44,666 nt of DNA from Sulfurimonas sp. (GTDB lineage: Bacteria; Campylobacterota; Campylobacteria; Campylobacterales; Sulfurimonadaceae). The notes beneath the pieces are model-generated. The model was not told where the DNA came from and ran no database searches. It saw nothing but the letters and a program-made list of their open reading frames with translations. The stretch lies in NCBI RefSeq assembly GCF_026988655.1, contig NZ_JALSKT010000054.1:1-44666 (forward strand). Direction: 5' to 3'. Positions 1 through 44,666 of the stretch are shown here, in pieces; the first letter of the stretch is position 1, and each line of letters begins with the position of its first letter. Both the position numbers and the translations under genes were made by a program.

Positions 1-1014
1 ATTAAGATTTTCACTCGCTAAAGATGCAAGGTATTCTCCCGTATGAAGCTCATTAGTGACTTTGCCAATGGCAAAAGCAAACAATAAGATAAGAGCTATA
101 GGAAAAAGTTTTTTTGCTCCAATTATTGTTGCTTTTGTATATGTGCTAAGACTCATATTTTTACTAAACACATAAAAGACAAACATAAAGCTGAGTGTGC
201 TGAGCATCGTATAAAAGATGGCACTCGAACCACTTCCTTTTAAGATGTTACCATTACCACTCAAGTATAAAAAGAAAAATACAGAGACTATCATTACAAA
301 GATGGGAAGAAGCATATAACTTGGAGCTGCGTTTAAACTCTTCGTACTTGCAAATTGACTGACACTTGGTTTCACCTTTTTCATAGCTCCAATGTTAATG
401 TCAAACCAGACAGCAATAAAAGTCACAAATAAAGCACTCATTGCATAAAAATTATATAACACCGCATCAATCAAAATTGCTACGCTGTCACCTTGGATGC
501 TTTTCTCCTCTATTTGTGTCACTATGAGCCCAAGAAGAAGCGCACCCCACCCGTTTAAAACAATTAAAGAACTAATAGGTGCTGACGTCGAGTCACACAC
601 AAAGGCTAGTTTTGCATGTGGCACTTGATACTTATCACACAACGGTCGTCCAACAGCTCCTGCTATCAAGGAAGTAATGGAAGATTCAATAAAAATAATC
701 ACACCTATAAGATAACTTACAAGAAGCGCTGAACGTGGAGAATCTACTAAAGTGGTTTTTTCACTCATATAAGTAACAAAACCGTTAATCCCACCACTTT
801 TTTGTAAGAGTTCTATAACACTCCCTACAAGAATAGCAAAAGCTAAGTTTTTGAGTATCCAGCCCTCAGATAAAAGTGAGAAAAATAGTGACCATGTTGC
901 TTCAAACGCAGTAAGTAAAGAAAAATCATGTAAGAGTAAAAGCCCTAAAAAGATACCTCCAAAAAGAGAAAGAAGAATATTTTTAGAGTACAGTGCAAGC
1001 CCAATGGCTAGCAA
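1..1014 (-). CDS. NhaC-type Na+/H+ antiporter family protein (partial, 3' end outside window)
   Basis: A continuous hydrophobic frame runs from the left edge to the stop codon of the upstream acetyltransferase, giving about 350 codons with many membrane segments. Segments such as LLSLFGGIFLGLLLLH, the ESSITSLIAGAVGRPL stretch and CDSTSAPISSLIVLNGWG resemble the NhaC-type antiporters (COG1757), which exchange cytoplasmic Na+ for H+ in the inner membrane. The 3' end lies beyond base 1. The start is unclear: the frame opens right after the TAG at 1059-1057, contains no ATG or GTG near its beginning, and offers only TTG at 1014, which I use, or an ATA at 1047 with an AGG about 8 bases upstream. 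Family members usually begin about where that ATA lies. The family call is by recognition of the sequence; substrate is not proven. Confidence 0.7.
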   Translation of the reverse strand, partial: MLAIGLALYSKNILLSLFGGIFLGLLLLHDFSLLTAFEATWSLFFSLLSEGWILKNLAFAILVGSVIELLQKSGGINGFVTYMSEKTTLVDSPRSALLVSYLIGVIIFIESSITSLIAGAVGRPLCDKYQVPHAKLAFVCDSTSAPISSLIVLNGWGALLLGLIVTQIEEKSIQGDSVAILIDAVLYNFYAMSALFVTFIAVWFDINIGAMKKVKPSVSQFASTKSLNAAPSYMLLPIFVMIVSVFFFLYLSGNGNILKGSGSSAIFYTMLSTLSFMFVFYVFSKNMSLSTYTKATIIGAKKLFPIALILLFAFAIGKVTNELHTGEYLASLASENLN

Positions 1015-1056
1015 AGAAGGAAATAAAGATAAAACTGAAAGTTCTATGGGAAAAGC

Positions 1057-1680
1057 CTAAAATTCCATAGAAAACAACATAAGCCCCGAACGTCCAAAGA
1101 CCTCTTTATACTCTGTACATTCATGGCTTGCTACTTTTGAAAAGCCCATCTTCTTGTAAAAAAGTTCAGATTCAAGAGAGCCTATCTCTATCATCGTTTG
1201 CGCAATTCTATACCCTTTGAGTCTTGCATTTAAAAGACTCTTTTGCATCAAGGCTTTGAGCACACCTACATCCACAAAACCTTCAAGCTCTTCTAAATAA
1301 TCAAACATTAATGTTCTTTTATTTGTGTCAAAATTACATTCATATACTATGTCAAGTGTAGCTTCTACTTCATCTTTACAGCCTACTTCGTGTAAAGCTT
1401 CAATAAATGTCTCTTGTGTCGCAATCCTAGGCTCATAACTACAAAGCGTTCCTACAGGTTTTCCATCTAGTGTTGCAATTAAAAAATTTTTATAATGGCA
1501 TTGACTTTTTGCTTGTGTTTGTGTAAGCTTTTCAAGCTTTTCCAAAAGCACAGCATCATCATTTGTTTCAAAGATTAAATCAAATAAGCTGTCTTTTTTT
1601 CCTGCACGAGAACTTTGCAAAATCATTTTTGCTAAAAATGGAGCATCCTCCACCTTCGCCTGTTGTATTTTTATACTCAT
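1057..1680 (-). CDS. GNAT-like N-acetyltransferase
   Basis: A protein of 207 residues beginning MSIKIQQAKVEDAPFLAKMI, the usual opening of a GNAT fold (beta strand, then a helix carrying A-x-x-D/P), and later a beta-strand and loop (FLIATLDGKPVGTLCSYEP) typical of the central sheet. GNAT enzymes transfer acetyl from acetyl-CoA to an amine, but the substrate cannot be read here. I place the start at ATG 1680 because a GGAT lies 8 bases upstream; an in-frame TTG at 1692 is the alternative. The stop at 1057 abuts the antiporter frame with no gap, so the two are probably co-transcribed. The gene is divergent from the transpeptidase at 1747. Confidence 0.6.
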   Translation of the reverse strand: MSIKIQQAKVEDAPFLAKMILQSSRAGKKDSLFDLIFETNDDAVLLEKLEKLTQTQAKSQCHYKNFLIATLDGKPVGTLCSYEPRIATQETFIEALHEVGCKDEVEATLDIVYECNFDTNKRTLMFDYLEELEGFVDVGVLKALMQKSLLNARLKGYRIAQTMIEIGSLESELFYKKMGFSKVASHECTEYKEVFGRSGLMLFSMEF

Positions 1681-1746
1681 TAGTTTATCCAAATTTTATT
1701 TTTAACTCTCTATTGACTTCATTCAGAAGTAATAGTACCATACTTT

Positions 1747-2442
1747 ATGATAAAAAGTTTCTTAATTATAATAAGTTTTCCAATTTTATTGGTTTCTTCT
1801 CAACAAATTGTTTTAGTTGTTGCTAAAGATATGAACACTTCTCATGCAAAATTACAATGTTTTGAAGATGGGCAACAACTCTTTGACACGATAAATGTAA
1901 ATCTAGGGAAAAATGGCTTAGGCTGGGGAATAGGCAAAGTGCCTTTAGTTGATGCTAGTAACAAAAATATCATAAAATACGAAGGTGATAAAAAAGCTCC
2001 TGCAGGTATATTTGAACTTCTTGCAATATTTGGTTACTCACAAAAAAGTAACTATAATCTACCCTATCTTTATGCTTCACAAGATTTAATCTGTGTAGAT
2101 GATGGCAACTCTAGCTTTTACAATCAAATAATCACGCCTAAACATAAAGAAAAAAGCTTTGAGTATATGAGAAGAAAAGATAATCAATACAAAATAGGCA
2201 TTGTAGTTGGACACAATCAAGAGGCAAAAAGAGGAAGAGGTTCTTGTATTTTTATGCATATTGAGCATAGCACGGATGTTCCAACAGTTGGTTGTACTTC
2301 TATGAAAGAGAGTGATATTAAAAAAATAGCACAATGGCTAGATAAAGATAAAAAACCTATCCTTATCCAAATACCAAAAAGTACAGCTAAAAAAGTACTC
2401 AAACTTTACCCAGAGCTAAAAAGCTCTAAGTTACTGTACTAA
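1747..2442 (+). CDS. L,D-transpeptidase (YkuD family), exported
   Basis: A 231-residue protein with a hydrophobic N-terminal signal (residues 1-20, FLIIISFPILLVSS) and a C-terminal YkuD catalytic motif: histidines near 171 and 174, then TVGC with the nucleophile Cys near 183. Such enzymes act in the periplasm on peptidoglycan stem peptides, making 3-3 cross-links, anchoring proteins or trimming. The stretch GDKKAPAGIFELLAIFGY matches the conserved strand before the active site in ErfK/YafK-like members. In Campylobacterota, relatives set cell shape (for example Csd6/Pgp2); whether this one does is inference. It is a lone plus-strand gene. Its TAA overlaps the argS TAG by two bases in a tail-to-tail arrangement. 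Confidence 0.8.
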   Translation: MIKSFLIIISFPILLVSSQQIVLVVAKDMNTSHAKLQCFEDGQQLFDTINVNLGKNGLGWGIGKVPLVDASNKNIIKYEGDKKAPAGIFELLAIFGYSQKSNYNLPYLYASQDLICVDDGNSSFYNQIITPKHKEKSFEYMRRKDNQYKIGIVVGHNQEAKRGRGSCIFMHIEHSTDVPTVGCTSMKESDIKKIAQWLDKDKKPILIQIPKSTAKKVLKLYPELKSSKLLY

Positions 2443-4034
2443 TCTTCTTCTTTTACCATTCTATTTTTTGCTTCAATTCCCATCAAAGAGAGCCCAGTTT
2501 TAAGACTTAAAGCAACGACTAAAAGAAGTTTAAGCAGTTTTGCTTCATCTTCTGTTCCAATCATTCGAACATCATAATAAAACTTATGTAGTGATGCCGC
2601 AAGCGCTTTTAAGTAGTCTGGCAATTTTTGGACTTGACGAGAACTAAAGGCATCTTCAACGACTTCAGGCAACAAAAGTGCATCAAAAAGTAAACTATCC
2701 GCACTTTCACCAAGATTTTTTAGTGTTGCTGCGTTTATCTCTTCTTTAGAGACAGTTGCTTTAGAGAGCAAAGTCTGAATGCGAGCATGCGCATACTGAA
2801 TGTAAAAGATAGGATTTGAGCTATCTTGCTTTTTAAACTCAGCAAGATCAAATTCTAAAGCAGTATCACTTTTCTTTGAAGCAAAAATGAAACGCAGTGC
2901 ATCCGCACCTATCTCTTCTACAATGTCACTCATAAGTATAACGTTTCCAGCACGTTTACTCATTTTATAAGGCTCACCATCTTTAAGCAATGAAACCATT
3001 TGAGAAAGAAGTACTTCAAGCTTATTTGCATCATACCCTAGATATTCAATCGCTGCCTTTACACGAGGAATATACCCATGATGGTCAGCTCCCCAAATAT
3101 TGATATAGTGCTCATACCCACGCTCAAATTTTTGGTTGTGATAAACAATGTCACCTGCAAGATACGTTGGTCGTCCATCTTCACGAACGACTACCCTATC
3201 ATGATCATCACCCTTCGCTTCAGATGCAATCCAAATTTTACCCTCTTTTTCATAAATACCATCGCCCATTTTAGCCATGACTCTATCCCAGTCAGAGTAT
3301 AAAGATGACTCATTTACAAAGGTATCAAAAAAGATATTTGTATCAGCTAAATCTTTTTTAATAATTTCCATGACTTTATCTTTGGCCCAAAGTGCTAACT
3401 CTTTTTGACGAGATGCATCACTAAATATTTCTACACCAAATTTCTCTTTCGCACCAAGAGCTAAATCTTTAAGATACTCACCTCTATAATATGACTCAGG
3501 ATACGCAACATCTTCATGAAGAAGATGTTCTTGTGCATATAATTGAATAGAAAGCCCAAGTAAATCAATCTGATTTCCTGCATCATTAACATAATATTCA
3601 GCAGTGATATCATAGCCTAAATGCTTTGCTAATCTATAAAGAGTATCCCCATAAACAGCTCCACGAGCATGACCTATATGCAGTGGTCCAGTTGGATTTG
3701 CACTCACAAACTCTAAAAGTATTTTTTCATTTTTTTCTTGTTTGGCAAAATCTTTAGGATTATCTAATGCCCAAGAGGCATACTCTGCTAAGAAATTTTC
3801 ACTCAAACGAAAGTTCAAGTACCCTTTTACTGCTTCAACGCTTGAAAAAACTTCACTCTCATTAAAAGAGGATGCAAGTTCATCTGCAATAATCATCGGA
3901 GATTTTCTTAACTCTTTGGCTAAAGAAAAAGCTATAGGCGTAGCAAAGTGACCAAAAGAACGGTTACGAGGCTTTTCTAAAATAACTTCACGACCTAACT
4001 GTTCGCGTAAAAGCGCTGATACTTTTTGTTTCAA
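2439..4034 (-). CDS. argS: Arginyl-tRNA synthetase
   Basis: Class I aminoacyl-tRNA synthetase of 531 residues, the usual length for ArgRS. The N-terminal additional domain (RNRSFGHFATPIAF) is followed by ANPTGPLHIGHARGA, with HIGH at residues 119-122, and by the KMSK loop at 357-360 (KMSKRAGN). The C-terminal anticodon-binding helices follow. It charges tRNA-Arg with arginine in the cytoplasm. The start is a TTG at 4034, the first start codon after the tatA stop and in the same frame as tatA, only three bases apart, so it is translationally coupled and last in the operon. The position after tatA and gmk matches the order known from Campylobacter. Confidence 0.97.
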   Translation of the reverse strand: MKQKVSALLREQLGREVILEKPRNRSFGHFATPIAFSLAKELRKSPMIIADELASSFNESEVFSSVEAVKGYLNFRLSENFLAEYASWALDNPKDFAKQEKNEKILLEFVSANPTGPLHIGHARGAVYGDTLYRLAKHLGYDITAEYYVNDAGNQIDLLGLSIQLYAQEHLLHEDVAYPESYYRGEYLKDLALGAKEKFGVEIFSDASRQKELALWAKDKVMEIIKKDLADTNIFFDTFVNESSLYSDWDRVMAKMGDGIYEKEGKIWIASEAKGDDHDRVVVREDGRPTYLAGDIVYHNQKFERGYEHYINIWGADHHGYIPRVKAAIEYLGYDANKLEVLLSQMVSLLKDGEPYKMSKRAGNVILMSDIVEEIGADALRFIFASKKSDTALEFDLAEFKKQDSSNPIFYIQYAHARIQTLLSKATVSKEEINAATLKNLGESADSLLFDALLLPEVVEDAFSSRQVQKLPDYLKALAASLHKFYYDVRMIGTEDEAKLLKLLLVVALSLKTGLSLMGIEAKNRMVKEED

Positions 4035-4037
4035 TGC

Positions 4038-4268
4038 TTACGCTTGTTTAGTGGATTTTGGAGTTTCAGCAGATGCTGTTTCTTCAGTAGTCTCAACTTT
4101 TTTAGGAGTCTCTTGAGCTATCTCTTCATCAACTTCTTTCATTTCTTGTTTGAAATTTTTAATCCCCTTACCAAAACCTTTTGCTAAATCAGGTATCTTT
4201 TTTGCACCGAATAATAAAACGATAATTCCAAAGATTATCAGTAGTTCTGTTCCACTAGGCATTCCCAT
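4038..4268 (-). CDS. tatA: Twin-arginine translocase subunit TatA
   Basis: Small protein of 76 residues with the TatA/E signature: a short periplasmic N-terminus (MGMPSGTE), one membrane helix ([13 protein letters not shown]), the [16 protein letters not shown] hinge and amphipathic helix, then a Lys/Glu-rich tail. TatA forms the pore that moves folded proteins, often cofactor-containing respiratory enzymes, across the inner membrane. AGGAA lies about 8 bases before ATG 4268. It sits between gmk and argS, and tatB and tatC are not in the window. The acidic, threonine-rich tail is variable in the family. TatE or TatB are less likely because the tail is short and the FGAKK motif is TatA-like. 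Confidence 0.93.
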
Positions 4269-4332
4269 ATTTGTTTCCTTTTATAAAATTAAGTTGTGAA
4301 GTATATCTCACATTTGCTGTAAATTCTCTTAC

Positions 4333-4953
4333 TTACAAATCTTCCCATTTTTGTACAAATTCATTTATCTCATCATTTGATATTTTATATCTTGCAGTTA
4401 GTGCAAGTAAACGCAGTTTATCTGCTGCTTTATCTAAATCATCATTGATTATGACATACTCATACTCTGAGATTCTTTGTATCTCTCGTTTTGCCATCTC
4501 CACTCTTCTATCTATCACTTCTTGGGCATCTGTAGAACGATGTTCAAGTCGACGTTTGAGTTCTGAGAGTGTTGGAGGGGTGATAAATACCGAAGTTGTA
4601 ATATCTCCTAAACGATTCATCACAGAATGATTCCCTTGCACATCTATATCAAAAATAACCAACTTACCTTCTGAGAGTGCTTTTTTGACTGGTTTGAGTG
4701 AAGTACCATAATAATTTCCATGAACAAGTGCATATTCTAAAAATTGATCTTCTTCTATCTCTTTTTTAAATTCTTCCTCATCTACAAAGTAATAATGTAC
4801 ACCATCTACCTCTCCATCACGAATAGGACGAGTGGTAGTTGAAATGGAAAAATAACACTCCCCAATATCATTGATGATTTTATTAATAAGTGAACTTTTC
4901 CCTGCTCCGCTTGGGCCAGACAAAACTAAAACTGCACCGTTAATATGACTCAT
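4333..4953 (-). CDS. gmk: Guanylate kinase
   Basis: Protein of 206 residues, the normal length for Gmk. The P-loop GPSGAGKS is at residues 13-20, followed by the GMP-binding segment (STTTRPIRDGEVDGVHYYFV) and the lid containing LKRRLEHRSTD. It phosphorylates GMP to GDP using ATP in the cytoplasm. Its ATG overlaps the stop codon of the upstream acidic protein by one base (TAATG), so the two are translationally coupled. The operon order ABC ATPase-fliR-acidic protein-gmk-tatA-argS is the Campylobacterota arrangement. Confidence 0.96.
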   Translation of the reverse strand: MSHINGAVLVLSGPSGAGKSSLINKIINDIGECYFSISTTTRPIRDGEVDGVHYYFVDEEEFKKEIEEDQFLEYALVHGNYYGTSLKPVKKALSEGKLVIFDIDVQGNHSVMNRLGDITTSVFITPPTLSELKRRLEHRSTDAQEVIDRRVEMAKREIQRISEYEYVIINDDLDKAADKLRLLALTARYKISNDEINEFVQKWEDL

Positions 4954-6032
4954 TAATTGTCTCCTAGAGAAATGCTTATAGTTATTTTAGCACCTTTGAG
5001 TGAAGCTGCAACATTCTTATCACTCAGTGCTACTAAAAGATTTTTTAGTGCTTCCACACCATCATTTTCTACAACTTCTTTCTCCTCTTGCTCTGCTACC
5101 TCTTCATCAACTTCTTCAAGTTCATCAAGTTCTTCACCAAGAGCCAGTTTCAAATCTTTACTGCTAAGTTCATCCAAAGAGTTTATTTCATTGCTTGCAA
5201 TTTCTAAGAGTGCTTCATCATCCATTTCACTTTCAAGTTCAGAATCATCAAGATCAGCAACTGCCGTTTCTATCTGACTTTCTATTTCATCAAGCTCCAA
5301 GGCTTCTGAATCAAGTGCAACTTCATCATCAAAGCTAATCTCTTCTTCACTACTCTCTTGCAATTCTTCAAGATCTAGCATCTCTACATCTTCTTCAGAA
5401 GCTACTTCTGCTTCTATTTCAATTTCTTCTTTGGCTTGAGTCTCTTCAACGTCATCATCAATGCCAATATCCACATCAGCTTCATCTTCAAGGTCAAGTG
5501 CCATATCATACTCTTCATCAAGTAAATCTTTTACTTTTTGTGCTTCATCATTATCTAAGACACTTTCATTCATCTCTTCTTCCAAATTTTCATCCAAATC
5601 ATCAAGTAAAAAATCATCATCTAAATCTTCTATCTCTTCTAATGTATCAAGATCTTCCAAATCCTCAAGTTCTGTGATTTCCTCTTCTTCTTCAAGCACT
5701 CCAGAATCCACGTCAAGATTTCTATCTATATTTGCAAAAAGCTCAACCAAATCTGTCGGCAAAAATGGTTTTTTTATAACTGAAGAAAACTCTTGTACAC
5801 TCTCAGCATCTCTCGAACATATATAAAGAGACTTTTTATAGCTAACTTTATCTTTTAATTTATCAAAAAAATCATCACTATAAAGCACATCATCCACAGC
5901 AATCAAATCATACTCACCACTCCCAATATCAGCAAGATCATGAACTATTTCAACTTCATCGTCAGTCTTTTGAGCACTTAGTGTAACTAGTTTTGTTACA
6001 ACCGGATTATCATTTACAAGTAAAATTTTCAC
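4953..6032 (-). CDS. Highly acidic protein with degenerate receiver-like N-terminus (Cj1178c-type)
   Basis: Protein of 359 residues in two parts. Residues 1-105 look like a response-regulator receiver fold: MKILLVNDNPVV (one acidic-pocket residue, Asn instead of a second Asp), LIAVDD near 48-52 where the phospho-acceptor would lie, and KKPFLP where the conserved Lys-Pro normally sits. Residues from about 110 to 330 are a low-complexity run extremely rich in Asp and Glu. The C-terminal 30 residues (NDGVEALKNLLVALSDKNVA) form a short ordered helix. Its place between fliR and gmk matches Cj1178c of C. jejuni, annotated as a highly acidic protein; its function is unknown to me. The flagellar neighbour hints at motility. 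Assignment by synteny and composition, not by a known domain. Confidence 0.75.
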   Translation of the reverse strand: MKILLVNDNPVVTKLVTLSAQKTDDEVEIVHDLADIGSGEYDLIAVDDVLYSDDFFDKLKDKVSYKKSLYICSRDAESVQEFSSVIKKPFLPTDLVELFANIDRNLDVDSGVLEEEEEITELEDLEDLDTLEEIEDLDDDFLLDDLDENLEEEMNESVLDNDEAQKVKDLLDEEYDMALDLEDEADVDIGIDDDVEETQAKEEIEIEAEVASEEDVEMLDLEELQESSEEEISFDDEVALDSEALELDEIESQIETAVADLDDSELESEMDDEALLEIASNEINSLDELSSKDLKLALGEELDELEEVDEEVAEQEEKEVVENDGVEALKNLLVALSDKNVAASLKGAKITISISLGDN

Positions 6033-6086
6033 ATCTATCCCTTTGAGAAAGTATTGATTATTTTTATATATTGTATCAAAAAAAAA

Positions 6087-6851
6087 CTAAAATAATGTCT
6101 CTAACATATTAAATGCTTCTTGCACTTGGCCCTTAAGAATTAACATAATAGCTGTCAGTGTTGCTATTAAAACTGAAAATGCCACCATTATTTTTATAGG
6201 AAACCCTATTACAAGTAGATTAAATTGAGGCATTGTTTTCATTAACATCCCAAAAATCACATCTGCAAGCCATGAAAGAGCAATTATTGGAAAAGCTATT
6301 ACAAATCCAATAAGAAACATATTCGAAGCTGCATGCATAATATAATGAAATAAATCTTTACTCATAACAAACCCGCCTAAGGGTATAGTTTTTAAGGTAC
6401 TATCTACAAACATCAATATCCAATGATGCAGATTTAATGCAAAAAGTACCATCAAGGCCATTAAAGACAAAAATTGAGAAATAATTGGCATAGATATACC
6501 AGATTGTGGATCAATGGCACTCGCCATTGAAAATCCCATCATGTAGGAGATTTGTCCACCAGCAAATGTTATAACATTATACGCCAATTGCAATACTATT
6601 CCAACGCAGAGACCTAGCATAAATTCACCCAAGATTGCAATAAGTATAGTAGGAACATCTATTGAAATATGCAAAGGAGGCATAGAAGGATAAAATATTA
6701 CCGCAAAGAAAAATGCCATCACAGCTTTAATATTTATAGGGATGTTTTTATGATCAAAAATTGGTACCGCAATAAAAAGTGATGCAAAACGAAAAAATAG
6801 TAGCAAAAACCCCACCATATTCGCCTCATTAAATATACTTGCAAACTCCAT
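6087..6851 (-). CDS. fliR: Flagellar export apparatus protein FliR
   Basis: Integral membrane protein of 254 residues, the usual FliR length, with about six hydrophobic segments. Typical stretches are the N-terminal FRFASLFIAVPIFDHKNIP, ILGEFMLGLCVGIVLQLA, GGQISYMMGFSMASAIDPQSG and the C-terminal MKTMPQFNLLVIGFPIKI. FliR is part of the export gate (FliPQR-FlhB) of the flagellar type III secretion system in the inner membrane. The gene stands alone as the only flagellar gene in the window, between an ABC ATPase and the acidic protein, as in Campylobacter. Five bases separate it from the upstream ATPase stop. Confidence 0.95.
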   Translation of the reverse strand: MEFASIFNEANMVGFLLLFFRFASLFIAVPIFDHKNIPINIKAVMAFFFAVIFYPSMPPLHISIDVPTILIAILGEFMLGLCVGIVLQLAYNVITFAGGQISYMMGFSMASAIDPQSGISMPIISQFLSLMALMVLFALNLHHWILMFVDSTLKTIPLGGFVMSKDLFHYIMHAASNMFLIGFVIAFPIIALSWLADVIFGMLMKTMPQFNLLVIGFPIKIMVAFSVLIATLTAIMLILKGQVQEAFNMLETLF

Positions 6852-6856
6852 TTTTT

Positions 6857-7501
6857 CTACTTAATACGTTTTAGCTCTTTATCCTCAAGCTTATAGACTT
6901 TTTTACACATATGCGCTAAATCATTATCATGTGTGACCAAAATCATGCCTGCATCGTTTGTTTCACAATATTCAAAAAAAAGGCTCATAACCTGTGTCGC
7001 TGTTTCATGATCAAGATTCCCCGTAGGCTCATCTGCAAAAATTATAGAGGGTTTTTTTGTTAATACTCGCGCTATCGATACACGTTGTTGTTGACCACCT
7101 GAGAGTTCTGTCACTTTTTGTCCAATACAATGCTCAATATCTAAACGCCTAAGAAGCTCTTCATCAATTGGTTCTTGAGAAAGGATTTCAGATACTTCAA
7201 GGTTTTCATATCCACTAAAACCTTTAAAAAGATAATGAGACTGAAATACCATTCCGAGTTTGTTACGTTTAATTAATGCTAATTCTTTCTTTTTCATCTT
7301 AGATATCTCTTTACCAAAAAGAACTATCTCTCCATAATTTGGTTTTAAAAGTGTTGATAAAGCATGTAAAAGAGTCGACTTTCCACTCCCACTGATACCA
7401 ATAATAGCTATACTCTCTTTTTTATCCAAAGAGAGACAAACTCCCTCAAATAGGTCATAATCAAAAGAATGTGATAAGTTTTTTGCAGATAATAGATTCA
7501 T
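6857..7501 (-). CDS. ABC transporter ATP-binding protein (LolD/FtsE-like)
   Basis: Protein of 214 residues containing only an ABC nucleotide-binding domain: Walker A GISGSGKST at 35-43, the Q-loop MVFQSHYLFKGF, signature LSGGQQQR, Walker B IIFADEPTGNLDH and the H-loop LVTHD. The DEPTGNLD form is characteristic of the LolD/MacB/FtsE group, which powers lipoprotein release or envelope processes. No permease gene is adjacent, so the partner must lie elsewhere. It heads the fliR-acidic-gmk-tatA-argS operon and corresponds in position to Cj1180c. The LolD assignment is inference from the signature and length. Confidence 0.85.
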   Translation of the reverse strand: MNLLSAKNLSHSFDYDLFEGVCLSLDKKESIAIIGISGSGKSTLLHALSTLLKPNYGEIVLFGKEISKMKKKELALIKRNKLGMVFQSHYLFKGFSGYENLEVSEILSQEPIDEELLRRLDIEHCIGQKVTELSGGQQQRVSIARVLTKKPSIIFADEPTGNLDHETATQVMSLFFEYCETNDAGMILVTHDNDLAHMCKKVYKLEDKELKRIK

Positions 7502-7653
7502 AAAATGATTATAGCAAAGATAGTATAAAGAAAAGTTACATTATGTGACAAAAATATTGTTCTTTATTTGAAATATTTATTATTATAAATTATTTAGATA
7601 AAATATTAATAAATTACTTTAAGAAAAAGTATATTTTAATTCAAAGGATTTAT

Positions 7654-8085
7654 ATGTTAAAAAGAACATTTGCAAGTTTAGTTGTATCTGCAGGGCTAGT
7701 TTCAAGCTTAGGAGCGGAGACCTTAAAACATGATATGAATGTTTTAGCTACAAGTTTGGCATCAACACAAAGAGCTTTTTTACTTAACGATAGAGAAAAA
7801 GCTGTAAGACTATTAGCAGATTTAAAGAAAAATATTGACCACACTTTAGGTACAAAAGAAAAGGTAGTAGCTCTTTTACCTGAGGAATTAAAGTACAAAT
7901 CAAGAATAGCAATCAATAGTGGAAAAATGATTAATCACTACATTGATCAAATCAACGAAACTTTTGCAGATAAAAAGTTGTCTGATATTCAAGTACAAAT
8001 GGAATCTCAAGAGAGTCTGTTACACATACAAGCGCAATGTTATAAATGTCATAATCTTGTTCGTGATTGGGATAAAAACAGATAG
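7654..8085 (+). CDS. Small exported monoheme cytochrome c (C-terminal CXXCH)
   Basis: Protein of 143 residues with a signal peptide (MLKRTFASLVVSAGLVSSLGA, cleavage likely after A-E) and a largely helical body. A single heme motif CYKCH lies near residue 132, close to the C-terminus. A four-helix protein with the heme motif at the C-terminal end resembles class II cytochromes (c' type) and the small cytochromes of Campylobacterota. It should be periplasmic, carrying or sensing electrons or small ligands. AAAGGA lies about 8 bases before the ATG. It is a single-gene unit divergent from the ABC ATPase and is followed by a hairpin at 8097-8120. Its partner is unknown. Confidence 0.75.
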   Translation: MLKRTFASLVVSAGLVSSLGAETLKHDMNVLATSLASTQRAFLLNDREKAVRLLADLKKNIDHTLGTKEKVVALLPEELKYKSRIAINSGKMINHYIDQINETFADKKLSDIQVQMESQESLLHIQAQCYKCHNLVRDWDKNR

Positions 8086-8096
8086 TTTTGGTAAGA

Positions 8097-8120
8097 TAGA
8101 AGCTTTTAAATAAGCTTCTA
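8097..8120 (+). terminator. Hairpin after the monoheme cytochrome gene
   Basis: Nine-base-pair perfect stem TAGAAGCTT / AAGCTTCTA with a six-base loop, 11 bases after the cytochrome stop codon, followed by ATTTAAT. The T-run is short, so efficiency is uncertain. It lies tail-to-tail with the tsf terminator. Confidence 0.6.
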
Positions 8121-8141
8121 TTTAATAGATAGTTTAAATAA

Positions 8142-8159
8142 GTTAAGCCAAAGCTTAAC
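8142..8159 (-). terminator. Terminator hairpin at the tsf stop codon
   Basis: Seven-base-pair stem GTTAAGC / GCTTAAC with a four-base loop, overlapping the tsf TAA on the minus strand and followed by TTATTTAAA. It probably ends the rpsB-tsf transcript. Confidence 0.6.
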
Positions 8160-9207
8160 CCATTTGTGCTGCAACTTCTGCTGCGAAGTCGTCTTCTTTT
8201 TTCTCTATTCCTTCACCTACTTCAAGGCGAACAAATTCAGTAATCTCAGCAGTTCCACCACATGCTTTTGCTGCTTTTTCAACTGCTTTAGCCACAGTCA
8301 ATTTATCATCTAAAACATATTGTTGGTCTAGTAATGCTTGCTCTTGATCAAGAAGTGTATTATCTAAAATAAAACGAGCAATTTTACCAGGAATGATTTT
8401 ATCTAAAATTTTCTCAGGTTTCCCTTCTGCAATTAACTCTGCTTTGATGTCAGCTTCAGCTTGTTTCATCACTTCATCAGTCAGTTGCATCATTGAAACA
8501 TACTGCGGTACGTTTTTAAGAGGTTTTTTAAGTCTTTTCAACTCTTCGTTCTCTTTTTTAAGTGCTTCAATACGACCTTGAGTTTCACCTGCAACATACT
8601 CAGGATCAAAATCTTTGTAACTTAAAGTTGATGGTTTCATTGCAGATGCGTGCATTGCAATTTGCTTGAGTGTATCTCTCATGCATTCAGCTGTTTTTTT
8701 ACTGTCACATTTTGCTTTTACAATCACGGCAATTCTATTGTTTGAGTGAATGTAACCATTTAAAGCAGTCGTTTCATCAGCTTCTAAAGTGTTAAAACGT
8801 CTAACTTCAATTTTTTCACCAATCTTAATAACTGTTTCAGTGAATTTTGCACCAAAGTCACTTGCCATAAGGGCAGCAACGTCAGCTGGTTGATCATTGT
8901 AAATAGCTTCTGCAGTCTCTTTTACAAGGTTTTGGAAACCTTCATTTTGAGCAACAAAGTCAGTTTCAGAATTAATTTCTACAACTGTAGCTTTTGAAAA
9001 GTCATCAGCGATTTTAATACCACAAAGACCTTCAGCTGCAACACGATCAGCTTTTTTAGCTGCTTTAGCAATACCGCGTTCTTTAAGTAGTTCTTTCGCT
9101 TTTTCCATATCTCCATCAGCTTCAACTAAAACTTTTTTACAATCCATCATCGGTGCATCAGTTTCACTACGTAACTCTTTAACCATTGCTGCTGTAATTG
9201 CTGCCAT
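8155..9207 (-). CDS. tsf: Elongation factor Ts
   Basis: EF-Ts of 350 residues, the nucleotide-exchange factor that reloads EF-Tu with GTP. The N-terminal UBA-like domain ([27 protein letters not shown]) and the core motif [12 protein letters not shown] are intact, followed by two dimerisation-type domains. It is longer than the E. coli protein (about 283), as in other Campylobacterota. It lies two bases after rpsB and ends in a hairpin at 8142-8159. Confidence 0.97.
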
Positions 9208-9209
9208 AA

Positions 9210-9989
9210 TTATGCTTCCTCTGTTTTTGCTGGTGCTTCAGTCGCCTCAGCTTTTGTTTCTACTTCTTGTGTTGCTGTTTCTTCTGCTTGTTCTTCTTGA
9301 GCAGGTGCATCTCTTAGAGCTTTACCTTCGTTAATTGCAGCAGTCATTTCACGACAAAAAAGTTGAATTGAACGAATCGCATCATCATTTCCTGGAATTG
9401 GGTAGTCGATTAAATCTGGATCACAGTTTGTATCTAGTGGAGCTACAACCGGAATATTAAGACATCTAGCTTCTAAAACAGCGATGTGCTCTTTTACTGC
9501 ATCTACAACAAAAAGCATATCTGGAAGTTTTTTCATATTACGGATACCACCGAAATATTGCTCAAGTTTATCTTTTTTTCTTGAAAGCATTAATGCTTCT
9601 TTTTTTGTTAAAAGATCAATTTGACCATTTTCTTGCATTTCAGTAATAACATCAAGTTTGCGGATAGATTTTTGAATAGTTGGGAAGTTAGTAAGCATAC
9701 CACCTAACCATCTGTTATCTACATAAGGCATATTACAAGCAATTGCTGCTTCTCTTACAGAGTTACGAGCTTGTTTTTTTGTACCAACAAAAAGAACAGT
9801 TTTCCCTTCTGCCGCTGCATCCATAACGATAGTATACGTATTACGGAAATAACGTAAAGTTTTTTGTAAATCGATAATATAGATATTTTTACGAACACCA
9901 AAGATGTATTTTTTCATTTTCGGGTTCCAACGACGTGTTTGATGTCCAAAGTGTACACCACATTCTAAGAGGTCTTTCATAGTTACCAT
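9210..9989 (-). CDS. rpsB: 30S ribosomal protein S2
   Basis: S2 protein of 259 residues with the conserved [22 protein letters not shown] opening, the FVGTKKQAR stretch, [12 protein letters not shown], and the [23 protein letters not shown] region that ends the globular domain. A tail rich in Glu, Ala and Thr follows. S2 binds late in 30S assembly near S1. AAGGAT lies about 7 bases before ATG 9989. First gene of the rpsB-tsf operon, with a promoter candidate at 10140-10145. Confidence 0.98.
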
Positions 9990-10139
9990 AGGGTATCCTT
10001 AAAGGTTGTTTTTCAAACCAGAGATTTATCAGTTGGCTTTGGTAATGTCGAACAATTATCCATTAAAAAATGGGTTGCACTGATTTTTGACACATACCTG
10101 TTAATATTTTCATTCACATAAAGAAAGAAAAATCCGTGA

Positions 10140-10145
10140 ATTATA
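10140..10145 (-). promoter_or_regulatory. -10 element for rpsB-tsf
   Basis: A perfect TATAAT on the minus strand, preceded by TTTTTTGAG, leaves a leader of about 140 bases before rpsB. The leader contains a hairpin CCATT/AATGG at 10060-10073, which could take part in S2 autoregulation as seen for rpsB leaders in other bacteria. That role is inference. Confidence 0.55.
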
Positions 10146-10223
10146 CTCAAAAAACATTTAAATAGAGCTTTTTAAAGATATATTTAGTATAGTATAACAA
10201 TAATTATATAAAAAGGGAAATTT

Positions 10224-11753
10224 ATGAAGAGACCTCTCCTGCTATCTTTAGCTACTATTGCTCTACTTAGCTCAAACCTAAACGCAGCTACAATGTATGA
10301 TAAGTTCCAGACTATGGAACTTGAAATGAAAAAAATGAAACAAGAGTTAAAAACACTCAAAGAAGAACAAGCGGCAGTTGCAAAAGCCGTAGAAGCTGCG
10401 AAAGAGGAAGCACAAAATGCTTCTGAAGATGAGGATGAAGAAGAGAGTGTTACAGAACAGCTCGAAGAGTTACAAGAATCTGTTTCAGACCTTAATCGTG
10501 CTACAAATGGCAACCATGTGAAATTCGGTGTGGATTATAGATACACTGTTGAAAACTTACAATATAAAATGGCAGATGGCAGCGAACAAAACAATGATGC
10601 ATTTATGACAAATCGCTTTTGGCTCAACATGAACTGGGCAACAACAAAACATATTAGTTTTTCTGGACAACTTGCATATAATAAAGCCTTTGGTGCTAGA
10701 AGTGGGGCACAAACAGGGCCATATGAAACTTTTGACTGGATTGCAAATGAAAATGCATATAATGATACTCTTCGTATTCGATCAGCGTATTTCTACTACA
10801 AAAATGACACATTTTTAGGAACTGATATACCATGGACTTTCAGCATAGGTCGTCGTCCATCTACAAATGGACATCTAGTAAACCTAAGGGATGATGATCA
10901 TGCTGCTTCACCTATGGGACATAACATCAATGTAGAATTTGATGGTCTTAGTTCTAAATTTGCTCTTGAAGAGCTTACTGGTGTTGATGGAATGTACATA
11001 AAAGTTTGTGCTGGACGTGGGCTTAGTAATGCTAAACCAAGACTTAGTACGGCACCATATACAACAGAGGATACAACAACTCCGGATATTGATTTAGCAG
11101 GCTTAATTTTCACTCCTTACAGTGACGGACAGTACTCTTTCAATACGCAATACTATTATGCAAATAACTTAATCGATGCAATTGATCCAACAAATCCAAG
11201 CTTAGGATTTAAAGCTGTTGGAGGTTTACATGCCTTCACAGCCAATATTATTGCAAATGGTATAGGTGATGGTATAAGTGATTTTCTTGATGATACAACA
11301 TTATTTGTTAGTGGTGCAGTAAGTATTACAGACCCTAGTAAAAATGGTGGTGGTATGCTTGGACGACTTGATCCTAAAACTGGATATTCTGCATGGGCTG
11401 GTTTACAAATTCCTTCATTGATTTCAGAAGAAGGAAGATGGGGCATAGAGTATAATTGGGGAAGTAAATTTTGGAGGAGTATGACTTATGGTGAAGATAC
11501 AAATATAGGTTCAAAACTAGCAGTTCGTGGTGATGCCTATGAAGCTTACTTTACAGAACCATTACTGGATGATGTTCTTTCAATGCAAATTCGTTATACT
11601 TATATAGATTACAAATTTAGTGGTAGTAATGGATTTTTTGGAAATGCTACGGGAGAACCATTATCTATGGATCAAGCTGTTGCATCTGGCTTAGGAAGTT
11701 TTGTAGTTGATACAGCGCAAGATATCCGTTTTTATATAAGATACAGATACTAA
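10224..11753 (+). CDS. DUF3373-type outer-membrane porin-like protein
   Basis: Exported protein of 509 residues. A signal peptide (MKRPLLLSLATIALLSSNLNA) is followed by a coiled coil (residues about 25-90, EMKKMKQELKTLKEEQ and an acidic linker). A long beta-rich region with alternating aromatic residues runs to a C-terminal FYIRYRY, the terminal aromatic strand recognised by the BAM machinery. The layout of coiled coil plus barrel matches the DUF3373 proteins common in Sulfurimonas and relatives, thought to be outer-membrane pores. It is monocistronic, with AAAAAGGG about 7 bases before the ATG. The AAACGCAG word occurs in its signal peptide and again at its stop codon. Confidence 0.8.
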   Translation: MKRPLLLSLATIALLSSNLNAATMYDKFQTMELEMKKMKQELKTLKEEQAAVAKAVEAAKEEAQNASEDEDEEESVTEQLEELQESVSDLNRATNGNHVKFGVDYRYTVENLQYKMADGSEQNNDAFMTNRFWLNMNWATTKHISFSGQLAYNKAFGARSGAQTGPYETFDWIANENAYNDTLRIRSAYFYYKNDTFLGTDIPWTFSIGRRPSTNGHLVNLRDDDHAASPMGHNINVEFDGLSSKFALEELTGVDGMYIKVCAGRGLSNAKPRLSTAPYTTEDTTTPDIDLAGLIFTPYSDGQYSFNTQYYYANNLIDAIDPTNPSLGFKAVGGLHAFTANIIANGIGDGISDFLDDTTLFVSGAVSITDPSKNGGGMLGRLDPKTGYSAWAGLQIPSLISEEGRWGIEYNWGSKFWRSMTYGEDTNIGSKLAVRGDAYEAYFTEPLLDDVLSMQIRYTYIDYKFSGSNGFFGNATGEPLSMDQAVASGLGSFVVDTAQDIRFYIRYRY

Positions 11754-11764
11754 ACGCAGTTACT

Positions 11765-11783
11765 GTTCCTCCTTATGAGGAAC
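11765..11783. terminator. Hairpin between convergent DUF3373 and peroxiredoxin genes
   Basis: Perfect seven-base-pair stem GTTCCTC / GAGGAAC with a five-base loop, between two tail-to-tail genes. No T-run follows on either strand, so it may act as a transcript end-protecting stem rather than a strong intrinsic terminator. Confidence 0.45.
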
Positions 11784-11796
11784 GCTCTAGAAAGTA

Positions 11797-12267
11797 TTAA
11801 GAAGCTTGTAGCTCAGCAAGTTTCTCTTTTACTGCTTCTACATGACCTTTAACACGGACTTTTTCCCATTTAGCTCCAACAATACCTTCGGGATCAATTA
11901 TAAAAGTTGAACGAACAATTCCCATATACTCTTTTCCATAATTTTTCTTCAACTGCCATACGCCATACTCTTGCATCATCTGTGTACTTTCATCACTAAG
12001 TAGAGTAATACCTAAATCATGCTTTTGTATAAAATTTCTATGTTTTTTTGTACTATCTGCACTTACACCCAAAATAATAGCATCAAGTGAACTAAAATCA
12101 GGTGCGGCTTCTGTAAACTCACATGCTTCTGTTGTGCATCCTGGAGTATTATCTCGTGGATAAAAGTATAAAACTATCCACTTTCCTTTTAAGTCTCGTA
12201 AACACATCTCAACATCATCTTGATTTGGTAAGCAAAAATCAGGTGCTTTTTGTCCAATTTCTAACAT
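11797..12267 (-). CDS. bcp: Thioredoxin-dependent peroxiredoxin (Bcp/PrxQ)
   Basis: Peroxiredoxin of 156 residues, the PrxQ length. The peroxidatic Cys44 is in the PGCTTEAC motif and the resolving Cys49 lies five residues later, the classic atypical two-Cys PrxQ arrangement. It reduces hydrogen peroxide and organic peroxides with electrons from thioredoxin in the cytoplasm. I start at ATG 12267 (MLEIGQKAPDF) because AGGAG sits 6 bases upstream; a longer frame to 12318 would add an unlikely N-terminal extension overlapping the upstream gene. Last gene of the operon that begins with the prenyltransferase. Confidence 0.94.
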   Translation of the reverse strand: MLEIGQKAPDFCLPNQDDVEMCLRDLKGKWIVLYFYPRDNTPGCTTEACEFTEAAPDFSSLDAIILGVSADSTKKHRNFIQKHDLGITLLSDESTQMMQEYGVWQLKKNYGKEYMGIVRSTFIIDPEGIVGAKWEKVRVKGHVEAVKEKLAELQAS

Positions 12268-12287
12268 ATTTTCTCCTACTAATAAAT

Positions 12288-12767
12288 TTAATATACAAAT
12301 AGTAGTAAATATACCCAAATACCACTAAACGAAGTAAAAACAATACCCAAAAAAGTTTTCAAAGCCAAAAGCTTATGCGCACTTGATTTGATTCCTGGAA
12401 TTTCTGCTTTTGCAAATTGTATATTTGCTTTAATTATTGTAGTTGCCCAGTATATAAGTGTAAGAAATGCTATAAAAATATGTACACCCAAAACAATTGA
12501 AACATAAGTATGTGACACTTCACTTCCTTGGATAAAAGCGTCAAAACCACCACCCACACGAACACCATATTCAAAATAACCAACAACTATAACGGACACT
12601 ACAAAAATAATATTTTGACTCAAGCCATGTGCTTTATAGAGCTTTTTCTTTGCAAGTAAAATTGAACTATACACAATAAGTGGCAATACCGCCACTATCA
12701 ACGTTACAAAATCCATAAATATTGGAGCTCTTGTTCCTAAAAACCCTTCTGTAAACATGTATTCCAT
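12288..12767 (-). CDS. DUF420-like integral membrane protein
   Basis: Protein of 159 residues with four or five hydrophobic segments (MDFVTLIVAVLPLIVYSSILLA; NIIFVVSVIVVGYFEYG; TYVSIVLGVHIFIAFLTLIYWATTII; LLALKTFLGIVFTSFSGIWVYLLLF). Histidines within or next to the helices (HGLSQ, SHTY, GVHIF, SAHK) and the overall size suggest the DUF420 family, sometimes linked to cytochrome oxidase assembly or heme. I cannot assign a reaction. It lies 4 bases after the DedA gene and 20 before bcp, so is part of the same operon. Confidence 0.55.
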   Translation of the reverse strand: MEYMFTEGFLGTRAPIFMDFVTLIVAVLPLIVYSSILLAKKKLYKAHGLSQNIIFVVSVIVVGYFEYGVRVGGGFDAFIQGSEVSHTYVSIVLGVHIFIAFLTLIYWATTIIKANIQFAKAEIPGIKSSAHKLLALKTFLGIVFTSFSGIWVYLLLFVY

Positions 12768-12771
12768 AATT

Positions 12772-13371
12772 TTAAACCTTTTTCTTTTGATAGCGGAAGT
12801 ATAGCCAAACCATTACAAATAAGAAAATTATAATCGCAATAGTTATCTCTTTTAAGTATTCATTTATCAAAGCTTCATTTTCGCCTAAAAAGTAACCCAA
12901 AAAAACTAAAATAAAAGCCCAAATACCTGCACCTAAAGCAGTAAAAAATGTAAACTCCATAATATTCATCTTTGCTAAACCCGCAGGAATAGAGATGAGT
13001 TGACGTACTCCAGGGATAAGCCTTCCAGTAAATGTAGAAATATGTCCATGCTTTTTAAAATAACTCTCCATCTTCTCTAGTGTTTCTTGTGAGATGAAAA
13101 AATATCTACCAAAACGTAAAAGAAACCTGCGTCCTAAAGTAAAAGCTAGATAATAATTTACCAAAGAGCCGACTAAAGAACCAGCAAGAGCACTCGACAT
13201 AATGTATGCCACATTCATATCTCCCTTAGAAGCTAAATAGCCAGCAGGGATGAGTACTATTTCACTCGGGAAGGGAATAAAACTTGACTCTATTGCCATC
13301 ATTATAAATATGCCTAAATATCCCCAGTCAAAGATTAAATCAACTAATTCTTGTGCTAATTCATGTATCAT
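12772..13371 (-). CDS. DedA family membrane protein
   Basis: Protein of 199 residues with the DedA/VTT signature: GYLGIFIMMAIESSFIPFPSEIVLIPAGYLAS, a re-entrant region with the conserved Glu and Pro-Ser-Glu, then FTGRLIPGVRQLISIPAGLAKM with the essential Arg residues. DedA proteins are inner-membrane transporters or flippases; some recycle undecaprenyl phosphate or phosphatidylethanolamine. The position overlapping murG by four bases (ATGA) would suit a lipid-carrier recycling role, but that is inference. Confidence 0.88.
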   Translation of the reverse strand: MIHELAQELVDLIFDWGYLGIFIMMAIESSFIPFPSEIVLIPAGYLASKGDMNVAYIMSSALAGSLVGSLVNYYLAFTLGRRFLLRFGRYFFISQETLEKMESYFKKHGHISTFTGRLIPGVRQLISIPAGLAKMNIMEFTFFTALGAGIWAFILVFLGYFLGENEALINEYLKEITIAIIIFLFVMVWLYFRYQKKKV

Positions 13372-14390
13372 TTTATCTGTTCCTCAACATCTTTTATCAT
13401 TTGCAGTGCTACATCTTTTACAGCATAATCCAAAAGTTTTTCACTTTTTTGTTTTAAATCTGGATGCTTTAGAATTTTTATGAGCACTGATTTTAAATTT
13501 TCATCCTCTCTTGCACACCAGCCAAGACTGTTTTTCACGATAAACTGCGCATTGTAGTACTGATGATCTCCTGCTGCATAGGGATAAGGGATAAAAAGTG
13601 CTGGGCAGCCATTTGCTGTAAGCTCCCACAGCGTTGATGCCCCAGCGCGTGAAACCGCTAAATCTGCTCTACTTATCAGCTCAGGAAGATTTTTTGTAAA
13701 ACCATAAAGCTCAACTGCAACACCCATCTCTTTGTATGCCGCCTCTACTTCCTCAAAATTACGCTCACCTGCTTGATGAATAATCTTAATATTCATCTTT
13801 TGTAACTTATGTGCGACACTTAAAGCCAATTCATTTATCGCTTTTGCACCTTGTGAACCCCCAAGAAATACAACAGTCTCAAGTTTTTCTCTAACACGTG
13901 CATTTTTATAAAAAATTTCTTTTACAGGATAGCCTTGAATTGGCGATCTCTCATCATAAGCGGAGATAAATCTTTTTGCATATTTTTTCAGTAAAGAGTT
14001 CAATCTCCCCTGCACTGCATTTTGTTCATGAATAAAAAGTGGAATAAACAAAGAGAGAGTTCCAAACGCAGCAGGAGCAGCGGAAAAGCCACCCACACTG
14101 TACGTTGCTTGAATTTTATGTTTTTTAAGAATTTTTCTTGCCCGCACAAAAGCCCTAAAAACTTTATAAAGAGCTTTAAGTTTACCTATTCCTTTTTGGT
14201 TTACTACCCCTGTTGTTTGTAAAAAATAAACATGAGAAAAAGGACTGTTTTTAAGAAAATATTTTTTATCCTGTCCACTTGTTGAACCTATAAAAATAAC
14301 TTCATGTCCTTCACAGACTGCAGCTTCAGCTAAAGCCTCTGCTATCATCAAGTGTCCACCAGTTCCACCACCTGTTATACATAATTTCAT
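13368..14390 (-). CDS. murG: UDP-GlcNAc--lipid I N-acetylglucosaminyltransferase MurG
   Basis: GT-B glycosyltransferase of 340 residues, near the family norm of 350. The N-terminal G-loop ITGGGTGGHL binds the lipid side, LFIHEQNAVQGRLN is the conserved acceptor segment, and FLGGSQGAKAIN plus ISRADLAVSRAGASTLWEL form the UDP-GlcNAc site. It adds GlcNAc to lipid I to make lipid II at the cytoplasmic face of the inner membrane. It follows ftsW by 10 bases, a common cell-wall gene pairing. Confidence 0.96.
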   Translation of the reverse strand: MKLCITGGGTGGHLMIAEALAEAAVCEGHEVIFIGSTSGQDKKYFLKNSPFSHVYFLQTTGVVNQKGIGKLKALYKVFRAFVRARKILKKHKIQATYSVGGFSAAPAAFGTLSLFIPLFIHEQNAVQGRLNSLLKKYAKRFISAYDERSPIQGYPVKEIFYKNARVREKLETVVFLGGSQGAKAINELALSVAHKLQKMNIKIIHQAGERNFEEVEAAYKEMGVAVELYGFTKNLPELISRADLAVSRAGASTLWELTANGCPALFIPYPYAAGDHQYYNAQFIVKNSLGWCAREDENLKSVLIKILKHPDLKQKSEKLLDYAVKDVALQMIKDVEEQIK

Positions 14391-14400
14391 CGACCCTCTC

Positions 14401-15567
14401 CTATCGCATATCAGCTTTTTTTGAAGCCATCAAAACCATACCTACGCCAAACGCAGCGCCAAGCATGGATGAACCACCATAACTCAAGAAAGGCACAGAT
14501 ATTCCCTTGATAGGTGTAATTCCGCTAATACCGTAAGCATTCACCAAAAATGAAAAAGATAAAATCAATCCTATCCCAATACTAAAAAGATAAATACTTG
14601 TATCCTTTGAACGGTTTGCAACTTTAAAGATTCTTTGTATCATCCATAAAAAAATAATGACAACAAACAAAACACCAACAAAACCAAACTCTTCTGCAAG
14701 TCCTGCCAAAACAAAGTCAGTATGCACTTCACTTAAAAATCCCAGCTTAAATGTTCCATCCGCCAAACCCGTTCCAAAAAGCCCGCCATTGTGAATGGCA
14801 TTAAGTGAATTTCCTATCTGATATGGTTCTACTTCAACAGGGACTCTAAGCTTATCAGCTAAAGCTGTTGGTAAAAGCTCAAGAACAGAGTTTTGAGCCA
14901 AGGCCCACCATGATTTTATACGCAAGATTCTATGTTCTGCTGTTACAATAAAAATCACAACTGCACTAAAAATAACTCCCAAAATAGTAAGGAAAAATCG
15001 AAAACTACTTCCTGCAAACATAAGCATAAACAACAGCGTAGCACCAAGAACGACAACCTGCCCAATGTCTTTTTGTAAAAAAGCAATGATAAACATAGAG
15101 GCTAAAAAAACAACGCCATAGGGTAAAAATCTTTTAAACTCATTTGAGATTCCCATACCATCATGATGCCCTAATTTACGAGAAAAGCTCCATGCTAAAA
15201 AGTAAATAAATCCTACTTTAAAAAACTCTACAGGTGCGAGTGAAAAGCCAGCAATTTTTATCCATCTTTTTGCTCCACCAACTTCGCTTACGATACTCTC
15301 AGGTAAAAAGGGCATTGCAATCATTAAGGTCAAAGAACCTAAAAAAAGCGTAAACCCAATAATCTTGAGCCATCTATCTGGATCAAGTAAAGAAAGCCCC
15401 CATATAAGAAATATGCTTCCTATTCCAAAAATTATTTGTCTTATAACAAAATGAAATTCATTTACGCCAAATAAAAGGGTAGTATAAGGAGTAAGGGTAT
15501 AGGACAGTATAATACTTATACCAATTAAAATGCTAACAAGTGTAAAAAGTTTTCTATCTGCAGTCAA
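14401..15567 (-). CDS. ftsW: Septal peptidoglycan glycosyltransferase FtsW
   Basis: SEDS family protein of 388 residues with about ten membrane segments. Family motifs include VGGAKRWIKIAGFSLAPVEFFKVGFIYFLAW, FLQKDIGQVVVLGATLLFMLMFAG (with the catalytic-type Asp in QKDIG), EVHTDFVLAGLAEEFGF and the end-loop ISVPFLSYGGSSMLG. With its partner class B PBP it polymerises lipid II at the division site. It could be RodA instead, but its pairing with murG favours FtsW. The start is a TTG at 15567, six bases after the upstream stop, as no ATG is in frame nearby. Confidence 0.9.
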   Translation of the reverse strand: MTADRKLFTLVSILIGISIILSYTLTPYTTLLFGVNEFHFVIRQIIFGIGSIFLIWGLSLLDPDRWLKIIGFTLFLGSLTLMIAMPFLPESIVSEVGGAKRWIKIAGFSLAPVEFFKVGFIYFLAWSFSRKLGHHDGMGISNEFKRFLPYGVVFLASMFIIAFLQKDIGQVVVLGATLLFMLMFAGSSFRFFLTILGVIFSAVVIFIVTAEHRILRIKSWWALAQNSVLELLPTALADKLRVPVEVEPYQIGNSLNAIHNGGLFGTGLADGTFKLGFLSEVHTDFVLAGLAEEFGFVGVLFVVIIFLWMIQRIFKVANRSKDTSIYLFSIGIGLILSFSFLVNAYGISGITPIKGISVPFLSYGGSSMLGAAFGVGMVLMASKKADMR

Positions 15568-15573
15568 AAAATA

Positions 15574-16098
15574 CTACTTAATCTTATTTATTTTCAAAAC
15601 AAATTCAACTTCAGGCTTTGAAATATGTAACTCTTTAGAGATAGTTTCAACCCCAACACCTTGCTTAAACAGGGAGATAATTTTTTCATCATCATTTCCA
15701 TGAACAGATGAGGGAATAGATATCTGTTTCACACCACTTTCAAGTTGCGTCATACGAGATTCTAACTCCACTTCTATCGTATTTATATTGTTTTGGAGTT
15801 GTTTTAAAGCTAAAGAGAGTGGTTGTACCATATCATACACACTCCGTTCAATCTCTTGATAAATCTCTTCATCATTCATACGTTGTGAGTTTGCTTTGAT
15901 ACTTGACTGCGTTTGGGCAAGCTCTTTTTTGAGATAATAGAGTTCACGGTTGAGATCTTCAACAACAGAAGCAACAGAACGAATGTTTTTAGAGTAACTT
16001 GCATCTTTTGTAAAGGCGTAATAGAGTAGATATAAAATTAATACTGCCATTGCAATAACAATATATTCAATACCAAAATTCATATTTTCAAAATTCAC
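15574..16098 (-). CDS. Membrane-anchored coiled-coil protein with DUF2802-like C-terminus
   Basis: Protein of 174 residues: one N-terminal membrane helix (YIVIAMAVLILYLLYYAF, about residues 11-28), a cytoplasmic coiled coil (about 45-130) and a C-terminal helix-turn-helix-like motif (EKIISLFKQGVGVETISKELHISKPEVEFVLKIN). That motif resembles the DUF2802 domain of polar and flagellar-associated proteins in epsilon- and gammaproteobacteria. Function unknown. The start is GTG 16098, overlapping the previous stop (GTGA); ATG 16083 is possible. It sits directly before ftsW in the operon. Confidence 0.65.
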   Translation of the reverse strand: MNFENMNFGIEYIVIAMAVLILYLLYYAFTKDASYSKNIRSVASVVEDLNRELYYLKKELAQTQSSIKANSQRMNDEEIYQEIERSVYDMVQPLSLALKQLQNNINTIEVELESRMTQLESGVKQISIPSSVHGNDDEKIISLFKQGVGVETISKELHISKPEVEFVLKINKIK

Positions 16099-16619
16099 GA
16101 TTTTTTCTCTCTTGCTTCACGAATAAGGACACGTTCACGTGCTGTCATATAGGCTGCCCACTCTTTTTCATCACGTTCATGCATTTTGACAATTTGCGCT
16201 AAACTCCCAGAGAGTGCCTTAAAAAACACACCAATATCTCTCTTTGGATGCACAGGCATTTCAATACGTCCATAATACTCTTTACCCTCTTCAAGCAAAG
16301 CATCCTTAAGCTCAAAATATTCAAAGCCTATCGCTTTTATCTCCGCTTCACAAGTTAATGAAACTCTTTTAGGTGTCTCATTTTTTATCAGCATTTCAAG
16401 TGCGTCTATTTTTCTATGCAGTTCAACCACTAAATTTAGCAGTACAGGATCACTCTCTGCTGTTTCACCTCTTGCCTTAGCAAGCTTGAGCCACTGGCTG
16501 ATAGGATCATCATCACTTTCACTCAGTTTTTGGTACTCTCGCTCAAATAGCTCTCTATCTAAAGAGGCTTCACTAAACTGAAGGCTAATAGGTGCTGGAA
16601 CTAAACGTGGTTTATTCAT
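16095..16619 (-). CDS. Uncharacterised protein, possibly PilZ-like
   Basis: Soluble protein of 174 residues. The N-terminal half is helical with charged residues (DRELFEREYQKL, VELHRKIDALEML). The C-terminal half has beta-strand spacing (VSLTCEAEIKAIGFEYF, YYGRIEMPVHP, IGVFFKALSG), and a final helix (MHERDEKEWAAYMTARERVLIREAR) like the end of some PilZ-type c-di-GMP receptors. I do not see a clear RxxxR plus D/NxSxxG binding motif, so c-di-GMP binding is doubtful. It overlaps both neighbours by four bases (ATGA junctions), so is tightly coupled to the prenyltransferase and the DUF2802-like gene. Confidence 0.5.
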   Translation of the reverse strand: MNKPRLVPAPISLQFSEASLDRELFEREYQKLSESDDDPISQWLKLAKARGETAESDPVLLNLVVELHRKIDALEMLIKNETPKRVSLTCEAEIKAIGFEYFELKDALLEEGKEYYGRIEMPVHPKRDIGVFFKALSGSLAQIVKMHERDEKEWAAYMTARERVLIREAREKKS

Positions 16620-17476
16620 GATACAATCCTATCAAACACAATAAGAACAAAAAATGCAATGCCCAAATAACCATTCACTGTAAAAAATGCACGATCAATT
16701 TTTGTAAAATCTTTGCGAACTAAAGTTTGTTCATAATACAAAACAAAAGCACTGCCTATCGCTGCAATATAAGCAAAAAAGCCAAGCCCTGCAGCCCAAA
16801 CAAAAAGCAACCAAAAAAGCACAGCAAGTCCATGAAAAAGTGATGAGATAAAAAGCGTAGCCTCTGCACCATACATAGAAGGAATAGAATGCAATCCTTT
16901 TTCTTTGTCAAACTCTATATCTTGTAAAGAGTAAAGCAAATCAAAACCTGCCACCCAAAAAATCACGCCAAGAGAGAGTAAAACTGACCAAAGAGGAATA
17001 GTCGCACTGACGGCTACAACACCAGCTACAGGGGCAAGTCCTAAAGATATACCAAGAATGATATGCGCAAGTGAAGAAAATCTTTTAAAGTAGGAGTAAG
17101 AGCCTAAAACAAGTAAAATAGGGATGCTTAAAGCAAATGCAAGAGAATTAATCATATACGCAACAAAAATAAAAACTACTGCGTTTACAGCGATAAATAT
17201 CAAGATACTAACACTATCGAGCCGACCATCAACATTTGGCCGAGAAGCTGTTCTTGGGTTTAATACATCAATGTCACGATCCGCATAACGGTTCACGCCC
17301 ATAGCCAAATTTCTCGCACTTACGGCTGCTAAAACTCCCATAATCAAGAGCCAAACTCCAAACCAACCATCAGCTGCAACAACCATTGAAATAAATATAA
17401 AAGGTAATGAAAATATAGAATGTTCAAACATTACAAGTTCATTAAAATCTTTTGCTTTTTGGATTATTCTTTGCAC
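16616..17476 (-). CDS. mqnP: UbiA-family polyprenyltransferase (MqnP type, menaquinone biosynthesis)
   Basis: Membrane prenyltransferase of 286 residues with the two Asp-rich motifs of the UbiA family: NRYADRDIDVLNPRTASRP and DLLYSLQDIEFDKEKGL, which bind the polyprenyl diphosphate through Mg2+. In Campylobacterota that use the futalosine route, this protein attaches the prenyl chain to dihydroxynaphthoate (MqnP). mqnC of the same pathway is at 24532 in this window, supporting the assignment. I start at GTG 17476 because TTAGGGA lies 6 bases upstream; the frame extends to a TTG at 17515 without a ribosome-binding site. First gene of an eight-gene operon. Confidence 0.82.
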   Translation of the reverse strand: MQRIIQKAKDFNELVMFEHSIFSLPFIFISMVVAADGWFGVWLLIMGVLAAVSARNLAMGVNRYADRDIDVLNPRTASRPNVDGRLDSVSILIFIAVNAVVFIFVAYMINSLAFALSIPILLVLGSYSYFKRFSSLAHIILGISLGLAPVAGVVAVSATIPLWSVLLSLGVIFWVAGFDLLYSLQDIEFDKEKGLHSIPSMYGAEATLFISSLFHGLAVLFWLLFVWAAGLGFFAYIAAIGSAFVLYYEQTLVRKDFTKIDRAFFTVNGYLGIAFFVLIVFDRIVS

Positions 17477-17555
17477 ATTGTTCCCTAATTTGTTATTAAA
17501 AGTTATTTTATCCAAAAGTGATTTAAAGCTGGATGATATTAAAGAAATAATAGTG

Positions 17556-17561
17556 TAAAAT
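17556..17561 (+). promoter_or_regulatory. -10 element for lipoprotein-miaA
   Basis: TAAAAT, preceded by GTG, lies about 30 bases before ATG 17591. A transcript starting about 7 bases downstream would begin near 17568, which favours that ATG over the one at 17573. Confidence 0.35.
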
Positions 17562-17590
17562 ATCTCAAATAAATGAGGAATAAAACAACT

Positions 17591-18262
17591 ATGAAACTAA
17601 TTTACCTACTTCTTCTCGTACTTCTCTTTAATGCCTGTGATCTTTTAGAGTCCCAAGCCGACAAGCAAGCCAAACTAGCCCAACAAAAAGCTGCGTTTGA
17701 GCTTAAGATCAAAGAAACAAAAGATGTGCAAATGAAACAAATCGATGCACAAACAACACAAGAACTTGAAAAAATCAAAGCACAAAAAGAGTTAGCGCAG
17801 ATGCAAAAAGAGCAAATGATGGAAAAAATTCGTCTCCAAGCCCAACTCGAAAAACAAAAAGCCCAACTAGAGATACAAAAACAAGAAGCACTTTTAGAAC
17901 AAAAGATGAAAGAGATCGCTCAGGCAAATGATATGGAACTTAAAAAATATCTGCTTGTAATTTTGTTTTTAGTCCTCATTATTGCAAGTTTTTTTACCTA
18001 TTATTATTTTAAAAAACGACATGATGACAAGCTTAGAGCCTATCAAGACAATCTTGATAAATATTTTCATCAACAAGAAAATGCGACTAAGATGCGTATT
18101 GCTGAAAAAATCATAGACACCGTTGCTAGTGGAAAACTAGATAAAGCGCAAGAAACTGAGCTCATCAAAGCGCTCAGTGGAAATATCGCACCTACACAAG
18201 AACCAAAACTTTTAGAGGGTGAGATTAGTGAAGATATAGAGCTTATAGAAGAGAAAAAATGA
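17591..18262 (+). CDS. Coiled-coil lipoprotein with internal membrane helix
   Basis: Protein of 223 residues with an unusual layout. An N-terminal lipobox (LLFNAC, Cys16) is followed by about 100 residues of charged coiled coil rich in Gln, Lys and Ala (QAKLAQQKAAFELKI and repeats of EKQKAQLEIQKQEALLEQK). A membrane helix follows at about 120-140 (YLLVILFLVLIIASFFTYYYF), then a cytoplasmic tail. A lipid-anchored N-terminus plus a downstream helix would tie both ends of the coil to the inner membrane. I know no function. The start at ATG 17591 suits the lipobox signal; ATG 17573 is the alternative. It overlaps miaA by four bases. Confidence 0.65.
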   Translation: MKLIYLLLLVLLFNACDLLESQADKQAKLAQQKAAFELKIKETKDVQMKQIDAQTTQELEKIKAQKELAQMQKEQMMEKIRLQAQLEKQKAQLEIQKQEALLEQKMKEIAQANDMELKKYLLVILFLVLIIASFFTYYYFKKRHDDKLRAYQDNLDKYFHQQENATKMRIAEKIIDTVASGKLDKAQETELIKALSGNIAPTQEPKLLEGEISEDIELIEEKK

Positions 18263-19164
18263 GTTTCAAGCAGCTTGCTATCATAGGACCAACAGCTTCT
18301 GGTAAAAGTGACTTGGCAATTAAAATAGCGCAAAGGATGGATGCTTACATCCTCTCCATAGATTCTTTAAGTATCTATAAAGAGATAGATATAGTCTCTG
18401 CTAAACCCTCAAAAGAGGAGCTAAACGCAGTAAAGCATTTCGGTATAGATCTGCTCTATCCTGATGCATACTTTAGTGTTGATATTTTCATAGATTTATA
18501 TAAAACAGTTCTTCATGAATGTAAAAAAGAAAATAAAAACCTTATCATAGTCGGGGGAACCTCGTTTTATCTCAAATCACTTACAGAAGGTCTCTCAGAG
18601 CTCCCAAGCATAGAGATTCAAACGCAGCAAAAGGTAGAAAAAAAACTCCAAAATTTACAAAAAGCTTATCGTTTCCTTTTAGATTTAGATAGTGTATATA
18701 TGAGTAAAATTTCTCAAAATGATTCTTACCGTATTGAAAAGGCACTCCTCATTTTTGAAGCTTCCAAACTCACGCCAACGCAATGGTTTGAACAAAACCC
18801 TCCCCAAGCAATCATCAAAGAGTTAGATATTTATAACATTGATGTCTCACGCGATATACTACGTCAAAGAATCCACCAACGCACGCAAAAAATGTATGCA
18901 ATGGGATTGATAGATGAAGTCTCTATGTTAGAGCATAAATATACAAGAAGCCCGCATGCTATGAACTCTATCGGTATCGTTGAAGTTTTGGAGTATCTTG
19001 ATGCAAAAGCGAAAAAAGAAGAAATGCTAGAAAATATCTCAATACATACAGCACAGCTTGCCAAAAGACAACAAACTTTTAACCGTACACAATTTCAGAA
19101 TATTATTAGTGCAAAACTTGAAGATTTAGAAGATATTATTCTTCGCAAAGTTTTGCATACATAG
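18259..19164 (+). CDS. miaA: tRNA dimethylallyltransferase MiaA
   Basis: Protein of 301 residues, the usual MiaA length. The P-loop GPTASGKSDLA is at residues 10-20, followed by SIDSLSIYKEIDIVSAKPSKEEL, GGTSFYLKSLTEGLSELP and the C-terminal IGIVEVLEYLD. It transfers dimethylallyl to A37 of tRNAs reading UNN codons, the first step to ms2i6A. The segment SIDSLSIYKEIDIVSAKP corresponds to the normal DSMQVYRGMDIGTAKP. Its last 29 bases overlap the 3' end of the amidase gene on the other strand. Confidence 0.95.
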   Translation: MSFKQLAIIGPTASGKSDLAIKIAQRMDAYILSIDSLSIYKEIDIVSAKPSKEELNAVKHFGIDLLYPDAYFSVDIFIDLYKTVLHECKKENKNLIIVGGTSFYLKSLTEGLSELPSIEIQTQQKVEKKLQNLQKAYRFLLDLDSVYMSKISQNDSYRIEKALLIFEASKLTPTQWFEQNPPQAIIKELDIYNIDVSRDILRQRIHQRTQKMYAMGLIDEVSMLEHKYTRSPHAMNSIGIVEVLEYLDAKAKKEEMLENISIHTAQLAKRQQTFNRTQFQNIISAKLEDLEDIILRKVLHT

Positions 19165-19984
19165 CGGCTCGTCTATCACGTAAAAGCCCCCAATATTCTC
19201 TTTGTCTAGCATTTTCTCTCAAGTCAAAATCAGCATAAATTATCTCTTCTTTGTCTCTTGAAGCTTCTGCAATTTTAGCTCCAGTATAGTCTGTAATAAA
19301 AGAAGAACCATAAAAAGTAATCTCACAACTCTCACCAACTTCTTTGCCTAGTCTGTTTGCCGCCACTACAGGCACGGTATTTGTCGCAGCATGACCCATC
19401 TGTACTCTTTGCCAATGTTCTTTTGAATCAAGCCCAATTTCAGGCTCACTTCCTATAGCTGTAGGATAAAAAATAATCTCTGCACCCATAAGAGTCAAAG
19501 CACGTGCAGTTTCACAAAACCATTGATCCCAACAAATCCCCACACCTATCCTGCCAAACGCAGTATCATAAACTTTAAAGCCTGTATCTCCAGGTGTAAA
19601 ATAAAACTTCTCTTCATAGCCAGGACCATCAGGAATATGCGTCTTACGATAATTATCTAAAACCTCTCCATCGGCATCTATAACAACTAAAGAGTTAAAA
19701 TACTCATCTTCTGCTTTTTCAAAATAACTAACTAAGACAACGACATTTAGCTCTTTAGCTAAGGCAGTAAAATGTTGTATTAGTTTGTTATTTTTCAGAG
19801 GAGCTGCCCATGAAAAATATTTTTCATCCATATCTTTACAAAAGTAAAGCCCCTCAAAAAGTTCTGGTAAAAGTATGATTTGTACGCCATTTTTTGCACT
19901 TTGGCGCACAAACTTTTCAGCTTTTTCTACGTTTTTGCTTTTATCTTCACACATATGCATTTGGATTGCTGCTACTTTTACCAT
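19136..19984 (-). CDS. aguB: N-carbamoylputrescine amidase (nitrilase superfamily)
   Basis: Carbon-nitrogen hydrolase of 282 residues. The catalytic triad is visible: Glu41 (LLPELFEG), Lys114 (YRKTHIPDG) and Cys151 (GICWDQWFCE). The motifs HIPDGPGYEEKFYFTPGDTGF and GICWDQWFPE-like are characteristic of AguB, which converts N-carbamoylputrescine to putrescine, CO2 and ammonia in the arginine decarboxylase route to polyamines. aguA is not in the window. It follows the parvulin gene by six bases and ends convergently inside miaA. Confidence 0.9.
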   Translation of the reverse strand: MVKVAAIQMHMCEDKSKNVEKAEKFVRQSAKNGVQIILLPELFEGLYFCKDMDEKYFSWAAPLKNNKLIQHFTALAKELNVVVLVSYFEKAEDEYFNSLVVIDADGEVLDNYRKTHIPDGPGYEEKFYFTPGDTGFKVYDTAFGRIGVGICWDQWFCETARALTLMGAEIIFYPTAIGSEPEIGLDSKEHWQRVQMGHAATNTVPVVAANRLGKEVGESCEITFYGSSFITDYTGAKIAEASRDKEEIIYADFDLRENARQREYWGLLRDRRAAMYAKLCEE

Positions 19985-19990
19985 CGTAGA

Positions 19991-20269
19991 TTACCCTCTG
20001 CCAGTCACTTCAAGTAAATGATATCCGAACTGCGTTTGGATTGGTCCATAAACCACACCTACATCACCACTAAATACTGCTTTATCAAATTCTGGTACCA
20101 TTTGACCTGGTCCAAATTTCCCTAAATCTCCACCACTTTGTGAAGATGGGCATGTTGAGTTTGCTTTTGCAACCTCAGCGAAATCTGCTCCATTTTCTAT
20201 CTCTGTTTTTAATTCATTACATTTTGCTTCGTTATCTACGAGTATATGTCTTGCTGTTGCCCATGCCAT
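19991..20269 (-). CDS. ppiC: Parvulin-type peptidyl-prolyl isomerase
   Basis: Protein of 92 residues, a stand-alone parvulin domain: ATARHILVDNEAKC, FAEVAKANSTCPSSQSGGDLGKFGPGQMVPEFDKAVF and QTQFGYHLLEV. It catalyses cis-trans isomerisation of prolyl bonds. There is no signal peptide, so it is cytoplasmic like PpiC of E. coli. AAGGA lies about 8 bases before ATG 20269. Short genes of this type are common in Campylobacterota. Confidence 0.93.
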   Translation of the reverse strand: MAWATARHILVDNEAKCNELKTEIENGADFAEVAKANSTCPSSQSGGDLGKFGPGQMVPEFDKAVFSGDVGVVYGPIQTQFGYHLLEVTGRG

Positions 20270-20358
20270 TTTTTTTATTCCTTAATTTTGTTTATAAAAT
20301 TTTACTCTATTTTTACTTATAATTATACTTTACTACTTTATTATTAACTACATTTGTC

Positions 20359-20364
20359 TATAAT
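20359..20364 (+). promoter_or_regulatory. -10 element for the 20392 lipoprotein
   Basis: A perfect TATAAT preceded by TTTGTC lies 28 bases before the ATG at 20392, in the intergenic region divergent from ppiC. Confidence 0.5.
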
Positions 20365-20391
20365 GCCAAAAAACCATGGAGAAATCATAAA

Positions 20392-20952
20392 ATGAAAAAC
20401 ATAATACTTGCTTTTTTAGCTACTTTATTATTTATAGGATGTAGTTCAAATTCAGAAGAAAACAAAAATGTTGAGCCAAAACTCGTAGTTGGAAAAAGTC
20501 TTACAGAGTTAAGCCTTAAAGATCAGTTTGAAAAACCACATACGCTTAACGCAGATACTTATAAGCTCATCTTTGCTTTTGATAAAGAGCCTGCTCATAT
20601 TTGTAATGACTTTTTTAACACACAAAAACCGACATACCTACAAGACCATCATGTACAGTTTATAGCTGATGTAAGTGCTGCGCCATCATTAATCCGCAGT
20701 ATGTTTATATTACCTGGTTTAAAAGACTTTAAACATACTGTTTTACTTTTAGATGATAAAACTGTAGCTGCACCATTTAGAAAAGGGCTTGATACTACGA
20801 AGATAGTTGTTGTTACACTACTCAATAAAAAGATTACTGACGTGCAAACGATAAGCACAACACAAGAACTAAAGAAAAGCATAGAAGATGATTCAGCTAT
20901 GTCTTACATCGCACCAGTCATTAACACTGTAATGGATAGCGTTAGTAAATAA
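20392..20952 (+). CDS. Uncharacterised lipoprotein
   Basis: Protein of 186 residues with a type II signal (MKNIILAFLATLLFIGC, Cys17). The mature part alternates short beta strands and helices (KLIFAFDKEP, HVQFIADVSAAPSLIRSMFILPG, HTVLLLDDKTVAAPF, KIVVVTLLNKKITDVQTIST), which recalls a thioredoxin-like fold, but there is no CXXC pair. I do not recognise the family. It is a single gene with its own promoter and is followed by a strong hairpin. Confidence 0.65.
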   Translation: MKNIILAFLATLLFIGCSSNSEENKNVEPKLVVGKSLTELSLKDQFEKPHTLNADTYKLIFAFDKEPAHICNDFFNTQKPTYLQDHHVQFIADVSAAPSLIRSMFILPGLKDFKHTVLLLDDKTVAAPFRKGLDTTKIVVVTLLNKKITDVQTISTTQELKKSIEDDSAMSYIAPVINTVMDSVSK

Positions 20953-20959
20953 GCTTTTC

Positions 20960-20983
20960 AGTATCAAGAACTTTCTTGATACT
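20960..20983 (+). terminator. Intrinsic terminator after the lipoprotein
   Basis: Eleven-base-pair perfect inverted repeat AGTATCAAGAA / TTCTTGATACT eight bases after the stop, followed by TTATCTT. The centre is tight, so the outer nine pairs probably form. It lies between convergent genes, so may serve both. Confidence 0.75.
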
Positions 20984-21002
20984 TTATCTTATAAATTTCT
21001 TT

Positions 21003-23246
21003 TTACAGGCTGTTTCCCAACTCTAAAAGTACGGTATCCCTTCTTGTCACATCCACTCGCCTGCAAGCATTCTCAAATGCTCCTCCCTCACCTACGAGTA
21101 TACATTTGTGTTTAGCCCGTGTTATCGCTGTATATATTAGCTTTGTATTATGCATGATAAAATGTGTAAAACTCATAGGTATTACCACGATGTCGTACTC
21201 CATTCCTTGTACTTTATGTATAGTCAGAGCATAAGAAAGCATCAAATGAGATTTTAGTTCATCATATTCATAGCGAACTACAACATCTTCATTTGGGTAA
21301 AAAACATAGGCTTGGTCTTCTTCATCATCTATCTTAAAAAGTAGTCCACTCATACCATTAAATATTCTTCGCTCACAAGCTTCTTCACCCTCTTTAAAAC
21401 CCTCAGAGCTCCAAGATGTCATATTTTCATTTTTTGTATGTACTACTTTATCCATTAAACGAAATTCTAAGTCACCTTTTTTGATGCACTTTTTGGGATT
21501 TGGATTAAAATACTCTTGCAATATTTTATTGAGATTTGTTGTACCAAGTATGCCACCTTTCATAGGAGTAATTACTTGAAAATAATTCAGATACTCTTTT
21601 ATCTGCTTGTTGTTTAGTCTATACCTTGCTTTTTCAATCGACTCAACCACACGATGAACAATTTCAGTAATAATTTGCTTTGAATTTTCATCTCGTAGAT
21701 TTTTTAATTCATCTTGCGAGAGTTGGTTTTTAAGCGCATAATAGTTACTAATACTTACATCTACAAACTCAAAATCTTCATATTTCTGTCTATATTCGGG
21801 AACTTCTCCCTGACGTATTTGATTGGCAATAAGCGTAATAGCCTGATCTTCACTTTGACGATAAATCTGTGTTAGTTTTACAGTTGGCGCAAGCTCTAAT
21901 GTAAGGATATCACTCAGGACATTTCCAGCCCCGATGGGAGGAAGTTGGGCATCATCTCCAACTATGATAACGATGGCTTTTTGAGAAATTTTACTCATAA
22001 GTCGCGCAAATAAAGAAGAGTTTATCATAGAAGCTTCATCTATTAGCACAACGGAATAAGGAAATTTATCACTCTCTTCGTGTTTAACCAAAAGAGATTG
22101 AATTGTCGCACTTTCATACCCTGTAGTATCGCTAATGCGTTGTGAGGCTATACCACTTAATGCACAAGTTATTATCTCTTTTTTATCATAACGGGTATTT
22201 AGCAGTTCTAAAATCGTTTTTGAAGTTGTGCTTTTTCCTGTTCCTGCATATCCAACCAAGAAGAGTAATGAGGCTCCATTATTTATCATCTCAACAGCTC
22301 TTTTTTGCTGCTCACCTAGTTTTAAGGAACTCTCCTCTAAAAAGGCAGCTAAATCTTTTACAAAACCACCATTGTCAATTTTAGCACGTTTTGTAAAATC
22401 ATCATACAAAAACTTCTCAGCATCATAGAGTCTTGCTGGAGAAACACGTTCATTTTTCATGATCACTATACTTTGTTCAGCCACACGTTCAATAAGAGCA
22501 GCCTCATAAAGGTTTTGTCTATTCACAAAACCAAGAAGTTCATCAAGCCCACCAAAGAGTACTTCTTTGGAGATACAGCTATTGCCTTGTGCTTCACAAT
22601 AATTAAGCAATACATAATCCATAGCAGAGCTGATTCGCTGTTCATTTTCAGGTAAGACACCCATTTTTTTAGCTAGTTCATCTGCTCGTTTAAAGCCTAT
22701 GGAGTTGATGTTCGTAAGGATATAAGGATTGTTTTTTATCTTTGTGCAAGGTTCATCTACATCTTTCATAGCCGTCGCAATTGTCGTAAGCAAAGCAGGT
22801 GTAACTTCATAAGGCGTTAAAAATTCTCCAAGTCTACGCATGGAACGAAACTGTTTCCAAGATGCCTGAATCTTTTTAAGACGCTTCTCTTTTATCCCTT
22901 TAAAGTCTAAAAGCTTTTCTATGTCATTATCTAAAATTTCGACTAACTTTTCTGCACCAAAATGTTCTATCAACTCAGCAGAGAGTTTTTTAGTGAAGCC
23001 TTTGATTATCTTGTTTAAAAAGAAAAAAATCTCGTTTTGATTAACTTTTATAGAATCAAATTTAAAAGTTTTTCCATACTTTTTATGCTCTTCCCAATGC
23101 CCTTCAAGAGTAATGGCAGAACCTTTAATATTTTCTACATCACTCTCAAAATATGTACCGCTTATTTTTTCACCACTTTTTAATACAGCAATAAAAAAAC
23201 CTTCGGCTTCAAAGAGAATCCTATCTATCTGACCTATAAGTGTCAC
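21003..23246 (-). CDS. recD2: RecD2-like ATP-dependent DNA helicase
   Basis: Superfamily 1B helicase of 747 residues. An N-terminal OB-like and HhH region (residues 1-180, with LLDFKGIKEKRLKKIQASW) precedes Walker A VGYAGTGKST, Walker B VVLIDEASM, motif III IVGDDAQLPPIGAG and the C-terminal motifs YALTIHKVQGMEYDIVVIP and YTAITRAKHKCILVGE. This is the RecBC-independent RecD2 type, a 5'-3' helicase acting in DNA repair and replication-fork maintenance. It begins four bases after the M16-like gene and is last in the operon. Confidence 0.9.
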   Translation of the reverse strand: MTLIGQIDRILFEAEGFFIAVLKSGEKISGTYFESDVENIKGSAITLEGHWEEHKKYGKTFKFDSIKVNQNEIFFFLNKIIKGFTKKLSAELIEHFGAEKLVEILDNDIEKLLDFKGIKEKRLKKIQASWKQFRSMRRLGEFLTPYEVTPALLTTIATAMKDVDEPCTKIKNNPYILTNINSIGFKRADELAKKMGVLPENEQRISSAMDYVLLNYCEAQGNSCISKEVLFGGLDELLGFVNRQNLYEAALIERVAEQSIVIMKNERVSPARLYDAEKFLYDDFTKRAKIDNGGFVKDLAAFLEESSLKLGEQQKRAVEMINNGASLLFLVGYAGTGKSTTSKTILELLNTRYDKKEIITCALSGIASQRISDTTGYESATIQSLLVKHEESDKFPYSVVLIDEASMINSSLFARLMSKISQKAIVIIVGDDAQLPPIGAGNVLSDILTLELAPTVKLTQIYRQSEDQAITLIANQIRQGEVPEYRQKYEDFEFVDVSISNYYALKNQLSQDELKNLRDENSKQIITEIVHRVVESIEKARYRLNNKQIKEYLNYFQVITPMKGGILGTTNLNKILQEYFNPNPKKCIKKGDLEFRLMDKVVHTKNENMTSWSSEGFKEGEEACERRIFNGMSGLLFKIDDEEDQAYVFYPNEDVVVRYEYDELKSHLMLSYALTIHKVQGMEYDIVVIPMSFTHFIMHNTKLIYTAITRAKHKCILVGEGGAFENACRRVDVTRRDTVLLELGNSL

Positions 23247-23250
23247 TTGA

Positions 23251-24531
23251 CTACTTTGTAACTATGGCGAAACTCTGCTCTAAAATCTCTTTATGTTTTT
23301 TAATAAATGCATTTAAGTCTTTGAGTTTTAGTTTTTTAATCTTTTTCAATTCAACTTCGGAATGATTTAAATCAAATCCTTTGTAATAATCCATAAAAGT
23401 ACGGTTAAGTCTTTGACTCATTGTCTCCACTCTCAGTGGCTCACTTCCAAGTAAAAACTTCTTCGTTTGTTCAAGCTCATCTTCTGTCACACCATTTTTG
23501 ACAAACTTAGCAATCACATTAACTACTGTCTTTTTCGCTTCATCCATTGAATCGAGTTTTGTTTGTAAATATCCTGTCATATACGAGCTTGACTTACTCA
23601 CATGCACTCTTGCATAAGCTGAGTAGGCTAGTCCTCTTTTTACACGTATCTCTTCCATCAAACGACTTCCAAAACCACCTGTTCCTAAAATAAAAGTAGC
23701 AACTCTCGCTTTATAATAATCTTCATCATTTACAGCCATATCATATGGTGAACCAAAATAGATATAGGCTTGTTGTGTGTCACGTTTGAGTATGCTCTCT
23801 TTTGGATTTCTACTAGCCTCATAATGCGCTAAAGGTTCACTTTTTCCTTTTGGAAGAAGTTTTAAAATTTTACTAATATTTTTCTTTACCTCTTCGATAT
23901 CAACATCCCCACCTACAACAACAATCGCACGAGAGATAACTAAATGTTCTTTTACAAACCCTTTGACATCATCAAGTGTAATGCTCTTAACACTAGCAAC
24001 TGTTCCTGCGCTTGGTTGTGCCAAAGGTGTACCTGGGAAAAGTAATCTTTTGAGTTCATTTGAAGCAATATAATCAAAATCATTCTCTTTACGACTCAGT
24101 GATCCAAGCGTCATTGTTTTGACTTTGCTCAAAGCTGCTTCACTGTAATTGGGATCTTTTAAGAGTTCTGCTGTGTATTTCACTGCGTTTGAAAATTCAT
24201 CTTTTAGTGAACTACTCTCAAGTACAAAAGTCTCAGACCCTGTACTTGCAGATATATGGATAGCACGAGACTCTAGTTTCTCTGCAAAACCGTTCGAGCT
24301 CAGTTTTGCTGTCCCCTCATTTAAAATCTTTGCAGAAAATTTTGCCAAACCTGCTATTTTTGTGTCAGTGATGCTTCCACTATTTGTAAATACTATCTGT
24401 GTGTTCACAAGAGGGAGTCTCTTATCTTCTTCAAAAATCAAAGGTACCTTGATACCTTTTACTACTATACTATCTATTTTTGCTGCCATTAAAATCTGTC
24501 CTATTATTAAAAGTGTTAAAAGAAATTTCAT
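23251..24531 (-). CDS. M16-family peptidase homologue lacking the zinc-binding motif
   Basis: Protein of 426 residues with an N-terminal signal peptide (MKFLLTLLIIGQILMAA) and the fold of the M16B peptidases. The HXXEH position reads KFSAK in GLAKFSAKILNEGT, so the three expected zinc or catalytic residues are absent. The C-terminal substrate-binding Arg/Tyr pair is kept (RGLAYSAYARV). In M16 heterodimers one subunit is inactive in this way, as with YmxG-like or mitochondrial processing peptidase alpha types. Its neighbour mqnC is conserved next to a similar gene in Helicobacter (HP0656/HP0657) as I remember it. It is periplasmic by its signal and probably non-catalytic. Confidence 0.85.
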   Translation of the reverse strand: MKFLLTLLIIGQILMAAKIDSIVVKGIKVPLIFEEDKRLPLVNTQIVFTNSGSITDTKIAGLAKFSAKILNEGTAKLSSNGFAEKLESRAIHISASTGSETFVLESSSLKDEFSNAVKYTAELLKDPNYSEAALSKVKTMTLGSLSRKENDFDYIASNELKRLLFPGTPLAQPSAGTVASVKSITLDDVKGFVKEHLVISRAIVVVGGDVDIEEVKKNISKILKLLPKGKSEPLAHYEASRNPKESILKRDTQQAYIYFGSPYDMAVNDEDYYKARVATFILGTGGFGSRLMEEIRVKRGLAYSAYARVHVSKSSSYMTGYLQTKLDSMDEAKKTVVNVIAKFVKNGVTEDELEQTKKFLLGSEPLRVETMSQRLNRTFMDYYKGFDLNHSEVELKKIKKLKLKDLNAFIKKHKEILEQSFAIVTK

Positions 24532-25590
24532 CTATGCAAATATCTCTAAAGTCTCATATGCCGTATTTCTCACAGCAGCTGTCTCACCAATATCTTTTAT
24601 AAGGTGTACCATCTCATCTTTTGCCATGTGATACGCTGCACCTGCAGAACTCACAACATTTTCTTCCATCATAGTCGAACCTAAATCATTTGCACCAAAA
24701 CGCAGTGCCATTTGACCGATGTAAGGTCCTTGTGTAACCCATGAGCTTTGAATATTTGGTACATTATCAAGGTATAAACGAGCTACGGCAAGCAGACGCA
24801 AATAACGATTTGACGATGGTTTTTCCATATCAGGAATCAAACGCAGTAACTCTGTATTTTTCCCCTGAAAACTCCACATGATGAAGGCTCTAAAACCAGC
24901 TGTTTCATCTTGTAAATTACGTACCATATCTAAATGATTTATGATATCTTCATCACTCTCCACTGTTCCATACATCATCGTAGCTGTACTCATTATGCCA
25001 AGTTTATGTGCTTGACGGTGAACATCCACCCAAACTTCACTATCTATCTTTTTGGGAGCGATAATATCACGGACTTCATCTGAAAGTATCTCAGCACCCG
25101 CTCCTGGGATAGAAGCAAGACCTTTAGCTTTTAGGCGTGCTAGAACTTCTTGAATAGTGATACGAGAAACTTTAGCGATAAAATCAAGTTCGATAGAGCT
25201 AAATCCATGAATAGTAATAGTAGGATATTTTTGGTGGATATGTTCTACCAAATCCTCATACCACTCAATTTTTAGTTTTGGATGTACACCACCTTGAAAG
25301 AGTATCTGCGTACCACCTATTTCTAAGAGTTCATCTATCTTTGCATCTATTTCATCAAATGTAAGTACATAGGCATCTGCATCTTTTTCATGTCTATAAA
25401 AGGCACAAAACTTACAATCAACCCAACAAATATTTGTGTAGTTAATATTTCTATCAATCACAAAGGTTGTAATCCCATCAGGGTGTAGCTCTTTTTTGCG
25501 AGCACTCGCCATACGCCCAAGTTCTTTTAGATCAGCATTTTTTATCAGATCTAAAGCTTCTGCTTTTGTTAGTCTTTTCACTATTTCCAT
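24532..25590 (-). CDS. mqnC: Cyclic dehypoxanthinyl futalosine synthase (radical SAM)
   Basis: Radical SAM enzyme of 352 residues, with the iron-sulfur motif CWVDCKFC (Cys55, 59 and 62 counted from ATG 25590). The region HPDGITTFVIDRNINYTNICWV, the GGTQILFQGGVHPKLKIEWYEDL stretch and IPGAGAEILSDEVR are typical of MqnC, which cyclises dehypoxanthine futalosine in the alternative menaquinone pathway. The start may be GTG 25581 instead, which has GAGG about 9 bases upstream, whereas ATG 25590 has none well placed. It overlaps the 12-heme cytochrome stop, so is translationally coupled to it. Confidence 0.95.
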   Translation of the reverse strand: MEIVKRLTKAEALDLIKNADLKELGRMASARKKELHPDGITTFVIDRNINYTNICWVDCKFCAFYRHEKDADAYVLTFDEIDAKIDELLEIGGTQILFQGGVHPKLKIEWYEDLVEHIHQKYPTITIHGFSSIELDFIAKVSRITIQEVLARLKAKGLASIPGAGAEILSDEVRDIIAPKKIDSEVWVDVHRQAHKLGIMSTATMMYGTVESDEDIINHLDMVRNLQDETAGFRAFIMWSFQGKNTELLRLIPDMEKPSSNRYLRLLAVARLYLDNVPNIQSSWVTQGPYIGQMALRFGANDLGSTMMEENVVSSAGAAYHMAKDEMVHLIKDIGETAAVRNTAYETLEIFA

Positions 25591-28010
25591 CCTCTATTTC
25601 TTGATCTAATTGATTTCCTTTTGATAAATATTTTGTAAAATATATACATCAAAAACATTCCAATAAATATACCAACTATAACTTGTACCCAAGCCGCAAG
25701 ATTTAGTATCTTGCTTAATATATTCATATGCTCTTTTTTATCTATTTGAATATCAGCCATCTCTGCAATATGTGTCATTGCAGAAACTGCTAGATTACCA
25801 TCAGGAATACTCTCATGACAAGCGATACAAGCACCTGCTCTATCTGTTTTATCAATTTGCTCTTTTGACAAAGGCTGTGAGAGTTTCCAGTGATGCCCTA
25901 CAGTTTGGAGTTGTGTACCATTTTTATCCAAAAATTTCGAGTAATCAAAATGAAGATTAGGAATTGCTGGAATTTGCTTATCAATAATCGTTGGCATTAT
26001 TTTTCCATCCGCACTCATAATGTCCACTATCGCATCAACCGAAGGATCAAAAGTTGTTCTTGACCCTGTTATACCATAGCCTAGTGCTTTTGGCGTTGCA
26101 TGACAACTCTCACAACTTCTTGGCTCTTTTTGTATAGTATGTGGTTGAATTGGTGCCATATCTATAGCATTTTGTCCTTCTGCTCCAGCACCTTCAACAT
26201 TTGGAATTTTAAAGATATGATTTTGCAGGAGTGCTTTTCCATCTTTTCCTATAACTGTAATCGTTGTTTGACATCCAGGAATGGTAGGAGAGATTCTTCC
26301 CTCACCATTTTGAGAGAGTGCAGGATCTTCCCAACGTAAAAAACTTCGCGTCTCTATGACTTTACCATCTACTAAATAATTTTGTAATGATTTACGCATC
26401 ACTCCCGTCGTTCCATGTAAATCATGATCGTGAGAAGATTGTAAAAAATCGGGGTTTTGTTTCCCACCGCTATAGTCTATTTTTACATGACAGCCATAAC
26501 ATTGTGGCGCCCATGTTGCATGACAGGTATAACATTCAAGTCTATCATTATGTGCAGTAATTTTATCCATTGCTAAGAGCCCAACTTTGGATAATTTTTC
26601 TTGTTTTTTTAGTAGTTTTAATGGTTTTAAAATGACATCTTTACCACTTGCAAGATGCATTACAACTTCATTGCCTTTTTTTGTTGCATGAATAAGTGGA
26701 TTTCCACGTGCAGAGAGAAGATACCCATCATCTGCTGCGTTTAGAGATCCTTGCTTGAGATATTTTGCCATTGTTTGGGTCACACCTCTGGCTTTTCCTC
26801 TCTTTGGTTTTGTTTGAAACTCATCCGAATAGCCTAAAGGTAATTCCCAAGGGTATTTTTTTGTCGTTCCATGACAATCTTGACACTCTATCTCAACAGC
26901 ACCTGCATTGGCACCACTTAAAAATCCATCGCCATGCATATCATTTGAGGTATGACAATCCTGACACAACATCCCTTTTTTAAAATGCACATCACCTTGC
27001 ATATGAATATATCTTTTTGTGTGAAGTTTTGGCTGAGGATTACCATGCTCATCAAAAGTCGCATTGTATGCAGTCTCCATAAGTCCTTGATATGAAACCC
27101 CTATACGCTTTCCACGGTTATGGCAAGTCGAGCATGTCTCTGTAGGGATACCTGAGTAACTTTGTCCATGTACAGTAACTTTAGTACCTCGAGAAGATTG
27201 AATCTGATGTACTAAAAGGTGCCCTTTTTCTTTATGGGAGATGCTTTTATCTCCACCTTCATAATAGCCCTCATTAGAGTAAGGAATATGACAAGCTGCA
27301 CAACCAATACCGCGATAATCACCTCTTTTTTGACGTCCTTTACTTCCCGTATGACAACGTAAACACTCTTGACGAAGATAGGTATATACAGCCAATGATG
27401 GATCTTTTTCAACTTCTTCTGCTGTTGGTGCAGCTGGAAGTTCTTTCATCTCGCTTGGAAAAGCCTGCGGTTCCATTTTTGAGAGTTTTTGCATATATTC
27501 TCTATATGTTTTTGTTCCCAAACGCGTATGTATATCTTGTGGATTTTTTGTTACATAGTTCCCAACGTTGTGCTTATATCCCTCTTTAGCACCAAAGCTC
27601 CAAAGTGCTCCTTGAATTTTTCCCTGCTCTGTCATCATAAGAGAATTCATCTGTGCTGCCACTTCTTCTTTATGACACATACCACAAGTATTTTGGTTTA
27701 TCCAAGTACTCCCAGGTGCTGGATAAAACTCTTTTGGACCCTCATGGGTTAAAAAGAATTTTATCGTTCCTTTATGTGCTTTAAATTTATGTCTTGTTGC
27801 CGGATTTCCCCCATGACAAACAATACAGCTGTTTTTTGGATACCCTGCCTCACTGGCTTTTTTTGCTATAGCTTTTGCCATGCCAGATTGCACATCTCGA
27901 ATATGTTCAATTCCACCATGACATTTCAAACAATTGTTAGTTTTTGTAAAGCTAGATGCTCCAAACAAAAAAGTCGAAGCAAAAAGAGCAAGCAGAAGTA
28001 TCTTTTTCAT
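25581..28010 (-). CDS. Dodecaheme c-type cytochrome, membrane anchored
   Basis: Large exported cytochrome of 809 residues: signal peptide (MKKILLLALFASTFLFGA), twelve CXXCH heme motifs (the first at residues 27, 62 and 109, then spread to near 730) and a C-terminal membrane helix (WVQVIVGIFIGMFLMYIFY) followed by a basic tail. It would sit in the periplasm anchored to the inner membrane, so it could pass electrons from the quinone pool to a terminal reductase or the reverse. I cannot match it to a named enzyme: it has no CX15CH or CXXCK site of the sulfite or nitrite reductases. It is encoded directly before mqnC in the operon with kdsA, ribH and nusB. Confidence 0.85.
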   Translation of the reverse strand: MKKILLLALFASTFLFGASSFTKTNNCLKCHGGIEHIRDVQSGMAKAIAKKASEAGYPKNSCIVCHGGNPATRHKFKAHKGTIKFFLTHEGPKEFYPAPGSTWINQNTCGMCHKEEVAAQMNSLMMTEQGKIQGALWSFGAKEGYKHNVGNYVTKNPQDIHTRLGTKTYREYMQKLSKMEPQAFPSEMKELPAAPTAEEVEKDPSLAVYTYLRQECLRCHTGSKGRQKRGDYRGIGCAACHIPYSNEGYYEGGDKSISHKEKGHLLVHQIQSSRGTKVTVHGQSYSGIPTETCSTCHNRGKRIGVSYQGLMETAYNATFDEHGNPQPKLHTKRYIHMQGDVHFKKGMLCQDCHTSNDMHGDGFLSGANAGAVEIECQDCHGTTKKYPWELPLGYSDEFQTKPKRGKARGVTQTMAKYLKQGSLNAADDGYLLSARGNPLIHATKKGNEVVMHLASGKDVILKPLKLLKKQEKLSKVGLLAMDKITAHNDRLECYTCHATWAPQCYGCHVKIDYSGGKQNPDFLQSSHDHDLHGTTGVMRKSLQNYLVDGKVIETRSFLRWEDPALSQNGEGRISPTIPGCQTTITVIGKDGKALLQNHIFKIPNVEGAGAEGQNAIDMAPIQPHTIQKEPRSCESCHATPKALGYGITGSRTTFDPSVDAIVDIMSADGKIMPTIIDKQIPAIPNLHFDYSKFLDKNGTQLQTVGHHWKLSQPLSKEQIDKTDRAGACIACHESIPDGNLAVSAMTHIAEMADIQIDKKEHMNILSKILNLAAWVQVIVGIFIGMFLMYIFYKIFIKRKSIRSRNRGWK

Positions 28011-28016
28011 TTCATT

Positions 28017-28418
28017 TTACTTTTTGTCTTTTGATATTGCGTCTAAAACACCGTTGATAAATTTTGGAGACTGCTCTGTTCCAAATGCTTTTGTGATTTC
28101 CACTGCCTCATTAATAACAACAGCAGAATCTAGTTCACCATAAAGAATCTCAAACGCAGCTAAACGCAGTGTCGCTCTCTCAATCGCACCCAAACGTTCA
28201 AAATCCCAATCTTTCAAATGCTCAATGATGGCTTTATCAATAGCTTCAATATGTTCCATAACACCCTCATAAAGACCAAGAGCAAAATCCTTTTGTTTAT
28301 TACGAATTTTTTTCTCTTCAAGTATCTCGTTTGAGTGCTCCGATGTGTTTCCGTTTCCTAAATCATATGCGTATAAAAGGCTTACAACAGCCATACGTGC
28401 TTGTTGACGAGTAGCCAT
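28017..28418 (-). CDS. nusB: Transcription antitermination factor NusB
   Basis: All-helical protein of 133 residues with [22 protein letters not shown] at the start and ERATLRLAAFEILYG and VVINEAVEITKAFGTEQSPKFINGVLDAI, the conserved C-terminal motif. NusB, with NusE (S10), binds the boxA of rRNA leaders to prevent termination. It overlaps the ribH stop by one base and carries the tandem AAACGCAG pair at 28152-28169. Confidence 0.96.
   Translation of the reverse strand: MATRQQARMAVVSLLYAYDLGNGNTSEHSNEILEEKKIRNKQKDFALGLYEGVMEHIEAIDKAIIEHLKDWDFERLGAIERATLRLAAFEILYGELDSAVVINEAVEITKAFGTEQSPKFINGVLDAISKDKK
28152..28169 (+). repeat. Tandem pair of the dispersed word AAACGCAG, with all copies in the window listed
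   Basis: Two copies of AAACGCAG ten bases apart (CAAACGCAGC TAAACGCAGT) inside nusB. Exact copies read by eye on the plus strand start at 904, 2890, 4409, 10280, 11752, 14064, 14449, 18423, 18620, 19556, 24698, 24839, 28152, 28162, 35574 and 41414. Copies of the complement CTGCGTTT start at 327, 2729, 15907, 17179, 17691, 20030, 24183, 26735, 31872 and 38035. All 26 are followed by C or T when read as AAACGCAG, and 24 are preceded by C or T. I estimate about one copy by chance at this base composition. Confidence 0.85.
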
Positions 28419-28882
28419 TATAGTGCCTCGTATAGATCTAACATCTCTATCACAACCGTCATCGCTTCAAAGCCTTTGTTTCCTGCTTTTGTTCCAGCAC
28501 GTTCAATTGATTGCTCGATAGTATCTGTTGTTAAAAGACCAAAAGATACTGGTTTTTGATACTTTAAGCTCATCGTAGCGATGCCTTTTGTAGCTTCAGC
28601 TGATACATAATCAAAATGAGGTGTAGCCCCACGGATCACTGCACCTAAAGCACAAACAGCGTCATATTTTCCACTCGCTAAGAGTTGATCTACAATCATT
28701 GGAAGCTCAAATGCACCAGGCACTAAAACATGAGTCAAGTCTGCTTCATCACCACCATGACGATCAAATGCATCTTTTGCACCTTCAACTAATCTGTCAA
28801 CGATAAAATGATTCCATCTTGTACTCACTATTGCAATTTTTTTGCCGTTTACTACTTTTAACTTACCTTCTATCAAATTCAT
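28418..28882 (-). CDS. ribH: 6,7-dimethyl-8-ribityllumazine synthase
   Basis: Protein of 154 residues, the normal RibH length, with [47 protein letters not shown] (catalytic His) and [25 protein letters not shown]. It condenses the ribitylaminouracil and dihydroxybutanone phosphate to lumazine, the penultimate step of riboflavin. I start at ATG 28882 with AAGGA about 7 bases upstream. A longer frame continues upstream but is only a lysine-rich non-conserved extension. It lies 17 bases after kdsA. Confidence 0.95.
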
Positions 28883-28899
28883 TTTACTTTTCCTTATTT

Positions 28900-29694
28900 T
28901 TAGTTTATTGCTTGAATTTTTTTGATTTTTTCTATGAGACTTTCTAGTTGTTCTAATCTTAGCATATTTGGACCATCGCTCAAAGCACAACTTGGGTCAA
29001 AATGTGTCTCAAAGAAAAATCCATCTACACCTATTGCTGCTGCTGCACTTGCAAGATAAGGTACCATGGAACTATCTCCACCTGTTTTTCCATTTTGAGC
29101 AGTTGGCATTTGTACCGAGTGTGTTGCATCAAAAATCACAGGAGCAAACTTTCGCATAAGCACGAGATTTCTCATATCTACGACTAAGTTTCCATACCCA
29201 AAAGTATTACCCCGCTCGCAAAGATATACTCCGTGTTTTACAGAGTTTTCATAACTTGCTTCGCTGCAACCTCTTGTTTGTAAAACTTTTAAAAGCGGAT
29301 ACTGCATCGCATTTGCATCCAAAAACTGACCTTTTTTGATGTTTATTTCACGGTCAGTTTTTGCACAAGCGACAAGTAAATCTGTTTGACGACACAAAAA
29401 TGCGGGAATTTGCAATATATCTACAACTTCTGCCACAACTGGAACTTGAGTACTTTCATGCACATCAGTAACAATTTTATAGCCAAAGTCATCTTTGACC
29501 TTTTGTAAAATTCTTAAGCCTTCATCTATTCCAAGCCCACGAAAACTCTCTAAAGAAGTTCTATTTGCTTTATCAAAACTTGCTTTAAAATAAAAATCTA
29601 TCGTTTCATCTTTTTGATATTTTTCTAAGCCTTTTGCTATTTTAAAAATATTCTCTTCACTTTCAATAACACAAGGTCCTGCTAAAAGTTTCAT
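28900..29694 (-). CDS. kdsA: 3-deoxy-8-phosphooctulonate synthase
   Basis: KdsA of 264 residues, slightly shorter than the 275-285 norm at its N-terminus. [14 protein letters not shown] opens the barrel, [20 protein letters not shown] binds phosphoenolpyruvate, VTDVHEST and [14 protein letters not shown] follow, and [15 protein letters not shown] and [19 protein letters not shown] form the C-terminal metal and substrate region. It makes Kdo-8-phosphate for lipopolysaccharide. First gene of the long operon to recD2. It starts 43 bases downstream of the toxin-like locus. Confidence 0.96.
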
Positions 29695-29732
29695 AATTTT
29701 TACCTAATTTGTATATTTTATCTGTTTTGTTG

Positions 29733-29738
29733 TATAAT
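29733..29738 (+). promoter_or_regulatory. Plus-strand -10 element reading antisense across the toxin-like ORF
   Basis: A perfect TATAAT in TTGTATAATCTCAACAAGG. A start about 7 bases downstream would place the first base in the CAACAAGG that pairs with the other end of the locus. No plus-strand protein gene follows until 30880, so it would make an antisense RNA. Confidence 0.5.
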
Positions 29739-29757
29739 CTCAACAAGGCAAAGAGGG

Positions 29758-29832
29758 TTAAACCCTCTTTAGCTCCAAGCTGACTTTAAGTCGCCAAACT
29801 ATGAAAGTCAACTTGAGGTGAAACTTTTTCAT
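29758..29832 (-). CDS. Small cationic hydrophobic peptide, AapA-like type I toxin candidate
   Basis: A 24-residue ORF (MKKFHLKLTFIVWRLKVSLE followed by LKRV) between the EamA transporter and kdsA. The Shine-Dalgarno AAAGGAGG at 29839-29846 is perfect and spaced six bases from the ATG, stronger than nearly any other gene in the window. The peptide is amphipathic, basic at both ends and hydrophobic in the middle, as membrane-acting toxins are. From memory, the Helicobacter pylori AapA1 toxin ends LKISFLGCKVVVLLKR; the pattern LK-hydrophobic-K/R-V-x-L-x-LKR is shared. Both flanking promoters and the RNA fold fit a type I toxin-antitoxin. Homology of such short peptides is uncertain; a leader peptide for kdsA is the main alternative. 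Confidence 0.6.
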   Translation of the reverse strand: MKKFHLKLTFIVWRLKVSLELKRV

Positions 29833-29838
29833 AAAGTT

Positions 29839-29846
29839 CCTCCTTT
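29839..29846 (-). promoter_or_regulatory. Perfect Shine-Dalgarno of the 24-codon ORF
   Basis: AAAGGAGG, fully complementary to the 16S anti-Shine-Dalgarno core, six bases from ATG 29832. Its AAAGG half is also one arm of the stem that joins the RNA ends (29841-29851 with 29739-29748), so folding would hide it. Confidence 0.7.
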
Positions 29847-29885
29847 GTTGAGATTTTTGCCCCCAACTTTTGTTGGGAGCATATA

Positions 29886-29891
29886 ATTATA
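29886..29891 (-). promoter_or_regulatory. -10 element of the toxin-like transcript
   Basis: A perfect TATAAT on the minus strand (GGTATAATTATATGCTCCC). A start about 7-8 bases downstream falls at the first base of the 5' hairpin GCTCCCAAC. It lies in the 3' flank of the EamA gene, so the short RNA appears to have its own promoter. Confidence 0.55.
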
Positions 29892-29909
29892 CCTTTTTCT
29901 TTTTAATCT

Positions 29910-30797
29910 CTACTTATCGCGCGCAACCATTACACCCGCAAAAACAATGAGTATAATGCCAAAAGTCGTGAGTAACGATGGTAATGCATCTCCTAAAAAA
30001 AGTCCAACTATAATGGAAAACAAAATATTTGTATAACTTACAGCCCCTACTATTCCTGCTTTTGTTTCTCCGTATGCTTTTGTCATAAGCACTTGAGAGA
30101 GCGTTGCAAAAAGACCCATAGCAAGGACATAAAACCAAACAATCCCTTCAGGCATAATAAACTTTCCAAGCATAAAATCAAGTTCAGGATAGTTTAAATA
30201 TGGCGAAATTAAAAAGAGCAAAATCGGTCCTAGCGTTCCAACGCCCATAAAAGAAAGCACGATGGCTCTTGTGTCATAATAACTCTTGAGTTCTCGCACA
30301 GAAGTATATGCTAGTGCTGCACCGACACCACTGAATATACCCAATAAATCATACTTAGAAAAGCCTACACCACTCGGCTGAGTGATAAAAAGTATGCCCA
30401 CAAAACCTACAAAAACTGCAAGCCAAGCTTTATAAGAGAGCTTTTCACTTAAAAACAACCAAGCAAAAATAGCTGTAAAAATTGGAGAGGTTTTAGAGTA
30501 AGTCATAGCATCACCTAAAGATATATGCGCGATATTGTAAAAAAAAGCAAGCAGAGCCACAAAGCCCATAAAACCTCTAAAAAAGAGCAAAAAAGGTTTG
30601 CCACCCTTATGTTTCATCGGCGTTTTAAGTACTGCTAACCCCACTAAAATTACACCTGCGATATTTCTAAAAAAAACAACTTCTAGTGAGCTCATACTCT
30701 CTGAAGCTAACTTAGCAAAAGCACCCATAATAGCGAATGTAAAGCTTGCAATAAGCATATACTGTACACCCTTGTTTAAATTCTTAAGTCTATTCAT
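29910..30797 (-). CDS. EamA-family (DMT) transporter
   Basis: Membrane protein of 295 residues with ten hydrophobic segments in two repeated halves of five, each an EamA unit. The first half contains FAIMGAFAKLASESMSSLEVVFFRNIAGVILVG, the second FSGVGAALAYTSVRELKSYYDTRAIVLSFMGVG and GAVSYTNILFSIIVGLFLGDALP. These carriers export amino acids, nucleosides or other small metabolites; the substrate cannot be told. No clear Shine-Dalgarno is in front of ATG 30797. It is monocistronic and divergent from the DnaJ gene. Confidence 0.85.
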   Translation of the reverse strand: MNRLKNLNKGVQYMLIASFTFAIMGAFAKLASESMSSLEVVFFRNIAGVILVGLAVLKTPMKHKGGKPFLLFFRGFMGFVALLAFFYNIAHISLGDAMTYSKTSPIFTAIFAWLFLSEKLSYKAWLAVFVGFVGILFITQPSGVGFSKYDLLGIFSGVGAALAYTSVRELKSYYDTRAIVLSFMGVGTLGPILLFLISPYLNYPELDFMLGKFIMPEGIVWFYVLAMGLFATLSQVLMTKAYGETKAGIVGAVSYTNILFSIIVGLFLGDALPSLLTTFGIILIVFAGVMVARDK

Positions 30798-30844
30798 AAA
30801 CGAATTGTATCATTTTTAACTCACCCTTATTTTCTTTAAGTCTG

Positions 30845-30850
30845 TATAAT
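30845..30850 (+). promoter_or_regulatory. -10 element for the TerB-DnaJ gene
   Basis: A perfect TATAAT (CTGTATAATAC) 30 bases before ATG 30880, which is preceded by AAAGGA. Confidence 0.5.
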
Positions 30851-30879
30851 ACAAAAATATTCAATTTTAAAGGAATTTT

Positions 30880-31632
30880 ATGGGCAATCTCATAATACTC
30901 GGGCTCTTAGCCGCAGTTTTTTATTATGTATTTAAGAGCTACAATAAATATACACAATATTCACAAGAAGCATTTAAAAACTTTTCCGTCTCTTATGAGT
31001 CAATCAAGAGTAGTGATTTGGGACTTTTTGTTGCACTTGTTGCAAAAGTAGCCAAAGCTGATGGACATGTAGATGCACTTGAAGCACAACTTGTAGGCAT
31101 CATGTTTGATGATATATCAAAAGTTTTTCCACAACCGCAAAAGACAAAAGATATCTTAAAACAAATATTTAATGAAGAAAAAGATAGAAGTGATGATGTG
31201 GAGCAAATCGCACATGCACTTGCCAATGCACTCAAACGCAATAAAGCACAACAAGAACAATTTATGGGATTTTTAATCCAACTAGCCTTTGCTGATGGGG
31301 AAGTAAGTCAAAGCGAAGAGGAGATTTTAGGTATTATAGCTGAAGCATTTGCATTTGATCCACAAAAATATCATGCTATTTTTGACCAGTTTGAACAGAT
31401 GATGAAAAATGTCCAACCTAAAGCAACACTTGAAGATGCATACAAAGTGCTGGGTGTAACAAAAAATGATGATATGAATACTATCAAAAAAGCTTATCGT
31501 AAACTTGTTCGCGAGTATCACCCTGATATTATTAAGTCACAAAACAAAGGAGAAGCCTATATGAAAGAGGCAACAGCCAAAACACAAGAGATCAATCAAG
31601 CATATGAGATGATTAAGAAGGCGAGAGGCTAA
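30880..31632 (+). CDS. djlA: DjlA-like membrane protein with TerB and DnaJ domains
   Basis: Protein of 250 residues. An N-terminal membrane helix (LIILGLLAAVFYYVF, residues 4-18), a TerB-like helical domain (about 45-170, with VAKADGHVDALEA and LAFADGEVSQSEEE, repeated acidic turns), and a C-terminal J domain with YKVLGV and the HPD tripeptide at 214-216. The layout is that of DjlA, an inner-membrane DnaK co-chaperone with the J domain in the cytoplasm. The 3' end overlaps the convergent phosphoribosyltransferase by 20 bases. Confidence 0.9.
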   Translation: MGNLIILGLLAAVFYYVFKSYNKYTQYSQEAFKNFSVSYESIKSSDLGLFVALVAKVAKADGHVDALEAQLVGIMFDDISKVFPQPQKTKDILKQIFNEEKDRSDDVEQIAHALANALKRNKAQQEQFMGFLIQLAFADGEVSQSEEEILGIIAEAFAFDPQKYHAIFDQFEQMMKNVQPKATLEDAYKVLGVTKNDDMNTIKKAYRKLVREYHPDIIKSQNKGEAYMKEATAKTQEINQAYEMIKKARG

Positions 31633-32071
31633 AGTCTTTCTCCCAAAAAAATTCTATCCATGCATTTGCCTCATTGATCCAATAATCAGGTTCATACATG
31701 GAAGTTTTTTTATAAAACAATGCGCAAGACTGAAACTCAATCTCTTGAAAATTCTCTTTTAAATAGCGCATTATATACGCAAAAGTCTCACCACTATCAG
31801 CGATATCATCTACCACTAAAACTTTTTTTACCGAGTGGTGAAATGCACACTCTCCAAAAAGAAAGAGTTCACTGCGTTTACAATCATCATCATAAAGCTC
31901 TGTTCTTATACTCTGCACATCGCGAATATCTAAACCTTCTGCCATCGCATGAGAAAGGCTCATCCCACCTCTAGCAATTGCCAATATTGCATCTGCTTTG
32001 AATGCTTTTGTATTAACTATTAATTTATTCGTATCTTTTTTAAAATTTTCGTATGAATAATATTGTTTCAA
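31613..32071 (-). CDS. Phosphoribosyltransferase (xanthine/hypoxanthine type)
   Basis: Protein of 152 residues with a PRTase core: ADAILAIARGGMSLSHAMAEGLD (substrate and PRPP loop), and KVLVVDDIADSGETFAYIMRYL, the PRPP-binding signature. It transfers a phosphoribosyl group, probably in purine salvage; the type (Gpt or Hpt) cannot be fixed by eye. The start is TTG 32071, supported by AGGG six bases upstream. It is convergent with the DnaJ gene, overlapping it by 20 bases, and divergent from the lipoprotein. Confidence 0.85.
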   Translation of the reverse strand: MKQYYSYENFKKDTNKLIVNTKAFKADAILAIARGGMSLSHAMAEGLDIRDVQSIRTELYDDDCKRSELFLFGECAFHHSVKKVLVVDDIADSGETFAYIMRYLKENFQEIEFQSCALFYKKTSMYEPDYWINEANAWIEFFWEKDFSLSPS

Positions 32072-32096
32072 TTGGAACCCTGTTTTTTTATGCTAT

Positions 32097-32102
32097 TATA
32101 AT
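32097..32102 (+). promoter_or_regulatory. -10 element for the LPP20-like lipoprotein
   Basis: A TATAAT in ATTATAATATAAA about 30 bases before ATG 32132. It lies in the divergent region with the phosphoribosyltransferase. Confidence 0.45.
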
Positions 32103-32131
32103 ATAAACAAAAACAATTCAAGGTGAAAATA

Positions 32132-32725
32132 ATGATAAAACTCATAAAAAACTTAGCACTCATAGCTGTTGTGACAGCCTCAATAACGGCATGTAGTGAT
32201 AAAGAGCCTGAGAGTAAAAAATACAATCCTACATTTAGCTGTCAACAAGAAGGTGTAGATGCACCAAGATGGACCTGTATTCCTGAAGTTGAAGGCTATT
32301 ATGCAGGCGTTGGTGTTGCTGAAAAAAGTGCTGCAGGTATCGCTCACATGAGAAAAGTAGCCCTTATGAACGGGCGTTCTGATTTAGCACAACAGATAGA
32401 AACAAAAGTCAAAGATAAAATGGAAGGTTTTACCCGAGCAACGGGTAATGGCTCAGCTGAAACAGTTGACAAAGTAACAACAGCGGTTACAAAACAGGTT
32501 GCAAAAGTTGACTTAAAAGGTTCAAAAGCTATGGATATGTGGAATGCACCATCTGGTGCTATTTACATGCTTGTCACAGTTCCTGAGGCCAATGTAAATG
32601 AAGCTGTAAAAAATGCTTACAATAAAGCAGTTGATTCAAGTTTCAATAATGATAATGCATTATGGCAACAATTTAAGTCCAAGCAAGCACTAGAGAGTTT
32701 AGATAAAGAGTTCCCTACAGAATAA
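32132..32725 (+). CDS. LPP20-family lipoprotein
   Basis: Exported lipoprotein of 197 residues, with lipobox SITAC at residues 17-21 (Cys21). The mature part has WTCIPEVEGYYAGVGVAEKSAAGIAHMRKVALMNGRSDLAQQIETKVKDKMEGF, the LPP20 pattern of small helices and beta strands, and ends with IYMLVTVPEANVNEAVKNAYNKAVD. LPP20 proteins are common in Helicobacter and Sulfurimonas outer membranes, and their role is unclear. I use ATG 32132, with AAGG about 8 bases upstream; GTG 32123 is the alternative. It is followed by the palindromic element at 32745. Confidence 0.82.
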   Translation: MIKLIKNLALIAVVTASITACSDKEPESKKYNPTFSCQQEGVDAPRWTCIPEVEGYYAGVGVAEKSAAGIAHMRKVALMNGRSDLAQQIETKVKDKMEGFTRATGNGSAETVDKVTTAVTKQVAKVDLKGSKAMDMWNAPSGAIYMLVTVPEANVNEAVKNAYNKAVDSSFNNDNALWQQFKSKQALESLDKEFPTE

Positions 32726-32744
32726 CTCTTTCTTTTATTAAAGT

Positions 32745-32917
32745 AATGGCACTCTAAACTCCCTCGAGCACGGTAAATCAAAACTCAAGTCATTCTCAGC
32801 TTGACTGGGAATCTAGCTTATAATTTCATATAAACTAGACCCTGAATCAAGTTCAGGGTGACTTTAGTTTTGAAGTTATCTTAGTTCTGATTTACCGTGT
32901 CCCTTGTGAGTGTCATT
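32745..32917. mobile_element. 173-bp palindromic MITE-like repeat element
   Basis: Between the LPP20-like gene and der lies a nested inverted repeat. The outer ends AATGGCACTC (32745-32754) and GAGTGTCATT (32908-32917) match in nine of ten positions. Inside, CACGGTAAATCA (32769-32780) pairs exactly with TGATTTACCGTG (32888-32899). At the centre are two related 28-base units in inverted orientation: 32789-32816 and 32835-32862, each itself a hairpin (for example CCCTGAA/TTCAGGG). The core recalls GTCATTCCCGC-type dispersed repeats of other bacteria. It has no ORF, so would be non-autonomous. Other copies cannot be seen here. Confidence 0.55.
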
Positions 32918-32939
32918 TAACTATCTCCGTTTATTTAGC

Positions 32940-32945
32940 TATAAT
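32940..32945 (+). promoter_or_regulatory. -10 element for der
   Basis: TATAAT in GCTATAATTTC, 46 bases before ATG 32992 and just downstream of the palindromic element. Confidence 0.45.
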
Positions 32946-32991
32946 TTCAAATAAATTCAATACTCTTTCATAAGTTATACAAGGTTCATAA

Positions 32992-34470
32992 ATGAAAAAA
33001 ATCGCCATTATTGGTCGTCCAAATGTTGGAAAAAGCTCTCTTTTTAATCGTCTTATCAAAAGACGTGACGCAATTACTTCTGATTTAGCGGGAACAACGC
33101 GTGACGTTAAACGTAAAACAGCTGTCATTATTGATAAAGAAGCAGAGCTTTTAGATACTGGTGGTCTCGACAAAGGCTGTGAGCTTTTTGACAAGATCAA
33201 AGAAATGTCTCTCAAAGCCGCTTACAAAGCAGATATCATACTTTATATGGTTGATGGAAAGGGTCTTCCTGAAGACGAAGATAAAAAACTTTTTTATGAA
33301 CTTCAAGCAATGGGTAAAGATATCGCCCTAGTGGTCAATAAAATTGACAATGACAAAATGAAAGAAAAACTTTGGGAATTTTATGAATTTGGCACTGATG
33401 CTATCTTTGGAATCTCAGTATCTCATAATAGAAATACCGTTGAGCTACTTGATTGGATACATGATAAACTCCCAGATGCTGACCTCATTAAAGATGAAGA
33501 AGAAGATGTCCAAATCATTAGTGAACCAGAAGAAGAACTGGGTGATGAAGAGTTTTTTGCTCAATATAGTAGTGATGAAGAAGAGGATGACGGTTACATC
33601 TATTGGGATGAAGAAGAGGTAGAAGACAATTCTATTTTTGCACAAAATGACCGTATTAAAGAGTTCGATGAAAATGATATTAATCATATTAAAATAGCAA
33701 TTATTGGTCGTACAAATGTCGGTAAAAGCTCACTACTCAATGCCCTTCTTGGAGAAGAACGCTCCGTTGTAAGTTCTGTAGCAGGAACAACAATCGACCC
33801 TATTGATGAGACGATAGACTACAAAGACAAACAACTAACATTTGTTGATACAGCAGGTCTCAGGCGTCGCGGAAAGATAGTGGGGATTGAAAAATTTGCA
33901 CTTATGCGAACAAAAGAGATGCTTGAAAATGCAAATATGGCTTTAGTTGTTTTAGATGCAAGTGAGCCTTTTTTAGACCTTGATGAAAAAATTGCTGGGC
34001 TTGTAGATCAAAATAGGCTTGCTTGTATTATCGTTTTAAATAAATGGGATATTGCAAAAAGAGAAGATCACGATAAAATTCTTAAAGAAGTACGTGATAG
34101 ATTCAAGTTTCTTGCCTATGCTCCCATCATTACACTCTCCGCACAAACACATCAAAGAGTTGATAAACTCCATGACATGATTTTAGAGATAAATGAAAAC
34201 TACTCACAAAGAATTACAACTTCACAACTCAATGAAGTGCTTGAGCGTGCACTTCGCCGTCATACTCTTCCTAGTATGCATGGTCAAGTTATCCGTATCT
34301 ATTATGCAACACAATATGAAACAAGACCTCCAAAGATAGCCATAGTAATGAACAAACCAAAAGGTCTTCACTTTACATACAGACGTTACCTCACCAACAA
34401 GCTTCGTGAAGCCTTTAACTTTGCAGGAACACCTTTACTTTTTAAAGCTAAAAAACGTGGAGACAAATAA
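32992..34470 (+). CDS. der: Ribosome assembly GTPase Der (EngA)
   Basis: Protein of 492 residues with two G domains. The first opens at GRPNVGKS (residues 8-15), with DTGG and NKID. The second starts at GRTNVGKS near 239, with AGTTIDP, DTAGLRRRGKI and NKWD. A KH-like C-terminal domain follows. Der binds 50S subunits during assembly. The linker between the G domains (about 165-220) is unusually acidic, with runs of Asp and Glu and a WDEEEVEDN stretch, as I recall for Campylobacterota. It stops directly before a 40-codon gene. Confidence 0.96.
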   Translation: MKKIAIIGRPNVGKSSLFNRLIKRRDAITSDLAGTTRDVKRKTAVIIDKEAELLDTGGLDKGCELFDKIKEMSLKAAYKADIILYMVDGKGLPEDEDKKLFYELQAMGKDIALVVNKIDNDKMKEKLWEFYEFGTDAIFGISVSHNRNTVELLDWIHDKLPDADLIKDEEEDVQIISEPEEELGDEEFFAQYSSDEEEDDGYIYWDEEEVEDNSIFAQNDRIKEFDENDINHIKIAIIGRTNVGKSSLLNALLGEERSVVSSVAGTTIDPIDETIDYKDKQLTFVDTAGLRRRGKIVGIEKFALMRTKEMLENANMALVVLDASEPFLDLDEKIAGLVDQNRLACIIVLNKWDIAKREDHDKILKEVRDRFKFLAYAPIITLSAQTHQRVDKLHDMILEINENYSQRITTSQLNEVLERALRRHTLPSMHGQVIRIYYATQYETRPPKIAIVMNKPKGLHFTYRRYLTNKLREAFNFAGTPLLFKAKKRGDK

Positions 34471-34593
34471 ATGACCTATGCTCTTGCTACAACATTTTTA
34501 CTTGGTGGGATTGGACTTACAGCTCTGAGTCTTTATTTTTATAAGAAAATGAAAAAAGAAGAAGAAGAAGAAGAAAAAAATAATTCTAAATAA
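34471..34593 (+). CDS. 40-residue membrane protein with Glu/Lys tail
   Basis: ORF starting in the base after the der stop (TAA ATG), with GGAG about 9 bases upstream inside der. MTYALATTFLLGGIGLTALS and LYFY form one hydrophobic helix, then a charged tail (KKMKKEEEEEEKNNSK). A single-pass inner-membrane protein with a cytoplasmic acidic-basic tail is expected. I know no homologue; coupling to der suggests it is translated. It is followed by a hairpin at 34592. Confidence 0.55.
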   Translation: MTYALATTFLLGGIGLTALSLYFYKKMKKEEEEEEKNNSK

Positions 34594-34612
34594 GATGAGC
34601 TAATCTCATCTT
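34592..34612. terminator. Bidirectional terminator between der operon and hemJ operon
   Basis: Perfect eight-base-pair stem AAGATGAG / CTCATCTT with a five-base loop, between two convergent units. On the minus strand it is followed by ATTTAGAATTATTTTTTTC, a good T-rich tail, so it terminates the hemJ operon at least. Confidence 0.7.
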
Positions 34613-35030
34613 AAAATGGTTTAAAAACCACCATAGCCACAATGAAAAGCATAAGTATTGTTGGTACTTCATTATAGATTCTAAAAAACTTTCCACTTCT
34701 TGTAGATCTATCTTCTAAGAACTCTATTCTCAATTTATTTAATGAATAAAAATAAATAATTAAAAAAAATACAAACAAAAGTTTCGCATGTAACCAAGCA
34801 CCATCAAAACCTATTTCATAAATAAGCCCTGAACCACTGAGTATCGTCGCCCACATTGCAGGAACTCCAATATATTTAAAAAGTTTCATCTCTTGAATCT
34901 TTGCAACTTCTACAAAACCGCTATTTCGAATATTTTCTGCGTGATAAACAAAAAGACGAGGAAGATAAAAGAGTACAGCAAACCAAGAGATAAACGAGAT
35001 AACATGAAACCATAAAAGCCAATTATACAT
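34611..35030 (-). CDS. hemJ: Protoporphyrinogen oxidase HemJ
   Basis: Membrane protein of 139 residues with four helices and the HemJ signature: NWLLWFHVISFISWFAVLFYLPRLFVYH (conserved His), then MKLFKYIGVPAMWATILSGSGLIYE, GAWLHAKLLFVFFLIIYF (His and Lys) and FFRIYNEVPTILMLFIVAMVVFKPF. HemJ oxidises protoporphyrinogen IX in heme synthesis in many bacteria lacking HemG and HemY. It is third in the operon hpf-barrel protein-hemJ. Confidence 0.93.
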   Translation of the reverse strand: MYNWLLWFHVISFISWFAVLFYLPRLFVYHAENIRNSGFVEVAKIQEMKLFKYIGVPAMWATILSGSGLIYEIGFDGAWLHAKLLFVFFLIIYFYSLNKLRIEFLEDRSTRSGKFFRIYNEVPTILMLFIVAMVVFKPF

Positions 35031-35041
35031 ATATTAATTTC

Positions 35042-35641
35042 CTAAAAATTTGTTTCTACATAGACATTAAGATAGTTTGATCCACCATGCCTTACATTGT
35101 TGATGAGTCCAAAGATGCCTGAACGATGCTTAATCAACACACCAACATAAGTTTGATCCAATGTTTTAACTCCACTGAGAAGTCCAAAATTAAAATCTGC
35201 GCTAATGTCAAGATAGTTTAAAAAATGAGAATTGTTATCCCCATACGACACTGCGTCTTCACGTTCTACAGCTAAGACTCCACTTGTATATGAAAGACCT
35301 TCTCCAAAACCTATTCTTGCTCTATTGTCTAAAAAGTCTATATTCCAAAAAGCTTTAAGATAGATTGTCATCTCATATATATTATCTTTGCCCGCTCCTT
35401 GTGTAAAATTAGACAAACCAGAGCGTAAATAAATATCAAAAGAAGAACCTTTGAAAGATTCAGCCAAAAGATAACCAGCGTCAAGAGAATACACCTTATC
35501 TTCGTTCTTAAACTTCCCAATACTTCCCGTAAGAATTTCACCAAGATCATAATTGCTTGCTTTTCCTTGAGCTAAACGCAGTGAATACTTACTCGATGCT
35601 AGGAGGTTAAATGCTATCAACAGTAGTAAAATTACTTTCAA
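35042..35641 (-). CDS. Uncharacterised outer-membrane beta-barrel protein
   Basis: Protein of 199 residues: signal peptide (MKVILLLLIAFNLLA) then alternating beta strands (YSLRLAQGKASNYDLG, KVYSLDAGYLLAESF, SSFDIYLRSGLSNFT, MTIYLKAFWNI) and the terminal phenylalanine of outer-membrane barrels. VGVLIKHRSGIFGLINN holds a His-x-Ser pair in a strand near the C-terminus, as in PagL lipid A deacylases, but the family call is not certain. It lies between hpf and hemJ with gaps of 15 and 11 bases. Confidence 0.55.
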   Translation of the reverse strand: MKVILLLLIAFNLLASSKYSLRLAQGKASNYDLGEILTGSIGKFKNEDKVYSLDAGYLLAESFKGSSFDIYLRSGLSNFTQGAGKDNIYEMTIYLKAFWNIDFLDNRARIGFGEGLSYTSGVLAVEREDAVSYGDNNSHFLNYLDISADFNFGLLSGVKTLDQTYVGVLIKHRSGIFGLINNVRHGGSNYLNVYVETNF

Positions 35642-35656
35642 CTCTATCCCTACTAT

Positions 35657-35986
35657 TTATGCGTCTAAAGTTTCTAAATTTTTAATAGAAGTGTTATGAT
35701 GATCCGTCACTTTATCATGCAAACGGCGTAGTGCTTTAGAAGCACGATCAACTGCTATATCAATAGCAGCATCAAGAACATCATCTTCTTGAGTGATAAT
35801 GATAGGCTGTGCATGCGCAACATGAATCTCAAACTCTACCAAAACACCTTTTTTTTCTGCTGTAATCATACATTTTACACTTGTAATATCTAAACTATAT
35901 TTTCTAAACACTTCAACAGCATTTTCAATGTGAGCTTTTGTAGCATCAGTTAACGTAATATCTTTTGAACGAATTTGTAAGTTCAC
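35657..35986 (-). CDS. hpf: Ribosome hibernation-promoting factor (short HPF/RaiA)
   Basis: Protein of 109 residues beginning MNLQIRSKDITLTDATKAHIENAV, the RaiA/HPF opening, then FEIHVAHAQPIIITQEDDVLDAAIDIAVDRASKALRRLHDKVTDH. HPF binds the decoding centre of idle ribosomes in stationary phase. The short form lacks a dimerisation domain. The start is GTG 35986, with AAAGGA about 7 bases upstream. Its divergent neighbour is trpS. Confidence 0.92.
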   Translation of the reverse strand: MNLQIRSKDITLTDATKAHIENAVEVFRKYSLDITSVKCMITAEKKGVLVEFEIHVAHAQPIIITQEDDVLDAAIDIAVDRASKALRRLHDKVTDHHNTSIKNLETLDA

Positions 35987-36062
35987 AACAAGTCCTTTGT
36001 TTTAAAGCAAAATTTGCTTCGTATATTTAAGTTACATAATAACAAAATAAAGCTGAGATGGG

Positions 36063-36068
36063 TATAAT
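36063..36068 (+). promoter_or_regulatory. -10 element for trpS
   Basis: TATAAT in GGGTATAATACGCC, 28 bases before ATG 36096, with AGGAAA before the start codon. Confidence 0.5.
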
Positions 36069-36095
36069 ACGCCAAAAAAAATAGGAAATAATTTC

Positions 36096-37061
36096 ATGAG
36101 AGTATTAACTGGGATTCAACCTTCAGGTGACTTGCATATAGGAAACTACTTTGGCTCAATTAAACAAATGGTTGATGCACAAAAAGCAAATGATACTTTT
36201 GCATTTATTGCAAATTATCATGCAATGAGTAGTGGGAATGGTGGACCAAGACTTGCAGAGCTTACGATGCAAACAGCAACAGATTTTTTGGCACTTGGCA
36301 TTGATCCTGACAAATCTACTTTTTGGGTACAATCAGATGTAAAAGATGTACTTGAACTCTACTGGGTACTCTCTGCCTTTACTCCGATGGGACTACTTGA
36401 GCGTGCCCATAGCTATAAAGATAAAACGGCTAAAGGCATCGCAGCCAACCATTCCCTCTTCTCCTATCCTGTTTTAATGGCAGCAGATATTTTACTCTAT
36501 TCTCCTGATATTGTTCCAGTTGGAAAAGATCAAATTCAACATGTTGAAATTGCAAGAGATATTGCAATAAAATTCAACAATGAATATGGAGATATTTTTA
36601 AACTACCTGAATTTAAAATTGAAGAAAATGTTGCCACTGTTCCTGGAACTAATGGACAAAAAATGTCTAAAAGTTACAACAATACTGTAAATATCTTCGG
36701 TGAAGAGAAGAAGCAACTTAAAACAATTAAAAAAATTGTTACAGAAGCTATTCCACTTGAAGAGCCAAAAGAGTATGAAAATTGTAATGTTTACAATATG
36801 GCGAAACTCTTTTTAAATGAAAATGAATGCAGAGATTTACAAGAGCGTTACAAACGTGGAGGGGAAGGACATGGACACTTTAAGCTCTACTTACATGATG
36901 TAATTTGGGAATATTTCAAACCATATAGAGAAAAAAGAGAGTATTATGCATCTCACCAAGAAGAGGTTAGAGAAATTCTCAATGCAGGTGCTCAAAAAAC
37001 TAAAGAGATAGCTTCCCCTATGATTGAAAAGATAAGAAGTGCAACTGGAATAAGCTACTAA
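36096..37061 (+). CDS. trpS: Tryptophanyl-tRNA synthetase
   Basis: Class I synthetase of 321 residues. The HIGH-like sequence HIGNYFGS (residues 15-22) and KMSKSYNN loop (near 190) are intact, as are the GLLERAHSYKD and MAADILLYSPDIVPVGKDQIQHVEIARDI segments. It charges tRNA-Trp. Monocistronic, with its own promoter, and convergent with the pentaheme cytochrome. Confidence 0.97.
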   Translation: MRVLTGIQPSGDLHIGNYFGSIKQMVDAQKANDTFAFIANYHAMSSGNGGPRLAELTMQTATDFLALGIDPDKSTFWVQSDVKDVLELYWVLSAFTPMGLLERAHSYKDKTAKGIAANHSLFSYPVLMAADILLYSPDIVPVGKDQIQHVEIARDIAIKFNNEYGDIFKLPEFKIEENVATVPGTNGQKMSKSYNNTVNIFGEEKKQLKTIKKIVTEAIPLEEPKEYENCNVYNMAKLFLNENECRDLQERYKRGGEGHGHFKLYLHDVIWEYFKPYREKREYYASHQEEVREILNAGAQKTKEIASPMIEKIRSATGISY

Positions 37062-37078
37062 GTAAGATATTTTATATC

Positions 37079-38263
37079 TTACTTGAGACTGATAGAACTT
37101 GTTGTGATAAAACTTTTTTTAGACCATATTTCATCTTTAAGATCCAAAAGTGTACGGACTTCTTTATTTACAAGACGATAATACAAACTTACCTCTACAC
37201 TATTTGCATCCTTAAATAAGGCTACTTTTACCACTTTTTTTCCGTGTGCTCTTACACTTTCATCTTTACTTTGACTTGTAGCAAGATGTGGAATCGTCGG
37301 TTTATTTCTTTTTCGCATATAGCGTCTTGTCAATGAAATTGATTCCTCTTTTAAAATAGTAAAACCTTTTTTATAAGTCACGTCTAAAACCAGCTCCCTT
37401 GAACCAAATCCACTTGGTATATTATGAGGCTGAGGATTAAGAATAGTTATCTCTAGCTTATTATGTACTTTTTTCAGTTTTAGTGCAAGTGCATCTTTCC
37501 ACATACGAGCAGTATGTCCACCTTTAAAACCATGATGACGCACCATACGCATTTTTTCTTTGCCATTAAATTGATACGTTGCAGCAACATCACGTCTTTT
37601 TTTACCCATATGACAATCTACGCAACTTTTTTTGCCAACAAATTCACTCTGCATATCTGTAAAAACTAGACCACCTAAAGCTCTATCATTTGCATGACAT
37701 ACAAAACAAAGTTTATTTGGATTTTCATTCATAAACTCGTGAGAGATTACTTTGTGATAAGGAGATTTTGCATCTCTGTAAGGACCTGTCATTACACCTG
37801 AAGCTGTCCATTCTACTCTGTTGATACCACGTTTTGTTTTATCATATTCATCATGAATCTTAGCGATACTATGACAAACAACACAGTTTATCCCCTCACT
37901 AATGGCCTTAGAATTAACCGCTTGTTCAACTTCATCGCCTTTTGTAAGTCCCATAACCGCGGCAATGTCATAATCTTCATCTGTTGTTGTGACACTTATA
38001 CGCGGATTATGGCAAGTTGCACACTGTACTTTTACTGCGTTTAGACTTTTTCTACTTTTACGGCTAACATACTTAAGACTCTTTGCAAAGTACTCATCTT
38101 TAGCAAAATGACTTTTAGAGTGCCAAGAGTTTTCCCACTCTTCTACTATTCGTTTATGACAAACCTTACATTTAGTAGAACTCTCAAATCGCTCTCCTAC
38201 TTTTACAACTTCTGCTCCAAAGAGCATATTAAACGCAATGATAAAAAGTAAGAAGAGTTTCAT
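37079..38263 (-). CDS. Exported pentaheme c-type cytochrome
   Basis: Protein of 394 residues: signal peptide (MKLFLLFIIAFNMLFGA) and five CXXCH motifs (CKVCH, CATCH, CVVCH, CFVCH, CVDCH) in the first half. The C-terminal half is a heme-free beta domain (KLEITILNPQPHNIPSGFGSRELVLDV). The N-terminal pattern CXXCH followed by W-x-x-S-x-H resembles the cytochrome c554/NrfB-like group that passes electrons between periplasmic enzymes. The reaction is unknown. I use ATG 38263; AGGAC lies upstream at suitable distance. It follows argF by three bases. Confidence 0.82.
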   Translation of the reverse strand: MKLFLLFIIAFNMLFGAEVVKVGERFESSTKCKVCHKRIVEEWENSWHSKSHFAKDEYFAKSLKYVSRKSRKSLNAVKVQCATCHNPRISVTTTDEDYDIAAVMGLTKGDEVEQAVNSKAISEGINCVVCHSIAKIHDEYDKTKRGINRVEWTASGVMTGPYRDAKSPYHKVISHEFMNENPNKLCFVCHANDRALGGLVFTDMQSEFVGKKSCVDCHMGKKRRDVAATYQFNGKEKMRMVRHHGFKGGHTARMWKDALALKLKKVHNKLEITILNPQPHNIPSGFGSRELVLDVTYKKGFTILKEESISLTRRYMRKRNKPTIPHLATSQSKDESVRAHGKKVVKVALFKDANSVEVSLYYRLVNKEVRTLLDLKDEIWSKKSFITTSSISLK

Positions 38264-38266
38264 CAC

Positions 38267-39190
38267 TTAGTCCTTGTGTTGATTAAGCCAAACCATCAAA
38301 CCTTTTTGGGCATGGAGTCTATTTTCTGCTTCACTAAAAACAATATCTGCATTGTCTTCAAATAACTCTTCACTCACTTCTTGTCCACGATAGGCTGGAA
38401 GACAGTGCAAAAATTTTGCATCTTTTCGTGCTAAGCACATCGTAAGTCCATCCACCATAAAACCATCAAAATCTTTTATACGTTGTTCTTTTTCTTCTTC
38501 TTGTCCCATAGAAGCCCAAGTATCTGTTGTAACAACTGTGGCACTGCATACTGCTTCTTTAGGATCATTCATCACTTTAATGATAGCCCCGCTTTCTTTA
38601 GCAATATCTAGGGCATCACGTAAAACAGCTTCATCAACTTCATAACCTTTTGGTGTTGCTATACGAAGTTCAAATCCAAGTTTAGCAGCAAGCATCAACC
38701 AAGAATTTGTCATATTATTTCCATCACCAATGTAAGCGACAATAGCATCCTCTGCTATACCATACTCTATCATTGTCATATAGTCAGCTAAAAGCTGTAC
38801 AGGATGATACGTATCTGTCAGTCCATTAATCACAGGAACTTTTGAATACGATGCAAACTCTTCTATCATAGAGTGTTCATAGGTACGTATCATCACCATA
38901 TCACACATACTTGAGATAACTCTTGCTGTATCTTTTACAGGTTCACCTCTACCTAAATGAATATCACGGTTTGAGAGAAAAAGTGCATGCCCTCCAAGCT
39001 GAAACATACCCGTTTCAAAACTAACACGCGTTCTTGTCGAACTCTTTTCAAATATCATAGCAAGCGTCTGCATCTCAAGCTCTTTCTTAAAAACACCTGC
39101 TTTTAAATCTTTTTTTATTTCTAAACCAATATCAATAATTTCTAAAATCTCTTCTTTTGTAAAATCTTTGAGTGTTAAAAAATGTCTCAC
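38267..39190 (-). CDS. argF: Ornithine carbamoyltransferase
   Basis: Protein of 307 residues, the usual OTC length, with the carbamoyl phosphate site [20 protein letters not shown], the [21 protein letters not shown] stretch and [12 protein letters not shown] near the C-terminus (Cys of HCLP). It makes citrulline from ornithine and carbamoyl phosphate in arginine synthesis. It sits in an operon after hemB, 52 bases apart. Confidence 0.96.
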
Positions 39191-39242
39191 TGTAAATCCC
39201 TAGTTTTTGTTTATAAGCTATTTTAATATACTTTTCTTTAAA

Positions 39243-40217
39243 TTAGCTATTATTTAGCATTTTGGCAACTTCTTTTGCATGGTATGAGATGATTATGTCT
39301 GCACCTGCGCGTTTAAAGCCTATCATAGTCTCCATAACAACTCTATCATAATCTATTAAGTCATTCATTCCAGCAAATTTCAACATCGCATATTCGCCAC
39401 TTACATTATAAACAGCCATAGGAAGCGTAGTCGCATCTTTAATCTCCCGCACAATATCAAGATAGGCAAGAGCAGGTTTCACCATCAAGATATCTGCGCC
39501 TTGTGCTTCATCACTAATACTTTCAGCAATGGCTTCACGACGATTTGCAGGGTCCATTTGATATGATGCACGATCTCCAAAACTAGGGCTTGATTCAGCC
39601 ACATCACGAAATGGCCCATAATATCCACTAGAAAATTTTGTAGAGTACGCCATAATCGGAAGATTTTCATATCCTGCTCCATCAAGTGCAGTTCTGAGTG
39701 TTTGGATGATACCATCCATCATTCCAGAAGGTGCTATCATATCTGCACCAGCTTTTGCATGAATAATCGCTTGTTGTCCTGAGATATCTAGGGTCGCATC
39801 ATTATCGACTGTTTCATGCTCTTCATCAATAATACCGCAATGCCCATGGTCCGTATACTCACAAAAACATAAATCTGTTACAACAAACATATCAGGATGT
39901 GCTTGTTTGATCGCTCTAATAGCAGAGGCAATAATCCCATGTTCACACAAAGCATCACTCCCAATAGAATCTTTCACATCAGGAATCCCAAAAAGGATAA
40001 CAGAGTAGATACCAAGCTCTTTTAAATCAGCACACTCTTTGATAACCTCATCTATACTCATTTGAAAAACACCTGGCATAGAAGCTACTTCTGTTTTAAT
40101 CCCCTCTCCACTACGCACGAACAATGGGTATATGAAATCATCTGTACTTACATGAGTCTCACGAACTAAAGCACGAAGATGCTTATTTAAACGAGTTCTA
40201 CGAAATCTTTGAAACAT
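39243..40217 (-). CDS. hemB: Delta-aminolevulinic acid dehydratase (porphobilinogen synthase)
   Basis: Protein of 324 residues, normal for HemB. The Schiff-base lysines are in [15 protein letters not shown] and [12 protein letters not shown]. Metal ligands form the Cys-rich zinc site [12 protein letters not shown], which marks the zinc-dependent variant. It condenses two 5-aminolevulinates to porphobilinogen for heme, needed for the cytochrome in the same operon. First gene of hemB-argF-pentaheme cytochrome. Confidence 0.96.
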
Positions 40218-40246
40218 TTTTAAACCTTTACTTTATTAATCTTTTG

Positions 40247-40252
40247 TATAAT
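40247..40252 (+). promoter_or_regulatory. -10 element for ribA-GGDEF/EAL
   Basis: TATAAT in TTGTATAATAAAC, 43 bases before ATG 40295. A transcript starting near 40259 excludes the possible start codon at 40244, and so decides the start. Confidence 0.5.
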
Positions 40253-40294
40253 AAACTTTTTAGACAAATATTTTACCATTTAAAGATTAAATTA

Positions 40295-40870
40295 ATGAAT
40301 ATAAACATTTCTGAAGTAGCAAATTTACCATCAAGGTTTGGTAATTTTAATGTACAATCCTTTAAAGAAGGGCAAAAAGAACACCTTGTTATCTCTGCAA
40401 AAGAGCTAAGTGATGTACCCATAGTACGTGTACACTCTGAATGTCTTACAGGCGATGCCATTGGGAGCTTGAAGTGTGACTGTCGTGACCAGTTAGAGTA
40501 TGGGCTAAAGATGGCAAATGAGACCGGAGGTATGGTTATCTACCTTCGTCAAGAAGGGCGTGATATCGGGCTTTTAAATAAAATAAACGCGTATGCCCTA
40601 CAAGACAAAGGTTTCAATACAGTCGAAGCAAATCACCAACTCGGATTCGCAGCAGATGAGAGAACTTATGAAATTGTTACTTTTATACTCAATCACTACA
40701 ATATTAAAAAGATAAAACTTTTAACAAATAATCCAGACAAGATTAATTCTATCAGTGATATCGAGATTATCGAACGTGTACCAATAGTAATGGAGTCAAA
40801 TATACATAATGAAAACTATCTTGATGTCAAACGTGATGAAATGGGTCATATGCTACCAAAGGACAGATAG
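40295..40870 (+). CDS. ribA: GTP cyclohydrolase II
   Basis: Protein of 191 residues, a stand-alone RibA. The zinc ligands are in CLTGDAIGSLKCDC, and the conserved LRQEGRDIGLLNKINAYALQDKGFNTVEANHQLGF and ERTYEIVTFIL follow. It opens the GTP ring in the first step of riboflavin synthesis; ribH at 28418 is the later step. The start is ATG 40295, just after a promoter; frames starting earlier are not transcribed. It stops directly before the PAS-GGDEF-EAL gene (TAG ATG). Confidence 0.93.
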   Translation: MNINISEVANLPSRFGNFNVQSFKEGQKEHLVISAKELSDVPIVRVHSECLTGDAIGSLKCDCRDQLEYGLKMANETGGMVIYLRQEGRDIGLLNKINAYALQDKGFNTVEANHQLGFAADERTYEIVTFILNHYNIKKIKLLTNNPDKINSISDIEIIERVPIVMESNIHNENYLDVKRDEMGHMLPKDR

Positions 40871-42625
40871 ATGCCTATAAACATCAAAGATGATGACTTA
40901 GAGACTGCTCTTAAAAAATTAAAAGTAAGAGAGAACAATTTTCAAATTCTTGAAAAATTAAATAATTTAGGCAGTTGGGAAGTTGATCTAAAAACACATA
41001 AGTCTATCTGGTCTAAAAATAGTTACCTTCTGTATGGCTATGAACCTTTTTCTTTTGAACCTACAATGGATATATTTTTTATGCATCTTATTCCAGAAGA
41101 TGTTGAACGTGCAAAAATGAAACTCCAAGAACTTATCAAAAGTAAAGAACCTGGAACTTTTGAAGGAAAAATGAAACTTAACTCAGGAAAAATTTTAGAT
41201 ATTGTTGTAAATGCACAAATACTTTATGATGAAAATGGTGAAGCATCCAAGCTTATAGGAACTACCCAAGACGTCACTCAAAGAGTGAAAAATGAAAAAC
41301 TTTTACATGAGAGTTCTTTAGAGCTCAAGCATCAAGCACATCATGATGTTCTAACGGAGCTTCCAAACAGAGCACTTTTTAAAGATAGGCTTGAGCGTTC
41401 CATTCTTGCACATAAACGCAGTCAGGGGAAGTTTGCTCTTTTATTTATTGATCTTGATCATTTTAAAGACATCAATGATTCTTTAGGTCATCATATCGGT
41501 GATGAAGTTCTCAAAGAAGCAAGTATCAGGCTCAAAAAATCTATTCGTGAAAATGACACACTTGCCCGTTTGGGTGGTGATGAGTTTACCATCATTCTCA
41601 ACGATATAAAAACAGTACAAAGTGCTGAAAAAGTTGCTAAAAAAATTATCAATAAAATGCATAAACCTTTTTCTATTTCAACCCTGCATTTACATATCAC
41701 CGCAAGCATTGGTATAGCCATCTATCCAGATGATGCCACCGATGAGAACAGTCTCATCAAATATGCCGATGCTGCAATGTACAAAGCAAAAGAAAATGGT
41801 CGTAACTCTTACATGCTTTACAAAAGAAATATGACAGCCTCTGTATACAAAAGAGTGATACTAGAAAACAGCCTAAGAATTGCCATAAAAGAGGAACAGT
41901 TTGTTGTCTATTTTCAACCCCAATACTTAGGAGAGACAGACACTCTCATAGGTACTGAAGCACTTGTAAGATGGAAGCATAGTGAACTAGGTCTCATCCC
42001 CCCAAATGATTTTATACCACTTGCAGAAGATTTAAATCTTATTGTTGAGATTGATAGGATTGTCATGAAAAAAGCCATCAAGCAATATGCGAGATGGTAT
42101 AAAGCAGGCTTCAATCCAGGGAAGCTTTCACTCAATCTTTCAATGAAACAACTTAATGAAGCTGACTTTATTAACTACCTATTGCTCATACTCCAAAGAT
42201 ATAAATTTGACAAAAACAAACTTGAACTTGAAGTCACCGAAACACAAGTAATGCAAAACCCTGAACTCTCTATAAAAAAACTGCAACTCATAAGTGATTT
42301 GGGAATTGACATTGTTATGGATGATTTTGGAACGGGCTACTCTTCACTCTCTTATCTTAAAAAATTACCACTGAACAAACTAAAGATAGACCAATCATTT
42401 GTGCGTGACATACCAAATGATGAAGATGATATGACCATTACAAAAACCATCATCGCTATGGGAAAAGCTTTTAATCTCAAACTCATCGCAGAAGGCGTTG
42501 AGACACTTGAACAAAAAGAGTTTTTGCTCCAAAATGGTTGTGAAGCCATACAAGGGTATTTGTATTCTAAACCAATTCCTCCAGAGGAAATGACTACCTT
42601 GTTAGAAACAATCAAAAAGACTTAG
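40871..42625 (+). CDS. PAS-GGDEF-EAL cyclic-di-GMP protein
   Basis: Protein of 584 residues. A PAS domain lies at about 25-140 (GSWEVDLKTHKSIWS to GTTQDVTQRV), a GGDEF domain with intact GGDEF at 235-239 and the inhibitory-site RxxD (REND, 226-229), and an EAL domain with EAL at 363-365 (GTEALVRWKH), DDFGTGYSSL and EGVE. All key residues for both diguanylate cyclase and phosphodiesterase activity seem present, so the protein may be bifunctional or switched by the PAS signal. No membrane segment is seen, so it is cytoplasmic. It is coupled to ribA with no gap, which is odd for this family. Confidence 0.93.
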   Translation: MPINIKDDDLETALKKLKVRENNFQILEKLNNLGSWEVDLKTHKSIWSKNSYLLYGYEPFSFEPTMDIFFMHLIPEDVERAKMKLQELIKSKEPGTFEGKMKLNSGKILDIVVNAQILYDENGEASKLIGTTQDVTQRVKNEKLLHESSLELKHQAHHDVLTELPNRALFKDRLERSILAHKRSQGKFALLFIDLDHFKDINDSLGHHIGDEVLKEASIRLKKSIRENDTLARLGGDEFTIILNDIKTVQSAEKVAKKIINKMHKPFSISTLHLHITASIGIAIYPDDATDENSLIKYADAAMYKAKENGRNSYMLYKRNMTASVYKRVILENSLRIAIKEEQFVVYFQPQYLGETDTLIGTEALVRWKHSELGLIPPNDFIPLAEDLNLIVEIDRIVMKKAIKQYARWYKAGFNPGKLSLNLSMKQLNEADFINYLLLILQRYKFDKNKLELEVTETQVMQNPELSIKKLQLISDLGIDIVMDDFGTGYSSLSYLKKLPLNKLKIDQSFVRDIPNDEDDMTITKTIIAMGKAFNLKLIAEGVETLEQKEFLLQNGCEAIQGYLYSKPIPPEEMTTLLETIKKT

Positions 42626-42630
42626 ACTTA

Positions 42631-43746
42631 TTAAATTTTCAACTTTAAGGAAATCTTATAATACTGCTCAATTGCTTTTTTTCCTAAATAACCAAGAAGT
42701 CCATCTACTTTTATAAAAGATGCGGTTGCAATGGCAAACTTTCCACCAAGAGCTATTGCCAAACCATATATTTTTATATCGGCCTTTATTAAGGGTTTGT
42801 TATTAATACAACGCATGATATTTTCTGCTGCGACAACACCACTCTGTTCTGCTGTTTGTGCTGTTTGTGGTAAAGATTTTCCATCTCTATCTTCTAACAA
42901 AGCACAATCTCCAGCAGCAAAAATATTTTTGTATAGGCGTAAGTACGCATCTACTTTAAGAAGGTTTTTCTCTTTTGGAAAATAAAGCTTTTCTATGAAA
43001 TCGTGTGCTGACAAACCAACTGCTACAACTCCAAAATCAAATGCTATTGTTTCATTTTCAAAATATACTTTATTGTTTTGCACCTTTGTAACCATTTTTT
43101 TTATGATATGTATCCCCATATCTTGTAGTGTATCAAGTGCTTTTTCTCGAGATGTTTCATCGAGTTCTGTTAAAAAGAGATCGGCTATCAAAGAGATCTT
43201 CACCTCTTCCTTTAAATTTGACTCATTGATATAGTTTTGCATCTCCGCTGCAATCTCTACACCACTAGAACCTCCACCAATAACAATAATGTTACTTAAT
43301 TGTTGCTCTTTTTGAAAATGTTTGACAATTGTATTTTCAAAATGCTGTTTCAAATACAAGGCATTTGATAAATTTTTCACTTCATAAAGCTTTTCATGCT
43401 TCAAAAGAGATGGCAAAAATGTTTGCACTCCTACTGCTACAAGAAGATAATCAAAACAGTACTCTCCTCCTCTGCAGATTACTTTTGTCTCTTGTATATT
43501 TATTATTTCATCTTGAATAAATTGAAACCTTTTATCTATCCCTTGCACAAGTCTATCCAAAGGAATAATAATATCCTCAAGTGAAAGCTGTAAAGCAACA
43601 AGGTTGTAACTCTCAGTTTGTAAATAGTGGTAGCGATTTTTATCTATAAGTGTAACATCCAAAAAATCATTATGAGCAAAAGTCTCTAAAGCTTTAATGC
43701 CACCATATCCACCACCAAGAACAAGAACCTGTTTTTTACTCTTCAT
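42631..43746 (-). CDS. NDH-2-like NAD(P)H/quinone oxidoreductase
   Basis: FAD-dependent protein of 371 residues. The N-terminal FAD Rossmann motif VLVLGGGYGGIKALETF, the second Rossmann NAD motif IIVIGGGSSGVEIAAEM (about 155-170) and the AAGDCALLED segment mark the pyridine nucleotide-disulfide or NDH-2 superfamily. It has no redox CXXXXC and lacks the Cys pattern of sulfide:quinone reductase, so quinone reduction by NADH is the likely reaction, with a short amphipathic C-terminus for membrane contact. It is 371 residues, shorter than the usual 400-430. It lies 12 bases after the NifX-like gene. Confidence 0.8.
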   Translation of the reverse strand: MKSKKQVLVLGGGYGGIKALETFAHNDFLDVTLIDKNRYHYLQTESYNLVALQLSLEDIIIPLDRLVQGIDKRFQFIQDEIINIQETKVICRGGEYCFDYLLVAVGVQTFLPSLLKHEKLYEVKNLSNALYLKQHFENTIVKHFQKEQQLSNIIVIGGGSSGVEIAAEMQNYINESNLKEEVKISLIADLFLTELDETSREKALDTLQDMGIHIIKKMVTKVQNNKVYFENETIAFDFGVVAVGLSAHDFIEKLYFPKEKNLLKVDAYLRLYKNIFAAGDCALLEDRDGKSLPQTAQTAEQSGVVAAENIMRCINNKPLIKADIKIYGLAIALGGKFAIATASFIKVDGLLGYLGKKAIEQYYKISLKLKI

Positions 43747-43758
43747 TATAGACCCTCT

Positions 43759-44124
43759 TTAATGTGCCGAGCATGTACCTTCATCAGCAATTTTTTTGAG
43801 CTGCTTAGAAGAAAATTCTACTATACTCTGCTCAACTGTCGGTGATTCAGCATCGAAGTAGACATCGAGTCCAGCCTCAGCAAACTTTGCAGCAGGAGAA
43901 GTCCCTATGCCTGAAACAACTAAGGCGTCGGGTTGTAAATCCATTATATTGGCAACTGCATTACCACATGCACCACCAGAATGACCTGGGTTTTCAATAA
44001 CTTCAACATCTTTAATACTATTATCTTCCAAAGTTACAACCGTATAAAACTTTGCTTTACCAAAGTGCGCACCTCTTTTGGAAAGATAACCCATATTTTC
44101 ATCTGTTGGATACACTACTTTCAT
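43759..44124 (-). CDS. NifX/NifB-domain iron-molybdenum cluster-binding-like protein
   Basis: Protein of 121 residues with the dinitrogenase iron-molybdenum cofactor fold: SKRGAHFGKAKFYTVV, the NPGHSGGACGNAVANIM loop and PDALVVSGIGTSPAAKFAEAGLDVYF. Small stand-alone members (NafY/NifX type) occur widely outside nitrogen fixation and may carry metal-sulfur clusters. No nif genes are in the window, so the role is unknown. First gene before the NDH-2-like oxidoreductase, possibly giving it or a partner a metal cluster. Confidence 0.85.
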   Translation of the reverse strand: MKVVYPTDENMGYLSKRGAHFGKAKFYTVVTLEDNSIKDVEVIENPGHSGGACGNAVANIMDLQPDALVVSGIGTSPAAKFAEAGLDVYFDAESPTVEQSIVEFSSKQLKKIADEGTCSAH

Positions 44125-44223
44125 ATTTTTTCCCTTTTATTGGTTTCTACTGCACTCTTGTGCATGTTACAACCATGCTTTCATAAGAAGGTCTAAAGAA
44201 AAGACACTTCCTAAAAAAACCGA

Positions 44224-44365
44224 CTATCCAAATGTTTCACTCAAATCAACAGCACCTTCATCTGAATAATACTCTCTATATCTTGAATAGTACATTAAAA
44301 ACAGTGGCAAAATATATCACAAAAGTTGCTATACGGTAAACTCTATCAAGAAAATTTAGATTCAT
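44224..44365 (-). pseudogene. Small membrane-protein gene, possibly frameshifted
   Basis: ATG 44365 overlaps the end of the CZB-domain gene and opens MNLNFLDRVYRIATFVIYFA, one membrane helix, ending at TAG 44278-44276 after 29 codons. Removing one base from the run of five identical bases at 44297-44301 joins this frame to another that reads LMYYSRYREYYSDEGAVDLS and ends at 44224, giving about 46 residues with a helix and an acidic tail. The joined protein is more protein-like than the 29-residue form. Sequencing error, decay or programmed slippage cannot be told apart here. Confidence 0.4.
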
Positions 44366-44666
44366 TTAAAGCGCTGAGTCTTCTTTGTGATTTCTCTAGA
44401 ATACAGAGAAGTTTTTGAGTGGTTTCGTTTAGCTCCGCATAATACAGCTTTGCTTTATCAAGTTCAAGAGGATCTATTTTAGAAGAAGCAAATAATTTAG
44501 AAAACAATCCCTTCTCTTTTTTTTCGCTAAAAAATATTTTGTATATTCTTGCATATTCTAGATGCCAAGTCTCGTGAATTGCATCAAGTTCACTATAAAA
44601 CTGTGAACCTAAAAGAGACTCAAGATGATACTTTTCATCATAAAGCCACTGACCAACATCACACTG
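44346..44666 (-). CDS. CZB (chemoreceptor zinc-binding) domain protein, C-terminal part
   Basis: The last 106 residues of a protein whose 5' part lies beyond the right edge. The fragment opens QCDVGQWLYDEKYH, matching the CZB pattern of Cys-x-x-Gly-x-Trp-x-Tyr, then has SQFYSELDAIHETWHLEYAR with the histidines expected for zinc. A helical tail follows (LDKAKLYYAELNETTQKLLC). CZB domains bind zinc and sense hypochlorous acid or redox state, at the end of chemoreceptors or alone. No receptor signalling domain is seen within the window. It overlaps the small gene that follows. Confidence 0.7.
   Translation of the reverse strand, partial: QCDVGQWLYDEKYHLESLLGSQFYSELDAIHETWHLEYARIYKIFFSEKKEKGLFSKLFASSKIDPLELDKAKLYYAELNETTQKLLCILEKSQRRLSALNESKFS

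Follow-up and report, generated by a model that had tools for sequence, protein, structure and literature searches.

The cytochrome ExtM (GSU2935) is encoded in the extHIJKLMNOPQS cluster of Geobacter, and ExtM relatives are known from cable bacteria as well as from Geobacter (PMC5877670, PMC11976967). A Geobacter extI mutant is lowered in both selenite and tellurite reduction, and disruption of the cytochrome genes downstream of extI is stated to impair selenite reduction (PMC5877670). We analysed a 44,666-nucleotide stretch of the genome of a Sulfurimonas sp., an ocean bacterium that oxidises sulfur (contig NZ_JALSKT010000054.1, positions 1 to 44,666; hereafter the window), which contains a gene for a multiheme cytochrome designated here as CYT12. 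Judged from its sequence, i.e. a secretion signal, 12 CXXCH motifs, a C-terminal helix, homology to ExtM, and 12 candidate distal histidines, CYT12 is not an orphan but a membrane-anchored variant of the already known ExtM group. On balance, we favour the view that it is a tail-anchored protein of the inner membrane, facing the periplasm, that serves as a 12-heme electron carrier or conduit linking the periplasm with the menaquinone pool. A literature search for a 12-heme cytochrome of Campylobacterota or for a link to DUF302 returned no description of CYT12.

The features of the locus are listed in Table 1. The CYT12 ORF begins with an ATG codon 6 bases past the stop codon of nusB, and its stop codon lies within a 10-bp overlap with the start of mqnC (25581..25590). 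The ORF represents a real gene, because most of the best 80 of 328 relative loci share 62-88% identity with it from end to end. The protein has 12 CXXCH motifs, whereas 2000 shuffled versions of it contained 0.03 on average and never more than 2, and a motif scan of all 809 amino acids detected neither CX15CH nor CXXCK. The first cysteine belongs to heme motif 1, and no lipobox was seen in the sequence. The C-terminal hydrophobic stretch (Kyte-Doolittle mean up to 2.25) is the single strong one in that part of the protein, and the AlphaFold2 models place one helix at residues 758-797. A preliminary description of this DNA had reported the 12 motifs, the C-terminal membrane helix, the overlap with mqnC, and the absence of CX15CH and CXXCK, and all four observations were borne out.

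Table 1. Features of the CYT12 locus in the window. Covariation counts give the numbers of aligned rows with heme and histidine both present/heme only/histidine only/neither.
Feature	Position	Strand	Basis
CYT12, CDS of the 809-aa 12-heme C-terminally membrane-anchored ExtM-like cytochrome	25581..28010	-	ORF, motifs, profile match
N-terminal signal peptide (predicted), ~residues 1-18	27957..28010	-	Hydropathy and sequence
Heme motif 1, CLKCH, residues 27-31	27918..27932	-	Motif scan
Heme motif 2, CIVCH, residues 62-66	27813..27827	-	Motif scan
Heme motif 3, CGMCH, residues 109-113	27672..27686	-	Motif scan
Heme motif 4, CLRCH, residues 216-220; missing from 10-heme relatives	27351..27365	-	Motif scan and relatives
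Heme motif 5, CAACH, residues 237-241	27288..27302	-	Motif scan
Heme motif 6, CSTCH, residues 293-297	27120..27134	-	Motif scan
Heme motif 7, CQDCH, residues 349-353 (core)	26952..26966	-	Motif scan and relatives
Heme motif 8, CQDCH, residues 376-380 (core)	26871..26885	-	Motif scan and relatives
Heme motif 9, CYTCH, residues 493-497 (core)	26520..26534	-	Motif scan and relatives
Heme motif 10, CYGCH, residues 504-508; repeatedly lost among relatives	26487..26501	-	Motif scan and relatives
Heme motif 11, CESCH, residues 633-637 (core)	26100..26114	-	Motif scan and relatives
Heme motif 12, CIACH, residues 728-732; predicted membrane-proximal heme	25815..25829	-	Motif scan, covariation
His330, predicted distal ligand of heme 10	27021..27023	-	Covariation 65/0/1/13
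His707, predicted distal ligand of heme 4	25890..25892	-	Covariation 73/0/1/5
His761, predicted distal ligand of heme 12, 3 residues N-terminal of the hydrophobic stretch	25728..25730	-	Covariation 75/0/0/4, hydropathy
C-terminal transmembrane helix, ~residues 764-797, then basic tail	25620..25721	-	Hydropathy and AlphaFold2 models
M16 peptidase family gene, after mqnC in most relatives	23251..24531	-	Pfam, synteny
mqnC (cyclic dehypoxanthinyl futalosine synthase), housekeeping neighbour	24532..25590	-	Profile match, synteny
nusB, upstream housekeeping neighbour	28017..28418	-	Profile match, synteny
ribH (true start probably later), in conserved kdsA-ribH-nusB block	28418..28990	-	Profile match, synteny
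kdsA, in conserved block	28900..29694	-	Profile match, synteny

CYT12 matched the ExtM profile (NCBIfam NF040943) with an E value of 1.3e-66 and 225 bits against a cut-off of 800, and in a whole-genome search with the same profile it scored 204 bits over profile positions 3-578 of 599. A soluble ExtM-like protein of 593 aa (L141), encoded by a different genus within the same family, scored 273 bits with the ExtM profile and matched the CYT12 family profile at E 2.7e-47; all 12 hemes of the two proteins pair one to one, L141 being used here as a stand-in for Geobacter ExtM. CYT12 is thus considered, on this homology, a distant protein of the ExtM group with insertions and a membrane tail, and not ExtM itself. 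Pfam assigned to it only generic cytochrome c7/c3/c554 and MtrC/MtrF domains, and searches of Pfam, NCBIfam, and PDB sequences yielded generic or sub-cut-off matches and no characterised multiheme enzyme. The profile searches that the preliminary description had proposed were carried out: the sulfite, tetrathionate, nitrite, and hydroxylamine enzyme families gave no match above cut-off, and among families of extracellular electron transfer TIGR03507 gave no match, but the MtrC/MtrF domain PF22113 did exceed its cut-off (46.7 bits versus 30).

Exactly 12 histidines outside the heme motifs (residues 79, 264, 268, 330, 336, 342, 359, 452, 487, 624, 707, and 761) are conserved in the 65 twelve-heme rows of the alignment (60 anchored and 5 soluble proteins), and the number of candidate distal histidines equals the number of hemes both in these rows and in the soluble group C described below. 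Three of these histidines disappear together with a particular heme: paired loss was found in 13 of 14 cases for heme 10 and His330, 5 of 6 for heme 4 and His707, and 4 of 4 for heme 12 and His761, although the rows are related by descent, so that independent losses are few, those of heme 12 tracing to a single lineage. No row keeps heme 4, 10, or 12 without its paired histidine. His264 and His452 are also missing in some reduced-heme forms. Because there are 12 conserved non-motif histidines for 12 hemes, and because of the paired losses, no five-coordinate heme is obvious; in the simplest reading, all 12 hemes are probably low-spin and bis-histidine-ligated, and such ligation of every heme would therefore point to electron transfer rather than to an open catalytic heme. 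Heme 12 is likely to be the heme on the membrane side, since His761 sits just before the membrane helix.

Among the relatives, the site between nusB and mqnC carries 12-heme, 11-heme (L050), 10-heme (L181, L139, L140, and L177-L179), and 7-heme (L136-L138) versions of the protein. Motif 10 of the 11-heme protein reads RYGRH. In five of the 10-heme proteins (L139, L140, and L177-L179), motif 4 has been deleted and motif 10 is degraded or deleted, and in the remaining one (L181) the two motifs read HLRSH and HYGSQ within otherwise conserved surrounding sequence. L181 is the exception to the pairing of hemes 4 and 10 with their histidines, as its cysteines have been lost and its histidines retained, a pattern as expected for a heme loss that would be recent.

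Two groups of relatives are soluble. Group B comprises five 12-heme proteins without the helix (L185, L186, and L188-L190; 46-49% identical). In the loci inspected, their genes are followed by one or two genes for thioredoxin-fold proteins, and genes for a response regulator and a sensor kinase lie nearby where the contig extends that far (divergently transcribed in L185, L186, and L188); the Pfam domain search of these neighbourhoods covered L186 and L188. A regulated respiratory role, possibly directed at sulfur or chalcogen compounds, finds its strongest argument in this context. Group C (L182-L184 and L187) is without hemes 10 and 12, and the membrane helix, heme 12, and His761 are all missing together in its members, one of which adjoins DsbA-like genes.

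In total, 328 stretches encoding CYT12 relatives were found in the genome_contigs search, and the best 80 were retained for comparison. These 80 come chiefly from Sulfurimonas, Sulfurovum, and further Campylobacterota of vents or sediments, together with three Bacteroidota contigs; S. indica NW8N (L044) is a cultivated carrier of the gene. Matches to CYT12 are present in 61 of the 151 genomes of the family and, in a sample of the Campylobacterota, in 35 of 298 genomes and 15 of 58 genera. In the trees, whose root is unreliable on account of a very distant outgroup, the Bacteroidota copies form one supported clade among the anchored forms of the Campylobacterota, a placement that suggests lateral transfer.

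The gene order in the Sulfurimonas group is kdsA-ribH-nusB-[CYT12]-[DUF302]-mqnC-M16, and the mqnC gene of the window is genuine (PRK08445, 664 bits versus a cut-off of 576; TIGR03699, 500 versus 428). The DUF302 gene that relatives have at this position is absent from the window, and the N-terminus of the window's MqnC (MEIVKRL) resembles that of the DUF302 protein (MEIVKK). The preliminary description had proposed an operon joining the heme protein to menaquinone supply. In nearly all Sulfurimonadaceae loci that extend far enough, CYT12 indeed abuts mqnC or is separated from it by the DUF302 gene alone. However, nusB and mqnC are also neighbours in 12 of the 14 inspected genomes of the same genus that lack CYT12 (nine directly adjacent, two with the DUF302 gene between them, and one with short unassigned ORFs; mqnC is elsewhere in the other two), and outside the Sulfurimonas group (Sulfurovum-type, other Campylobacterota, and Bacteroidota) the CYT12 gene occupies unrelated places away from mqnC. 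Because nusB-mqnC persists without CYT12 and CYT12 sits elsewhere outside the group, the association is, as far as gene order tells, housekeeping synteny with no sign of a menaquinone-supply operon. A functional coupling of CYT12 to menaquinone synthesis through this operon thus seems very improbable; the two genes are probably not functionally tied, and mqnC was rejected as a functional partner on the synteny of the genomes without CYT12. In the loci read outside the Sulfurimonadaceae, the anchored form has no conserved partner gene.

The preliminary description had further suggested a quinol-linked periplasmic route and perhaps an undescribed reductase or oxidase. The former is plausible because CYT12 is a membrane-anchored periplasmic multiheme cytochrome, and only the argument from the mqnC neighbour falls away. 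The latter agrees with the lack of a match to a characterised enzyme, but is weakened by the 12 non-motif histidines for 12 hemes and by the paired losses. A catalytic reductase or oxidase that would act on a compound of sulfur, selenium, or tellurium and draw electrons from menaquinol through the anchor is accordingly a minority reading, to which we give perhaps one chance in several. In Geobacter, the extI mutant and preliminary mutants in cytochrome genes connect the ExtM operon with the reduction of selenite and tellurite (PMC5877670), although the reductase role of ExtM itself is only putative. The group B context is the reason why the enzyme reading keeps this weight, and the DsbA-like genes beside the group C member point the same way. 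With as many distal candidates as hemes among the 12-heme rows and also in group C, however, no open site is left, and the enzyme families searched gave nothing above cut-off. Structure prediction, which had also been proposed, lent passing support: an initial AlphaFold2 model was of low quality (pLDDT 65), and its best structural match, found with VIA, was the octaheme cytochrome 1sp3 (Z 5.5, 204 residues, 4.4 A), but this match did not recur with the better model obtained from a more diverse alignment (pLDDT 78.5, pTM 0.78), and Foldseek returned no significant PDB match for either model.

An inner-membrane step of extracellular electron transfer, exchanging electrons in either direction with other cells or with minerals (manganese oxide, for instance), would fit the ExtM relatives of Geobacter and cable bacteria and the MtrC/MtrF domain match, and a Sulfurimonas that reduces manganese oxide has been described, as cited in PMC11748539. 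We regard it as improbable, since no outer-membrane conduit cytochrome of the DmsE/MtrA type was found at E 1e-20 in the window's genome, nor above cut-off when 135 genomes from the genus were searched, and no porin or outer-membrane cytochrome was recognised beside CYT12 in the loci read. Other candidate links within the genome were also considered. A second cytochrome of the window, which is ExtKL-like (37079-38266; 66 bits versus a cut-off of 250), lies 9 kb from CYT12, and its coupling to CYT12 is unsupported, the co-occurrence being weak (15/30 versus 9/28, Fisher p 0.19). As to a link with nitrate respiration, almost all members of the genus have NapA, which is hence uninformative, and a second molybdoenzyme looked assimilatory. 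Further points weigh against the conduit that we favour: group B, with its thioredoxin-fold proteins and two-component system, looks like a regulated respiratory enzyme and not a plain wire, and cross-genus conservation of 62-88% would seem to exceed the need of a generic wire.

If CYT12 is nevertheless a conduit, its low-spin bis-histidine hemes would form a wire in which heme 12, held by His761 beside the helix, would exchange electrons with the menaquinone pool or a membrane partner, and the other hemes would hand electrons to soluble periplasmic redox partners or return them. Hemes 4 and 10 would be dispensable, perhaps as one functional pair. The gene would move between genomes as a single unit, and in Sulfurimonas it happens to occupy the kdsA-ribH-nusB-mqnC housekeeping operon. 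As a more speculative extension, which we put forward only tentatively, CYT12 may be a self-contained, single-gene menaquinol-periplasm conduit that spread through the Campylobacterota, was given to vent Bacteroidota, and has been shedding hemes singly (12, 11, 10, 7, and none) at one fixed chromosomal site, with the distal histidine lost after each, so that nature would have supplied a series of deletions in a heme wire. The relatives with 12, 11, 10, and 7 hemes amount to an experiment of nature that can show which hemes such a wire is able to do without, and the predicted ligand pairs (heme 10-His330, heme 4-His707, and heme 12-His761) are testable by structure. In many sulfidic and hydrothermal waters, Sulfurimonas, Sulfurovum, and other Campylobacterota are dominant, and with CYT12 the ExtM group, of which little is understood, is no longer confined to Geobacter and cable bacteria.

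Among known systems, the quinol-oxidising cytochromes of the NrfH/NapC type have an N-terminal anchor and about four hemes. CYT12 resembles them in being a periplasmic multiheme protein with a membrane anchor, and it could likewise accept electrons from menaquinol, but it differs from NrfH/NapC/NirT in its C-terminal anchor and in its score with TIGR03153 (22 bits versus a cut-off of 134). With NrfA, octaheme tetrathionate reductase, MccA, and hydroxylamine oxidoreductase it shares many c-type hemes and a periplasmic location, whereas it lacks the special heme motif (CXXCK or CX15CH) of those families that have one and any above-cut-off family match, and its candidate distal histidines equal its hemes in number. 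The PF22113 domain is common to CYT12 and the outer-membrane decaheme cytochromes MtrC/OmcA, from which CYT12 is set apart by its inner-membrane-type C-terminal anchor, by the lack of a visible lipobox and of an mtr cluster, and by the absence of a TIGR03507 match. Compared with ExtM, CYT12 is ~200 aa longer, carries a C-terminal membrane helix, scores below the ExtM cut-off, and has nusB, ribH, kdsA, mqnC, and M16 as neighbours in place of a cluster of the extHIJKLMNOPQS type; the two proteins nonetheless have in common their 12 hemes and homology across nearly the whole ExtM profile.

The gap between the 12-heme cytochrome gene (CYT12) and mqnC is often filled by a gene for a secreted DUF302 protein of ~148 aa, which was found in L012, L018, L031, L084, and other loci in addition to the copy listed in the table. 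In the window, no DUF302 gene is present between CYT12 and mqnC, and the start of mqnC (MEIVKRL) resembles that of the DUF302 gene. In L115, L130, and L135, the DUF302 gene is present and CYT12 is missing. In L197, CYT12 is immediately adjoined by a gene for a small secreted protein with a single heme motif, similar in size and start to a protein encoded in the window.

Coordinates of the genes discussed
Feature	Location	Strand	Remarks
ExtKL-like cytochrome	window 37079-38266	-	395 aa, 5 CXXCH, signal peptide
Small secreted protein	window 7654-8085	+	~143 aa, one CXXCH
Small secreted protein	L197:3356-3784	-	~143 aa, one CXXCH
ExtM-like and ExtN-like genes	L141:1379-4455, also L175 (G038 C56)		12-heme and 8-heme
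DUF302 gene	L010:4628-5077	+	between CYT12 and mqnC

Metagenome bin JALSKR contains two CYT12-mqnC-M16 loci (L002 and L041), whose CYT12 proteins share 88 and 66% identity with the window protein, respectively, and is possibly a mixture of two strains. Three contigs assigned to Bacteroidota (L068, L077, and L079), which originate from metagenomes of vents or marine sites, also encode the anchored 12-heme protein; the gene was apparently acquired by lateral transfer from Campylobacterota.

Genes for thioredoxin-fold proteins, an OmpR-type response regulator, and a Cache-type sensor kinase accompany the soluble 12-heme relatives (L185, L186, L188, L189, and L190); L188 also contains a nearby CcsBA-like cytochrome c assembly gene. 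In L141 and L175, a group-4-hydrogenase-like membrane complex is immediately followed by ExtM-like and ExtN-like genes. Its large subunit, in which RISGNES replaces the usual motif, seems to lack the NiFe cysteines, and the complex may therefore be of the Ehr type and have a cytochrome as its partner.

The window encodes a second multiheme cytochrome, ExtKL-like, whose orthologues are frequent across Sulfurimonadaceae, including genera without CYT12. The relationship of this protein to Geobacter ExtKL is distant, with a score of 66 bits compared with a profile cut-off of 250.
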